From an uncultured Anaerolineae bacterium (lineage in GTDB: Bacteria > Chloroflexota > Anaerolineae > Anaerolineales > Villigracilaceae): DNA of 44,725 nucleotides. This document shows, piece by piece, positions 1 to 44,725 of the stretch. The notes beneath the pieces are model-generated. The model was not told the origin of the DNA and did no database searches. It saw only the letters and a program-made list of their open reading frames with translations. The stretch covers positions 1 through 44,725 of the forward strand of contig CAIJPN010000173.1 in NCBI GenBank assembly GCA_903822545.1. The letters run 5' to 3'. Positions within the stretch are counted from its first letter, which is position 1. The number at the start of each line of letters is the position of its first letter. A program made the translations under genes and the position numbers.

Positions 1-1
1 C

Positions 2-1468
2 AGCTACACCTTCGACGCCACCGTGGATGCCACGGGTGACTACGACAACTGGGCCAAGATCACCAAGAGTGACCAGCACGACCCGGATTCGACCCCGGAC
101 ACCTCGACCAACGAAGACGATGACGACAACGCCATCGTAACTCCGAGTAGCTCCATCCTCGTTGAAAAGTCCATCACCACAGTCACCTTTGTCAACCCCC
201 AGATCTTCCGGGCTACCTACATCATCACCATCACCAATACTGGTGGCACGGTGCTGAACAATATCCAGGCAGTGGATAACCTGACTTCCACTTTTGCCAA
301 AGCTGCAAGCTTTAAAGTCATCAGCATCGCGGCATCCAGCAACCTGACAGCTAACCCCGCGTTCAATGGCTCCACCAATAAGAATTTGCTCGCTGGCACC
401 GACAGCCTCGATCAGGCTGAATCTGGCACAATCACCCTCGTGGTGGAAGCCGATACCGGTGGTGATGCAGACAACTACATCAATGCGGTTGATGTCACTG
501 GCATCCCATCAACCTGTACCCCCTCTGTCGCACCCTGTCCGCCCGTTACAGGCCACGACGAATACGAAGGACCTTCCTTCGTTGACCCGGCCATCACTAA
601 ATCGGCGAATGTGGCCGAAGCGGCAGTGGGTGACAAAGTCACCTTCACCATTACCGTCACCAACCATGGCAACCAACCGGCGTTGAATGTAAAAATCGTT
701 GACCCGCTGCCCAATCTCTTCGATGTAATCGGGGCAACCTCATCGCCGCGTGGAACTGTAACTATCACAGGGCGCGTGGTTGAAGTGGACTTGGGTACCC
801 TTAACCCGGGTGAAGTTATCACCATCACCATCAACACCGTTGTTAACGCCAACGGCCAACCACCGGTCACCAACACTGCCCGCCTGACAACTACTTCGCA
901 GACCGATGACACTACCAACAACGTTGACGGCGTGCGCATTACCGCCCGCAAAGAGAAACTGCCTGACACTGGCTTTGCCCCTGGTCGATACACAGCGCTG
1001 CCGCGCCAGCCTGAAAACCTGGCTTATGTTGCGCAGGATATGACCATCGAAATTCCACGTCTCGGCCTCAACATGCCGGTTGTTGGCATCCCGCAGTTCA
1101 ACGGCAAATGGGATGTTACCTGGTTGGGCAGCCAGGCCGGTTGGCTTAACGGCACTGCCTATCCCACCTGGAAGGGCAATAGCGTTATTACCAGCCATGT
1201 CTATCTCTCCAATGGCCTTCCAGGCCCCTTCCAGTATCTCAGCAGCCTGCGTTGGGGCGACCAGGTTATCATCCATGCCTTTGGGCAGAAATACATCTAC
1301 GAAGTGCGCAACGTCCTGTTTGTTTCTCCTGAAAGCGCCTCTGTGATGTCCCACGAAACCCAATCCTGGCTGACCCTGCTGACTTGTAAGGATTACGATG
1401 AAAAGACTCACACTTACAAGACTCGCGTGGCGGTCAAGGCAATACTGGTCAAAGTTGTAAAAGAGTAA
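2..1468 (+). CDS. DUF11-repeat surface protein with internal LPDTG motif and C-terminal sortase domain (5' truncated)
   Basis: The frame is open to the left edge, so the true start lies outside the window. The N-terminal two thirds are Thr/Asn/Val-rich beta-sandwich repeats of the DUF11 type; the clearest repeat begins at PAITKSANVAE and continues through YTVTN-like strands. An LPDTG pentapeptide is encoded at 959-973. The last ~150 residues form a sortase-like domain: the His of ITSH at 1196-1198, the Cys of LLTC at 1385-1387 and an Arg in YKTRVAV at 1424-1426 match the sortase His-Cys-Arg triad. Known sortases cleave LPxTG-like signals and transfer the protein to a wall component or another protein. 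Normally the signal is followed by a membrane helix and basic tail; here it is followed by the enzyme itself. A strong terminator follows. The fold assignment is confident; the biological substrate is not known. Confidence 0.85.
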   Translation, partial: SYTFDATVDATGDYDNWAKITKSDQHDPDSTPDTSTNEDDDDNAIVTPSSSILVEKSITTVTFVNPQIFRATYIITITNTGGTVLNNIQAVDNLTSTFAKAASFKVISIAASSNLTANPAFNGSTNKNLLAGTDSLDQAESGTITLVVEADTGGDADNYINAVDVTGIPSTCTPSVAPCPPVTGHDEYEGPSFVDPAITKSANVAEAAVGDKVTFTITVTNHGNQPALNVKIVDPLPNLFDVIGATSSPRGTVTITGRVVEVDLGTLNPGEVITITINTVVNANGQPPVTNTARLTTTSQTDDTTNNVDGVRITARKEKLPDTGFAPGRYTALPRQPENLAYVAQDMTIEIPRLGLNMPVVGIPQFNGKWDVTWLGSQAGWLNGTAYPTWKGNSVITSHVYLSNGLPGPFQYLSSLRWGDQVIIHAFGQKYIYEVRNVLFVSPESASVMSHETQSWLTLLTCKDYDEKTHTYKTRVAVKAILVKVVKE

Positions 1469-1482
1469 CATCCAAAAGCAAC

Positions 1483-1519
1483 AAAAAAGGGGCAACGGAT
1501 CATCCGTTGCCCCTTTTTT
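1483..1519 (+). terminator. Rho-independent terminator after the sortase-fusion gene
   Basis: A perfect GC-rich stem (1489-1499 with 1503-1513, loop of three bases) is preceded by six A and followed by six T. It lies 14 bases after the stop codon. Confidence 0.9.
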
Positions 1520-1630
1520 ATGCGATGGTACTGCAATTTAATGCATTTACCATTGCAAAATTATCCTGTAATGCTATACTATTTTTGTGTAATTACAGTC
1601 CAAATACCCCAGTTTACCAAGGAGAACATC

Positions 1631-3334
1631 ATGAAGATCTATCGTCCTTTTGTTGTCTTGTTGTTATTTACACTAATCGTAGGCTTGGCTTGTAATTTTG
1701 GCGCACCATCCGACACCAAAGCCACCGAACCACCTACAACCGGCGATCCAACCTCCCCGCCAGAAGAGCCAACCAAATCAACTGGATCAAGCTCCAATTC
1801 AGTCAACAACCTCGATAAAGTGCGCACAGCCACCATCCAGATTGAATCCCAGGGCACTTTCGTCGACCCGCAGGTTGGTCTGGTGGTCAACGGCGCTGGT
1901 CGCGGCTCGGGCTTCATCATTGACCCGTCTGGGATTGCCATTACAAATAACCATGTTGTCACCGGGGCAGCCCTCATCAAAGTATGGGTGGGCGGTGAAA
2001 CCACTCCGCGCAACGCCAAAATCCTGGGCGTCTCAGAATGCTCCGATCTGGCTGTGATCGACATTGATGGTGATGGCTATCCTTACATGGATTGGTACTC
2101 AGGCAATATCTCCCCCGGACTGGAAGTTTACTCAGCGGGCTATCCGCTTGGCGAACCTGAGTTCACCCTCACCAAAGGCATCATCTCCAAAGAGCGCGCT
2201 GATGGCAAAAGCTCCTGGGCTTCGCTGGATTACGCCATCATGCACGATTCCACCATCAATCCTGGCAACTCTGGCGGTCCGCTCGTCACCGCCGATGGCA
2301 AGGTGGTGGGCGTCAACTACATGTCGCGCCCCGATGCCAACCAGTACTTTGCCATCGACACCAAACTTGCCATCCCTGTGATTGAGAAGCTTCAGCAGAG
2401 CCAGGATATCGAATCCATTGGCATCAACGGCTCTGCCGTTTCCAACGATGATGGCTCCCTGACCGGTATATGGATTTCCTCCGTCAAATCCGGCTCCCCC
2501 GCCGATGCGGCTGGCTTGCAAGGTGGTGACATCCTCTACCAGCTTGAAGGCCTCGTCCTTGGCACCGATGGCACCATGAAAGATTACTGCGATATCCTGC
2601 GCAGTCACAAAGCCTCCGATACCCTGTCAGTCAGCGTCATCCGCTTTGCGTCTGGCGAACTGCTTGAAGGCCAGCTCAATGGCCGCAGCCTCGAAGTGAC
2701 CGGCAACTTTGATACAGGGGGCGGCTCTGGCGGAAATTCGGGTGGTAGCTCCAGCGGCGGCGAGGCAGCCGATTTCTTCACCGAGGATTTCAACGAAGGG
2801 GTTGATCTGAGCAATTACTCGTTCTTTGAATACCACGGTAATGACGATGACGTAAATCTCAATGCCGATGGCGGCTTCCTGGTCTTTGACCTTCAAAAAG
2901 CGAATCTGTGGACGTATGTTACCTATGATCCTTACATATACACCGATGTTGCCCTGGAAATGAAGGTTGAAAATCGCGGCAAGAACAATAACAACGTAAG
3001 CTTAATTTGCCGTTACTCTGATGAGGGTTGGTACGAATTCAACATTGCCAACAATGGTTTATACTGGATTTACGCTTACACCATCTCCGATAATGCCTAT
3101 AACCGGATCTATAATGGCGGTTCAAATGCCATCAAGACTGGGCGTGGTACCAATACCTACACCGCTTATTGCAATGGAAGTACACTTTCGCTATACATTA
3201 ACGGTGTAGAAGCACGCACAGTCGAAGATACAAAGTACAACCTGCCTGAAGGCAAAGTTGGCCTGGGTGTTTCATCCTTCGATGTTTTGCCGATTTTGAT
3301 CGGCGTCGATTACTTCACGGTTGCCCAGCCGTAA
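1631..3334 (+). CDS. Trypsin-like serine protease lipoprotein with PDZ domain and C-terminal lectin-like domain
   Basis: The start at 1631 is chosen because it follows an AAGGAG site and begins a lipoprotein signal (MKIYRPF, hydrophobic core, LIVGLAC lipobox), giving 567 residues; an upstream in-frame ATG would bury the signal. A low-complexity Thr/Pro/Ser linker follows. The HtrA/Deg-type protease domain has His108 (TNNHVV), Asp139 (SDLAVID) and Ser214 (GNSGGPL), so the catalytic triad is complete. A PDZ domain lies at about 265-345 (SPADAAGLQGGDILYQLEG). After a Gly/Ser linker, the last ~190 residues look like a beta-sandwich laminin-G/concanavalin-like domain (YINGVEARTV, GKVGLGVSSF). It is probably an extracytoplasmic, lipid-anchored quality-control or processing protease. 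The C-terminal domain is assigned by style only. Confidence 0.88.
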   Translation: MKIYRPFVVLLLFTLIVGLACNFGAPSDTKATEPPTTGDPTSPPEEPTKSTGSSSNSVNNLDKVRTATIQIESQGTFVDPQVGLVVNGAGRGSGFIIDPSGIAITNNHVVTGAALIKVWVGGETTPRNAKILGVSECSDLAVIDIDGDGYPYMDWYSGNISPGLEVYSAGYPLGEPEFTLTKGIISKERADGKSSWASLDYAIMHDSTINPGNSGGPLVTADGKVVGVNYMSRPDANQYFAIDTKLAIPVIEKLQQSQDIESIGINGSAVSNDDGSLTGIWISSVKSGSPADAAGLQGGDILYQLEGLVLGTDGTMKDYCDILRSHKASDTLSVSVIRFASGELLEGQLNGRSLEVTGNFDTGGGSGGNSGGSSSGGEAADFFTEDFNEGVDLSNYSFFEYHGNDDDVNLNADGGFLVFDLQKANLWTYVTYDPYIYTDVALEMKVENRGKNNNNVSLICRYSDEGWYEFNIANNGLYWIYAYTISDNAYNRIYNGGSNAIKTGRGTNTYTAYCNGSTLSLYINGVEARTVEDTKYNLPEGKVGLGVSSFDVLPILIGVDYFTVAQP

Positions 3335-3704
3335 TAATATGTGGGGTGAAGTTTTATTTCGCCCTTTCCCGCGAGATGACCTCTCGTACATATAGCGCCA
3401 ACCAGGGGCTGTCCGATTTTTGGACAGCCCCTTTTCATTTCTGACGTTGTTTTATGCGGCTCTGTGGATTTTGAACCGCAAATAGCATTTTCCTCACCAC
3501 TTTCCCCACCTCTGGCTACAAAGAAACTTTCTGCTCCTAACGAAATTTGTGGTTTGCGCCTTCGCCCGAACGTTTACCCCTGCCTGGGCTCCCCTCCGTT
3601 TGCAAAATTTCTACACGGTGTTAACGTTTTTCTATCGTTCATCGGTTATCCTTTGGCAAGATATAGCTACGCAAAGCAATTATTTTCAAAGGAGCAAATC
3701 AACT
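3335..3704. other. Intergenic region upstream of dnaK
   Basis: This 370-base gap holds the terminator of the protease gene near its left end and the dnaK leader on the right. I see no CIRCE element (TTAGCACTC inverted repeat) and no convincing heat-shock promoter. An open frame reads through much of it in phase with dnaK, but its composition is unlike DnaK and no conserved N-terminus matches it. Confidence 0.5.
3405..3435 (+). terminator. Rho-independent terminator after the serine protease gene
   Basis: A perfect 10-bp stem (3405-3414 with 3422-3431) around a 7-base AT-rich loop is followed by TTTT. Confidence 0.85.
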
Positions 3705-5594
3705 ATGGGAAAAATCATTGGCATTGACCTTGGAACAACCAACAGCGTGGTTTCCGTTATGGAAGGTGGTCAGCCGACAGTCATCACCACTGCTGAAGGG
3801 GGACGCTTATGCCCGTCTGTTGTCGCGTTCAACAAAAACGGCGAACGCCTCGTTGGGCAGACTGCCAAACGCCAGTCTGTCATTAATTCGGAAAATACAG
3901 TCTATTCCATCAAGCGTTTCATCGGACGGCATATCAACGAAACCGATATGGAACGCAAGATGGTGCCTTACCAGGTGATTGAAGGCCCTGCCAGTGATGT
4001 GCGAGTCAAGATCCCGGCCACCGGGCGCGAGTACAGCCCGCAGGAAATCTCTGCCATGGTGCTGGCCAAGCTCAAAGTGGATGCAGAATCCTATCTGGGG
4101 GAACCCGTTACCCAGGCAGTTATCACCGTTCCGGCTTACTTCAACGACAACCAGCGTCAGGCCACCAAAGATGCTGGGCGCATCGCCGGGTTGGAAGTCC
4201 TGCGCATCATCAACGAACCGACTGCAGCTGCACTGGCCTACGGCCTCGACAAGAAAAAGAACGAAACCATCCTGGTTTTTGATCTTGGCGGCGGCACCTT
4301 CGATGTTTCCGTGTTGGAAGTTGGCGAAGGCGTCATTGAAGTCAAATCCACCAATGGTGATACTCACCTGGGCGGCGATGACTGGGATCAGCGCGTTGCC
4401 AACTGGGCTGCTGACGAGTTCAAACGCCAGGAAGGCATTGACCTGCGCAACGATCGCCAGGCCCTCCAGCGCTTGCGTGAAGCTGCCGAAAAGGCCAAAA
4501 TTGAGCTATCCAGCATGATGGAAGTCGAAATCAACCTGCCTTACATCACCGCCGATGCCAGCGGCCCCAAACACCTGGTACTCAAGCTCACTCGCGCCAA
4601 ATTCGAGCAAATGACCGAAGACCTGCTCAAACGCTGTGTTGGCCCCTTTGAGAATGCCCTGCGCGATGCCGGCCTGCGCGCCAACCAGCTTGATGAAGTC
4701 GTCCTGGTCGGTGGCTCCATCCGTATGCCCATGGTGCAGGAACTCGTCCGCAAGATGACCGGGAAAGATCCCAATAAATCCGTCAATCCCGATGAAGTCG
4801 TCGCAGTTGGTGCAGCAATCCAGGGCGGCGTGCTTGGCGGCGAAGTCCGTGATATCCTGCTGCTCGATGTGACCCCGCTCTCGCTGGGTGTTGAAACCCT
4901 CGGCGGCGTCATGACTGTCATGATCGAGCGCAACACCACCATCCCGGTCAAAAAGACCGAAACCTACTCCACCGCTGCTGACAGCCAGACCGCCGTCGAC
5001 ATTCACATCCTGCAAGGCGAACGTCCCATGGCCGGTGACAATATGAGCCTGGGCCGCTTCCGCCTGGATGGCATCCCGCCTGCGCCGCGTGGCATCCCCC
5101 AAATCGAAGTCACCTTCGACATTGATGCCAATGGCATCCTGCACGTCACCGCCCGCGATAAAGCCTCCGGCAAAGAGCAGAAAGTCACTGTCACTGCCTC
5201 CACCAATCTCAACAAACAAGAAATCGACAAAATGGTGCAGGAAGCCCGCGCTCACGAAGCCGAAGACAAAAAGCGCAAAGAAATCATCGAAGTCCGCAAC
5301 CAGGCCGACAGCCTGACCTACCAGACCGAAAAAGCGCTGCGTGACCTTGGCGACAAAGTCTCTGCATCTGAACGCTCCAAGATCGAGAGCAAAATCAGCG
5401 AACTGAAACAGGCCCTCCAGAGCGAAGATGTTGATCGCATCAAGAAACTGACCGAAGAACTCCAGCAGGCTTTCTACGCCCTCAGCCAGCAACTCTACGC
5501 CCAGGGCCAGCCTGGCCAACCCGGCAGCGGTCCGGCTACTCCTCCGCCCCCTGGTGGCGACGATGTCGTCGATGGCGAAGTAAAAGACATCTAA
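3705..5594 (+). CDS. dnaK: Chaperone protein DnaK (Hsp70)
   Basis: ATP-dependent Hsp70 chaperone of the cytoplasm. It binds exposed hydrophobic segments and cycles with DnaJ and GrpE. The start at 3705 is set by an AAAGGAG site at 3688-3694 and by the family N-terminus [16 protein letters not shown]. The ATPase domain shows the phosphate-1 loop, a phosphate-2 motif ([15 protein letters not shown]) and an adenosine motif ([14 protein letters not shown]). The linker [13 protein letters not shown] leads into the substrate-binding beta domain ([31 protein letters not shown]) and a helical lid. The acidic tail ends in EVKDI. At 629 residues it has normal length. grpE and dnaJ are not adjacent; it stands alone between two terminators. 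Confidence 0.98.
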
Positions 5595-5611
5595 CCCAAT
5601 TCAAACCCAGT

Positions 5612-5646
5612 GTAGGGGCGAGCCACCGGCTCGCCCCTACTTTTTT
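5612..5646 (+). terminator. Rho-independent terminator after dnaK
   Basis: A perfect 13-bp stem (5612-5624 with 5628-5640) with a three-base loop runs directly into six T. The arms (GTAGGGGCGAGCC and its complement) resemble the GTAGGGGCG half-repeat found at 18048, so this may be a dispersed repeat used as a terminator. Confidence 0.9.
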
Positions 5647-5714
5647 ATGAAGTCCAGCAGCCCGGCTTTTGGAAAGCGGGAACATTCCTGTTTCCCTTAC
5701 GTTATAATCTCATC

Positions 5715-7046
5715 ATGCTGAACAAAAACCGCCTCACCCGCATCCTGCTGACCGTTATCGGTATCTTGATTCTGGCTGTAGCCATCTACAACATTCCCTA
5801 CATCAACCAAAAACTCTCCTGGCGACTCGACGCCCTGCGCACCCAGGTCATCTACTTCTTCCGCCCGCCCGAACAAGCCGTCTTCGTCCCTACCCAGCGG
5901 GCTATTGTCGAATCGACGCCCACCACCGCCCCAACCAAGACCCCCACACCTGAACCTTCTCCCACGCTGGAAGGCCCCACCATTACCCCCACCATCACGC
6001 CTACCCCGTTACCGGCCAATGTCAACCTCCCCGGCGTCAAATACGTCGACCAGCACGAGCGCTGGAACTACTGCGGCCCCGCCAACCTGACCATGGCCCT
6101 CAACTTCTGGGGCTGGAAGGGCAACCGTGACGACATCGCCAAAGTCATCAAACCCGGCGAAAATGATCCCAAAAAAGGCTTCATCGACCGTGGCAAGACC
6201 GATAAGAACGTCATGCCCTATGAAATGGCCGATTTTGTCCAACTCCAGACCGAGTACAATGTTGTCCTGCGTTATGGCGGTGAAATGGATTTGATTAAGC
6301 GCCTGCTCGCTGCCGGCTTCCCAGTGATGATCGAAAAAGGCTACTTCGAGCGCGATTACACCGGCAAAATCTCCTGGCTCGGCCACTATCTCTTCATCAC
6401 CGGCTATGACGACTCCCAGGGCGGATTCATCGTCCAGGATGCCTATCTCAAACCTGGCAAAAACCTCATCAGCAAATATGAGATTTTTCAAGAAGGTTGG
6501 CGTTCATTCAACTTCCTCTTCATGGTTGTTTACCCCCCAGACCGTGAACAGGAAGTCTTCACCTTGCTCGGTGATTGGCTAGACCCTGTCTGGGCCAATC
6601 GCCATGCCCTTGAAATTGCCGATGCTGAGATAAAAACCCTCACCGGCATGGACGCGTTCTTTGCCTGGTTCAACAAAGGTACCAGTCACGTTCAACTCAC
6701 CGAGTATGGTGACGCTGCTACAGCTTACGATAAAGCCTTTGGCATCTATGCCACCCTCGGCCAGGATGATAAACAGCGCCCCTACCGCATCATGTGGTAC
6801 CAGACCGGCCCCTACTGGGCCTACTTTTACACAGGCCGCTACCAGGATGTCGTTGACCTGGCCAACACCACCTTCAAGACCGTCGACAAGCCTACCCTTG
6901 AAGAATCGCTCTACTGGCGCGCCATGGGCGAATACGCCCTCGGCCAGGGAGCCATCGCCATCGAAGATATGCGCAAAGCTGTCTACTACAACCCCAACTT
7001 CGCCGCCGGCCTTGCCCGCCTGAGTGAGTGGGGCGGAATCCCCTAA
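5715..7046 (+). CDS. Membrane-anchored C39-like cysteine peptidase domain protein with TPR-like C-terminus
   Basis: The 443-residue protein begins with one membrane segment (about residues 9-28), then a Pro/Thr-rich extracytoplasmic linker (TPTPEPSPT, TPTPLPANV). A papain-like C39-type domain follows (about 108-275): Cys120 in NYCGPANL, His224 in WLGHYLF and Asp242 in VQDAY fit a catalytic triad. The remaining ~165 residues are helical and rich in YxxA/ALGQG patterns like TPR units (GDAATAYDKAFGIYATLGQ, EYALGQGAIAIEDMRKA). C39-fold proteins include bacteriocin leader peptidases and wall-associated hydrolases; with no ABC exporter or leader peptide nearby, its substrate is unknown. No obvious Shine-Dalgarno precedes the ATG. 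Confidence 0.82.
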   Translation: MLNKNRLTRILLTVIGILILAVAIYNIPYINQKLSWRLDALRTQVIYFFRPPEQAVFVPTQRAIVESTPTTAPTKTPTPEPSPTLEGPTITPTITPTPLPANVNLPGVKYVDQHERWNYCGPANLTMALNFWGWKGNRDDIAKVIKPGENDPKKGFIDRGKTDKNVMPYEMADFVQLQTEYNVVLRYGGEMDLIKRLLAAGFPVMIEKGYFERDYTGKISWLGHYLFITGYDDSQGGFIVQDAYLKPGKNLISKYEIFQEGWRSFNFLFMVVYPPDREQEVFTLLGDWLDPVWANRHALEIADAEIKTLTGMDAFFAWFNKGTSHVQLTEYGDAATAYDKAFGIYATLGQDDKQRPYRIMWYQTGPYWAYFYTGRYQDVVDLANTTFKTVDKPTLEESLYWRAMGEYALGQGAIAIEDMRKAVYYNPNFAAGLARLSEWGGIP

Positions 7047-7050
7047 AAAA

Positions 7051-7085
7051 GCCACAAAAACGCCGTTTCTCTGCGTCTCTGTGGC
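7051..7085. repeat. Short inverted repeat between the C39-like gene and the phosphoesterase gene
   Basis: GCCACA (7051-7056) and TGTGGC (7080-7085) flank a segment reading TTTCTCTGCGTCTCTG. It has the look of a dispersed intergenic repeat rather than a terminator, since no T run follows. Confidence 0.4.
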
Positions 7086-7108
7086 AACTCTCTAACTATC
7101 CCACCGCC

Positions 7109-8341
7109 ATGAAAATCCTCCATTTTGCCGACGCCCATATCGATATGGCCAACTATGGCCGTCACGACCCCGCCACCGGTCTGCCGCTGCGCGTGCTCGA
7201 TTTTCTCAAATCCTTCGACACCATCGTGGATGCCGCCATCGAAGAGCGCGTCGACCTGGTCATCTTCGCGGGCGATGCCTACAAAGACCGCACTCCTGCG
7301 CCCACCTTCCAGCGCGAGTGGGGCAAACGCATCATACGTCTTTCGCAGGCCAAAATCCCAACCATCCTGCTCGTTGGCAACCATGACCTGCCGCCAGCCA
7401 CCGGCCGCGCCCACGCCCTCCAGGAATATGAAACCCTCCATATCCCCTATGTGCGCGTCATCTCGCGCCCGCAGTTCCTCACCCCCGAAGAGCTAGGCCT
7501 GCCCATTCAATTGATCGGCCTGCCGTGGGTCTCGCGCTCCGGTCTGATGGCCGCCCTCGAAACCGAACAAAACAGCCCCGCCGAAATCTACGAACAGCTC
7601 GAAACGCGCCTGACCGAACTCGTCCAGGGTTACATCGAAAAGGCTGACCCCAACATTCCACTAATCATAACCGCTCATGCATCCATCCAGGGCGCGAAAC
7701 TCGGCCACGAACGCACCATCATGCTCGGCGCCGACCTTGTGCTGCCCGCCTCGCTCGTCAAAGACCCGCATCTCGACTACGTCGCCCTCGGTCACATCCA
7801 CAAATCGCAAGACCTGAACGACGGCCAGCACCCGCCGGTCATCTACCCCGGCTCCATTGAGCGCGTTGACTTTGGCGAAGCTGCCGACGACAAATTCTTC
7901 GTGATTGCAGACATCCAGCGTGGGAAAACCCGGGTTTTTTGGAAAAAATTGACAGGTGTGCGCCGATTCATCGACCGTTATATCCGCCTGGACGCCCCCG
8001 AAAACGTCACCGCGCGGATCAAATCTGCCCTGCCGCCTGCTGCCGATATGGAATCAGCCATCGTCCGCCTGGTAATTGACTACCCCCGCGATTACGACAA
8101 GCTGATCAACGAAGCCGAGTTGCGCGATTACACTGCCGGGGCGTTTGAACTGCACCTTGTCAAGCGCCCGCAGCTGGAGGCGCGGGTTCGTATCCCCGGC
8201 GACCGGCCCGTAGCCAGTATGCAGCCCATCGAACTGCTGAATCTTTACTGGGACACCGTCAAAACCAATCCAGAAGAAAAAGATGCCCTGGGCAAACTGG
8301 CCGCCCAGGTGCTGACTGGTGATGCCGGCCCACAATCCTAA
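7109..8341 (+). CDS. SbcD/Mre11-like metallophosphoesterase (DNA repair exonuclease family)
   Basis: Calcineurin-like two-metal phosphoesterase of the SbcD/Mre11 type, 410 residues from the ATG at 7109; the upstream extension of the frame lacks family character. All metal-ligand motifs are present: Asp8-x-His10 (HFADAHID), Gly55-Asp56 (FAGDAYKDR), GNHD at 90-93, the His of ITAHASI, and GHIH in YVALGHIHKSQ. A C-terminal region with a capping-domain pattern follows (RLVIDYPRDYDKL). SbcD works with the SMC-like ATPase SbcC in DNA end processing; no sbcC gene is adjacent in this window, so it may act with a distant partner or in another nuclease role. The gene is tightly followed by the deacetylase gene. 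Confidence 0.87.
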   Translation: MKILHFADAHIDMANYGRHDPATGLPLRVLDFLKSFDTIVDAAIEERVDLVIFAGDAYKDRTPAPTFQREWGKRIIRLSQAKIPTILLVGNHDLPPATGRAHALQEYETLHIPYVRVISRPQFLTPEELGLPIQLIGLPWVSRSGLMAALETEQNSPAEIYEQLETRLTELVQGYIEKADPNIPLIITAHASIQGAKLGHERTIMLGADLVLPASLVKDPHLDYVALGHIHKSQDLNDGQHPPVIYPGSIERVDFGEAADDKFFVIADIQRGKTRVFWKKLTGVRRFIDRYIRLDAPENVTARIKSALPPAADMESAIVRLVIDYPRDYDKLINEAELRDYTAGAFELHLVKRPQLEARVRIPGDRPVASMQPIELLNLYWDTVKTNPEEKDALGKLAAQVLTGDAGPQS

Positions 8342-8356
8342 CGTAACGGAACTATT

Positions 8357-9133
8357 ATGCTGCCCGAATCAAAAGCGTTTATCCTAGAGGAGAAAGAGAC
8401 CCATGCAAATATGCGCTGGATATATATTTCTCCCCACCTTGATGATGCCGTGCTCTCCTGCGGTGGCCTGATCTGGGAACAGGTTCACAGTGGCGTTACC
8501 GTCGAAATCTGGACGATTTGCGCCGGTGATCCCCCGCCAGGAGAACTCTCCAACTTTGCCAAAATGCTCCACGAAAAGTGGCAGACTGGCGGAGTGGAAA
8601 CTGTGGCGTTACGCCGCGCTGAAGATAAAAATGCTGCCCGGCGAGTGCGCGCCACGCCTTTTCATTTTGGCATGCCCGATGCCATCTACCGCCGCTCCAA
8701 TGGTTACGGCCCGCTCTACACCGAGGATATTTTCGTCCCGATCCACAGCGCCGACAAATCTGTGGATGAAATTACCAGGCTGCTGGCCCATAAATTGACT
8801 CAATACGATACGGTTGTTTGTCCGTTGGCAGTGGGTGGGCATGTCGATCACGTTATCACCAGAACTGCTGTTGAACAACTGGCACGCCCGCTCTGGTACT
8901 ATGCCGACATCCCCTACTTTTTGAGCCACCCTGAGCAATTGTTCGCCGCCACGCCGCGACTCTCACCCCGCACTTTTTACGTTTCCTCGCGTGGCCTGAC
9001 TGCCTGGCAGAATGGCATTGCCTCGTACACATCACAAATCTCATCGCTTTTTGCCGATGTGACCGAGATGCGCCAGAAAATCCGCGACTACCTGCGCCAG
9101 TTCGATGGGCTGCGCCTGTGGGAAGCTGAATAA
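8357..9133 (+). CDS. PIG-L/LmbE family zinc-dependent deacetylase
   Basis: LmbE-like N-deacetylase family, which removes acetyl groups from GlcNAc-containing small molecules (for example in mycothiol or bacillithiol synthesis). The zinc site motif SPHLDDAVLS is at residues 25-34 of this start, and the second ligand motif GGHVDHV is near the middle. The family usually begins only a few residues before the PHxDD motif, so the in-frame ATG at 8411 is a serious alternative start; an AGGAG at 8388-8392 is rather far from it (18 bases), while the ATG at 8357 has only a weak site. The gene sits 15 bases after the phosphoesterase stop, so the two are probably cotranscribed. The substrate is unknown. 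Confidence 0.88.
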   Translation: MLPESKAFILEEKETHANMRWIYISPHLDDAVLSCGGLIWEQVHSGVTVEIWTICAGDPPPGELSNFAKMLHEKWQTGGVETVALRRAEDKNAARRVRATPFHFGMPDAIYRRSNGYGPLYTEDIFVPIHSADKSVDEITRLLAHKLTQYDTVVCPLAVGGHVDHVITRTAVEQLARPLWYYADIPYFLSHPEQLFAATPRLSPRTFYVSSRGLTAWQNGIASYTSQISSLFADVTEMRQKIRDYLRQFDGLRLWEAE

Positions 9134-9136
9134 TCG

Positions 9137-9149
9137 GACATAGCTTGTC
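9137..9149. repeat. Short palindromic element GACATAGCTTGTC, copy 1
   Basis: GACA and TGTC arms enclose TAGCT, immediately after the deacetylase stop codon and upstream of the greA promoter. An identical 13-base copy is at 21005-21017, upstream of the FmdB-like gene. Confidence 0.5.
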
Positions 9150-9171
9150 TGAATGCCCCCTTTTTCCCCGC

Positions 9172-9200
9172 TTGATTTGGGGCTGGATTCGTGATATATT
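9172..9200 (+). promoter_or_regulatory. Predicted greA promoter
   Basis: TTGATT (9172-9177), 17-base spacer, TATATT (9195-9200), preceded by TG one base away (extended -10). A perfect 7-bp hairpin, GCATCCC-CTCAA-GGGATGC (9240-9258), lies in the resulting leader. Confidence 0.6.
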
Positions 9201-9285
9201 TGATGCACAATTTAGCCTGTTTTCGTATAAATACACACTGCATCCCCTCAAGGGATGCTTTATCTCTATATAGCAAGGGAACGAA

Positions 9286-9756
9286 ATGTCTGTCACTTAC
9301 CTGACCAAAGATGGTTTTCAAAAGCTCCAGGATGAACTGGATTACCTGCGCACAGTCAAACGCCAGGAAGTTGCTGAACGCCTGCACGAAGCCATGGAAG
9401 GCGGCGAACTCATTGAAAACGCTGAATACGAAGCCGCCAAGAATGAACAGGCTTTTGTGGAAGGGCGCATTCAGGAGGTTGAAATAATCCTGGCTGCTGC
9501 GCACATCATCGATGATTCGGCTGCCCATGCCGACCCGACTGTTGTCCAGGTGGGTGATACAGTCACCATCCAGGAAGACGGTGGCGAGCCGGAAGAGTAT
9601 ACTATTGTGGGCGCAGCCGAAGCCAACCCGCGCGAAGGTAAAATCTCGAACGAATCGCCGCTGGGCAAAGCCCTGCTCAATCACCATCCTGGCGATGTTG
9701 TTATTGTGGAAGCTCCTGGCGGATCGTTCAAAGTCAAAGTATTGAAGACCACCTAG
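9286..9756 (+). CDS. greA: Transcription elongation factor GreA
   Basis: GreA enters the secondary channel of RNA polymerase and stimulates cleavage of backtracked transcripts. The 156-residue length is normal. The N-terminal coiled coil (LTKDGFQKLQDELDYL to VEGRIQEVEIIL) contains the conserved acidic tip region (GGELIENAEYEAAKNEQ). The C-terminal FKBP-like domain has the usual signature (EPEEYTIVGAAEAN, SNESPLGKALLNHHPGD). An AAGGGA site lies five bases before the ATG. Single-gene unit with its own promoter and terminator. Confidence 0.97.
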   Translation: MSVTYLTKDGFQKLQDELDYLRTVKRQEVAERLHEAMEGGELIENAEYEAAKNEQAFVEGRIQEVEIILAAAHIIDDSAAHADPTVVQVGDTVTIQEDGGEPEEYTIVGAAEANPREGKISNESPLGKALLNHHPGDVVIVEAPGGSFKVKVLKTT

Positions 9757-9778
9757 AAGACCGGGGCAGTCAACTCAA

Positions 9779-9828
9779 GCCTCGCGCTGGCTCTGCAATA
9801 GCAGGGTCACCTGGCGCGGGGCTTTTTT
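9779..9828 (+). terminator. Rho-independent terminator after greA
   Basis: GCCTCGCGC (9779-9787) pairs with GCGCGGGGC (9814-9822, one wobble). A small CTGC-AATA-GCAG hairpin sits in the loop, and six T follow at 9823-9828. Confidence 0.8.
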
Positions 9829-9938
9829 ATTCTCTTCATTTGATCCAACCCTACCCGGCCTCTCCAACTCCCCGCTGAACCTGGTGTGAAATCGGGCAGG
9901 TGGCGCAGCAGTGCCGGTGGGGCAAAAAGGAACTCATT

Positions 9939-11489
9939 ATGACCGAATACACTCACCTTGAAAAAATCCGTCTCCAAAAAATTGAAGAATTACGCGCTGA
10001 GGGCATCAACCCGTACCCGACCCGCGCCGAACGGACTCATACCAGCGCCCAGGCTATCACCTCGCTCCAAATGGCCGAAGACTCAACCAGCGAGGGCAGC
10101 CCCGCCCAGGAAATCCGTGCCACGCTGGCTGGACGCATCCGCGCCACACGCCCGATGGGCAAACTGGTTTTCACTCACATCGAAGATGGCGATGGCAAAA
10201 TCCAGCTTTTCATGCGCGTCAATGAACTCGGTCAGGAAAAAGTCGACTTTTTCAACAAATACTACGATATTGGCGATTTTATCCAGGCGATGGGCGTAAT
10301 GATGCGCACCCGCACTGGCGAGGCCACGCTGCTTGTCCACGACTTCAAAATGCTGGCCAAAGCTGTTTCGCCGCTGCCCGCCGCTAAAGATGAGACCATG
10401 GAAGATGGCACCGTTATCCGCCATGCCGCGCTTGAAGACCCCGAAATCCGCGCGCGCCAGCGTTACGCCGACCTGGCGGTCAACGCCCACATCCGCGAGA
10501 ACTTCCGCAAACGCGCGGCCATCATCAAAGCCCTGCGCGCCTTCCTCGACGATAATGGCTTCCTCGAAGTTGAGACACCCATTCTCCAGCCGCTCTATGG
10601 TGGCGCGGCGGCGCGTCCGTTTATCACTCACCACAACGAACTTGAGCAGGATATGTACCTGCGCATCTCCTTCGAGCTATATCTCAAACGCCTGCTGGTT
10701 GGCAACCTGGAACGTGTTTACGAAATCGGGCGTGACTTCCGCAACGAAGGCGTTTCATTCAAACACAACCCCGAATTCACCCAGCTTGAGTTCTACTGCG
10801 CTTACGCCGATTATCTCAAAGTGATGGAACTAACCGAAAACATGATCGGCTATGTCTGCGACACGGTTTTTGGCACGCGCAAATTCACCTTCGAGAAGGA
10901 GCCGGGCAAAGCCTACGATCTCGATTTCAGCACCCCCTGGCGGCGGCTGGAAATGCGCCAGGGCATCCTGGAAACCAGCGGGATCGACATCAACAACCAC
11001 CCCACGGCGGAATCGCTCTTCAAAGCAATCGTGACCAAACACCCGCACAAAACCCCCGACCCGCATGTGACTCGCGGTAAATTGATTGATTTCCTGCTTG
11101 GAGAGTTCCTCGAACCCACCTTGATCCAGCCAACCTTCCTGTACAACTACCCGCGTGATATTTCCCCGCTTGCCAAACCGCTGCCCGGCGACCCGCTAAC
11201 GGTGGAACGCTTCGAGGGGTATGCCGCCGGTTTCGAGTTGTGCAACGCCTTCACCGAGTTGAACGATCCGCTCGACCAGGAACAGCGCTTCCTCGATATG
11301 CAGGAAGATTACACAGATGACGAAGAAGAGAAAAACCCGCTGGATGAAGATTACCTGCGCGCCATGCGCTACGGCATGCCGCCCAACGGTGGCTTTGGCA
11401 TGGGCGTTGACCGGCTGACCATGCTGCTGACCAACAACCGCTCCATCCGCGAAGTACTGCTCTTCCCGGCGCTGCGTAAGGAAGAGTAA
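9939..11489 (+). CDS. lysS: Lysine--tRNA ligase, class II
   Basis: LysRS charges tRNA-Lys with lysine in the cytoplasm. The 516-residue protein has the N-terminal OB-fold anticodon-binding domain (about 60-170; LAGRIRATRPMGKLVFTHIE) and the class II catalytic core: motif 1 region (ALRAFLDDNGFLEVETPIL), motif 2 (EIGRDFRNEGVSFKHNPEFT) and motif 3 (GFGMGVDRLTMLLTNN). The start at 9939 follows an AAAAAGGA site; the in-frame ATG 39 bases upstream adds residues unlike the family. The leader has no T-box antiterminator (AGGGTGG) that I can see. Confidence 0.97.
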   Translation: MTEYTHLEKIRLQKIEELRAEGINPYPTRAERTHTSAQAITSLQMAEDSTSEGSPAQEIRATLAGRIRATRPMGKLVFTHIEDGDGKIQLFMRVNELGQEKVDFFNKYYDIGDFIQAMGVMMRTRTGEATLLVHDFKMLAKAVSPLPAAKDETMEDGTVIRHAALEDPEIRARQRYADLAVNAHIRENFRKRAAIIKALRAFLDDNGFLEVETPILQPLYGGAAARPFITHHNELEQDMYLRISFELYLKRLLVGNLERVYEIGRDFRNEGVSFKHNPEFTQLEFYCAYADYLKVMELTENMIGYVCDTVFGTRKFTFEKEPGKAYDLDFSTPWRRLEMRQGILETSGIDINNHPTAESLFKAIVTKHPHKTPDPHVTRGKLIDFLLGEFLEPTLIQPTFLYNYPRDISPLAKPLPGDPLTVERFEGYAAGFELCNAFTELNDPLDQEQRFLDMQEDYTDDEEEKNPLDEDYLRAMRYGMPPNGGFGMGVDRLTMLLTNNRSIREVLLFPALRKEE

Positions 11490-11529
11490 ACGATGTACGG
11501 GCGAGATACTATCTTGCCCCACGTTCGCA

Positions 11530-11565
11530 AAAACCATTTTCAGAGATGGAAATGGTTTTATTTTT
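11530..11565 (+). terminator. Rho-independent terminator after lysS
   Basis: AAAACCATTT (11530-11539) pairs with AAATGGTTTT (11550-11559), followed by ATTTTT. Confidence 0.75.
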
Positions 11566-11581
11566 AACATCATTACAGGCC

Positions 11582-11609
11582 TTGAATTTCGCCCAAAACA
11601 GTCTACAAT
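11582..11609 (+). promoter_or_regulatory. Predicted promoter of the zinc-ribbon protein operon
   Basis: TTGAAT (11582-11587), 16-base spacer, TACAAT (11604-11609), about 30 bases before the start codon. Confidence 0.6.
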
Positions 11610-11638
11610 ATCTGTGTTGAATATTCACAGGAGAAACC

Positions 11639-13066
11639 ATGAGCCAATCTTTCAACTGTCCCAATTGTGGCGCACCGCTGGATTACCAGGGCAGCGACCC
11701 GATCATCCGTTGCCCGTATTGCAGCAGCTCGGTCATCGTCCCTGAGAATTTGCGCGCAAAACCGGCTTTTTCCCAAAAACCTGATAATTTCACCCTGAGC
11801 GGTTTTGGCGATATGGGCAGCCTGATCAACCAGGCACGGCGCATGAAAGAAGTCAAAGACCTGGCAGAATCTGGGGAGATGGATAAAGCCGTAGCGTTGT
11901 ACCGCCAGATCACCGGGCAGGATGAATATGCCGCCCGGCAGGCGGTTGGGAAGTTGTCATCGGGTCAGCCCATTACCCTGACGGGTTTTACTGCCCAGGA
12001 TGTGGCAGCCCAGGTTCGGGCTGTAAGGCAGCCTCAGGTGCAATCCAGCCAGGCGGATACGCGCCGTCTGGGCTGCATCATCGGGTTGGCGGTAACGATT
12101 TTTGTCATCGGAATCCTGGCGGCGGTGTTGATCCCGGTAATTGGCTCGTTTGTGGGGATGGCGGCCCTGGTTAACCAGGTGCAGCCCGCTGTTGCCACCG
12201 AAATCAGCATTCTCCCGATGGAATTGCCAACTTTTGAGCCGGAATCCAGCCCTACGCCATCCTTTGCAGCGATCGATTTGCAATTTGGCAGCGAAGGGAC
12301 TGGCGCTGGGAAGTTTAAAGATGCTCGCAGCGTAGCGGTCAGCCCACAGACAGGAAATATTTTTATAGCGGAGTACCAGGGCGGGCGGGTGCAGGTGTTT
12401 GACTCGTCGGGTAAATTCATCACCCAATGGCTGCTGGAACCCCCGGATAAACGCGACCCAATCATCTTCCACCTGGCTACCGATTGGAGTGGCAAGGTGT
12501 ATGTGTTGATGAGCGGCAAGGTGTATGTTTTCAACGAAGCTGGCGAGCTGCAAAACACAATTGCGCAGGATGATTATCTTGAAGAAATGGCGCTGGCGCT
12601 GGATGGCAACCTGTATGTGTATGGCAGTGATACGTTGACGGTGTTTTCGCCCCAGGGCGAGCTGGTTGCACAAATTGATAATTTGGTATACGATGTAACT
12701 GGCGATCCTGCGATAACATCTGGCATGGCGCTGGATGGGGTTGGGAACCTTTACTTGTTGGTGACAGGGAGTGATAGCGCCCTGTTCAGGTTCGACTCAA
12801 GCGGCAAGTATGTCAACCGTTTTGGCAGTGATGGCGATGAGCCGGGCCAGTTCCGCGCCCCGCACAGCCTGACCGTTGATGGCCAGGGACGTATTTTTGT
12901 GGGTGACTTCAAAGGCATCCAGGTCTTTGAAAATGATGGGCGCTACATTGGCCTGGTTGGTGATGATATTCCTGGCGTGGCGTTTGGCCTGACGATTGAC
13001 CCCGATGGCCGCTTGATGACGATTTATAATTCCAACCAGGCTGTTCGTTTTATTATCAAGGAGTGA
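11639..13066 (+). CDS. Zinc-ribbon membrane protein with bL12-like module and NHL-type beta-propeller
   Basis: A 475-residue protein with four recognisable parts. A zinc ribbon has Cys7/Cys10 and Cys25/Cys28. A short helical module (about 82-117, MDKAVALYRQITGQDEYAARQAVGKL) resembles the C-terminal helix pair of ribosomal protein bL12. One membrane segment follows (about 142-170, IIGLAVTIFVIGILAAVLIP). The C-terminal ~270 residues are NHL/SMP-30-like propeller blades (FGSEGTGAGKFKDARSVAVS, NRFGSDGDEPGQFRAPHSLT). The topology suggests the ribbon is cytoplasmic and the propeller outside. An AGGAG site precedes the ATG. The next gene overlaps its ribosome-binding signal with this stop and shares the ribbon and bL12-like module, so the two probably act together. 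No specific function is assigned. Confidence 0.8.
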   Translation: MSQSFNCPNCGAPLDYQGSDPIIRCPYCSSSVIVPENLRAKPAFSQKPDNFTLSGFGDMGSLINQARRMKEVKDLAESGEMDKAVALYRQITGQDEYAARQAVGKLSSGQPITLTGFTAQDVAAQVRAVRQPQVQSSQADTRRLGCIIGLAVTIFVIGILAAVLIPVIGSFVGMAALVNQVQPAVATEISILPMELPTFEPESSPTPSFAAIDLQFGSEGTGAGKFKDARSVAVSPQTGNIFIAEYQGGRVQVFDSSGKFITQWLLEPPDKRDPIIFHLATDWSGKVYVLMSGKVYVFNEAGELQNTIAQDDYLEEMALALDGNLYVYGSDTLTVFSPQGELVAQIDNLVYDVTGDPAITSGMALDGVGNLYLLVTGSDSALFRFDSSGKYVNRFGSDGDEPGQFRAPHSLTVDGQGRIFVGDFKGIQVFENDGRYIGLVGDDIPGVAFGLTIDPDGRLMTIYNSNQAVRFIIKE

Positions 13067-13068
13067 TC

Positions 13069-13833
13069 ATGTCTGAAATTAATTGTGTCTCTTGTGGTGC
13101 GAAGATTGATTCAGCCTCCCGCACCTGTTCATATTGCGGCGTGGTTGTTTCTGATCCTTCCATGTCCGCGCCGACTGTCCGGATGAGCCGTGAAGCCTTC
13201 AACAACATGGGGCGCGACCCTGGTCAGTCTGATTTGCTTGATGAGGTGCGTGAACTTGCACTTTCAGGCAAAAAAATTGAGGCCATAAAGCGCTATCGCG
13301 AAATTACTGATGTTGGCCTGGCTGAGGCCAAAGAGGCTGTTGAAGCCATGGAATCGGGTTTCCCGGTAGCCTCAGCGGGAGCCACCATGATTTCTTCAGG
13401 GGTTCCGCACAGTCGCTTCAATAGCAGCGCGGAAGCGATGGATGAAATCAAGCGCCTGTTGCGCGAAGGCAATAAAATCGAGGCGATTAAAACCCATCGC
13501 GAGTATTTTGATATGGGGCTGGCCGAATCGAAAAACGCGGTGGAGGCGATCGAGTCCCAACTCAAATTCGAGTCTGCTCCCGCTATGGAAGATTCTGGAT
13601 CGGCCCAAACAATGATCTCATCCGGGTCGCTTTTCGGCGGTTCTGACTCCACTTCCGCCCAGACAATGACATCGAATGAGCCTGCCATCAGCCCGAACCC
13701 ATTCGATGAGCAGGTGGCTGCGCCTAAAAAGAATAACTGGGTGCGTTGGGTGGTTGGTTGTGGCGTGGCGCTGCTCCTGTTCTGCTGCTGCTTGGGCGTG
13801 ATTGCGGCGGTGGCAATCCCGCAATTGTTATAG
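13069..13833 (+). CDS. Zinc-ribbon protein with two bL12-like modules and a C-terminal membrane anchor
   Basis: 254 residues from the ATG at 13069. The AAGGAG at 13058-13063 overlaps the end of the previous gene, and a GTG six bases earlier is less well placed. The zinc ribbon has Cys6/Cys9 and Cys20/Cys23. Two similar segments, KIEAIKRYREITDVGLAEAK and KIEAIKTHREYFDMGLAESK, each continue with a short AVEA helix; both resemble the ribosomal bL12 C-terminal domain. A Ser-rich linker with repeated AQTMISSG/AQTMTSNEP leads to one C-terminal hydrophobic segment with a Cys cluster (LLLFCCCLGVIAAVAIP), so it looks tail-anchored. It forms an operon with the propeller protein. Function unknown. Confidence 0.8.
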   Translation: MSEINCVSCGAKIDSASRTCSYCGVVVSDPSMSAPTVRMSREAFNNMGRDPGQSDLLDEVRELALSGKKIEAIKRYREITDVGLAEAKEAVEAMESGFPVASAGATMISSGVPHSRFNSSAEAMDEIKRLLREGNKIEAIKTHREYFDMGLAESKNAVEAIESQLKFESAPAMEDSGSAQTMISSGSLFGGSDSTSAQTMTSNEPAISPNPFDEQVAAPKKNNWVRWVVGCGVALLLFCCCLGVIAAVAIPQLL

Positions 13834-13910
13834 CAAAGTTAAGTGCTGATCTACCTTCGTCTATGCAAGTGGGCCAAGCTGTAAAATTGTCTATCCCTGC
13901 CTGACCATAA

Positions 13911-13943
13911 AAAAGCCTCCGCCTGAAAAGCGGAGGCTTTTTT
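13911..13943. terminator. Bidirectional rho-independent terminator between convergent genes
   Basis: AGCCTCCG (13914-13921) pairs with CGGAGGCT (13931-13938). A runs lead in and T runs follow, so the structure works on both strands. It separates the plus-strand zinc-ribbon gene from the minus-strand ferredoxin-like gene. Confidence 0.85.
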
Positions 13944-13988
13944 ATGTGAGAATCCAGCCCCAACATGGGATGGTATTTGAGACTGGTC

Positions 13989-14924
13989 TCAACCCGCCGC
14001 TTTTTCCATCAACCTGAAAATTTCCAGCGGTTCACCTTTGGCTTCATCCAGCCGCAGTGTGATTGCCTCCTGTGGGCATTTGTCCACGCATACACCGCAG
14101 CCCATACATTTTGACTCATCTACCTGTGTCAGGAAATCAACCGTGTGCAGCGCGTCAAACTGGCAATAATCCTGGCAGGTCAGGCAGCCAGAGCAGCTGT
14201 CTTCGTCAACTGTGCACACGTAGCCGGAAGATGCCAGCATGGGCGTGCCGGTCTGGTGGGCGTGCATTGCGCCGCAGCAACATGAGCAACAGTTGCAGAT
14301 GGCGTAAAAACGCCCAAGCATGGCGTCTTTGAAGAAAACGTGGTGTACGTGCCCGCGCTGGTCTTCTTCTTGCAAAATTTCGGAGGCGCGTTGTTGTGTG
14401 ATCCAGTGGGCTTTGTCGGCGTTGTGCTCCATCACAAAGCTGGCAAATGGCTCGCCAACCACCAGGCAGACATCCAGTGGCAGGCAGGGGTTGGGCTTGG
14501 CCGAGCGGCAGGGGCAAGCCAGCGCCACGATGTGATCGGGGTGTTCCAGGATCAGGGCGCGGGCGCGTTTATAGGGCACCACCTGCTCCAGGTCGGGGAT
14601 TTTGATATTTTCATTGATGTTTACCAGCGTTTTGGCGGTTGCCAGTGGAACGGCTTTGCCGTGGTAAGTGTCTGCCATGCTGACGGTTTCGTTTTCATCA
14701 GTTTGTTTTTTGCCGCGTGTAATTTGTTTTTCCACCCAGGCGGCCAGCGGCGCGAGTTTTTTTGCCAGCGGGTGCCTGCCTGTGCCGATGGCGATATACA
14801 GGTGTGTCCAGCGTGCATAAACGTAGCCATGCAGCATGTCAAAGGATGAGTAATTGGGGGTTTTGCGCGCCTCTTTGATGAAGGCGCGCGTGGATGGGCT
14901 GATGAAACGGTCGAATATAGGCAT
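13989..14924 (-). CDS. Cysteine-rich 4Fe-4S dicluster ferredoxin-like protein
   Basis: 311 residues. The C-terminal ~75 residues hold two classic 4Fe-4S motifs: Cys244/247/250/254 and Cys273/276/279/283 (CSGCLTC, CMGCGVC). Upstream are two further Cys groups: Cys137/139/147/153 (ACPCR, PCLPLDVC) and a dense cluster at 210-217 (CNCCSCCCG). These could hold one more cluster or another metal. The first ~130 residues (MPIFDRFISPSTRAFIKEAR) resemble no domain I can name. Similar Cys-dense ferredoxin-domain proteins occur in anaerobes and are mostly uncharacterised electron carriers. The Shine-Dalgarno is weak. It is the last gene of the minus-strand group ending at the shared terminator. Confidence 0.8.
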   Translation of the reverse strand: MPIFDRFISPSTRAFIKEARKTPNYSSFDMLHGYVYARWTHLYIAIGTGRHPLAKKLAPLAAWVEKQITRGKKQTDENETVSMADTYHGKAVPLATAKTLVNINENIKIPDLEQVVPYKRARALILEHPDHIVALACPCRSAKPNPCLPLDVCLVVGEPFASFVMEHNADKAHWITQQRASEILQEEDQRGHVHHVFFKDAMLGRFYAICNCCSCCCGAMHAHQTGTPMLASSGYVCTVDEDSCSGCLTCQDYCQFDALHTVDFLTQVDESKCMGCGVCVDKCPQEAITLRLDEAKGEPLEIFRLMEKAAG

Positions 14925-14977
14925 GGAGGCTCACTTTTGAAACGGGAATGGCGCGTGGCACGGTTTAGCCTGGTGAG

Positions 14978-15892
14978 TCAGTCTACCTTGTGCGGTGCGC
15001 TTTTGGTAAGGGTGAAAAAGAGCAAATAGAAAACGGCCATTGCTATCAGCGGGGCAACCAGGCCATAGACAGGGTCAAGCACTTTTACCATAAAAACGGA
15101 CGGGTTGGATAACGCCGAGTTGTCGTAATTGACCAGCAGGGTTAAAAGATTGTTGCCGATGTGCATCCCCAGTGCGAGTTCCAGTCCGCCATCTTTGAGG
15201 GTGAGAATGGCAGCGAAAAATCCGAAAGAGAAGTAGAAAAGCATTATCAAAACCAGGCTGGCCGAGATTTCGGGGTTGCCTAGGTGCAGCATGGCAAATG
15301 GGATGCCAGACAGGATGCTTAAGATCCAAATGTTTTTGATTTTCAGCCCGGTATGTTGGATGAGGTAGCCGCGCATTAGCAGTTCTTCGGCGCTGGCCTG
15401 GATTGGGATGAGCAGCAGGGCTGGCAGGATGTAGGGCGCAAGTGTGGCGGCATCGAAGCTGAAGGCATAGCGCCCCGGGTAGAGTAGTGATTCTATCAGC
15501 GAGGTCAGCAGGGCCAGCAGTATCCAGATGCCAGCGGCGCTGGTAAGCCGTCCCCAGCGAATGCGCGGCGCGGAGCTGATGAGCGTTCGTATTTGGCGTC
15601 CATGCAGGAAGCGCACAACGATCAGCACGGCCAGGAAGAGTGGTACGAAACTGAGCAGCAGTGCCCAGAAGGAAATCAACTGATACCCAACGATATTGCC
15701 GGTAGTTTTGTCAATCAAAGTGGCGGGGTTGCCATCCAGTTCGGCCAGCATCGCCACGATGATGACTGGCACGCTGCCAAGCGTCAGCCACCCGGCGATG
15801 ATGAAAAAGTAGCCGAGCAGGTAGCGCCACCAATCGTTTTTGCCGGTTTCGGCCATGGCGAGATAGGGATTGGGGTTGGATTCAACTTTCAT
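14978..15892 (-). CDS. CPBP family intramembrane glutamic endopeptidase (Abi/CAAX-like)
   Basis: 304 residues with about eight hydrophobic segments. The CPBP active-site motifs are present: Glu169-Glu170 with Arg174 (ASAEELLMRGYL) and the FAMLH motif with His203. Family members cleave membrane substrates near the bilayer; bacterial ones are often linked to bacteriocin immunity or regulated proteolysis. The start overlaps the end of the upstream MFS gene by 11 bases, so the two are probably translationally coupled. The substrate is unknown. Confidence 0.85.
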   Translation of the reverse strand: MKVESNPNPYLAMAETGKNDWWRYLLGYFFIIAGWLTLGSVPVIIVAMLAELDGNPATLIDKTTGNIVGYQLISFWALLLSFVPLFLAVLIVVRFLHGRQIRTLISSAPRIRWGRLTSAAGIWILLALLTSLIESLLYPGRYAFSFDAATLAPYILPALLLIPIQASAEELLMRGYLIQHTGLKIKNIWILSILSGIPFAMLHLGNPEISASLVLIMLFYFSFGFFAAILTLKDGGLELALGMHIGNNLLTLLVNYDNSALSNPSVFMVKVLDPVYGLVAPLIAMAVFYLLFFTLTKSAPHKVD

Positions 15893-17231
15893 GATGGTTT
15901 TTTTGCTCCGGGATGGTGGTTCCTGGCGATTGGATCGGCTCAGGGATGGATGCCAACAGTTCGGGGATTTCTTCCAGGATGGCGCTGGTGCGGCGTGGGT
16001 CTTTGACCAGGAAGAGCAGGATCAGCGCGACGATGATGCCGCCAAGGGCGGAGAGCATGAAGGTGGTCTTGTATCCGGCCACATCGGCAATCCAGCCGCC
16101 GATAACGGGCGCAAAAATGGTGGCGGGCGCTGCCAGGGTGTTGGACATGCCGATGTAGACCGGGCGCTCGGTTTCGGTGCCAAATTCCACTGTCATTGCC
16201 ATACCGATGGTCCAGTAGGCTACGTTGGCGATGCCGCTGGCGATGAAGACCAGGTAAAACCACCAGACTGCGTCGGCGTACCAGGCCAGCAGGGCGCTGA
16301 TGCTGGCGGCGATCATGCCAAAGATCAGGATCTGGCGATGCCCGACCCGATCACTGAGCCAGCCCAGGCCGACGTTGGCAACGGTCTGGGTAATGGTCAG
16401 GGTGGCGGTGAGATACCCGGCTTCTATTTCGCCCATGCCCAGTTTGAGCAGCGGGTAGACGATGTAGAAGGCAAATCCCATGGTAGCGAACTGGTACAGG
16501 ATGCGCACTACCAGGAACCAGCGGAAATTTTTGTCTTTGCGCAGGATTGCGCCCATGCCAGCGAAAACAGATGGCTGGTGGGTCGGGATCTCTTTTTCGG
16601 TGTCTTCCGGGTCGCGGGTGAGGGCCAGGACTGCCATCGAGATCCACAGGGCGGCGGACGTGATGCTGAAGCACAACACAAAATCCAGCGGACTGTCGAA
16701 CCAATCGAGCAGGTAGCCGGCCCAGACCGCTGAGCCGCTGATCAGCACGTTGGCCACTGCGGCCTGGGTGCCGTAGAATGTTCCGCGCGAATCGGCGGGG
16801 ATGATCTTGGCGATCATGCTTTGCCAGGGGTTGGCAGTAAAGCCTGAGCCAAGCCCCTGCCAGATCAGCAGGAGAAAGGTGACAGGCAGGATGACGCCGA
16901 CTCCATAATGGGGCAGCAGCCAGGCGGCCAGCGCCAGTCCCATAAACGGAAGCCGCTCGTGGATGGTCATCATCAAGACGGCCGGTTTGTAGCGGCGCAT
17001 GCGGCTGACCCAGTTGGCGGTGAAAAGCTGCGGAAGCTGCCAGCCGACTGCATGGATGGCTGGAATCAGGCCGATGAGGATGGCCGAGGTGGTCATCTGG
17101 CTGACGAATAAGGGGATGATGGTTCCAAACGAGCTAAAACCCCAACCGATGCCAAAAAAAGCCGCGTCGATCATGCTGACGGTGACGTTCAGGCGTAAAT
17201 TTTTTCTGATTTGGGCTGCGAGGGTGGTCAT
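15882..17231 (-). CDS. Major facilitator superfamily transporter
   Basis: 449 residues with about twelve hydrophobic segments in two halves. An MFS loop pattern appears after helix 8 (NVGLGWLSDRVGHRQILIFG), and the N-terminal half carries SRMRRYKPAVLM. The cytoplasmic middle loop (DPEDTEKEIPTHQPS) separates the halves. The protein ends in a hydrophilic tail. It is divergent from a TetR gene across a long inverted repeat, an arrangement typical of regulated drug or metabolite exporters. The substrate cannot be told from sequence. Confidence 0.88.
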   Translation of the reverse strand: MTTLAAQIRKNLRLNVTVSMIDAAFFGIGWGFSSFGTIIPLFVSQMTTSAILIGLIPAIHAVGWQLPQLFTANWVSRMRRYKPAVLMMTIHERLPFMGLALAAWLLPHYGVGVILPVTFLLLIWQGLGSGFTANPWQSMIAKIIPADSRGTFYGTQAAVANVLISGSAVWAGYLLDWFDSPLDFVLCFSITSAALWISMAVLALTRDPEDTEKEIPTHQPSVFAGMGAILRKDKNFRWFLVVRILYQFATMGFAFYIVYPLLKLGMGEIEAGYLTATLTITQTVANVGLGWLSDRVGHRQILIFGMIAASISALLAWYADAVWWFYLVFIASGIANVAYWTIGMAMTVEFGTETERPVYIGMSNTLAAPATIFAPVIGGWIADVAGYKTTFMLSALGGIIVALILLFLVKDPRRTSAILEEIPELLASIPEPIQSPGTTIPEQKNHHES

Positions 17232-17264
17232 GGAAGGATTCTACCAGATGAGGGCGATTCTCCC

Positions 17265-17293
17265 TTGACAAGAATAAATAAACACTGTATATT
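17265..17293 (+). promoter_or_regulatory. Predicted promoter of the tetR gene at 17356
   Basis: Consensus TTGACA (17265-17270), 17-base spacer, TATATT (17288-17293). The spacer and -10 overlap the left arm of the operator, which fits autorepression. Confidence 0.7.
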
Positions 17294-17323
17294 TATGGTA
17301 TAAATTTACAGTGTTTATTTATT
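17273..17323. promoter_or_regulatory. Long inverted-repeat operator between MFS and TetR genes
   Basis: Perfect 17-base arms (17273-17289 and 17307-17323; inner core CACTGTA / TACAGTG) flank a 17-base AT-rich spacer. It lies in the 124-base gap between divergent genes and overlaps the tetR promoter. It is the likely binding site of the TetR protein, for both genes. Confidence 0.75.
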
Positions 17324-17355
17324 TGATAAAGTTCCAGCCTGAACCGGAGAATCCC

Positions 17356-18051
17356 ATGTCACCCCGCCCACGTAGAGATAAACAACAGAGCAATTTGCAG
17401 GAAGCCATCAAAGATACCGCCTGGAAGCAGATTGCCGAAACCGGAGCCGCCACCCTCAGCTTACGCGCGATTGCCCGCGAACTGGGCATCACCGCCCCGG
17501 CGATTTACAACTATTTCCCCGACCGCGATGCGTTGGTGACGGCCTTGATTATCGAGGCCTACACATCCTTTGGCGATTCGCAGCTTGAAGCGCGGGATGC
17601 CATCCCCGCGGAGAATCTGACCGGGCGGATGCTCGCCATCGGGATGGCGTACCGCGCCTGGGCGTTGACCCACCCGCAGCGTTACCAGCTCATCTTTGGC
17701 ACACCGCTGCCTGGCTATGTTGCCCCGGTTGAGCAGGTGCTGCCCTCGGCGGCGCGTTCGCTCAGTGCCCTCGTCAGCGTGGTGGATGAAATTCGCAAAG
17801 CCGGAAGGCTCAACGCGCCAGATTTTCCCGAAGTCAAGGATGAGTACAAGTTTGGCTTTGAAATGTGGCAAAAGTTCGGCGGGAATTATGACCTGTTGAG
17901 CCTCTCAGTCGCCACCCTGATCTGGGCGCGGGTGCATGGCCTGGTCTCGCTCGAAATTTCCCACAACCTGCCTCCCTTCGGTGCGAATGGGGATGGGCTG
18001 TACCTGTATGAGATGCTGGCGGTGGAAAAACAGTTTGTGAAACCGTCGTAG
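17356..18051 (+). CDS. TetR/AcrR family transcriptional regulator with WHG-type C-terminal domain
   Basis: 231 residues from the ATG at 17356 (GGAGA site upstream). The N-terminal helix-turn-helix is clear: LSLRAIARELGITAPAIYNY followed by FPDRDALVTALI. The C-terminal ligand-binding half has the AYRAWALTHPQRYQLIFGTP pattern of the WHG subfamily. It probably represses itself and the divergent MFS gene through the inverted repeat between them, and may control the downstream flavoprotein/MBL/epimerase genes by readthrough. The stop codon lies inside a GTAGGGGCG half-repeat. Confidence 0.92.
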   Translation: MSPRPRRDKQQSNLQEAIKDTAWKQIAETGAATLSLRAIARELGITAPAIYNYFPDRDALVTALIIEAYTSFGDSQLEARDAIPAENLTGRMLAIGMAYRAWALTHPQRYQLIFGTPLPGYVAPVEQVLPSAARSLSALVSVVDEIRKAGRLNAPDFPEVKDEYKFGFEMWQKFGGNYDLLSLSVATLIWARVHGLVSLEISHNLPPFGANGDGLYLYEMLAVEKQFVKPS

Positions 18052-18140
18052 GGGCGACCCGCCCGGCGCAAAGGATGAGATTTCTGGCAAGTGTTGTTGG
18101 CATAACAAGCATCAGGCTGGCCTTGACGGGGCGCCCCTGC
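18048..18140. repeat. Interrupted inverted repeat in the tetR-flavoprotein gap
   Basis: GTAGGGGCG (18048-18056) and CGCCCCTGC (18132-18140, one mismatch) bracket a GC-rich, non-coding ~75-base segment. The arm sequence recurs in the dnaK terminator. It looks like a dispersed repeat that has overrun the tetR stop codon. Confidence 0.45.
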
Positions 18141-18159
18141 CACGTAGAAGGAGAAAATT

Positions 18160-19321
18160 ATGAAAGCGGTCATTTTGGATGGTTCACACATAAACGATAT
18201 TACCGGCGGGCGAGTCAAAGCCGCGCTGGTGGAGCAACTGGCCGCCCAGGGCTGGGAAATCAACGACCTGGCGCTGCGCGACAAGAAAATCGGCAACTGC
18301 GCCGGGGATTTTTTCTGCTGGATTCGCAACCCCGGCGTCTGCAACACCGACGACGACAACCGTGAGATCGCCGCTGCTGTCGTCAACAGCGATTTGATGA
18401 TTTATCTGACCGCGGTCACGTTCGGCGGCTATTCCTCCGCGCTGAAACGGGCGGTTGACCACCAGATCCAGAACATCGCGCCGTTTTTTGCAAAGGTCAA
18501 CGGCGAGACGCATCACGCGCCGCGCTATCAGAAGTATCCCAACTTCCTGGCGATTGGCTGGCAGGAACAGGCCGACGCCCAGTCTGAAGCGGTTTTCCGG
18601 CACCTGGCCTGGCGCAATGCCCTGAATTTTTACGCCAAAAGCGCGGTGACGGGCATGGTTTTGGCAAGCCAAACTGACGGGGAGATCAAGGCCTCGGTGC
18701 AGGGCTGGCTGAAGGGCGTTGATAACGGGATCAAGACGCAGGCAGTGAAGTTGCCCGAAATCGGCCAGAAAATTTCCGGGTCGCCCGAAATCCGGCGCGC
18801 CGTGCTGCTGGTCGGCAGTCCACGCACCAAAAAGAGCACATCCCATTCGCTCGGCGGCTATTTGTTTGATAAGTTAGGCGCGCAGAACATCCAGACCGAG
18901 ACGATTTTCCTGCATACCACCCTGCGTTCGCCCGAAAAGTCGCAAAAAATGATGGACGCCATCGATGCAGCAGATTTGGTGCTGCTGGCTTTCCCGCTCT
19001 ATGTGGATTCGCTGCCCGCGCCGGTGATGGATGCCCTCGAGCGCACCGGGCTGGAGCATCTACCCGGAAGGCGAGGGACTTGTGCACGGCACGCCACTGA
19101 ACGAGATGGACGGGCGCGCCATCCCGCTCAAAAAGGCTCTCGACCTGTCGGCGGAGGCGCTGGTACAGGGCGAGGCCATTCCGCAGGCGGCGCGCGACCT
19201 GCTGGCGAAACCCTTCATCCCTGGCTGGCTCTACCGTCTGATGGGCGGTTTCGGCTGGAAGCAGCAAGCCAAAGAATATGGCGCGAAAAAGCGCCTGGAT
19301 GCGCGTCCCTACCGCCCCTGA
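18160..19321 (+). pseudogene. Broken flavodoxin-fold NAD(P)H/FMN oxidoreductase gene (tandem domains, frameshift and probable internal deletion)
   Basis: The first ~300 codons from 18160 read as two flavodoxin-like (NADPH-dependent FMN reductase) domains: MKAVILDGSHINDITGG with a Cys-containing CWIRNPGVC loop, then RRAVLLVGSPRTKKSTSHS with DLVLLAFPLYVDSLPAPVMD. At about 19045-19060 the frame breaks. The original frame continues as Arg/Gly/Ala-rich nonsense that runs into the next gene (to 19416), while the sensible sequence (YPEGEGLVHGTPLNEMDGRA to RPYRP) continues in another frame to 19321. The middle of the second domain, expected between these parts, seems absent, so I infer a deletion as well as a shift. 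An AAGGAG precedes the start. Either a decayed gene or an assembly error. Confidence 0.7.
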
Positions 19322-19339
19322 TTTCGCATGGGAGAACTT

Positions 19340-20029
19340 ATGACCGAAATCATCCAGCTCAAACTCTCGGCTTCCAATGCCTACCTGGTCAAGGGACGCA
19401 AAACCATCCTGGTTGATAGCGGTTCGCCGCGCGAAGGGACGAAAATCTTGCGCGGACTGGCGCGCCTGGGCATCCACCCCAAAGATTTCAGCCTGATCCT
19501 GCACACCCACGCACATTTTGACCATGCTGGGAGCACTCTGCAACTCAAACGCTGGATCAGCGTCCCAACTGCCATCCATGCGGCGGACGCGGCTATGCTG
19601 GCGAGTGGGCGGCTCGAAAAACCCCTGACCGCCATCACGCTGGAAGGCAAACTGATGAAACCTTTCCTGGGCGGCATCGCTTTTTCGCCCGTCAAAGCGG
19701 ACCTGGTCATCCAGGATGAAATCTCGCTCAAGGAGTTTGGTATCGATGGCAAGGTGATTTTCACCCCGGGGCATACTGCCGGGTCGATTTCGGTGCTGCT
19801 CAATGATGGGCAGGCCATCGTCGGCGACCTGCTGGGCGGTGGCAGCGTGGGTGGGAACCTGTTCCCCTCCAGGCCGCATTACCACTACTTCGCTGACGAC
19901 CTTGAGCAGGTGCGCACGAGCATCAAAAAAATCATCGGTTTGAAAGCCAAAAAACTGTACGTCGGTCACGGCGGGCCGCTGGAGGTTGAAACGGTGAAAG
20001 CGTATTTCGAGAAGGATATTCAGTTTTAG
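19340..20029 (+). CDS. Metallo-beta-lactamase fold hydrolase
   Basis: 229 residues from the ATG at 19340, chosen because GGAG lies five bases before it; an ATG at 19328 is less likely. The di-metal motif is complete: His57-x-His59-x-Asp61-His62 (HTHAHFDHAG), a later His in FTPGHTAGS, the bridging Asp in AIVGDLLGGG, and the final His in YVGHGGP. It belongs to the glyoxalase-II-like MBL group, hydrolysing thioesters or other small substrates; which one is not evident. It is in a tight series after the broken flavoprotein gene and 8 bases before the next gene. Confidence 0.9.
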   Translation: MTEIIQLKLSASNAYLVKGRKTILVDSGSPREGTKILRGLARLGIHPKDFSLILHTHAHFDHAGSTLQLKRWISVPTAIHAADAAMLASGRLEKPLTAITLEGKLMKPFLGGIAFSPVKADLVIQDEISLKEFGIDGKVIFTPGHTAGSISVLLNDGQAIVGDLLGGGSVGGNLFPSRPHYHYFADDLEQVRTSIKKIIGLKAKKLYVGHGGPLEVETVKAYFEKDIQF

Positions 20030-20037
20030 GAGAACGA

Positions 20038-20985
20038 ATGGAAAAAGAACTTCACGTAGTTTTTGGAACCGGCCCGTTGGGCAAATATACTGCACGCGAA
20101 CTGGTGCGGCTCGGCAAAACTGTCCGCATGGTTAACCGTTCGGGCAAAACAGACGACCTGCCCGCCGGGGTGGAAATCGTCGCGGGTGATGCTTACGATG
20201 CGGCGAAAAATATCGAGCTGACGAAAGGCGCAGCCGCCATCTACCAGTGTGCCCAGCCGCATTACTACGAGTGGCCCGAAAAATTCCCGCCGCTCCAGCG
20301 CGCCATCCTGGAAGCGGCGGCAGCCAACGGTGCGAAATTTATCGTTGGCGATAACCTGTACATGTACGGCGACCCCAAAGGCCAACCCCTCCGCGAGGAT
20401 TCGCCCATCCAGCCGCACACGCGCAAGGGCAAAACCCGCGCCGCGATGGCCCAGGAAGTGCTGGATGCCCACAAAGCGGGCAAAATCCGCGCTGCGATTG
20501 GCCGCGCCAGCGACTTTTTTGGCCCCGGCTATGATGTTTTCAACGACCTGGTCATCCGCCCGGCGCTGGCGGGGAAGGCGGTTAACGTGCTGGGACGCAC
20601 CGACCAGCCCCACACCTTCACCTACATCGCGGATTTTGGCAAACTGCTGGCCACTCTCGGCACCCGCGAGGAGGCTCTCGGCCAGGTCTGGTTCACGCCC
20701 AGCGCTCCCGCCATCACCCAGGCCGAACTGGTCAAACTGCTCGAGGCCGAGGTGGGTCACCCGGTCAAGACAATGGCCGCAGGCGCAATCATGACCCGCA
20801 TCCTGGGGCTGTTCAACAAAGAAATGGCCGAAATGCCAGAGATGATGTATGAATGGAACGCGCCGTTCATCATGGACTCATCCAAAGCTGAAAAAGCCTT
20901 CGGCTGGCAGGCTGCTCCGCTGAAGCAAACGCTTATGGAGACGGTGGCGTGGTGCAAAACGACCGGGAAGTCACCAATCTATTAG
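20038..20985 (+). CDS. NAD(P)-dependent epimerase/dehydratase family protein (extended SDR-like)
   Basis: 315 residues. A Rossmann fold begins at once with the dinucleotide-binding GTGPLG (Gly10-x-Gly12-x-x-Gly15) and an Arg at the end of strand 2 (VRMVNRSGK), which favours NADP. AAAIYQCAQP matches strand 4. The usual YxxxK catalytic pair is not obvious: the region reads VGDNLYMYGDPKG, as in atypical SDR relatives. AAIGRASDFFGPG is the conserved post-catalytic segment. RBS AGGAGA precedes the ATG. It is the last gene of the tetR-flavoprotein-MBL series; the substrate is unknown. Confidence 0.83.
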   Translation: MEKELHVVFGTGPLGKYTARELVRLGKTVRMVNRSGKTDDLPAGVEIVAGDAYDAAKNIELTKGAAAIYQCAQPHYYEWPEKFPPLQRAILEAAAANGAKFIVGDNLYMYGDPKGQPLREDSPIQPHTRKGKTRAAMAQEVLDAHKAGKIRAAIGRASDFFGPGYDVFNDLVIRPALAGKAVNVLGRTDQPHTFTYIADFGKLLATLGTREEALGQVWFTPSAPAITQAELVKLLEAEVGHPVKTMAAGAIMTRILGLFNKEMAEMPEMMYEWNAPFIMDSSKAEKAFGWQAAPLKQTLMETVAWCKTTGKSPIY

Positions 20986-21004
20986 AAAACGGTCAGAAAT
21001 TCTC

Positions 21005-21017
21005 GACATAGCTTGTC
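21005..21017. repeat. Short palindromic element GACATAGCTTGTC, copy 2
   Basis: Identical in all 13 bases to 9137-9149. Here the arms extend to CGACA/TGTCG, and the right arm forms the -35 box of the FmdB-like gene promoter. Confidence 0.5.
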
Positions 21018-21041
21018 GCATATCTAAAACGAGGCTATAAT
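21013..21041 (+). promoter_or_regulatory. Predicted promoter of the FmdB-like gene
   Basis: TTGTCG (21013-21018), 17-base spacer, consensus TATAAT (21036-21041), 30 bases before the start codon. Confidence 0.65.
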
Positions 21042-21070
21042 CCTTTCGCTATATTGAAAGAGAGGAAGAA

Positions 21071-21370
21071 ATGCCTGTTTATACCTATCGATGTGAAAGC
21101 TGTGGCATCCAATTTGAGCGACAGCAATCCTTCAAAGATGAGCCGTTGAAGCGCTGCCCGGAATGCAGTAAGAACAGTCTGCGCAAGGTCATTACCCCGG
21201 CTGGAATCATCTTTAAGGGGTCTGGCTGGTATGCCACTGATCATAAATCTCCTTCCGGGGTGAGCCGGTCTACGAAAACCGAGACCAAAGATACGGCGGC
21301 GGCTCCATCTGTCAGCAGCCCAGATGCGGGTGCAACCAAGCCCCCCAGCGCAGCCCCTGCCAGCGAGTAA
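21071..21370 (+). CDS. FmdB-type putative regulatory zinc-ribbon protein
   Basis: 99 residues. The N-terminus MPVYTYRCESCGIQFE is the FmdB family signature, with Cys8/Cys11 and Cys29/Cys32 making one zinc ribbon, then ITPAGIIFKGSGWYATDH, also family-typical. The tail is Ser/Ala/Pro-rich and probably disordered. The family name comes from a formamide-amidase operon regulator, but most members have no tested function. Independent unit with its own promoter and terminator. Confidence 0.93.
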   Translation: MPVYTYRCESCGIQFERQQSFKDEPLKRCPECSKNSLRKVITPAGIIFKGSGWYATDHKSPSGVSRSTKTETKDTAAAPSVSSPDAGATKPPSAAPASE

Positions 21371-21390
21371 AAATCCCCAATTTCCTATAA

Positions 21391-21417
21391 AAAGCGATCC
21401 TTTTGGATCGCTTTTTT
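21391..21417 (+). terminator. Rho-independent terminator after the FmdB-like gene
   Basis: AAAGCGATCC (21391-21400) pairs perfectly with GGATCGCTTT (21405-21414) around TTTT; the T run continues. Confidence 0.85.
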
Positions 21418-21472
21418 GTTTGCGAGGGCCCCTGGCCCTTCCGCAAGTAGGAAAGACTCCAGGAATTGCCTC

Positions 21473-21500
21473 TTGACATTTTAATCCGAAAGAATAAAAT
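21473..21500 (+). promoter_or_regulatory. Predicted promoter of the TetR-ABC export operon
   Basis: Consensus TTGACA (21473-21478), 16-base spacer, TAAAAT (21495-21500). The transcription start would fall in the palindrome at 21505-21518. Confidence 0.7.
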
Positions 21501-21504
21501 AAAA

Positions 21505-21518
21505 AACGAACGTTCGTT
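21505..21518. promoter_or_regulatory. Palindromic operator AACGAACGTTCGTT
   Basis: A perfect 14-base palindrome sits directly after the -10 box and 10 bases before the tetR start codon. Its position predicts autorepression of the operon by the TetR protein. Confidence 0.7.
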
Positions 21519-21527
21519 CATTTAATT

Positions 21528-22151
21528 ATGATGACAAACGACACTACACTTCCCAAAGGTGAACGCACTCGCCAGGCTATCATTGATGCCTCGTACCGCC
21601 TGTTCCTGGATCAGGGTTACAGTGCCACCTCCATGCGCCAGATCGCCGAGGGCGCCGGGGTGGCGCTGGGTGGCATTTATAACCATTTTGGCAGCAAGGA
21701 TGAGATTTTCCAGGCCTTGATCATCAACAAGCATCCTTATATGCAGATCTTCCCGCTGCTGCTGCGGGTTCCGGGTGACACAGCCGAGGAGTTTGTGCGC
21801 AACAGCGCCCCGCTTATCCAGGATGAGCTTGGTCATCACCCCGAATTTATGAAGTTGATGTTCATCGAAATCGTGGAGTTCGGCGGCAGCCATTTTCCCA
21901 AGCTGGTTGAGCGGATTTATCCCCAGGCGTTGCCCTTGCTCCAGCGATTTTCGGCTGAACAAAGTGGCGTGCGTTCCATGCCGCTGCCGGTGATCCTGCG
22001 CACGTTTATGGGCAGTATCATTGCCTTTTACGTCACCGGCCTCCTGATGAACGATGCCAGCCTGCCCACCGAGATGCGTAATACCACCCTGGCCGATTTT
22101 TTGGATATTTACCTGCACGGCATCCTTGAAAGTCAGAAGGCTGAAGGCTGA
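21528..22151 (+). CDS. TetR/AcrR family transcriptional regulator of an ABC export operon
   Basis: 207 residues. The helix-turn-helix domain is typical (GERTRQAIIDASYRLFLDQG, MRQIAEGAGVALGGIYNHFG, SKDEIFQALI). The C-terminal ligand domain has no name I can assign. The ATGs at 21528 and 21531 are both possible starts and no clear Shine-Dalgarno is present; the leader is very short. It is followed after 50 bases by the ABC-2 permease. A TetR gene leading a HlyD/ATPase/permease operon parallels the cecR-ybhGFSR arrangement of E. coli, so drug or lipid export control is a fair inference. Confidence 0.92.
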   Translation: MMTNDTTLPKGERTRQAIIDASYRLFLDQGYSATSMRQIAEGAGVALGGIYNHFGSKDEIFQALIINKHPYMQIFPLLLRVPGDTAEEFVRNSAPLIQDELGHHPEFMKLMFIEIVEFGGSHFPKLVERIYPQALPLLQRFSAEQSGVRSMPLPVILRTFMGSIIAFYVTGLLMNDASLPTEMRNTTLADFLDIYLHGILESQKAEG

Positions 22152-22201
22152 AGGCTGGACTTTTCACCCCCTGATTTCATAATTTATCCCGTTGGAGTGC
22201 T

Positions 22202-23329
22202 ATGAACTCTCGCCTGATTTCCATCATCCGCAAAGAATTTATCCAGATTGCGCGCGACAAGCGTACACTGATGCTGATCCTGATCATCCCGATCATGCAG
22301 CTTTTCTTGCTGGGCTATGCCGCCACCAATGATGTGCGCAACGTGCCATTGGCGGTTTATGACCAAAGCCGCAGCAGCGAAGCGCGCGCCCTGCTGGATG
22401 CCTATCGCGCCGCCGACTACTTCAAAATTGCCTACTCGGTTGGGTCAGAAGCCGAACTGCAACAGCTGATTGACCGGGGCGATGCCAAAGCTGGATTAAT
22501 CATCCCGCCGGACTATGCCAGCGCGCTGGCGGCTGGTTCTGCGCAGGTGGCCTTCATCCTGGATGGCTCCGACCCGACAGTGGCTTCCACCGCCCTATCC
22601 GCTGCCCAGCTGATCGGCCAGACGCACGCTACTGGTATCCTGGCTGAAAAAGTTTCCCGCAGTGGGCAAAATCTCAAGCTTCAGCCGCCAGTGGAAGTCC
22701 GCACTACCGTCTGGTACAACCCCGATTTAATCTCATCTTACTTCATGATCCCCGGCGTGATCGGCATGATCCTGTACGCCATCACCGCCATCCTGACCGC
22801 CAGCGCTGTGGTACGTGAGCGCGAGCGCGGGACAATTGAACAACTGATCGTCACCCCCATCCGCTCATGGGAACTGGTGCTTGGCAAAATCCTGCCGTAC
22901 ACCATCCTGGGGCTGTTCGACACCATCGAAGTTTTGCTGGTTGGCCACTGGTGGTTTGGTGTGCCCATTCGCGGCTCGATGATGCTGATCATCCTGCTTT
23001 CGGCACTGTTCCTGCTCTCGGGCCTGGGCATCGGCCTGCTGGCCTCCACCATCGCCAATACCCAGCAGGAAGCCATGCTGACCGTCTGGATGACACTGCT
23101 GCCAAGCATTTTCCTTTCGGGCTTCTTCTTCCCGCTGGATGCCATGCCCAAAGTGCTTTACTATATTTCATACCTGATGCCGCTGCGCTATTACCTGACC
23201 ATCATCCGCGTGCTGCTGCTCAAAGGTGTCGGCATCGAGATGATCTGGAACGATGTCATCGCCCTGACCATTTTTGGTGTGGTCATCATGGGCGCGGCAG
23301 CGCTACGCTTCCGCAAGCGTCTTGATTAA
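22202..23329 (+). CDS. ABC-2 type transporter permease (YhhJ/YbhS/YbhR-like)
   Basis: 375 residues. Residues 1-20 (MNSRLISIIRKEFIQIARDK) are the family's cytoplasmic N-terminal helix, then a membrane segment (TLMLILIIPIMQLFLLGYA). A large extracytoplasmic domain runs to about 175, and five or so membrane segments fill the rest. The conserved RERERGTIEQLIVTPIRSWELVLGKILPY loop before helix 3 contacts the ATPase; QEAMLTVWMTLLPSIFLSGFFFP is also family-typical. It is the only permease in the operon, although related systems often have two, so it may form a homodimer or pair with one encoded elsewhere. Confidence 0.92.
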   Translation: MNSRLISIIRKEFIQIARDKRTLMLILIIPIMQLFLLGYAATNDVRNVPLAVYDQSRSSEARALLDAYRAADYFKIAYSVGSEAELQQLIDRGDAKAGLIIPPDYASALAAGSAQVAFILDGSDPTVASTALSAAQLIGQTHATGILAEKVSRSGQNLKLQPPVEVRTTVWYNPDLISSYFMIPGVIGMILYAITAILTASAVVRERERGTIEQLIVTPIRSWELVLGKILPYTILGLFDTIEVLLVGHWWFGVPIRGSMMLIILLSALFLLSGLGIGLLASTIANTQQEAMLTVWMTLLPSIFLSGFFFPLDAMPKVLYYISYLMPLRYYLTIIRVLLLKGVGIEMIWNDVIALTIFGVVIMGAAALRFRKRLD

Positions 23330-23367
23330 AAACTATCAACTAAAAAATGTGAATTACAGGAGTAAAA

Positions 23368-24726
23368 ATGTCTCACAACCGCCCCCCGCTTCCCGTGATC
23401 GTTATTGTTATCCTGGCAATCATCGCCGGTGCCGTATACTTCTTCTACCCACAGATCATCCCCACCCGCGCTGCCACCACCACCGATACCGGCCTTTCGG
23501 CTTCTGGCACGGTGGAGAGCACCCAGATCAAACTCTCCCCCGAGATTTCCGGCAAACTTGTCAGCGTGAATGTGAATCAAGGCGACAGCGTTAAACAGGG
23601 CGATGTGCTTTTCAGCCTCGACGGAACCCTGCTCAACGCCCAGAAACAATCGGCCCAGGCCGCGCTGGATACCGCTAAAGCATCCATTAACACCGCTGAA
23701 GCTGCCGTTGCCAGCGCCCAGGCGCAGGTTGACCTGGCACTGATCAACGCTCTCAACGAAGAACAGTCCAAACGGCTCGATGACTGGAAAACCAACATCG
23801 CTCCCACCGACTTCAACCAGCCCGCCTGGTATTTTGACAAGACCGACCAGATCAGCGGCCTGCAAGCTGAAATGGACGATGCCAAAGCCGCCCTGGATAA
23901 GGCGGTTGAAAACGTCAAATTCTACGAAGAAAAAGCCACCTCCGGCAGCTTTCTGAGTGCCGAGAATCGCCTGCTTGCGGCCCGCGCAGCCTTCGAAATT
24001 GCCCAAACCATCCTCGACAATACCAACGGCACCGACCAGGAACTGCGCGATGCCGCCCAGACCCGCTTTGATGATGCCAAATCTGAGCTGGACGACGCCC
24101 AGAAGGCTTTCGACGATGCTATGACTACTGATGGCGCTGCTGATGTGCTCCAATCGCGCGCTGAGCATCGGGTTGCCCAGGAACGCTATGACCTGGCCGC
24201 TGACCGCCTGCGCGCCCTGCAAACTGGCGAGCTTTCTCCTAAAGTGGCAGCTGCCCAAAAAGTCCTTGACCAGGCCCAGGCTGCCGCTGACCAGGCCCGC
24301 CAGGCTATCAAACAGGCTGAAGCCAGCCTGGCGCTGATCGACGCCCAACTTGCCAAATTGACCGTTACCGCCCCTGAAGATGGTTCGGTGATCGACCGCA
24401 ACCTCGAACCCGGAGAATTTGCCAGCCCTGGCGCAGTCGTCATCACCCTGGCGCGTGCCAACGACCTGACCATCACTGTCTACATCCCCGAAGACCGCTA
24501 CGGCGAAGTCAGCCTGGGCCAGTCTGTCGATGTGACCGTGGACTCCTTCCCGGGCCAGACCTTCACCGCCACCGTCATCTACATCTCCGACAAAGCCGAA
24601 TTCACCCCGCGCAACGTCCAGACCGTGGAAGGCCGCAAATCTACCGTTTTTGCCATCAAACTGCGTGTGGATGATCCCGAAGCCAAACTCAAGGCTGGCA
24701 TGCCGGCGGATGTTACTTTCCGTTAA
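23368..24726 (+). CDS. HlyD/EmrA-family membrane fusion (adaptor) protein
   Basis: 452 residues. An N-terminal membrane anchor (about 8-28) is followed by the first half of a biotinyl-lipoyl-like hairpin (SASGTVESTQIKLSPEISGKL, VNVNQGDSVKQGDVLFSLDG). A very long Ala/Gln-rich alpha-helical hairpin (about 85-330) follows, then the second lipoyl half (APEDGSVIDRNLEPGEFASPG) and a beta-barrel domain (EVSLGQSVDVTVDSFPGQTF). It resembles YbhG, which joins an inner-membrane ABC exporter to the outside. In a presumably single-membrane bacterium the long hairpin would span the cell wall. An AGGAG site precedes the ATG. Confidence 0.92.
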   Translation: MSHNRPPLPVIVIVILAIIAGAVYFFYPQIIPTRAATTTDTGLSASGTVESTQIKLSPEISGKLVSVNVNQGDSVKQGDVLFSLDGTLLNAQKQSAQAALDTAKASINTAEAAVASAQAQVDLALINALNEEQSKRLDDWKTNIAPTDFNQPAWYFDKTDQISGLQAEMDDAKAALDKAVENVKFYEEKATSGSFLSAENRLLAARAAFEIAQTILDNTNGTDQELRDAAQTRFDDAKSELDDAQKAFDDAMTTDGAADVLQSRAEHRVAQERYDLAADRLRALQTGELSPKVAAAQKVLDQAQAAADQARQAIKQAEASLALIDAQLAKLTVTAPEDGSVIDRNLEPGEFASPGAVVITLARANDLTITVYIPEDRYGEVSLGQSVDVTVDSFPGQTFTATVIYISDKAEFTPRNVQTVEGRKSTVFAIKLRVDDPEAKLKAGMPADVTFR

Positions 24727-24770
24727 TCAGTTTTCCGGTAAACCAGTTGTTCGGTTGACCCGTTAAACCA
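24727..24770. repeat. CCGGTAAACCAGTTG-type repeat after the adaptor gene
   Basis: This stretch is built of short GGTTnnCC/GTTnnCCGG-like units and resembles in word content the segment inserted in the ATPase gene at 25501-25570. The rest of this 232-base gap (to 24958) shows no gene or clear promoter. Confidence 0.45.
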
Positions 24771-24958
24771 AGAATCCGAATGACCTGTCAACTGGGATGA
24801 TAATCTCTTCCGAGATTTTGGACTGAAAGACCAGATTTGTCGTGCAGCCGTTTCTGTGATGAGTAATCCTATCAGTGCCAGTGAATTCCAGAAAGCCCTC
24901 GAGTTATCGAATAAAGTATTATGCTAAATTGTCCGTTTTATTGCTTATCTGGTGTCCC

Positions 24959-25951
24959 ATGATCACAGTATCCAATATTAAAAAATCTTTCGGCCACGTT
25001 CATGCTGTCGATGGCGTATCTTTTGAAGTTGCCCCCGGCGAAATCTACGGGTTGGTTGGCGCGGATGGGGCCGGGAAAACCACCACGCTGCGGCTGTTGT
25101 GCGGTGCGCTGCGCGCAGATGCAGGCGAGGTCTCTGTGGCGGGCTACAACATCCGCCAACAGACCGAGCAGGCCCGCGCCTACATCGGCTATCTTTCCCA
25201 GCGTTTTTCCATGTACGAAGATCTGACCGTGCTGGAAAACATCCGCTTCTTTGCCGAAGTGCGCGGTATGAAATCTGACGAGTGGTACCCGCGCTGCATG
25301 GAAATCCTCGATTTTGTAGGCCTGGCCGCCTTCAAAGACCGCTTTGCCGGGATGCTCTCTGGCGGTATGAAACAAAAATTGGGGCTGGCCTCGGCCCTCG
25401 TCACCCGCCCGCAGGTTTTACTGCTGGATGAACCCACCACCGGCGTTGACCCGGTTACCCGGCAGGATTTCTGGCAGCTGATCATCAGACTCGTTAGCCA
25501 GTCATCCGGTTATCCAGTCGAGCCGTTATCCAGTCAATCGGATAACCGAACAACCGGACAACCCAACAACTCCCCAGCCGTCTCTGTCATCATCTCCACC
25601 CCCTACATGGATGAAGCCGCCCGCTGCAATCGCATCGGCTTCATGCGCAGGGGACAGATGATCGCCGAAGGCACGCCCGGACAGCTGCGTTCCATGCTGG
25701 ATGAGCGCATCCTGGAACTGCGCGGGTCGCCGCTGCCGCTGCTTAAGCAGATTGCCGCACAGCAGCCGGGTGTGGAAGATGTGCGCGCCTTTGGCGACCG
25801 GCTGCACCTGCGGGTGGAGGCTGGCCAGGCGCAGGCTGTCATCGGCTTGTTGAAAACCGTCATTCCGGCGGGTGGCGGACAGTTTATCGACTCCCGCCCA
25901 ATCCCGCCAACGCTGGAAGATGTTTTCATGGCGCTGGCGCATGATGAATAA
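24959..25951 (+). CDS. ABC transporter ATP-binding protein, first subunit (degenerate H-loop, repeat-derived insert)
   Basis: 330 residues from the ATG at 24959, where similarity to the family begins (MITVSNIKKSFG); no good Shine-Dalgarno is visible. Walker A is GADGAGKT (34-41), the Q-loop Gln is residue 81, the signature LSGGM is at 133-137, and Walker B is LLLDE (154-158). The H-loop position reads STPYMDEA, with Pro215 in place of His, so this subunit's own ATP site is probably weak. Between helix FWQLIIRL and strand VSVIIST lies an unusual ~27-residue segment (about 181-207) rich in Ser/Gln/Asn/Pro, encoded by repeat-like DNA. The protein pairs naturally with the second ATPase at 26494. 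Together they probably drive the ABC-2 permease, as two domains do within YbhF. Confidence 0.92.
   Translation: MITVSNIKKSFGHVHAVDGVSFEVAPGEIYGLVGADGAGKTTTLRLLCGALRADAGEVSVAGYNIRQQTEQARAYIGYLSQRFSMYEDLTVLENIRFFAEVRGMKSDEWYPRCMEILDFVGLAAFKDRFAGMLSGGMKQKLGLASALVTRPQVLLLDEPTTGVDPVTRQDFWQLIIRLVSQSSGYPVEPLSSQSDNRTTGQPNNSPAVSVIISTPYMDEAARCNRIGFMRRGQMIAEGTPGQLRSMLDERILELRGSPLPLLKQIAAQQPGVEDVRAFGDRLHLRVEAGQAQAVIGLLKTVIPAGGGQFIDSRPIPPTLEDVFMALAHDE
25501..25570. repeat. Repeat element inserted in frame in the ABC ATPase gene
   Basis: CGGTTATCC (25507-25515) and its complement GGATAACCG (25540-25548) form a 9-bp stem. A further GTTATCC (25525-25531) and ACAACCGGACAACCCAAC follow. It keeps the reading frame open, and similar words occur at 24727-24770. 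Confidence 0.6.
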
Positions 25952-25986
25952 TCGCGGGTTGCCCCGTCTTTCCAAATGGAGTGAGA

Positions 25987-26418
25987 ATGATTAGTTTAGA
26001 TCTTTCCACCCTGGTTGATCGCCCGCTGCCCGATGTGTCTGCTTTTCTTTCCAACCCGCTCAACCTGCCCCAATGGCAGTCGATGGTTGCCAAAATTGAG
26101 CCGGTCACACCGGGCGCGCCAGGGGTTGGTTCCAAGTTCAAAGTTGCCGCCGAAGTGATGGGCCGCCAGATTGACGGGAATATGGAGATTACCACCTTCG
26201 AGCCGCCTAACAAATTTGGCTTCACCAACCAGGCCGGGCCGATGCTGGTGACTGTTACTGTGACGCTGAAACCGGCTGGCAGCGGCGCGAAAATCTCGCT
26301 GCACGCCGAAGGCAACCCGGCTGGTTTCTTCAAAGTCGCCGAAGGGTTGCTGGCCGGGCAGGTTAAAAGCCAGATGGAAGCAAACCTGGCGCGGCTGAAG
26401 TCTGTTTTGGAAAATTAA
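25987..26418 (+). CDS. SRPBCC (START-like) family protein
   Basis: 143 residues from the ATG at 25987, five bases after GGAG at 25978-25981. It has the helix-grip pattern of polyketide-cyclase/START-like proteins: SLDLSTLVDRPLPDVSAFLS, a central strand GSKFKVAAEVMGRQIDG and EITTFEPPNKFGFTN, and a long C-terminal helix (VAEGLLAGQVKSQMEANLARLK). Such proteins bind hydrophobic ligands in a central cavity. Its place between the two ATPase genes of one export operon suggests it handles or senses the exported hydrophobic compound; this is inference only. Confidence 0.88.
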   Translation: MISLDLSTLVDRPLPDVSAFLSNPLNLPQWQSMVAKIEPVTPGAPGVGSKFKVAAEVMGRQIDGNMEITTFEPPNKFGFTNQAGPMLVTVTVTLKPAGSGAKISLHAEGNPAGFFKVAEGLLAGQVKSQMEANLARLKSVLEN

Positions 26419-26493
26419 AAATGATGAATTCTGAATTCTGAATTATGAATTTGATTCTGCATTCATAGTTCTGAATTTTGCTTCGGAGCCCTT

Positions 26494-27405
26494 ATGCCTT
26501 TACCCATTATCTACGTCGATGAATTAACCCGCAAATTTGGCGATTTTACTGCGGTTGACCACGTTTCGTTCGAAGTCAACGCCGGGGAAATTGTCGGTTA
26601 CCTTGGTCCCAATGGCTGCGGGAAAACAACCACCATCCGCATGTTGCTGGGGCTGTTGGCACCCACATCGGGCAGCGCCACAGTGATGGGCTATGATGCT
26701 TTCAGCCAGACGGAACAAGTGCGGATGCGGGCAGGGTATATGTCGCAGAAGTTTGCGATTTATGACGATCTGACGGTATGGGAAAACCTGCGATTTTATG
26801 CCGGGGTGTATGGCATCACCGATAAAGCCCGGATTGCGGAAACACTCGCCCATGTGGGCCTGATTGGGCACGAAAAAGCCCTGACAGGTGATCTTTCGGT
26901 TGGATGGCGGCAACGCCTGGCGCTGGGGATTGCGCTCGTTCATAAACCGCAACTGCTCTTCCTGGATGAGCCGACCAGCGGCGTGGACCCGAACGCGCGC
27001 CGCGCTTTTTGGGATTTGATCTATGCCCTGGCTGAAGAGGGTGTGACCATCCTGGTTACAACGCATTATATGGACGAGGCTGAATATTGCGGGCGTGTGG
27101 GCATGATGCGCGGCGGAAAGCTGCTGGCGATGGATTCACCCCTGGCTTTGAAAGAACAGCTTGTGCCGGGAGATGTCTGGGAGTTGTATGCCGCTCCATT
27201 GCTGGTTGGCCTGGCAGCATTGGAGAAAACCCCCGGGGTGCTTCGTACCGGTTTGGCGGGAGATCACTTGCGGGTGATTGTTGAGAAAGGCCTGGGCGAG
27301 AAAACGCTTATAAAGGCGCTGGAAAGCGCCGGGGCGAGGTTCCAATCCATCCAAAAAGGGGAACCAACCCTGGAAGATGTGTTCGTCAATCTGGCGAAAT
27401 CGTAA
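26494..27405 (+). CDS. ABC transporter ATP-binding protein, second subunit (degenerate signature motif)
   Basis: 303 residues. Walker A is GPNGCGKT (38-45), Walker B LLFLDE (154-159), and the H-loop His191 is present (VTTHYMDEA). The signature motif is altered to LSVGW (134-138) instead of LSGGQ. The neighbour ATPase has the opposite pattern, with a good signature but no H-loop His, so in a heterodimer both defects fall in the same composite ATP site. A GGAG lies shortly upstream of the start. The stop codon abuts the stop of the convergent B12-domain gene with no base between them. Confidence 0.93.
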   Translation: MPLPIIYVDELTRKFGDFTAVDHVSFEVNAGEIVGYLGPNGCGKTTTIRMLLGLLAPTSGSATVMGYDAFSQTEQVRMRAGYMSQKFAIYDDLTVWENLRFYAGVYGITDKARIAETLAHVGLIGHEKALTGDLSVGWRQRLALGIALVHKPQLLFLDEPTSGVDPNARRAFWDLIYALAEEGVTILVTTHYMDEAEYCGRVGMMRGGKLLAMDSPLALKEQLVPGDVWELYAAPLLVGLAALEKTPGVLRTGLAGDHLRVIVEKGLGEKTLIKALESAGARFQSIQKGEPTLEDVFVNLAKS

Positions 27406-28485
27406 TTACCAGGGTTTTAGACCCGCGACCAGCTCTTCGGCAATTGTGACCGCGCTCTGGGCATCGGGGGCATAACCATCTGCGCCGATTTGCCGCCACA
27501 GGTCTGGCACCAGGTTGAATGGGTAACCACCAACCATCACCTGCACATGTTTCAGGTCTGATACGGCTCGCAACCTGGTGATGGTTTCGGTGGCCTGGCT
27601 GACATTCATGGTGGATGTGACCGATAGGCACAGCACTGAGGCGTGGTGTTGGAGTACCATTTCGATGATACCAATTGAGGGGGTGTTTGCGCCCAGGAAA
27701 CAGGTATCCCAGCCTGCCATTTGGAAAAAGTCGGCCAGCATGCGCGCGCCTAGTTCGTGAAATTCCCCGCTGACACAGGCAATTACAATTCTTTGACTTT
27801 TGTTGCCAGGTACTTCGTTCAGGAGATAGGGATATAACTGCCTCATCATAGTTTGTGTGATGGCGGTGGCGTAATGTTCTTGGACGACGCTGACTTTGTT
27901 CATGTGCCACAAGCGCCCAATTTCACGCTGGCATGGCTGCAGTACGTACATGTAAATATCCTGGACGCGCGCACCTTGTTGGGCGGCACGCAAGATGCAC
28001 AGCCTGGCCTGGATTTGTTGTTTGCTTAGAAGCGCTTCAAGGTAATCCTGTGCGACTTCGTATAAAGGCGCATCTGGCGAGATGAAACTGGTGGGCGCGC
28101 TGGTAATGACTGGTAGTTGCGCCAGGGCCTGGTCAATGTATGCCCACGCTACTTCCCTCTGGTCAGGTGGCAGGTATTCGCCAATCACACTGCGCATACA
28201 GTTCAGGGTGGTGGACATGGCATTATCGACAAATCCCAGGTAGGTGAACAAGGTTTTGCACCAAATGCCATATTCAGCAAAAATTTGGGGTGAGCCTGCC
28301 GCCAGCGCCTGGGAAAGATGGCTCAAGTGATAAAGTGTATCCCGGGTGCTTTTCTCAAGGTGTTTCTCGCCAAAATGCTCCCACTCATTGGGCTGGAGTT
28401 TATATTGCTGCGCCACGATAGTTTGTGAGAGTGTATAGCTCTTACGTGCAATTGCATCACTGGCTTTGCGATGAATATCTGCCAT
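27406..28485 (-). CDS. B12-binding sensor protein with CarH-like W-x9-EH signature
   Basis: 359 residues, strong AAGGAG site. Residues about 140-225 form a helical B12-capping domain, and 230-359 a Rossmann-like cobalamin-binding domain with the lower-ligand motif Glu241-x-His243-x-x-Gly246 (GEFHELG). In the cap, Trp193-His194 and Glu203-His204 give W-x9-EH, the signature of CarH-type proteins that sense light through adenosylcobalamin. CarH has an N-terminal MerR-type DNA-binding domain; here the first ~135 residues are a different, helical domain I cannot name (MADIHRKASDAIARKSY). It could be a light or B12 sensor acting through protein contacts, like the AerR/PpaA regulators. A methyltransferase corrinoid carrier is less likely because no methyltransferase is nearby. 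Confidence 0.88.
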   Translation of the reverse strand: MADIHRKASDAIARKSYTLSQTIVAQQYKLQPNEWEHFGEKHLEKSTRDTLYHLSHLSQALAAGSPQIFAEYGIWCKTLFTYLGFVDNAMSTTLNCMRSVIGEYLPPDQREVAWAYIDQALAQLPVITSAPTSFISPDAPLYEVAQDYLEALLSKQQIQARLCILRAAQQGARVQDIYMYVLQPCQREIGRLWHMNKVSVVQEHYATAITQTMMRQLYPYLLNEVPGNKSQRIVIACVSGEFHELGARMLADFFQMAGWDTCFLGANTPSIGIIEMVLQHHASVLCLSVTSTMNVSQATETITRLRAVSDLKHVQVMVGGYPFNLVPDLWRQIGADGYAPDAQSAVTIAEELVAGLKPW

Positions 28486-28589
28486 GATTTGCTCCTTTGG
28501 TTACCCAATCATCTTATACTATTATTTTAGCAGATTCTGCCTGCATTCTATCTCCCGGCGGTTCTTAGCACTACACCTTTGCCCGGGCA

Positions 28590-29513
28590 TCACGAGACCG
28601 ATGCAAACACATCTGCGCAGGCCAGGGCATACTCACCGCCCGTGTCATCGGGCTGTAAATCCCACCACGAGGAGAGCAGGCAGTGACAGATGCCCCACTC
28701 GCAAATGACATCTCGCGCCAGACCCAAACGTTCGCTCAAAATCGAAATCCGCCGCCTGGTTATTGGGGCGGCGTCCCTTTTTAAGAAGTCAGCCCAGGGG
28801 TTGATGAGCAGCGGGCCGCACTCATAGCCGCGCGGGCCGATCACGCCCTTGGGGTCGATCACCAGCCAGCCGCGCTCTGATGAAAGCACATTGAAGTGGT
28901 GAAAATCGCCGTGCATCAGCACTGGTGGATTGGGGTCAGCCAACAAAGCCGGGAGATTGGTCTCAACCCGCTCAACCAGCCACTTTGGGAACGGCCCTGT
29001 TCCGCCCTGGTAGCGTGGTCGCAGGCCATTCAACTCATCGAACCACTCTGATAGTTTGATAAATCCCTGGCCTGCCAGTGGGTTGCGCCAGATGCGCTGC
29101 ATCACGTCTGCGGCAATTTCGGTGGCGGCTTCATCATCTGTCAGCTCAACCAGCATTTGACCTGGCCTGAGCCTTTCGAGCACAAAACTGTAGCTGGATT
29201 CATCGGCATCGAGCAGACGGCAGGCCCCCTCACCGTTGAAAAGCCGCAGGGTCTTCAACTCGCTGAGCAGTTCGCGGTTGGGCGGGCCGATTTTTAAGAC
29301 AACCTCGCCCCCGGCCAATCCCTGGCCAGGCTGGGGATGTTGCCTGGCAAACGCGACAAAGTTGTAGGAAAGTGTTGGCACCGGATTGATTTCGGTCAGG
29401 TGCCAACTTTCGGCGGCAGTTTGGATGAGGCTCGGAAGCTGTTCCAGCCAGTCACGGCCATTTGGGTAGGCGGTGCTGATGGTTTTTATGAAAGAGTCGG
29501 GGAGTTGCATCAT
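28590..29513 (-). CDS. Aminoglycoside/hydroxyurea phosphotransferase-like kinase (APH(6) family)
   Basis: 307 residues. The kinase-like fold motifs are visible: a Lys in the nucleotide lobe (GGEVVLKIGPP), the catalytic loop MHGDFHHFNVL (Asp of HGD) and the metal-binding DPKG (VIDPKGVIGPRGYE), followed by the family-typical GPLLINPW. This is the pattern of streptomycin 6-phosphotransferases and related kinases. Its start codon overlaps the stop of the upstream GNAT gene (ATGA), so they are translationally coupled. True aminoglycoside resistance is possible but untested; many family members in environmental bacteria have unknown substrates. Confidence 0.88.
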   Translation of the reverse strand: MMQLPDSFIKTISTAYPNGRDWLEQLPSLIQTAAESWHLTEINPVPTLSYNFVAFARQHPQPGQGLAGGEVVLKIGPPNRELLSELKTLRLFNGEGACRLLDADESSYSFVLERLRPGQMLVELTDDEAATEIAADVMQRIWRNPLAGQGFIKLSEWFDELNGLRPRYQGGTGPFPKWLVERVETNLPALLADPNPPVLMHGDFHHFNVLSSERGWLVIDPKGVIGPRGYECGPLLINPWADFLKRDAAPITRRRISILSERLGLARDVICEWGICHCLLSSWWDLQPDDTGGEYALACADVFASVS

Positions 29514-30397
29514 GGCCGGATGGGGTGGTTTTGCTCAAACTGGTAATTCCAGTTCTCTTCGTCGGGTTGGAACCCGGTTTGTCGAAGCACATCTGCCAGG
29601 TACGGGTCGAGAAGGATATTCCAGGTAACGGAATCATATCGGGCGGCGGCCAATGCCCGGGCATCGCGCAAAAGTTCGGGCAGTTTTTCCAAAGAAGTTG
29701 CCGCCAGGCCAATCCACAAGAAGCGGCCTTCGGGGCTGGCTTCTTCCCATGTGCTGAGCAGGCCCTCGCGCCCGCGCCACCATAACAGGCGGGCATCGGG
29801 CCAGGCCAGCAGGTCGCGCAGGCAGGTTGCTGCCGGGAGCGAAAGCCGCCAGCCCATGTCTAGCAGGCCGCCCGAGCGCTGGAAGGATGCAGCTTGGCGC
29901 ACGTGTTCGAGCGCTGCCGGGATTTCTTCGGCGCGGACGGCTGTGAAGTCGGCTGTGTGCCAGAGTGGGCTGGCAATATGGGCTTTGCGCTCGCCGGTTT
30001 TAAGAAAGCCTAGCCGCTGGCTCAGGTGGTGGACTTTGACTCGCCTGGCATTTGTCCACAGGCGCAGTGTGCCGCTGCCATGTTCCAGCCACCAGGCGGT
30101 GATGTAGCTTTGCAGGTGCGATCCTATTTTGCGATCCTGGTAGGCCGGGTCCACCCGGAAGCCCTCGAACCACCACTGCCCATCTGCCACCCGGTACAGG
30201 TTGCCAATCCCAACGGCGTGGGCGCCATATTGAGCGGTGAACAGGCGGCTGTTTGGGTCGGCCAGCCAATCATGCCAGACGGATGGGATGTAATCGTGCC
30301 CTCCCCAGATGTGTTTGCAAAATTCGAGCACATCGGGGGTATCGGCAGGCAGGCTGGGTCGAACGGTAACGCGCGGGGATGTGAAATCAGGTGGCAT
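29510..30397 (-). CDS. GNAT family N-acetyltransferase
   Basis: 295 residues from the ATG at 30397. A GTG start at 30427 is possible but lies inside a perfect hairpin, so it is less likely. The first ~150 residues form a GNAT domain: TVRPSLPADTPDVLEF (strand 1/helix 1), FEGFRVDPAYQDRKIGSHL (acetyl-CoA pyrophosphate loop) and KVHHLSQRLGFLKTGERKAH (strand 5 to 6). A second, weaker GNAT-like half follows (about 160-295). It overlaps the downstream kinase gene by four bases; an acetyltransferase coupled with a phosphotransferase suggests modification of one amine- and hydroxyl-bearing substrate. This link is inference. Confidence 0.85.
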   Translation of the reverse strand: MPPDFTSPRVTVRPSLPADTPDVLEFCKHIWGGHDYIPSVWHDWLADPNSRLFTAQYGAHAVGIGNLYRVADGQWWFEGFRVDPAYQDRKIGSHLQSYITAWWLEHGSGTLRLWTNARRVKVHHLSQRLGFLKTGERKAHIASPLWHTADFTAVRAEEIPAALEHVRQAASFQRSGGLLDMGWRLSLPAATCLRDLLAWPDARLLWWRGREGLLSTWEEASPEGRFLWIGLAATSLEKLPELLRDARALAAARYDSVTWNILLDPYLADVLRQTGFQPDEENWNYQFEQNHPIRP

Positions 30398-30411
30398 GGG
30401 CTGGGTATGAA

Positions 30412-30439
30412 TTCGCCCGGCGATCACTCGCCGGGCGAA
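30412..30439. repeat. Perfect 12-bp hairpin between GNAT and DUF2892 genes
   Basis: TTCGCCCGGCGA (30412-30423) and its exact complement (30428-30439) enclose TCAC. No T run follows on either strand, so it is a stable hairpin or REP-like element rather than a standard terminator. Confidence 0.6.
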
Positions 30440-30469
30440 AGAGTATGTGAAAAAGTTGGGGAATGCGGG

Positions 30470-30667
30470 TTATTTTTTCGTGCTGAATTTGAAGGGCAGG
30501 TAAAGCGGGCAAAAGCCAACGGCGCTGGTGCCCATAAAGACCAGCCCTACCACAAGCAGCACAATACCGAGCGCCCCGGTCACAGTTCCACTGGCGAACA
30601 GGAAAATCAGGATGGCAGCGATAATAACACGAACGATGCGATCAGCGTTACCCAGGTTTTGTTGCAT
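30470..30667 (-). CDS. DUF2892 (YgaP-type transmembrane) small membrane protein
   Basis: 65 residues with a strong AGGAGA site. MQQNLGNADRIVRVIIAAILI is the DUF2892 signature; two hydrophobic segments follow, ending with GFCPLYLPFKFSTKK, also family-typical. In YgaP this module is joined to a rhodanese domain; alone its role is unknown. It lies 96 bases downstream of the FTR1 iron permease on the same strand. Confidence 0.93.
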   Translation of the reverse strand: MQQNLGNADRIVRVIIAAILIFLFASGTVTGALGIVLLVVGLVFMGTSAVGFCPLYLPFKFSTKK

Positions 30668-30763
30668 AACTTTTCTCCTTGCAGGCGATTGGATTGAATT
30701 TCAATCTGTTAGATGTATCTGCCAGGGAAAAGTTGCAAAAATGCTGGTGATTTTCAACCCGTA

Positions 30764-31597
30764 TCAGTCTCCCGTCATCGGGGCAGGTGCGGGGCTGGAA
30801 GCTGGCCTGCGCAGCAACAGCACATATCCGATCCCGCCAAGATAGGCCAGGTAAGCCAGCATTTCGGTGAGCGACGGGTTGCCGTTGTAACCGAACAGCG
30901 CCTTGAGCAGCAGCCCTAACTCGCTTTTATCGCTCAAGATGCCATTGATATCCCAAATGTGCTCCACGACAGCCGGGATGATGCCCGCCTCGTTGAATTC
31001 ATGCACACCCACGCCGACCAGCCCCGCTGCAAAGATGATCAGCAGCACATTGGTGACGCGGAAAAAGCCCGAGATGCTGAGTCGGCGCGAGGAGTTGAAC
31101 AACAGCCAGCCGAGGATGGCTGCCCCGGCCAGCCCGGCCAGCGCTCCGGCGAGCGTTTCCAGCGGGCTGGAAGTTTTTTCCACTGCCAGCAGGAACAGGG
31201 CCAGTTCGATGCCCTCGCGCACCACGGCCAGGAAAGCCAGCGCAAAAATGGCTTTTGCGCTATCCCCACGCAGGGCCTGGTTGGTTTTGGCCTCGATCTC
31301 ACTCTTGAGTGTGCGCGAGGAGTTGTGCATCCAGAAAATCATCCAGGTCAGTACACTGGCTGCCAGCAGCATGGCAACACCTTCAAAAATTTGCTCGCCT
31401 GTGCCTTCAAACTCCATCCCCAGCAGGTTCAGTCCGATGGCCGCAAGCACGCTGACCAGTGCTGCCGCACCTGCGCCGAACCACACCATCTGGTTCAGGT
31501 CGCTACGCCTGAGTTTGAGTAATACACCGAGCACAATACCGATAATCAGGGCTGCTTCAAGCCCCTCGCGCATCGAAAGGAGAAAACTGGGTACCAT
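30764..31597 (-). CDS. FTR1 family iron permease
   Basis: 277 residues from the ATG at 31597, set by GGAGGT (31601-31607 on the minus strand) five bases upstream. Seven hydrophobic segments are visible. Both FTR1 iron-binding motifs are present: Arg10-Glu-Gly-Leu-Glu14 (SMREGLEAAL) and Arg127-Glu-Gly-Ile-Glu131 (VVREGIELAL). The family imports ferric iron or works with EfeO/EfeB in ferrous uptake; no such partner is adjacent. It is divergent from a DtxR-type regulator, so iron-controlled expression is likely. Confidence 0.92.
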   Translation of the reverse strand: MVPSFLLSMREGLEAALIIGIVLGVLLKLRRSDLNQMVWFGAGAAALVSVLAAIGLNLLGMEFEGTGEQIFEGVAMLLAASVLTWMIFWMHNSSRTLKSEIEAKTNQALRGDSAKAIFALAFLAVVREGIELALFLLAVEKTSSPLETLAGALAGLAGAAILGWLLFNSSRRLSISGFFRVTNVLLIIFAAGLVGVGVHEFNEAGIIPAVVEHIWDINGILSDKSELGLLLKALFGYNGNPSLTEMLAYLAYLGGIGYVLLLRRPASSPAPAPMTGD

Positions 31598-31664
31598 ATT
31601 GACCTCCAAACAAAAAGGATTTTTTTGCAAAGGCTGCCAGGCCGAGAGCATATTTCTTGTCGGC

Positions 31665-31692
31665 TTGACAGCCAAAATGGCTGTGATAGAAT
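31665..31692 (+). promoter_or_regulatory. Predicted promoter of the DtxR-like regulator gene
   Basis: Consensus TTGACA (31665-31670), 16-base spacer, TAGAAT (31687-31692) with TG one base before it (extended -10). ACAGCC and GGCTGT form an inverted repeat at 31668-31684, between the two boxes. Confidence 0.65.
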
Positions 31693-31696
31693 ATTT

Positions 31697-31733
31697 TTAG
31701 TATACTGATATCTATAAAGTTAGTATATGCTAA
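31697..31733. promoter_or_regulatory. Candidate DtxR-type operators between the iron permease and regulator genes
   Basis: Two TTAGTATA words, TTAGTATACTGA (31697-31708) and TTAGTATATGCTAA (31720-31733), each partly palindromic, follow the -10 box of the regulator promoter. TTAG...CTAA half-sites are typical for DtxR/IdeR-family boxes. Confidence 0.55.
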
Positions 31734-31782
31734 TTTAATAATTTAGTCTAGGGTATCATTCTGCATATTATTATGGTGATTT

Positions 31783-32472
31783 ATGTCACGACATGCCCCG
31801 CAAGGCGCTGAAACCCGCCCCACCCATACAATCGAAGATTACTTGATGACCATGCACGTCATGGAGCGCGATCACGGGGAAATCATCGCCGCCCGTCTGG
31901 CCGAAATGATGGCGGTTGCCCCGGCGACAGTAGCCATGACCCTTAAACGGATGGAACGCGACAACTGGATCACCGGCACGGGACGAAAAGCTATTCACCT
32001 GACTGAAACCGGGCAGGCTGCTGCCCACTCTGTTACCCGTCGCCACATGCTGACCGAGTGGCTGCTGGTTAGCATCCTGAAAGTGCCGTTGCCCAATATC
32101 CACGATGAAGCGCATGGCATCGAGCACGCCATATCCCCGCAATTGGAAGAACGCATGCGTGCCATCCTGGGCGACCCGCAGGTCTGCCCGCACGGCAATC
32201 CCTTCCCTGGCTGCGAAAGCGTGGTCAGCAACTGGATTCCGCTGACTGAACTGGCCGTTGGCGAAACAATTACTATCCGGCGCATCCACGAGCTGGCTGA
32301 AGACAACCCGGAGTTGCTGAAATTCTTGATCGAAAATGGGATATGCCCGGGGGCGCAAGTTCATATTGTGGATATCCTGCCCTTTAACCAGACCCTGACT
32401 ATCGGTGTAGGCAAAAAAAACGTGACATTGGGTTTCCCGGCTGCGCGCTATATCTTTGCTGAAAAACCCTGA
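31783..32472 (+). CDS. DtxR/MntR family metal-dependent transcriptional regulator
   Basis: 229 residues. The winged helix is at about 15-75 (TIEDYLMTMHVMERDHGEIIAARLAEMMAVAPATVAMTLKRM). The dimer and metal-binding domain follows (HDEAHGIEHAISPQLEERM, with CPHGNPFPGC typical of the family), then a C-terminal FeoA/SH3-like domain (about 150-228). It probably represses the divergent FTR1 permease gene, and perhaps itself, when Fe(II) or Mn(II) is plentiful. The downstream ABC exporter begins 82 bases later and may share the transcript. Confidence 0.93.
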   Translation: MSRHAPQGAETRPTHTIEDYLMTMHVMERDHGEIIAARLAEMMAVAPATVAMTLKRMERDNWITGTGRKAIHLTETGQAAAHSVTRRHMLTEWLLVSILKVPLPNIHDEAHGIEHAISPQLEERMRAILGDPQVCPHGNPFPGCESVVSNWIPLTELAVGETITIRRIHELAEDNPELLKFLIENGICPGAQVHIVDILPFNQTLTIGVGKKNVTLGFPAARYIFAEKP

Positions 32473-32554
32473 ATTGCGCCTGTTTTTAGGGAGTGGACTT
32501 TGGATAATGGGAATATCTCTCAACTACCGGAAAAGGAATTCAAAGAAACCTTCC

Positions 32555-34321
32555 ATGAAACCCTTCAAACTAATCTTTCATTATGCCCGCAACTATACCT
32601 TTGTCCTAACCGTCACCGCCCTGAGCATGCTGGCGCTGGTGGGTGTGCAACTGCTTATCCCGTGGATCGTTAGGACGCTGGTGGCGGCAGTTACTGCGCC
32701 AGGCGCGACGCTGGCGGCCATGGGATTGGTCACGCAACTAACCGTTATCGTGCTGGTAGTTTACATTGCACGCGCCGGGCTGCAATTCCTGCGCTCATAC
32801 CTGGCACACGTGGCCGGGTGGGGCGTGGTGGCCGATGTGCGCAAGTACATTTATGAACACATGCAGCGCCTGTCATTGCGTTTTTACGAAGACAAACAGG
32901 TCGGGCAGCTCATGTCTAACGTGGTCAACGATACCGACCTGTTTGAGCAATTAATCTCACATGCCGTGCCAGATGTGGTGGTTAACGTCATCACATTTGT
33001 GGCCGTTACCGCTGTCTTGCTCGGCCTGAACTGGCAACTAACCCTGTTGAGCACCATTCCCATCCCACTGGTGCTGGTTTCGCTGCGGATTTACGCTAAA
33101 TTTGTGCGCCCGGCTTTTCGCCAGCGCCAGAAAGACCTGGGCGATTTGAATGCCACGCTCAACGATAACCTGTCGGGTATTCGTGAGATCAAGGCCTTTA
33201 CACGTGAAGGTGACGAAGCCCGCCGCATTCACCAGCGCATCGACAATTACCGCCAATCGCTGTTGAACGCGCTCAAGCTGATGGCAACCTTCCAGCCGTT
33301 TGTGGAATTTACCTCGTCGCTGGGGATGTTGATTGTGATTTACTTTGGCGGACAGTTGGCCCTGCAAGGAATCCTGCCGGTGGCTGACCTTGTGGCTTTT
33401 TTCCTGTACCTGGAGATGTTCTACACCCCGGTGCGCAACCTGAGCGGCGCCTGGGAGTCAGTCCAAAGCTCCCTGGCCGGTGCCGACCGGGTTGCGGATT
33501 TAATGGCAGAAGGTGAAGAGCCGCACAATGCCCCGGGAGCGCTGGCAATTTCTGGCCGGGTAAAGGGTGACATCCGTTTTGAAAAGGTTAGCTTTGAATA
33601 TGTGCCCGGTGTTCCGGTGCTGGAAGACATTTCCCTTGAAATCCGGGCGCAGAGTGTGGTGGCACTGGTCGGCCCAACGGGGGTTGGCAAATCGACGCTG
33701 GTCAGCCTGATCCCGCGTTTTTACGATGCCAGTGCGGGCAAAATCTTGCTGGATGGCCGCCCGTTGCAGGAGTATATGCTCCACAGCCTGCGCCACCAGA
33801 TCAGCATTGTGTTGCAAGATGTCTTCCTGTTTTATGGCACGGTGCGCGAGAATATCCTGTTTGGCCGCCCCGATGCCAGCGAGGCTGACCTGTACGCGGC
33901 GGCGAAGATGGCGAATGCGCACCAGTTCATCATGGAACTGCCAGATGGCTATGACACGTTGATCGGCGAGCGCGGGGTCAAGCTTTCGGGTGGGCAAAAA
34001 CAGCGTATTTCGATTGCGCGGGCGCTGCTGAAAGATGCGCCCATCCTGATTTTGGATGAAGCCACCTCGTCGGTGGATACTGAGACCGAGTTGCTGATCC
34101 AGCAGGCGCTAGAGCGGCTGATGAAGGGTCGCACAACGATCATTATTGCCCACCGCCTTTCCACCATTCGCAATGCCGATAAGATCGTGGTGCTGGAAGA
34201 GAAATCCATCCGCGAGATGGGCACGCATGAGGAGTTGATGCGCCATCAAGACGGTCTGTATCGCAAGCTGAACACCATCCAGCGCCAGTTGGAGCCGGTG
34301 ATTACCGCCAGCTTGAATTAA
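32555..34321 (+). CDS. ABC exporter, fused membrane and ATPase domains (MsbA/BmrA-like half-transporter)
   Basis: 588 residues from the ATG at 32555; upstream in-frame extensions overlap the regulator gene. Six membrane segments fill residues 1-310, including the coupling region YEHMQRLSLRFYEDKQVGQL. The ATPase domain carries Walker A GPTGVGKST (about 373-381), signature LSGGQKQR, Walker B ILILDEATSSVD and the H-loop IIIAHRLST, all canonical, so a homodimer is expected. The substrate is unknown; location after an iron regulator allows a siderophore or metal link but does not show it. Confidence 0.93.
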   Translation: MKPFKLIFHYARNYTFVLTVTALSMLALVGVQLLIPWIVRTLVAAVTAPGATLAAMGLVTQLTVIVLVVYIARAGLQFLRSYLAHVAGWGVVADVRKYIYEHMQRLSLRFYEDKQVGQLMSNVVNDTDLFEQLISHAVPDVVVNVITFVAVTAVLLGLNWQLTLLSTIPIPLVLVSLRIYAKFVRPAFRQRQKDLGDLNATLNDNLSGIREIKAFTREGDEARRIHQRIDNYRQSLLNALKLMATFQPFVEFTSSLGMLIVIYFGGQLALQGILPVADLVAFFLYLEMFYTPVRNLSGAWESVQSSLAGADRVADLMAEGEEPHNAPGALAISGRVKGDIRFEKVSFEYVPGVPVLEDISLEIRAQSVVALVGPTGVGKSTLVSLIPRFYDASAGKILLDGRPLQEYMLHSLRHQISIVLQDVFLFYGTVRENILFGRPDASEADLYAAAKMANAHQFIMELPDGYDTLIGERGVKLSGGQKQRISIARALLKDAPILILDEATSSVDTETELLIQQALERLMKGRTTIIIAHRLSTIRNADKIVVLEEKSIREMGTHEELMRHQDGLYRKLNTIQRQLEPVITASLN

Positions 34322-34383
34322 GCGCCGTATGGCCGGTTCCTGAGATTGCTATTGCAAATGTTAAAAATGTTTGTTCAAAACGG

Positions 34384-34411
34384 TTGAAATCTGCTGGTTT
34401 TACTCTAAAAT
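34384..34411 (+). promoter_or_regulatory. Predicted promoter of the histidine kinase / REC-GlgC operon
   Basis: TTGAAA (34384-34389), 16-base spacer, TAAAAT (34406-34411), 45 bases before the kinase start. Confidence 0.6.
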
Positions 34412-34456
34412 TTAACTATGTGATTTGTTATGATTTTATAAGGTTTGGAGGCTTAG

Positions 34457-36880
34457 ATGGAAGCCAGCAGCGATTACCAGACTCTCATTCGCGCGGCCCT
34501 GGATGGGTTCTGGATGTTGGATGACCAGGCGCGCTTCCTGGATGTGAATGATGCTTATTGTGAAATGATCGGTTATTCACGCCAGGAATTGTTGAACATG
34601 AGCATTGCGGATGTGGAGGCTACCGAAACACCTTCTGATGTTGCCCGGCACATTCAAGATTTGCAGGCCAGGGGGAGTGGGCGTTTTGAAACCAGTCATC
34701 GCACCCGGGATGGACGAACAGTATATTTGGAAGTCAGCGCCCATTGTGATATTGCCAAAAATCGCATCTTTGTTTTTTTGCGTGATATAACCGCGCGTAA
34801 GGCCGCCGATAAGATCTTGCATCAGCGTACCCATGAACTGAGCGAGCGTGTTAAAGAGTTGCGCTGCCTGTTGGATTTATCCACCCTGATGGAACGGGAC
34901 GATCTAACCACCGATGAAGTATTGCGCCAGGCCGTGGAATTGCTCCCGCCTGCCTGGCAATATCCTGACCTGGCGGCTGCCCAACTGATCCTGCCCCAAC
35001 ATTGTTATGCCACGGCCAATTACAGGCCGTCACCCATCAGCATGGTTTCCAACATCGATATGGCCGGGGTTGCCCTGGGCCAGATCAGCCTGGTTTACCT
35101 CGAACCCCCGCCAGGCTCAGATGCTTCCCCTTTCTTGCCCGAAGAGCGCCTCCTGCTGGATGCAGTGGGGCAACGCCTGGCGGGTTTCATCCAGCGCCAG
35201 CGTGCCGAAAAAGCACTGATGCTGCGCGAAATGAGCCTCAATTCACTGCTGGATTTGAGCCAGCGCGCCTCCACGCTGCGCGAGCGCGACATCATCCAAC
35301 TGGCGCTGGAAGAAGTGGAGCGCCTGACCTCCAGCAATATCGGCTACCTGCACTTTGTCAACCCCGACCAGAGCAGTATCCACCTCTTCACCTGGTCGCA
35401 GAACACCCTGCGGAATTGTACAGTGGCACACGATTCACATTATCCCATCACACAGGCCGGGGTTTGGGCTGATTCAGCGCGTTTGAAACGCCCGGTGCTG
35501 CATAACGACTACCAGAACGCACCCGATAAAAAGGGCTATCCCGAAGGCCATGCCCATCTCGTCCGCCATTTGAGTGTACCCGTTGTGGAAGCTGGCGCAG
35601 TGCGGCTGATTATGGGGGTGGGCAACAAACTTTCTGATTATGACGATGCCGACATCCGCCAGGTGATGCTCACCGCTGAAAATCTGTGGCGCATCTTGCG
35701 GCGCAAGCGCGCCGAAGATGAAGCCCGGCGCGAAGCGGAGCGCGTAGCCACACTCGCGCGTGTCGCCGCGCGCCTCAATGCCAATCTTGACCTGCCGGCT
35801 GTGCTAAAAACTGTCTGCGAAGAAGCTGCGAACGCCCTGGGATTCCCGGCTGCCAGCGTTTGCTTGCAAAATGGCAGCAGTTCCAGCCCGTTTTGCCATA
35901 CTACATCCATCTCTACACAACCTGTTGTAAACCAGGCAGAATTCCAGGGTGAACTGCTCGAGTTAATGGGCACCGGTGAGTGGGACGACGGCATCTTTGT
36001 CCTGCCGCCCGAAGCTCCGCGCCGTTGGGTTGGGTCACTGATTGCAGCTCGTTTAGCGCATGCTGACCAGAACTTGGGCGTGCTGGCAGTTTATACCTTT
36101 GGCTCATCGCATACCTGGATGGGAGATGACCTGGCCCTGTTGCGTGGGCTGGCAAACCAGGCCGCCCAGGCCATTATCAACGCGCGTTTGTTTACCGAAG
36201 TCTCCATCAGCCAGGAAAAACTACAAATCTTGTCGCGCCGGTTGGTGGAAGTGCAGGAAGCCGAACGCCGCCACATTGCCCGGGAACTGCATGACGAGGT
36301 CGGGCAGGTGCTTACAGCCGTCAAAATCAACCTGCAAACCCTGCGGCGTCACCAGGCATTTACCAACTACGCTCCGCGCCTGGATGAAAACATCGACAGT
36401 GTCCAGCGCGCCCTCGATCAAGTGCGCAGCCTTTCGCTTGACCTGCGCCCATCCATCCTCGACGATCTGGGGTTGAGCGCTGCCCTGGAATGGTATACCC
36501 AGCGCCTGGCCCAGGTGGCCGGTCTTAAACCAAGCCTCAACTTGCCCGAAAACGCCCCACGCTGGCAGCCAGAAATCGAGATTACCTGTTTCCGGGTTGC
36601 CCAGGAAGCCCTGACCAACATTTTGCGCCATGCCAAAGCCCGCCGCATCTGGGTCGATTTACAACACACCCCGGTTGAATTGCGCCTGATCGTTCGAGAT
36701 GATGGCCAGGGATTCGAGCCTTTCAATGCGCGTATGCGTGCTACCCAATCTGGAACCAGCGTCGGCCTGTTGAGTATGGCAGAGCGGGTAGCGCTGGCGG
36801 GTGGGCATCTGGAGATTGAGTCCTCGCCCGGAAACGGCACCAGCATCCAGGTTGTCTTCAACACACCCGTAGCGCAATAA
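34457..36880 (+). CDS. Cytoplasmic PAS-GAF sensor histidine kinase (HisKA_3, NarL/DegS type)
   Basis: 807 residues with no membrane segment, so it senses an internal signal. Order of domains: PAS (about 5-120, LIRAALDGFWMLDDQARFLDVNDAYCEM); a GAF-like region (about 145-255); a second GAF (about 265-415, IGYLHFVNPDQSSIHLFTWS); a third GAF (about 435-580); then the HisKA_3 dimerisation helices with phospho-acceptor His612 in ARELHDEVGQVL; and a HATPase domain (CFRVAQEALTNILRHAKA N-box, DDGQGFEP G1-box, GLLSMAERVALAGG, SSPGNGTSI). GGAGG precedes the ATG. Kinases of this type normally phosphorylate NarL-like regulators. The next gene, 38 bases on, begins with exactly such a receiver but joined to GlgC, and is the likely partner. 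Confidence 0.93.
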   Translation: MEASSDYQTLIRAALDGFWMLDDQARFLDVNDAYCEMIGYSRQELLNMSIADVEATETPSDVARHIQDLQARGSGRFETSHRTRDGRTVYLEVSAHCDIAKNRIFVFLRDITARKAADKILHQRTHELSERVKELRCLLDLSTLMERDDLTTDEVLRQAVELLPPAWQYPDLAAAQLILPQHCYATANYRPSPISMVSNIDMAGVALGQISLVYLEPPPGSDASPFLPEERLLLDAVGQRLAGFIQRQRAEKALMLREMSLNSLLDLSQRASTLRERDIIQLALEEVERLTSSNIGYLHFVNPDQSSIHLFTWSQNTLRNCTVAHDSHYPITQAGVWADSARLKRPVLHNDYQNAPDKKGYPEGHAHLVRHLSVPVVEAGAVRLIMGVGNKLSDYDDADIRQVMLTAENLWRILRRKRAEDEARREAERVATLARVAARLNANLDLPAVLKTVCEEAANALGFPAASVCLQNGSSSSPFCHTTSISTQPVVNQAEFQGELLELMGTGEWDDGIFVLPPEAPRRWVGSLIAARLAHADQNLGVLAVYTFGSSHTWMGDDLALLRGLANQAAQAIINARLFTEVSISQEKLQILSRRLVEVQEAERRHIARELHDEVGQVLTAVKINLQTLRRHQAFTNYAPRLDENIDSVQRALDQVRSLSLDLRPSILDDLGLSAALEWYTQRLAQVAGLKPSLNLPENAPRWQPEIEITCFRVAQEALTNILRHAKARRIWVDLQHTPVELRLIVRDDGQGFEPFNARMRATQSGTSVGLLSMAERVALAGGHLEIESSPGNGTSIQVVFNTPVAQ

Positions 36881-36918
36881 AAAATCACGCTAACAGGCAC
36901 CAGTGAACGAGGTGAGCT

Positions 36919-38625
36919 ATGCCAGCACGTATCCTTCTTGTAGATGACAGCCTCCACTTTATCGAATCAGCCGAACGCTTTTTATCAGAAGAATTGGGCG
37001 TCAATGTGGTGGGTAGTGCGCTTTCGGGGATCGAGGCGATTGATCAGGTGATGCGCCTGCGCCCAGACCTGGTGCTCATGGATGTTGCCATGCCGGGAAT
37101 GGATGGGCTGGAGGCCACCCACAAAATCAAAGCCATGCCCAATGCGCCCCTGGTCATCATCCTGACGTTGTACGACACCCCCAAATATCGCGAAGCTGCC
37201 CACCAGGCCGGGGCCGATGGATTCATCCCCAAAGCTGATTTTGGCGAGCAACTCCTGCCACTGATTTACTCCCTGCTGCCCAAACTGGCCTATCCAGAAC
37301 AGGCGCTGCCGCCCCTGATATCGAAATTACATACCCGTCCCCTGGGAGATTTCCCCAGACCGGTTTCTAACCACCAAAATGTGTGGATGTCTTCCCTCCA
37401 GACCCGCGCCGTCATCCTGGCCGGTGGAGAGGGTGCCCGGCTGGGGGTTTTAACCGCGCGCCGGGCCAAACCCGCTGTACCATTTGCTGGAAAATACCGC
37501 ATCATCGACTTTGCCCTCTCCAACTGCGTCAATTCTGGGCTGTTTGATGTGGTGTTATTGACCCAATACCGTCCGCACTCACTCAACGAACATATCGGCG
37601 TGGGCCGTCCCTGGGACCTGGATCGCAGCTTTACCGGTGGGGTGCGCCTGCTGCACCCCTACAAAGACCGCTCCAGCACCGATTGGTATTCGGGTACTGC
37701 CGATGCCGTTTTGCAAAACCTGAGCTTTATCAAAGACGAACGCCCCGACCTGGTGCTGATTCTGGCGGGTGATCACATCTACCAGATGAATTACGGGCCG
37801 ATGCTGGCTTTTCACGTGGAGCACGAAGCTGATGTGACCGTTGCGACCATCGTCGTCAAGCCAGAAGAAGCTTCACGCTTCGGGATATTGGGCATCAATG
37901 AAGCTGATCGCCGCGTGTTGACCTTCACCGAAAAACCTGAGGTACCATCCGGAACGCTGGCATCCATGGGTATCTATGTTTTTAACCTGAAAACGCTTGA
38001 AAAATACCTGCATGATGACCATAACCAGCCAAAATCAACCCATGATTTTGGCAGAGATATTTTGCCCCAACTGGTGCAGACCGGTCAGCGTGTTTTTGCC
38101 TACCCATATAAAGGCTATTGGATGGATGTCGGCACAACGGATTCTTACTGGCGCGCACACATGGATTTGCTGCGCCAGCCTCCTGCTTTGAATTTGAATG
38201 AACGCTCGTGGATTATCCATACTCGTTCGGAAGAACGCCCGCCCATGTTTATTGACAGCGGGGCGCTGGCCCAATCTTGCCTGATTACAGATGGAGTGGT
38301 GATCGAGTCGGGAGCGGTGGTGGAAAATTCAGTGCTGGCTCCAGGTGTGTATATTGGCCCCAATGCGGTTGTGCGTGAATCAATCTTGTTTACCGACAGT
38401 CGCATAGAAGCGGGCGCGCGCATCGAACGTGCCATTATCGACAAAAATGTGATCGTTGGCCAAAATGCCAGGATTGGCGCGATCGATGATTCAGATGGGA
38501 AGCCTGGCGTCACTACTATTGGCAAAAATGTCCAAATAGCGGCGGGGCTCAAGGTTGGGCGCGGCATTTCCATCAGCCCCGATGTTTACCTTGAGCCAGA
38601 GCCACTACTGTGGCCCTCGCAATAA
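36919..38625 (+). CDS. glgC: Response-regulator receiver domain fused to glucose-1-phosphate adenylyltransferase (REC-GlgC)
   Basis: One open frame of 568 residues. Residues 1-122 are a NarL-type receiver with all phosphorylation residues: acidic Asp9/Asp10, phospho-acceptor Asp55 ([13 protein letters not shown]), Thr83 and Lys105 (FIPKAD). After a ~38-residue linker, residues 162-568 are a full-length ADP-glucose pyrophosphorylase: [32 protein letters not shown] (Lys184 matches E. coli activator-site Lys39), GDHIY with Asp285 (catalytic Asp142 in E. coli), FTEKP with Lys339 (glucose-1-phosphate-binding Lys195), and a C-terminal left-handed beta-helix ([18 protein letters not shown]). GlgC makes ADP-glucose for glycogen. 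The DNA-binding output usual after such a receiver is absent. An internal ATG at 37387 could also start a free GlgC, but has no clear ribosome site. Phosphorylation-controlled glycogen synthesis is inferred. Confidence 0.93.
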
Positions 38626-38667
38626 ACGCAGCTTGCCGGGAATTCCCATCCGATGTGGGGGCTGGTC

Positions 38668-38676
38668 TGGTACAAT
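38668..38676 (+). promoter_or_regulatory. Possible extended -10 promoter of the FAD oxidoreductase gene
   Basis: TG, one base, TACAAT (38671-38676). The -35 region is poor. Confidence 0.35.
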
Positions 38677-38790
38677 TTCTTAAACCAGGATCCAGCCTGG
38701 GCCAGGCACGAACACGGCTCTTGGAAATGTGGCGCGCACCGGCAACCGGCATCCTGATCCAATACACAAAGTCACGCAGGAGCAACCAAA

Positions 38791-39957
38791 ATGTCCAACA
38801 CAGCAGATGTCATTATTATTGGCGGTGGGGTGCAGGGCGCGAGCCTGGCGTTCCACCTTTCCAGGCGCGGGACGAAAGTCATTGTGCTTGAGAAGCAGTT
38901 TGTCGCGGCGGGGGCTACGGGACGCTCGAGCGGCCTGGTGCGAATGCACTATGATACCGAGGTCGATTCACGCTTTGCCTGGGTGTCTTTCCAGTATTTT
39001 CGCAACTGGAAGGAACTGGTAGGCGGGAATACGAACTGTGGTTTCACCCGCACAGGGTTCTTACAGATTGTGGGATCCAAGCATGTCGAGGCCTTGAAAG
39101 TTAACGTCAAGATGCACCAGCAAATTGGGATACCCTCGCTGGTGGTGACGGCGGATGATGTTAAGCGCATTTGTCCACATCTTGCCACGGACGATATTGA
39201 AGTGGCAGCTTATGAGCCGGAATCGGGCTATGCCATGCCGAGCGATACTGCCGCGGCGCTGATGACGGTGGCGCGTGAGAATGGAACCCGTCTGGTGCAG
39301 GATTGCACCGTAACCGGTATCCAGGTGACGGGTGGCAAGGTCACGGGCGTGGAAACTTCTCAGGGGCTGTTTTCTGCCCCGGTGGTAGTCAATGCCGCGG
39401 GGCCGTGGGCCAATTCCATCAATAAGATGGTGGGTTTTGACCTGCCTTTGACCACCTGGCGGCACGACACGATGTTTGTGGTGCGCCCACCCGAAGTGGG
39501 GCCATCTCATCCGGCGGTGATCGATTTTGGGCATGAGATGTATTTCCGCCCGGAAGGCCCGCTGACGCTGGTTGGCCTGGAAGATGGCAACCCGCTGGGC
39601 GAATCGCCCGATACCGATACTGACCACGCCCAAAAAGGATTTGTGGAACGCGCCATCGACCGAATTTGCCTGCGTATGCCGGTGATGGAAAAAGGCGCCC
39701 TGCACAGCGCCCACGGCGGCTATGATGGGATTACACCTGACCAGCACCCGGTGCTTGGCGCGGCTGGCCCAGACGGTTTCTACCTGGATTGTGGTCACAG
39801 TGGCACTGGTTTCAAGACGGCTCCCGCGGTAGGGCTGTGCATGTCTGAGTTGATCCTGGATGGCGCTTCTAAAACGGTGAATATTTCGTCACTGACGCCC
39901 ATGCGCTTTGCCGATGGGCGGCCCATCAAAGGCAACTACGAGAATATCTGGCGCTAA
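38791..39957 (+). CDS. FAD-dependent oxidoreductase of the DAO / sarcosine oxidase beta-like family
   Basis: 388 residues with a CAGGAG site upstream. The N-terminal ADP-binding motif is VIIIGGGVQGASLAFHLSRRG with the Glu of VIVLEKQ at the end of strand 2. GATGRSSGLVRMHYD is typical of the sarcosine/dimethylglycine oxidase group, and the C-terminal FAD motif is GPDGFYLDCGHSGTGFKTAP. Family members oxidise N-methyl or secondary amino acids, or glycerol-3-phosphate-like substrates. No alpha subunit or folate-binding partner is next to it, so the substrate is open. It probably has its own promoter and is not part of the kinase/GlgC unit. Confidence 0.9.
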   Translation: MSNTADVIIIGGGVQGASLAFHLSRRGTKVIVLEKQFVAAGATGRSSGLVRMHYDTEVDSRFAWVSFQYFRNWKELVGGNTNCGFTRTGFLQIVGSKHVEALKVNVKMHQQIGIPSLVVTADDVKRICPHLATDDIEVAAYEPESGYAMPSDTAAALMTVARENGTRLVQDCTVTGIQVTGGKVTGVETSQGLFSAPVVVNAAGPWANSINKMVGFDLPLTTWRHDTMFVVRPPEVGPSHPAVIDFGHEMYFRPEGPLTLVGLEDGNPLGESPDTDTDHAQKGFVERAIDRICLRMPVMEKGALHSAHGGYDGITPDQHPVLGAAGPDGFYLDCGHSGTGFKTAPAVGLCMSELILDGASKTVNISSLTPMRFADGRPIKGNYENIWR

Positions 39958-40039
39958 AACAGCCAAAATGCTGTAAGTTTGGGCCTTTTGCCTGTAAAAA
40001 TTTACAAAAAAATCTGGCGCATCCACTTTGAGTTGCGAT

Positions 40040-40067
40040 ATACTAGACTGACCGGTCAGTCTAGTAT
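40040..40067. promoter_or_regulatory. Perfect 28-bp palindromic operator upstream of the third TetR gene
   Basis: Positions 40040-40053 and 40054-40067 are exact reverse complements (core GACCGGTC). It lies 15 bases before the start codon and overlaps a TATACT -10-like box (40039-40044), so binding would block the gene's own promoter. Confidence 0.8.
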
Positions 40068-40082
40068 TATTTTAAGGCCAAT

Positions 40083-40694
40083 ATGGAAGAAAAACCCGCA
40101 CCCACCCGCGAACGCATCCTGGATGCCGCCATCGAAGTTTTTTCCACAAAAGGGTATCACAACACCCGCATGGATGACATCGTTGACGCCGCGCACTCCT
40201 CGAAAGGCTCCATTTACTTTCACTTTCCCAGCAAAGAAGATATTTTCTTCGGGCTGGTGGATAAATTCGCGTCGCTGCTCGAAAAGCGCCTGCAAAACGT
40301 CATCGAAACCGAAAGCAGCGGCATTGCGCGTGTCCAAAAAGCGCTGACGGTCTGTGTGGAGACCTTTGGAAATTACCAATCGCTCGCCAAGATTTTCCTG
40401 ATCCAGGCGGTGGGGCTGGGGCAGGCCTTCGAGCTTAAGCGCGAAGAAACCAAAGAGCGTTTCGCGCTCATCATCCAGAAGCAGATCGAGCAGGCCATCG
40501 CCGAAGGCGAAATCCCGCCGCTGGACGCGGAAACCGCCGCTCATGTTTGGATGGGCGCGCTGTACGATGTCGTCATCCGCTGGGTCACCACCGGCCAGCC
40601 CACCCCCGAACGCATGCTGCCCACCCTGCAAACGATGCTTTTGAGAAGTATCGGGGTGGGGGAAGAAAAAATAAAAGAAGTAACGCGACATTAA
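40083..40694 (+). CDS. TetR/AcrR family transcriptional regulator
   Basis: 203 residues. The helix-turn-helix domain is canonical (TRERILDAAIEVFSTKGYHN, MDDIVDAAHSSKGSIYFHF, PSKEDIFFGLVD). The C-terminal half has a conserved-looking helix pair (SLAKIFLIQAVGLGQAFE). The start is fixed by the operator just upstream; there is no strong Shine-Dalgarno. It is followed after 24 bases by menF on the same strand, so it probably lies in one transcript with the menaquinone genes and could tie their expression to its ligand. The stop codon is inside a second long palindrome. Confidence 0.92.
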   Translation: MEEKPAPTRERILDAAIEVFSTKGYHNTRMDDIVDAAHSSKGSIYFHFPSKEDIFFGLVDKFASLLEKRLQNVIETESSGIARVQKALTVCVETFGNYQSLAKIFLIQAVGLGQAFELKREETKERFALIIQKQIEQAIAEGEIPPLDAETAAHVWMGALYDVVIRWVTTGQPTPERMLPTLQTMLLRSIGVGEEKIKEVTRH

Positions 40695-40705
40695 TGTCGC
40701 GTTAC
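40680..40705. repeat. Perfect 26-bp palindrome spanning the tetR stop codon upstream of menF
   Basis: Positions 40680-40692 and 40693-40705 are exact reverse complements (core CGACATTAATGTCG). It covers the TAA of the TetR gene and ends three bases before the menF ribosome site (GGGAG at 40708-40712). No T run follows. It could be an operator, an RNA hairpin acting on menF translation, or a REP-like repeat. Confidence 0.75.
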
Positions 40706-40718
40706 AACGGGAGACAAA

Positions 40719-42041
40719 ATGCAATACCTACGCTACCACCTCCGCCGCGACGATCTTTCGCCGTTTGATATTCTCGATGCCAGTTCCCCGCGCTTTTTCT
40801 GGGCCGAGCCGGGCAGCGAGGATGCCTGGGCTGGCACCGGAGCCGAAGCCCGGTTGACCGGCTCGGGGGCGGGAAAATTCCAGCAAATTAAACGGGATGC
40901 GGCGGAAGTGTTGAGTCAAGTCGTTGACCTGAATCCCGCTCCCGTGCCGAATCGTCTCTTTGGCGGATTCTCTTTCACCCCGACTCTGGATTCCGTTGAC
41001 TGGAGCGGGTTCACCGCTGCCGAGTTCATCCTGCCGCGCCTGCAAGTGACCCGTCTCGATGGCGAAACCTGGCTGACAATTTGCCGCCGCGCCGGTGCGG
41101 GTGTGACCCTCGAGACCCTGGCCGCTGAAGCTCGCGCCGTTCGCCCGGTGGATGTCTCCGCCCCGGCGGGGCTATCGCACCTGTGCGACGCCACCAGCTA
41201 CGACGAGTGGGCCGCGATGGTGACGGGCGGCGTGCACGAAATCCGCAACGAGAAGATGTGCAAAGTGGTGCTGGCGCGCGCCCGCGCGGCGCAGTTTGAC
41301 GGCGCGCTGAACCCGCTGCACCCGCTGGTGACGCTCAACCAGAATTACCCGAACACCTTCCGCTTTCTGTTCGCGCCGTATGGGCAAAAAACGTTTTTAG
41401 GCGCGACGCCTGAACTGCTGGCGCGGGTCGAGCGCGGCGAGTTGTTCAGCGTGGCGCTGGCCGGTTCGGTTGGGCGCGGCAAAACCCCCGCCGAAGCCGA
41501 AGCGCTTGCCGCGGAACTGCTCTCCAGCACCAAAGACCGTCACGAACACGCCCTGGTGGTGGGCGCCATCCGTCACGGGCTGGAGCCGCTGACCGCGCAG
41601 CTTGACATCCCCAACGTGCCGGGAATCCGGCGGCTGGCGAACATCCAGCACCTGGAGACGCCCATCCGCGGCAGGTTGGCGGCGGGCTATGGCGCGCTGG
41701 ACGTGGTGGCGGCGCTGCATCCCACCCCGGCGCTGGGCGGCGTGCCGCGCCAGCCCGCGCTGGAGTTTATCGCTGCCAACGAGCCAACGGCGCGCGGCTG
41801 GTACGCCGCCCCCATCGGCTGGCTGGACGCGAATGGTGATGGCACATTTGCCGTGGCGATCCGCTCGGCGCTGCTGGAAGGGGATCGGGCGCTGCTGTAT
41901 GCGGGCGCGGGCATCGTCGATGGCTCGGACCCGGCCAAAGAGTGGCAGGAGACCGAACTCAAGTTCAAGCCGCTGATGGATGCGTTGACGGGCAGCCCGG
42001 TGGCTCAATATGCGCGGACGATGAGTCTTGCGCACGTTTAA
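40719..42041 (+). CDS. menF: Isochorismate synthase MenF
   Basis: 440 residues; converts chorismate to isochorismate, the first step of menaquinone synthesis. The chorismate-binding core is in the C-terminal ~260 residues: NYPNTFRFLFAPYGQKTFLG, ATPELLARVERGELFSVALA (with GS next), SSTKDRHEHALVV, RRLANIQHLETPIRG, LHPTPALGGVPRQPAL and the final YAGAGIVDGSDPAKEWQETE. These are the conserved motifs of isochorismate synthases. The downstream menD and menB support MenF over a salicylate or enterobactin enzyme. GGGAG lies upstream of the ATG. Confidence 0.96.
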   Translation: MQYLRYHLRRDDLSPFDILDASSPRFFWAEPGSEDAWAGTGAEARLTGSGAGKFQQIKRDAAEVLSQVVDLNPAPVPNRLFGGFSFTPTLDSVDWSGFTAAEFILPRLQVTRLDGETWLTICRRAGAGVTLETLAAEARAVRPVDVSAPAGLSHLCDATSYDEWAAMVTGGVHEIRNEKMCKVVLARARAAQFDGALNPLHPLVTLNQNYPNTFRFLFAPYGQKTFLGATPELLARVERGELFSVALAGSVGRGKTPAEAEALAAELLSSTKDRHEHALVVGAIRHGLEPLTAQLDIPNVPGIRRLANIQHLETPIRGRLAAGYGALDVVAALHPTPALGGVPRQPALEFIAANEPTARGWYAAPIGWLDANGDGTFAVAIRSALLEGDRALLYAGAGIVDGSDPAKEWQETELKFKPLMDALTGSPVAQYARTMSLAHV

Positions 42042-42054
42042 TTCAAAACCTGGA

Positions 42055-42127
42055 CACGGATTACACGGAAAACGCGGATTTCCACGGATTTTTTAAGATT
42101 TTTCCGTGTTCGTCCGTGTAATCCGTG
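42055..42127. repeat. Inverted repeat CACGGATTACACGGA in the menF-menD gap
   Basis: Perfect 15-base arms (42055-42069 and 42113-42127) with further ACGGATT/CCGTG words between. It fills most of the 107-base gap; I see no Shine-Dalgarno before the menD ATG. It looks like a dispersed intergenic repeat. Confidence 0.65.
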
Positions 42128-42148
42128 AAATCCGTGTACTGATTTTTT

Positions 42149-44023
42149 ATGACTTACCCCAACCGAACCATTCTCTGGACAAGTATTTTCGTCGATGAAC
42201 TCATCCGCGCGGGGGTGACGGATGCGGTCATCGCGCCAGGTTCGCGCTCGACTCCGCTGACGTTTGCCTTCGCGGAACGGAGCGAAATCCGCGTCCACTC
42301 GCTGCTGGATGAGCGCGGGGCGGCGTACTTTGCGCTGGGTCTCGCGCAGACCACCGGGCGCCCGGCAGCGCTGGTGTGCACATCCGGCACGGCGGCGGCC
42401 AACTTTTTCCCGGCGATTGTGGAAGCCAGCCTGAGCGAAATCCCGATGCTGGTGCTGACTGCTGACCGCCCGGCGGAACTGTACGACAGCGGCTCGAACC
42501 AGGTGATTGACCAGCTCAAACTCTACGGCAGCTATCCGCGCTGGTTTATGCAGATGCCCATCCCCGAAGCCAACCCGTCGGCGCACCTGCTGGCGTCGCT
42601 GCGGACGATTGCGGACCGCGCGGTGGCCGTTTCGCTTGGCTTGGATGGCGCGCCGGGGCCGGTGCATCTCAATTTCCCGTTCCGCAAGCCGCTTGAGCCG
42701 GTTTTTGTGGATGGGGATGTCGCGCCCGGGTTTGATTTCCCGGGCCGGGCGGATGGCGGCCCCTGGGTGCGGATTCAGCGCCCGCGCCCTGAGATTGATC
42801 TTGTGACTCTACTAGAACTCCGGGCGCGAATACATCTCGCTGAAACAGGTCTCATCGTCTGTGGGCCGCGCTGCCCCGGCGACGATTTCTCGTCCGCGCT
42901 GATGCGGCTGGCCGAGGCGACAGGATTCCCGGTGCTGGCAGACCCGCTCTCGGGGGTCAGGTTTGCAGGTAAAGTCCGCCCGATCGGGCTGCTTGAGATG
43001 GGTCAGGCTGATGACATCTTCAATATACCCGAGCGATTGTACGATGCGCTCATCTCGGGAGGCTATGACACCTTCCTGTCGTCTGACGCGATTGTGAAGG
43101 CTTTGCCCGCGCCGGAACTCATCTTGCGTTTTGGCGATTTGCCCACATCCACAGCTTTGATGAGCTACCTTGCCAAATCAAAGGCATACCAGGTAGCCAT
43201 AAGCGAATCGGCGCGCTGGATGGATGATATGTCAGTGGTGAGCGAGGTGATTCGAGGGGATGCGGCGGAGGTGTGTCGTCGCATCTTGCCATCACCCCCC
43301 GCCCTCCCCCGAGGGGGGAGGGGGCTTCTCTCCCTTCTCCCCCCGGGAGAAGGGCCGGGGATGAGGGTGTGGGCGCAAGCCGAACAAGCCGCCTGGCAGG
43401 CGATTGATGAGGCTGGCGTCGATTTTGAAGGCGCAGCGCTGGCGGAAGTGGTCAATGCGATGCCCGAAGATTCAATTTTGTATATCGCCAATAGCCTGCC
43501 GGTGCGGCATTTGGATCAGTTTGCGCGGCCCAATGGCAAGAAAATCCGCGTGATTGGCAATCGCGGGGCGAGCGGGATCGATGGGACGATTTCGTCGGCG
43601 TTGGGGGCGGCGAAGGGGACGGACAGGCCCTTGGTGCTGGTAACGGGCGATTTGTCGCTGTATCACGATTTGAACGGGTTGATTGCGTTTAAACGGTGTG
43701 ATGTTCAGGCGACGATTGTCTTAGTCCATAACGATGGCGGCGGGATTTTCCACCGGCTGCCGGTGGCGCAGTTTGAGCCGCCGTTTACGCGGATGTTTGT
43801 CACGCCGCATGGGCTGGATTTTGCCCCGGCGGCGGAGATGTTCGGGCTGGAATTCCGCCGGTTAAACGGGATTCAGGCGCTGGGGGCGGAAGTATCCGCC
43901 GCGATACAGGCCAAAGGGCAGACCATGCTCGAGGTACGGACGGATTCGCCAGCGGGCGAAAAAGTCCGAATTTCCATCATAAAAAGAACCGAAGAAATTT
44001 TTAAGGAGATAAATCATGACTGA
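42149..44023 (+). CDS. menD: 2-succinyl-5-enolpyruvyl-6-hydroxy-3-cyclohexene-1-carboxylate synthase MenD
   Basis: 624 residues. ThDP-dependent enzyme that joins 2-oxoglutarate to isochorismate. N-terminal Pyr domain: [35 protein letters not shown] (catalytic Glu), [29 protein letters not shown]. The middle domain follows. The C-terminal PP domain has [19 protein letters not shown], the metal/ThDP motif [12 protein letters not shown] and [12 protein letters not shown], all MenD-typical. An insertion of about 28 residues (about 380-408, [13 protein letters not shown] to GEGPGMRV) comes from an in-frame GC-rich repeat, which makes the protein longer than usual. The last eight bases overlap menB. 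Confidence 0.96.
43289..43372. repeat. GC-rich double-hairpin repeat inserted in frame in menD
   Basis: Two perfect hairpins: CCCTCCCCC / GGGGGAGGG (43302-43310 with 43314-43322) and CCCTTCTCCC / GGGAGAAGGG (43332-43341 with 43345-43354). The frame stays open and codes a Pro/Gly-rich peptide unlike MenD. It looks like a mobile palindromic repeat that entered a surface loop. Confidence 0.75.
44003..44008 (+). promoter_or_regulatory. menB ribosome-binding site inside menD
   Basis: AAGGAG lies seven bases before the menB ATG and within the last codons of menD, which fixes the menB start and suggests translational coupling. Confidence 0.85.
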
Positions 44024-44725
44024 TTGGATTGAAGCCAAAAAATATTCTGATATTACGTATCACAAGGCCGAGGGGATGGCGCGGATTGCGTTCAACCGGC
44101 CTGAGAAGCGCAATGCGTTCCGCCCGCAGACGATTGATGAGATGATCGATGCGTTCAAGGATGCCTGGATGGATACGGGCGTGGGCGTGGTGCTGCTGAC
44201 GGGCAACGGGCCATCGCCGAAGGATGGCAAGTGGGCGTTTTGCTCGGGTGGCGATCAGTCGGTGCGCGGGCATGGCGGTTACGAGGGCGGCTACGAGACG
44301 CCGCGCCTGAATGTGCTGGAGTTGCAGCGGATGATCCGCACGATGCCGAAGCCGGTGATTGCGCTGGTGGCGGGCTACGCGATTGGCGGCGGGCATGTGC
44401 TGCATGTGATTTGCGATCTGTCGATTGCCGCCGAGAATGCGGTTTTCGGTCAGACCGGGCCGATTGTGGGCAGTTTCGATGCCGGGTTTGGTTCGGCCAC
44501 GCTGGCGCGGATCGTCGGGCAGAAGAAGGCGCGCGAAATCTGGTACCTGTGCCGCCAGTACGATGCGGCGGAGGCGCTGGAGATGGGGCTGGTGAATAAA
44601 GTCGTGCCGCTGGAGCAGCTCGAAGCCGAGGGCATCCAGTGGGCGCAGGAGATTTTGGAGAAAAGCCCGGTGGCAATCCGCTTCCTGAAGGCGGCGATGA
44701 ATGCCGATATGGACGGTCAGGCCGG
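44016..44725 (+). CDS. menB: 1,4-dihydroxy-2-naphthoyl-CoA synthase MenB (3' truncated by the window)
   Basis: Begins [20 protein letters not shown] and is open to the right edge; about 236 residues are seen of a usual ~275-300. A crotonase-fold enzyme that closes the second ring of the naphthoate in menaquinone synthesis. Family motifs are clear: [20 protein letters not shown], the oxyanion loop [28 protein letters not shown], and [20 protein letters not shown]. The QTG sequence marks the bicarbonate-dependent type I MenB (as in E. coli, where this Gly leaves room for bicarbonate). [20 protein letters not shown] and [13 protein letters not shown] near the edge are very close to known MenB. 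The start overlaps menD by eight bases. Confidence 0.97.

Follow-up and report, generated by a model that had tools for sequence, protein, structure and literature searches.

A receiver domain joined in frame to ADP-glucose pyrophosphorylase in an uncultured Anaerolineae bacterium: a possible response regulator with GlgC as its output

Response regulators with an enzymatic output are well established, REC-GGDEF proteins, CheB, and REC-PP2C proteins being examples, and bacterial ADP-glucose pyrophosphorylase (GlgC) is a textbook case of an enzyme controlled by metabolites. The excerpted text of a review of prokaryotic alpha-glucan enzymes likewise describes GlgC as controlled by metabolites, and the terms two-component and response regulator are absent from that excerpt (PMC11046441). 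In the excerpt of another study, the N-terminal region is reported to take part in regulating diverse ADP-glucose pyrophosphorylases, and R40 and R52 of Escherichia coli GlgC are described as essential for activation (PMC6773804). An initial reading of the DNA studied here, made from its letters alone and referred to below as the sequence-only reading, had stated that no GlgC controlled by a covalently joined receiver was known, and no paper describing such an architecture was found among the titles and abstract openings listed from the openly accessible literature.

The window analyzed here is a stretch of 44,725 nucleotides, and its forward strand carries at 36919-38625 a single open frame of 568 amino acids, in which a receiver domain is followed by GlgC (REC-GlgC). 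Pfam assigns Response_reg to residues 5-106 (82.9 bits against a cut-off of 30.2), NTP_transferase to residues 164-419 (218.1 bits against 21.2), and a GlmU-like hexapeptide domain to residues 450-527, while the GlgC part, residues 160-568 (37396-38622), also passes the curated NCBIfam cut-offs for TIGR02091 glgC (427.3 versus 424.9) and NF003670 (474 versus 470). In the receiver, residues 1-122 (36919-37284), the residues required for phosphorylation are all present: the acidic pair D9 and D10, the phospho-acceptor D55, T83, and K105. The codon of Asp55, the predicted phosphorylation site, lies at 37081-37083, and the residue is invariant in the four rows of the receiver alignment A1. The sequence-only reading, which had described an uninterrupted frame with an intact phospho-acceptor site and a complete GlgC, was therefore correct in its coordinates and residues. 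Since a Pfam scan found no LuxR helix-turn-helix C-terminal to the receiver in the fused protein, it is not of the NarL/FixJ type, and since the receiver frame runs on into GlgC, it is not a single-domain response regulator either. The domain and motif evidence for a receiver and a GlgC in one frame far exceeds chance, and we consider the fusion likely to be real.

The GlgC part appears to be that of an intact enzyme. When 28 GlgCs were aligned, giving 106 invariant columns, the only unique feature of the window protein was an inserted residue at position 329, whereas the other 27 rows showed from 0 to 4 unique departures each, and the fused GlgC matches every residue column that is invariant across the 27 orthologues. 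A decayed GlgC was considered on this basis and is unlikely. In the residue map derived from the alignment, which leaves R386 unmapped, R174, R182, R194, D285, K339, and D403 correspond to R32, R40, R52, D142, K195, and D276 of the E. coli enzyme, the last three of which we take to have catalytic or activator-site roles, and four E. coli positions are changed, namely K39 to R, R130 to D, R29 to E, and H46 to P. The fused GlgC does, however, sit on a long branch of the GlgC tree (0.67 versus a median of 0.24). An AlphaFold model built from six sequences has a mean pLDDT of 64.6 and a pTM of 0.43; the receiver is modeled well (pLDDT 74-94 over blocks of ten residues), residues 124-160 fall below 50, and the relative placement of receiver and GlgC is not given by the model. 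All of the 50 matches listed by Foldseek for the predicted structure are ADP-glucose pyrophosphorylases.

A sensor histidine kinase of 807 amino acids is encoded on the same strand at 34457-36880, preceded by the Shine-Dalgarno sequence GGAGGC, and its stop codon is separated from the start of the fused gene by 38 bases, just as the sequence-only reading had noted. Pfam recognizes in it PAS, two GAF, HisKA_3, and HATPase_c domains, and the motifs RELHDE (with H612), RVAQEALTN, RDDGQGF, and GLLSMAERV are present. Elsewhere in the window, a gene for a DtxR/MntR-like metal regulator overlaps by 17 bases the gene for an MsbA-like ABC exporter (31783-34321), and an isochorismate synthase-like gene lies downstream together with menD (40719-44023), the latter being matched in 13 of 60 relatives at 1e-60 or better.

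The closest relatives of the fused receiver, with identities of 54-58%, were found in loci L036 and L037, both of which also encode a HisKA_3 kinase and, in a gene of its own, a REC-LuxR protein. When the profile of A1, whose four rows include the window's own, was searched in 400 genomes of the order, six further receivers scored at least 117 bits; five of them lie in open frames of 132-160 amino acids and the sixth, in genome G377, in one of 377, while below 117 bits receivers with and without further domains are intermixed. The gene order of kinase, LuxR domain, and A1-type receiver occurs in 7 of the 13 loci outside the window that were inspected, a count in which L080 and L081 hold rows of the profile itself and several loci are short or reach contig ends; the kinase belonging to L081, for example, falls beyond the edge of that short locus but is covered by L037, a longer stretch. 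In the other six loci, a LuxR domain and a receiver occur with no kinase match (L085) or neither kinase nor LuxR domain was found (five loci). A module consisting of a HisKA_3 kinase, a REC-LuxR protein, and a mostly single-domain receiver is thus recurrent in the order (L036:194-4316, L037:3224-8390, L083, L086, L087, L088, and L102). Two receiver relatives have extra C-terminal parts, a PAS domain over the cut-off in L087 and a GAF-like part below the curated cut-off in L081. Genome G039 has two module receivers one after the other, of which the latter bears a GAF-like tail; G377 has one with PAS domains. The fused gene suggests that outputs are acquired at the single-domain receivers of this clade. 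As judged from sequence, the receiver stems from a mostly single-domain, kinase-tied group and is not a NarL regulator that has shed its DNA-binding half. The expectation that such a receiver ought to drive a LuxR domain was consequently not borne out, because its closest relatives are mostly single-domain proteins and often stand third in the module. The genome of the window gives at least 145 receiver matches; the one that scores highest after the fused receiver shares 39% identity with it. A REC-LuxR neighbor, usual in the related modules, is missing beside the window's kinase, which makes the signaling partner of that kinase less certain.

Whether the frame is translated as one protein was considered from the junction. 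Between the two domains lies a predicted disordered linker of about 37 residues (123-159; 37285-37395), which contains an internal ATG at residue 157 (37387-37389). A Shine-Dalgarno-like sequence, CGAGGTG, is placed at 36908-36914 ahead of the fused gene and gives a duplex energy of -7.2 for the start at 36919, compared with 0 for the ATG at 37387 and -2.4 for a GTG at 37381. No match to a sigma-70-like promoter was found in the junction, nor any terminator-like site in 36600-38900, where shuffled sequences give 2.3. In a comparison of coding with intergenic triplets, the 36 codons of the linker scored -0.10 bits per codon, where the window genes have a mean of 0.26. A score no higher than that of the linker is found in 5.9% of 305 gene windows, and one no lower in 27.7% of 328 intergenic windows; a 36-codon open stretch arises by chance within intergenic sequence with a probability of 0.27. 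The linker, being weakly coding-like, appears little constrained, as after a recent join, and a linker both predicted to be disordered and weakly coding-like is to be expected if the fusion is young or its coupling loose. Nothing convincing was found that would make it the leftover of another gene.

The fusion seems to be rare. Searches with the fused protein covered its own genome together with 60 relatives, and also 400 genomes from the order (328 matched at 1e-30), 400 of the phylum (187 matched at 1e-60), and 396 of the class (45 matched at 1e-150). Among the matches listed from these approximately 1,100 distinct Chloroflexota genomes, a figure that reflects overlapping sets each including the window's own genome and in which only the matching genomes bear on recurrence, no second REC-GlgC was found, although a distant fusion scored through its GlgC alone could be missed. 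Twenty GlgC matches in long frames (6 from the order, 12 from the phylum, and 2 from the class) showed no receiver; the six were judged by their N-terminal extensions and by tblastn receiver matches over 90 bits, and the other 14 by phmmer, which gave no match, with the GlgC start located in 11 of the 12 and 1 of the 2. A scan of the genomes of 84,980 species, which detects close relatives only, likewise revealed no close relative of the receiver and linker, but only four receivers at 30-36% identity. The recurrence in related genomes that the sequence-only reading had proposed to look for was accordingly not seen, as no other listed match covers both domains. Absence from all close relatives, which it had named as a sign against the fusion, holds for the sampled set and does not extend to the genus, which consists of this one genome. 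With respect to the assembly, a draft of 237 contigs with an estimated contamination of 3.15%, three parts of the window were compared by tetranucleotide profile; they correlate at 0.91-0.96 with stretches of two further contigs from this genome and at no more than 0.80 with eight stretches of other genomes, of which only one is from the same family, so that a contaminant from a very near relative could go unnoticed. A contaminant contig is unlikely because the composition fits the genome's own contigs.

The nearest relatives of the fused GlgC are stand-alone GlgCs of families f3, f4, and f11 of the order, with 64-68% identity, followed by one at 63% from another order of the class. Loci that include glgC with a flank were retrieved from 30 genomes: malQ (GH77) is the next gene downstream in 27, glgA is the next upstream in 23, and both hold in 21; of the three genomes without malQ beside glgC, two end at a contig end, and Pfam confirmed glgA or GH77 in the three glgC loci that were scanned. 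The genome of the window possesses GlgA, and on its contig C74 (L116:4947-7907) glgA and malQ are direct neighbors; the gap of 60 bases that separates them holds no glgC. The fused GlgC is the only one of its lineage in this genome, where a second type is encoded on contig C114 (L040:6947-8245); this protein is over the TIGR02091 cut-off and nearest to the cyanobacterial-type NF002772 (512.1 versus a cut-off of 537), and the flanking genes scanned, including one for a P-type cation ATPase alongside, are unrelated to glycogen. Within the family, GlgCs about 40% identical to the fused one seem to occur more often than those of the fused lineage. In the GlgC tree, the fused GlgC falls outside a 19-row clade that contains all 10 rows of its own family (86/97), while the malQ of C74 has an own-family sequence as its partner, if with weak support (83/67), and lies outside the f3/f4/f11 clade (98/95). 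These placements are suggestive of a horizontal origin of the fused glgC and do not settle it; transfer and an old paralogue are both possible. Because the fused lineage was matched at 1e-150 or better in just 11 of 36 other genomes of the family, the empty slot between glgA and malQ may predate the fusion. Viral contigs yielded three relatives of GlgC and none of the receiver.

The reading we prefer, to which we assign a probability of roughly 0.45, is that REC-GlgC may act as a response regulator in which GlgC serves as the output and is tuned by phosphorylation of Asp55. A mostly stand-alone receiver gene, often placed behind those of a HisKA_3 kinase and a REC-LuxR protein, would have been joined in frame to glgC through a segment of about 37 codons. 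The PAS/GAF kinase would then phosphorylate Asp55, and the receiver, altered for instance in how it self-associates, would act via the linker on the N terminus of GlgC within the tetramer, so that ADP-glucose synthesis might be raised or lowered, the sign being either, on top of ordinary metabolite control, for which the key arginines are kept. Phospho-control would be favored by the full set of phosphorylation residues, by a receiver subfamily that appears tied to HisKA_3 kinases (7 of 13 loci) and by the retention of the putative activator-site counterparts R182 and R194 in an enzyme class whose N terminus is regulatory, as far as the excerpt of the study goes (PMC6773804). GlgC as the fused output is further favored by the glgA-malQ pair without glgC, the lack of a promoter or terminator match at the junction, a composition that fits the genome, the intactness of GlgC, and the PAS or GAF-like C-terminal parts of other receiver relatives. 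Counting against it are the lack of a second example among the listed matches, the predicted disorder and weakly coding-like character of the linker, the second GlgC in the genome, the kinase without its REC-LuxR neighbor, and a predicted structure that, with a pTM of 0.43, does not model a contact between receiver and GlgC. It might even be, though we put this forward only tentatively, that the kinase directly governs how fast glycogen is made by phosphorylating the built-in receiver of the enzyme, and that glgC was captured into an output-free receiver slot that is elsewhere filled by PAS or GAF-like parts.

Another possibility, which we regard as rather unlikely, is that the fusion is real but exerts no control: the receiver would remain the single-domain partner of the kinase, as a phosphate sink or a CheY-like messenger, and GlgC would be carried on its tail or localized by it with unchanged activity. 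The mostly single-domain nature of the closest receivers would agree with such an arrangement, as would the disordered, weakly coding-like linker, the conserved activator-site arginines, and the other GlgC of the genome, but the join at the regulatory N-terminal end of a glycogen enzyme, behind a kinase, is suggestive of more, and no glgC is left between glgA and malQ. It is also conceivable, if improbable, that two adjacent genes of one operon only appear as one because a receiver stop near residue 133 is masked by a sequencing or assembly error, namely a single-base indel, or by a mutation of very recent date. One indel at the junction could indeed create an apparent fusion, since a stop at 37316 in the +1 frame would end the receiver at about 132 amino acids, like its stand-alone relatives, and the fusion is found in no other listed genome while the assembly is a draft of 237 contigs. 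Against this, the stretch from 37200 to 37420 contains no homopolymer of 5 or more, the internal ATG has no Shine-Dalgarno sequence, and an alternative-frame stop that near is unsurprising by chance. A further, very improbable case is that GlgC is made chiefly from the ATG at 37387 and the long frame is of little consequence. This ATG lies within a few residues of the start position in stand-alone orthologues, and a missing Shine-Dalgarno sequence is not exceptional: 7 of the 27 window genes as called, some of whose starts are possibly miscalled, score 0, and the same holds for 6 of 16 orthologues, which are what remained of 21 surveyed loci after 5 without a readable start were dropped. The other 10 of the 16 orthologues, however, have one of -3.5 or stronger, the signals at 37387 and 37381 fall short of that at 36919, and the junction has no promoter-like match. 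Translation solely from the internal ATG, which the sequence-only reading had raised as grounds for rejecting the fusion, is disfavored by the lack of a Shine-Dalgarno sequence there, albeit a lack shared with those 7 window genes.

If GlgC is indeed the output of the receiver, cells could adjust carbon storage to an environmental signal with no need for new transcription, and a ready-made phospho-switchable GlgC would be at hand to probe how the N terminus governs the enzyme. With stand-alone bacterial GlgCs (TIGR02091; structures 5L6S from E. coli and 5W6J from A. tumefaciens), the fused protein has the catalytic domain and the beta-helix in common, and it adds 159 N-terminal residues made up of receiver and linker. 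The single-domain receivers of L036, L037, and L083 (54-58% identical), L086 (46%), and L088 (42%) stand on the same side of the kinase as the fused gene, but they end at about 130-150 amino acids, whereas the fused frame continues into GlgC, and a REC-LuxR gene lies between kinase and receiver in these five loci and is absent beside the fused gene. In Synechococcus, two-component signaling reaches glycogen storage through RpaA, as it would through REC-GlgC, but RpaA is a transcription factor; without it glycogen is low, yet neither expression nor in vitro activity of the synthesis enzymes is significantly reduced, according to the excerpt of that study (PMC5400509). REC-GlgC, so far unique and known from one draft genome, looks like a real fusion, one that would give a known kind of signaling protein a new output. 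As in REC-GGDEF proteins, CheB, and REC-PP2C proteins, the receiver is covalently joined to a catalytic domain, but the outputs of those proteins are signaling enzymes, whereas that of REC-GlgC would be an enzyme of storage metabolism.
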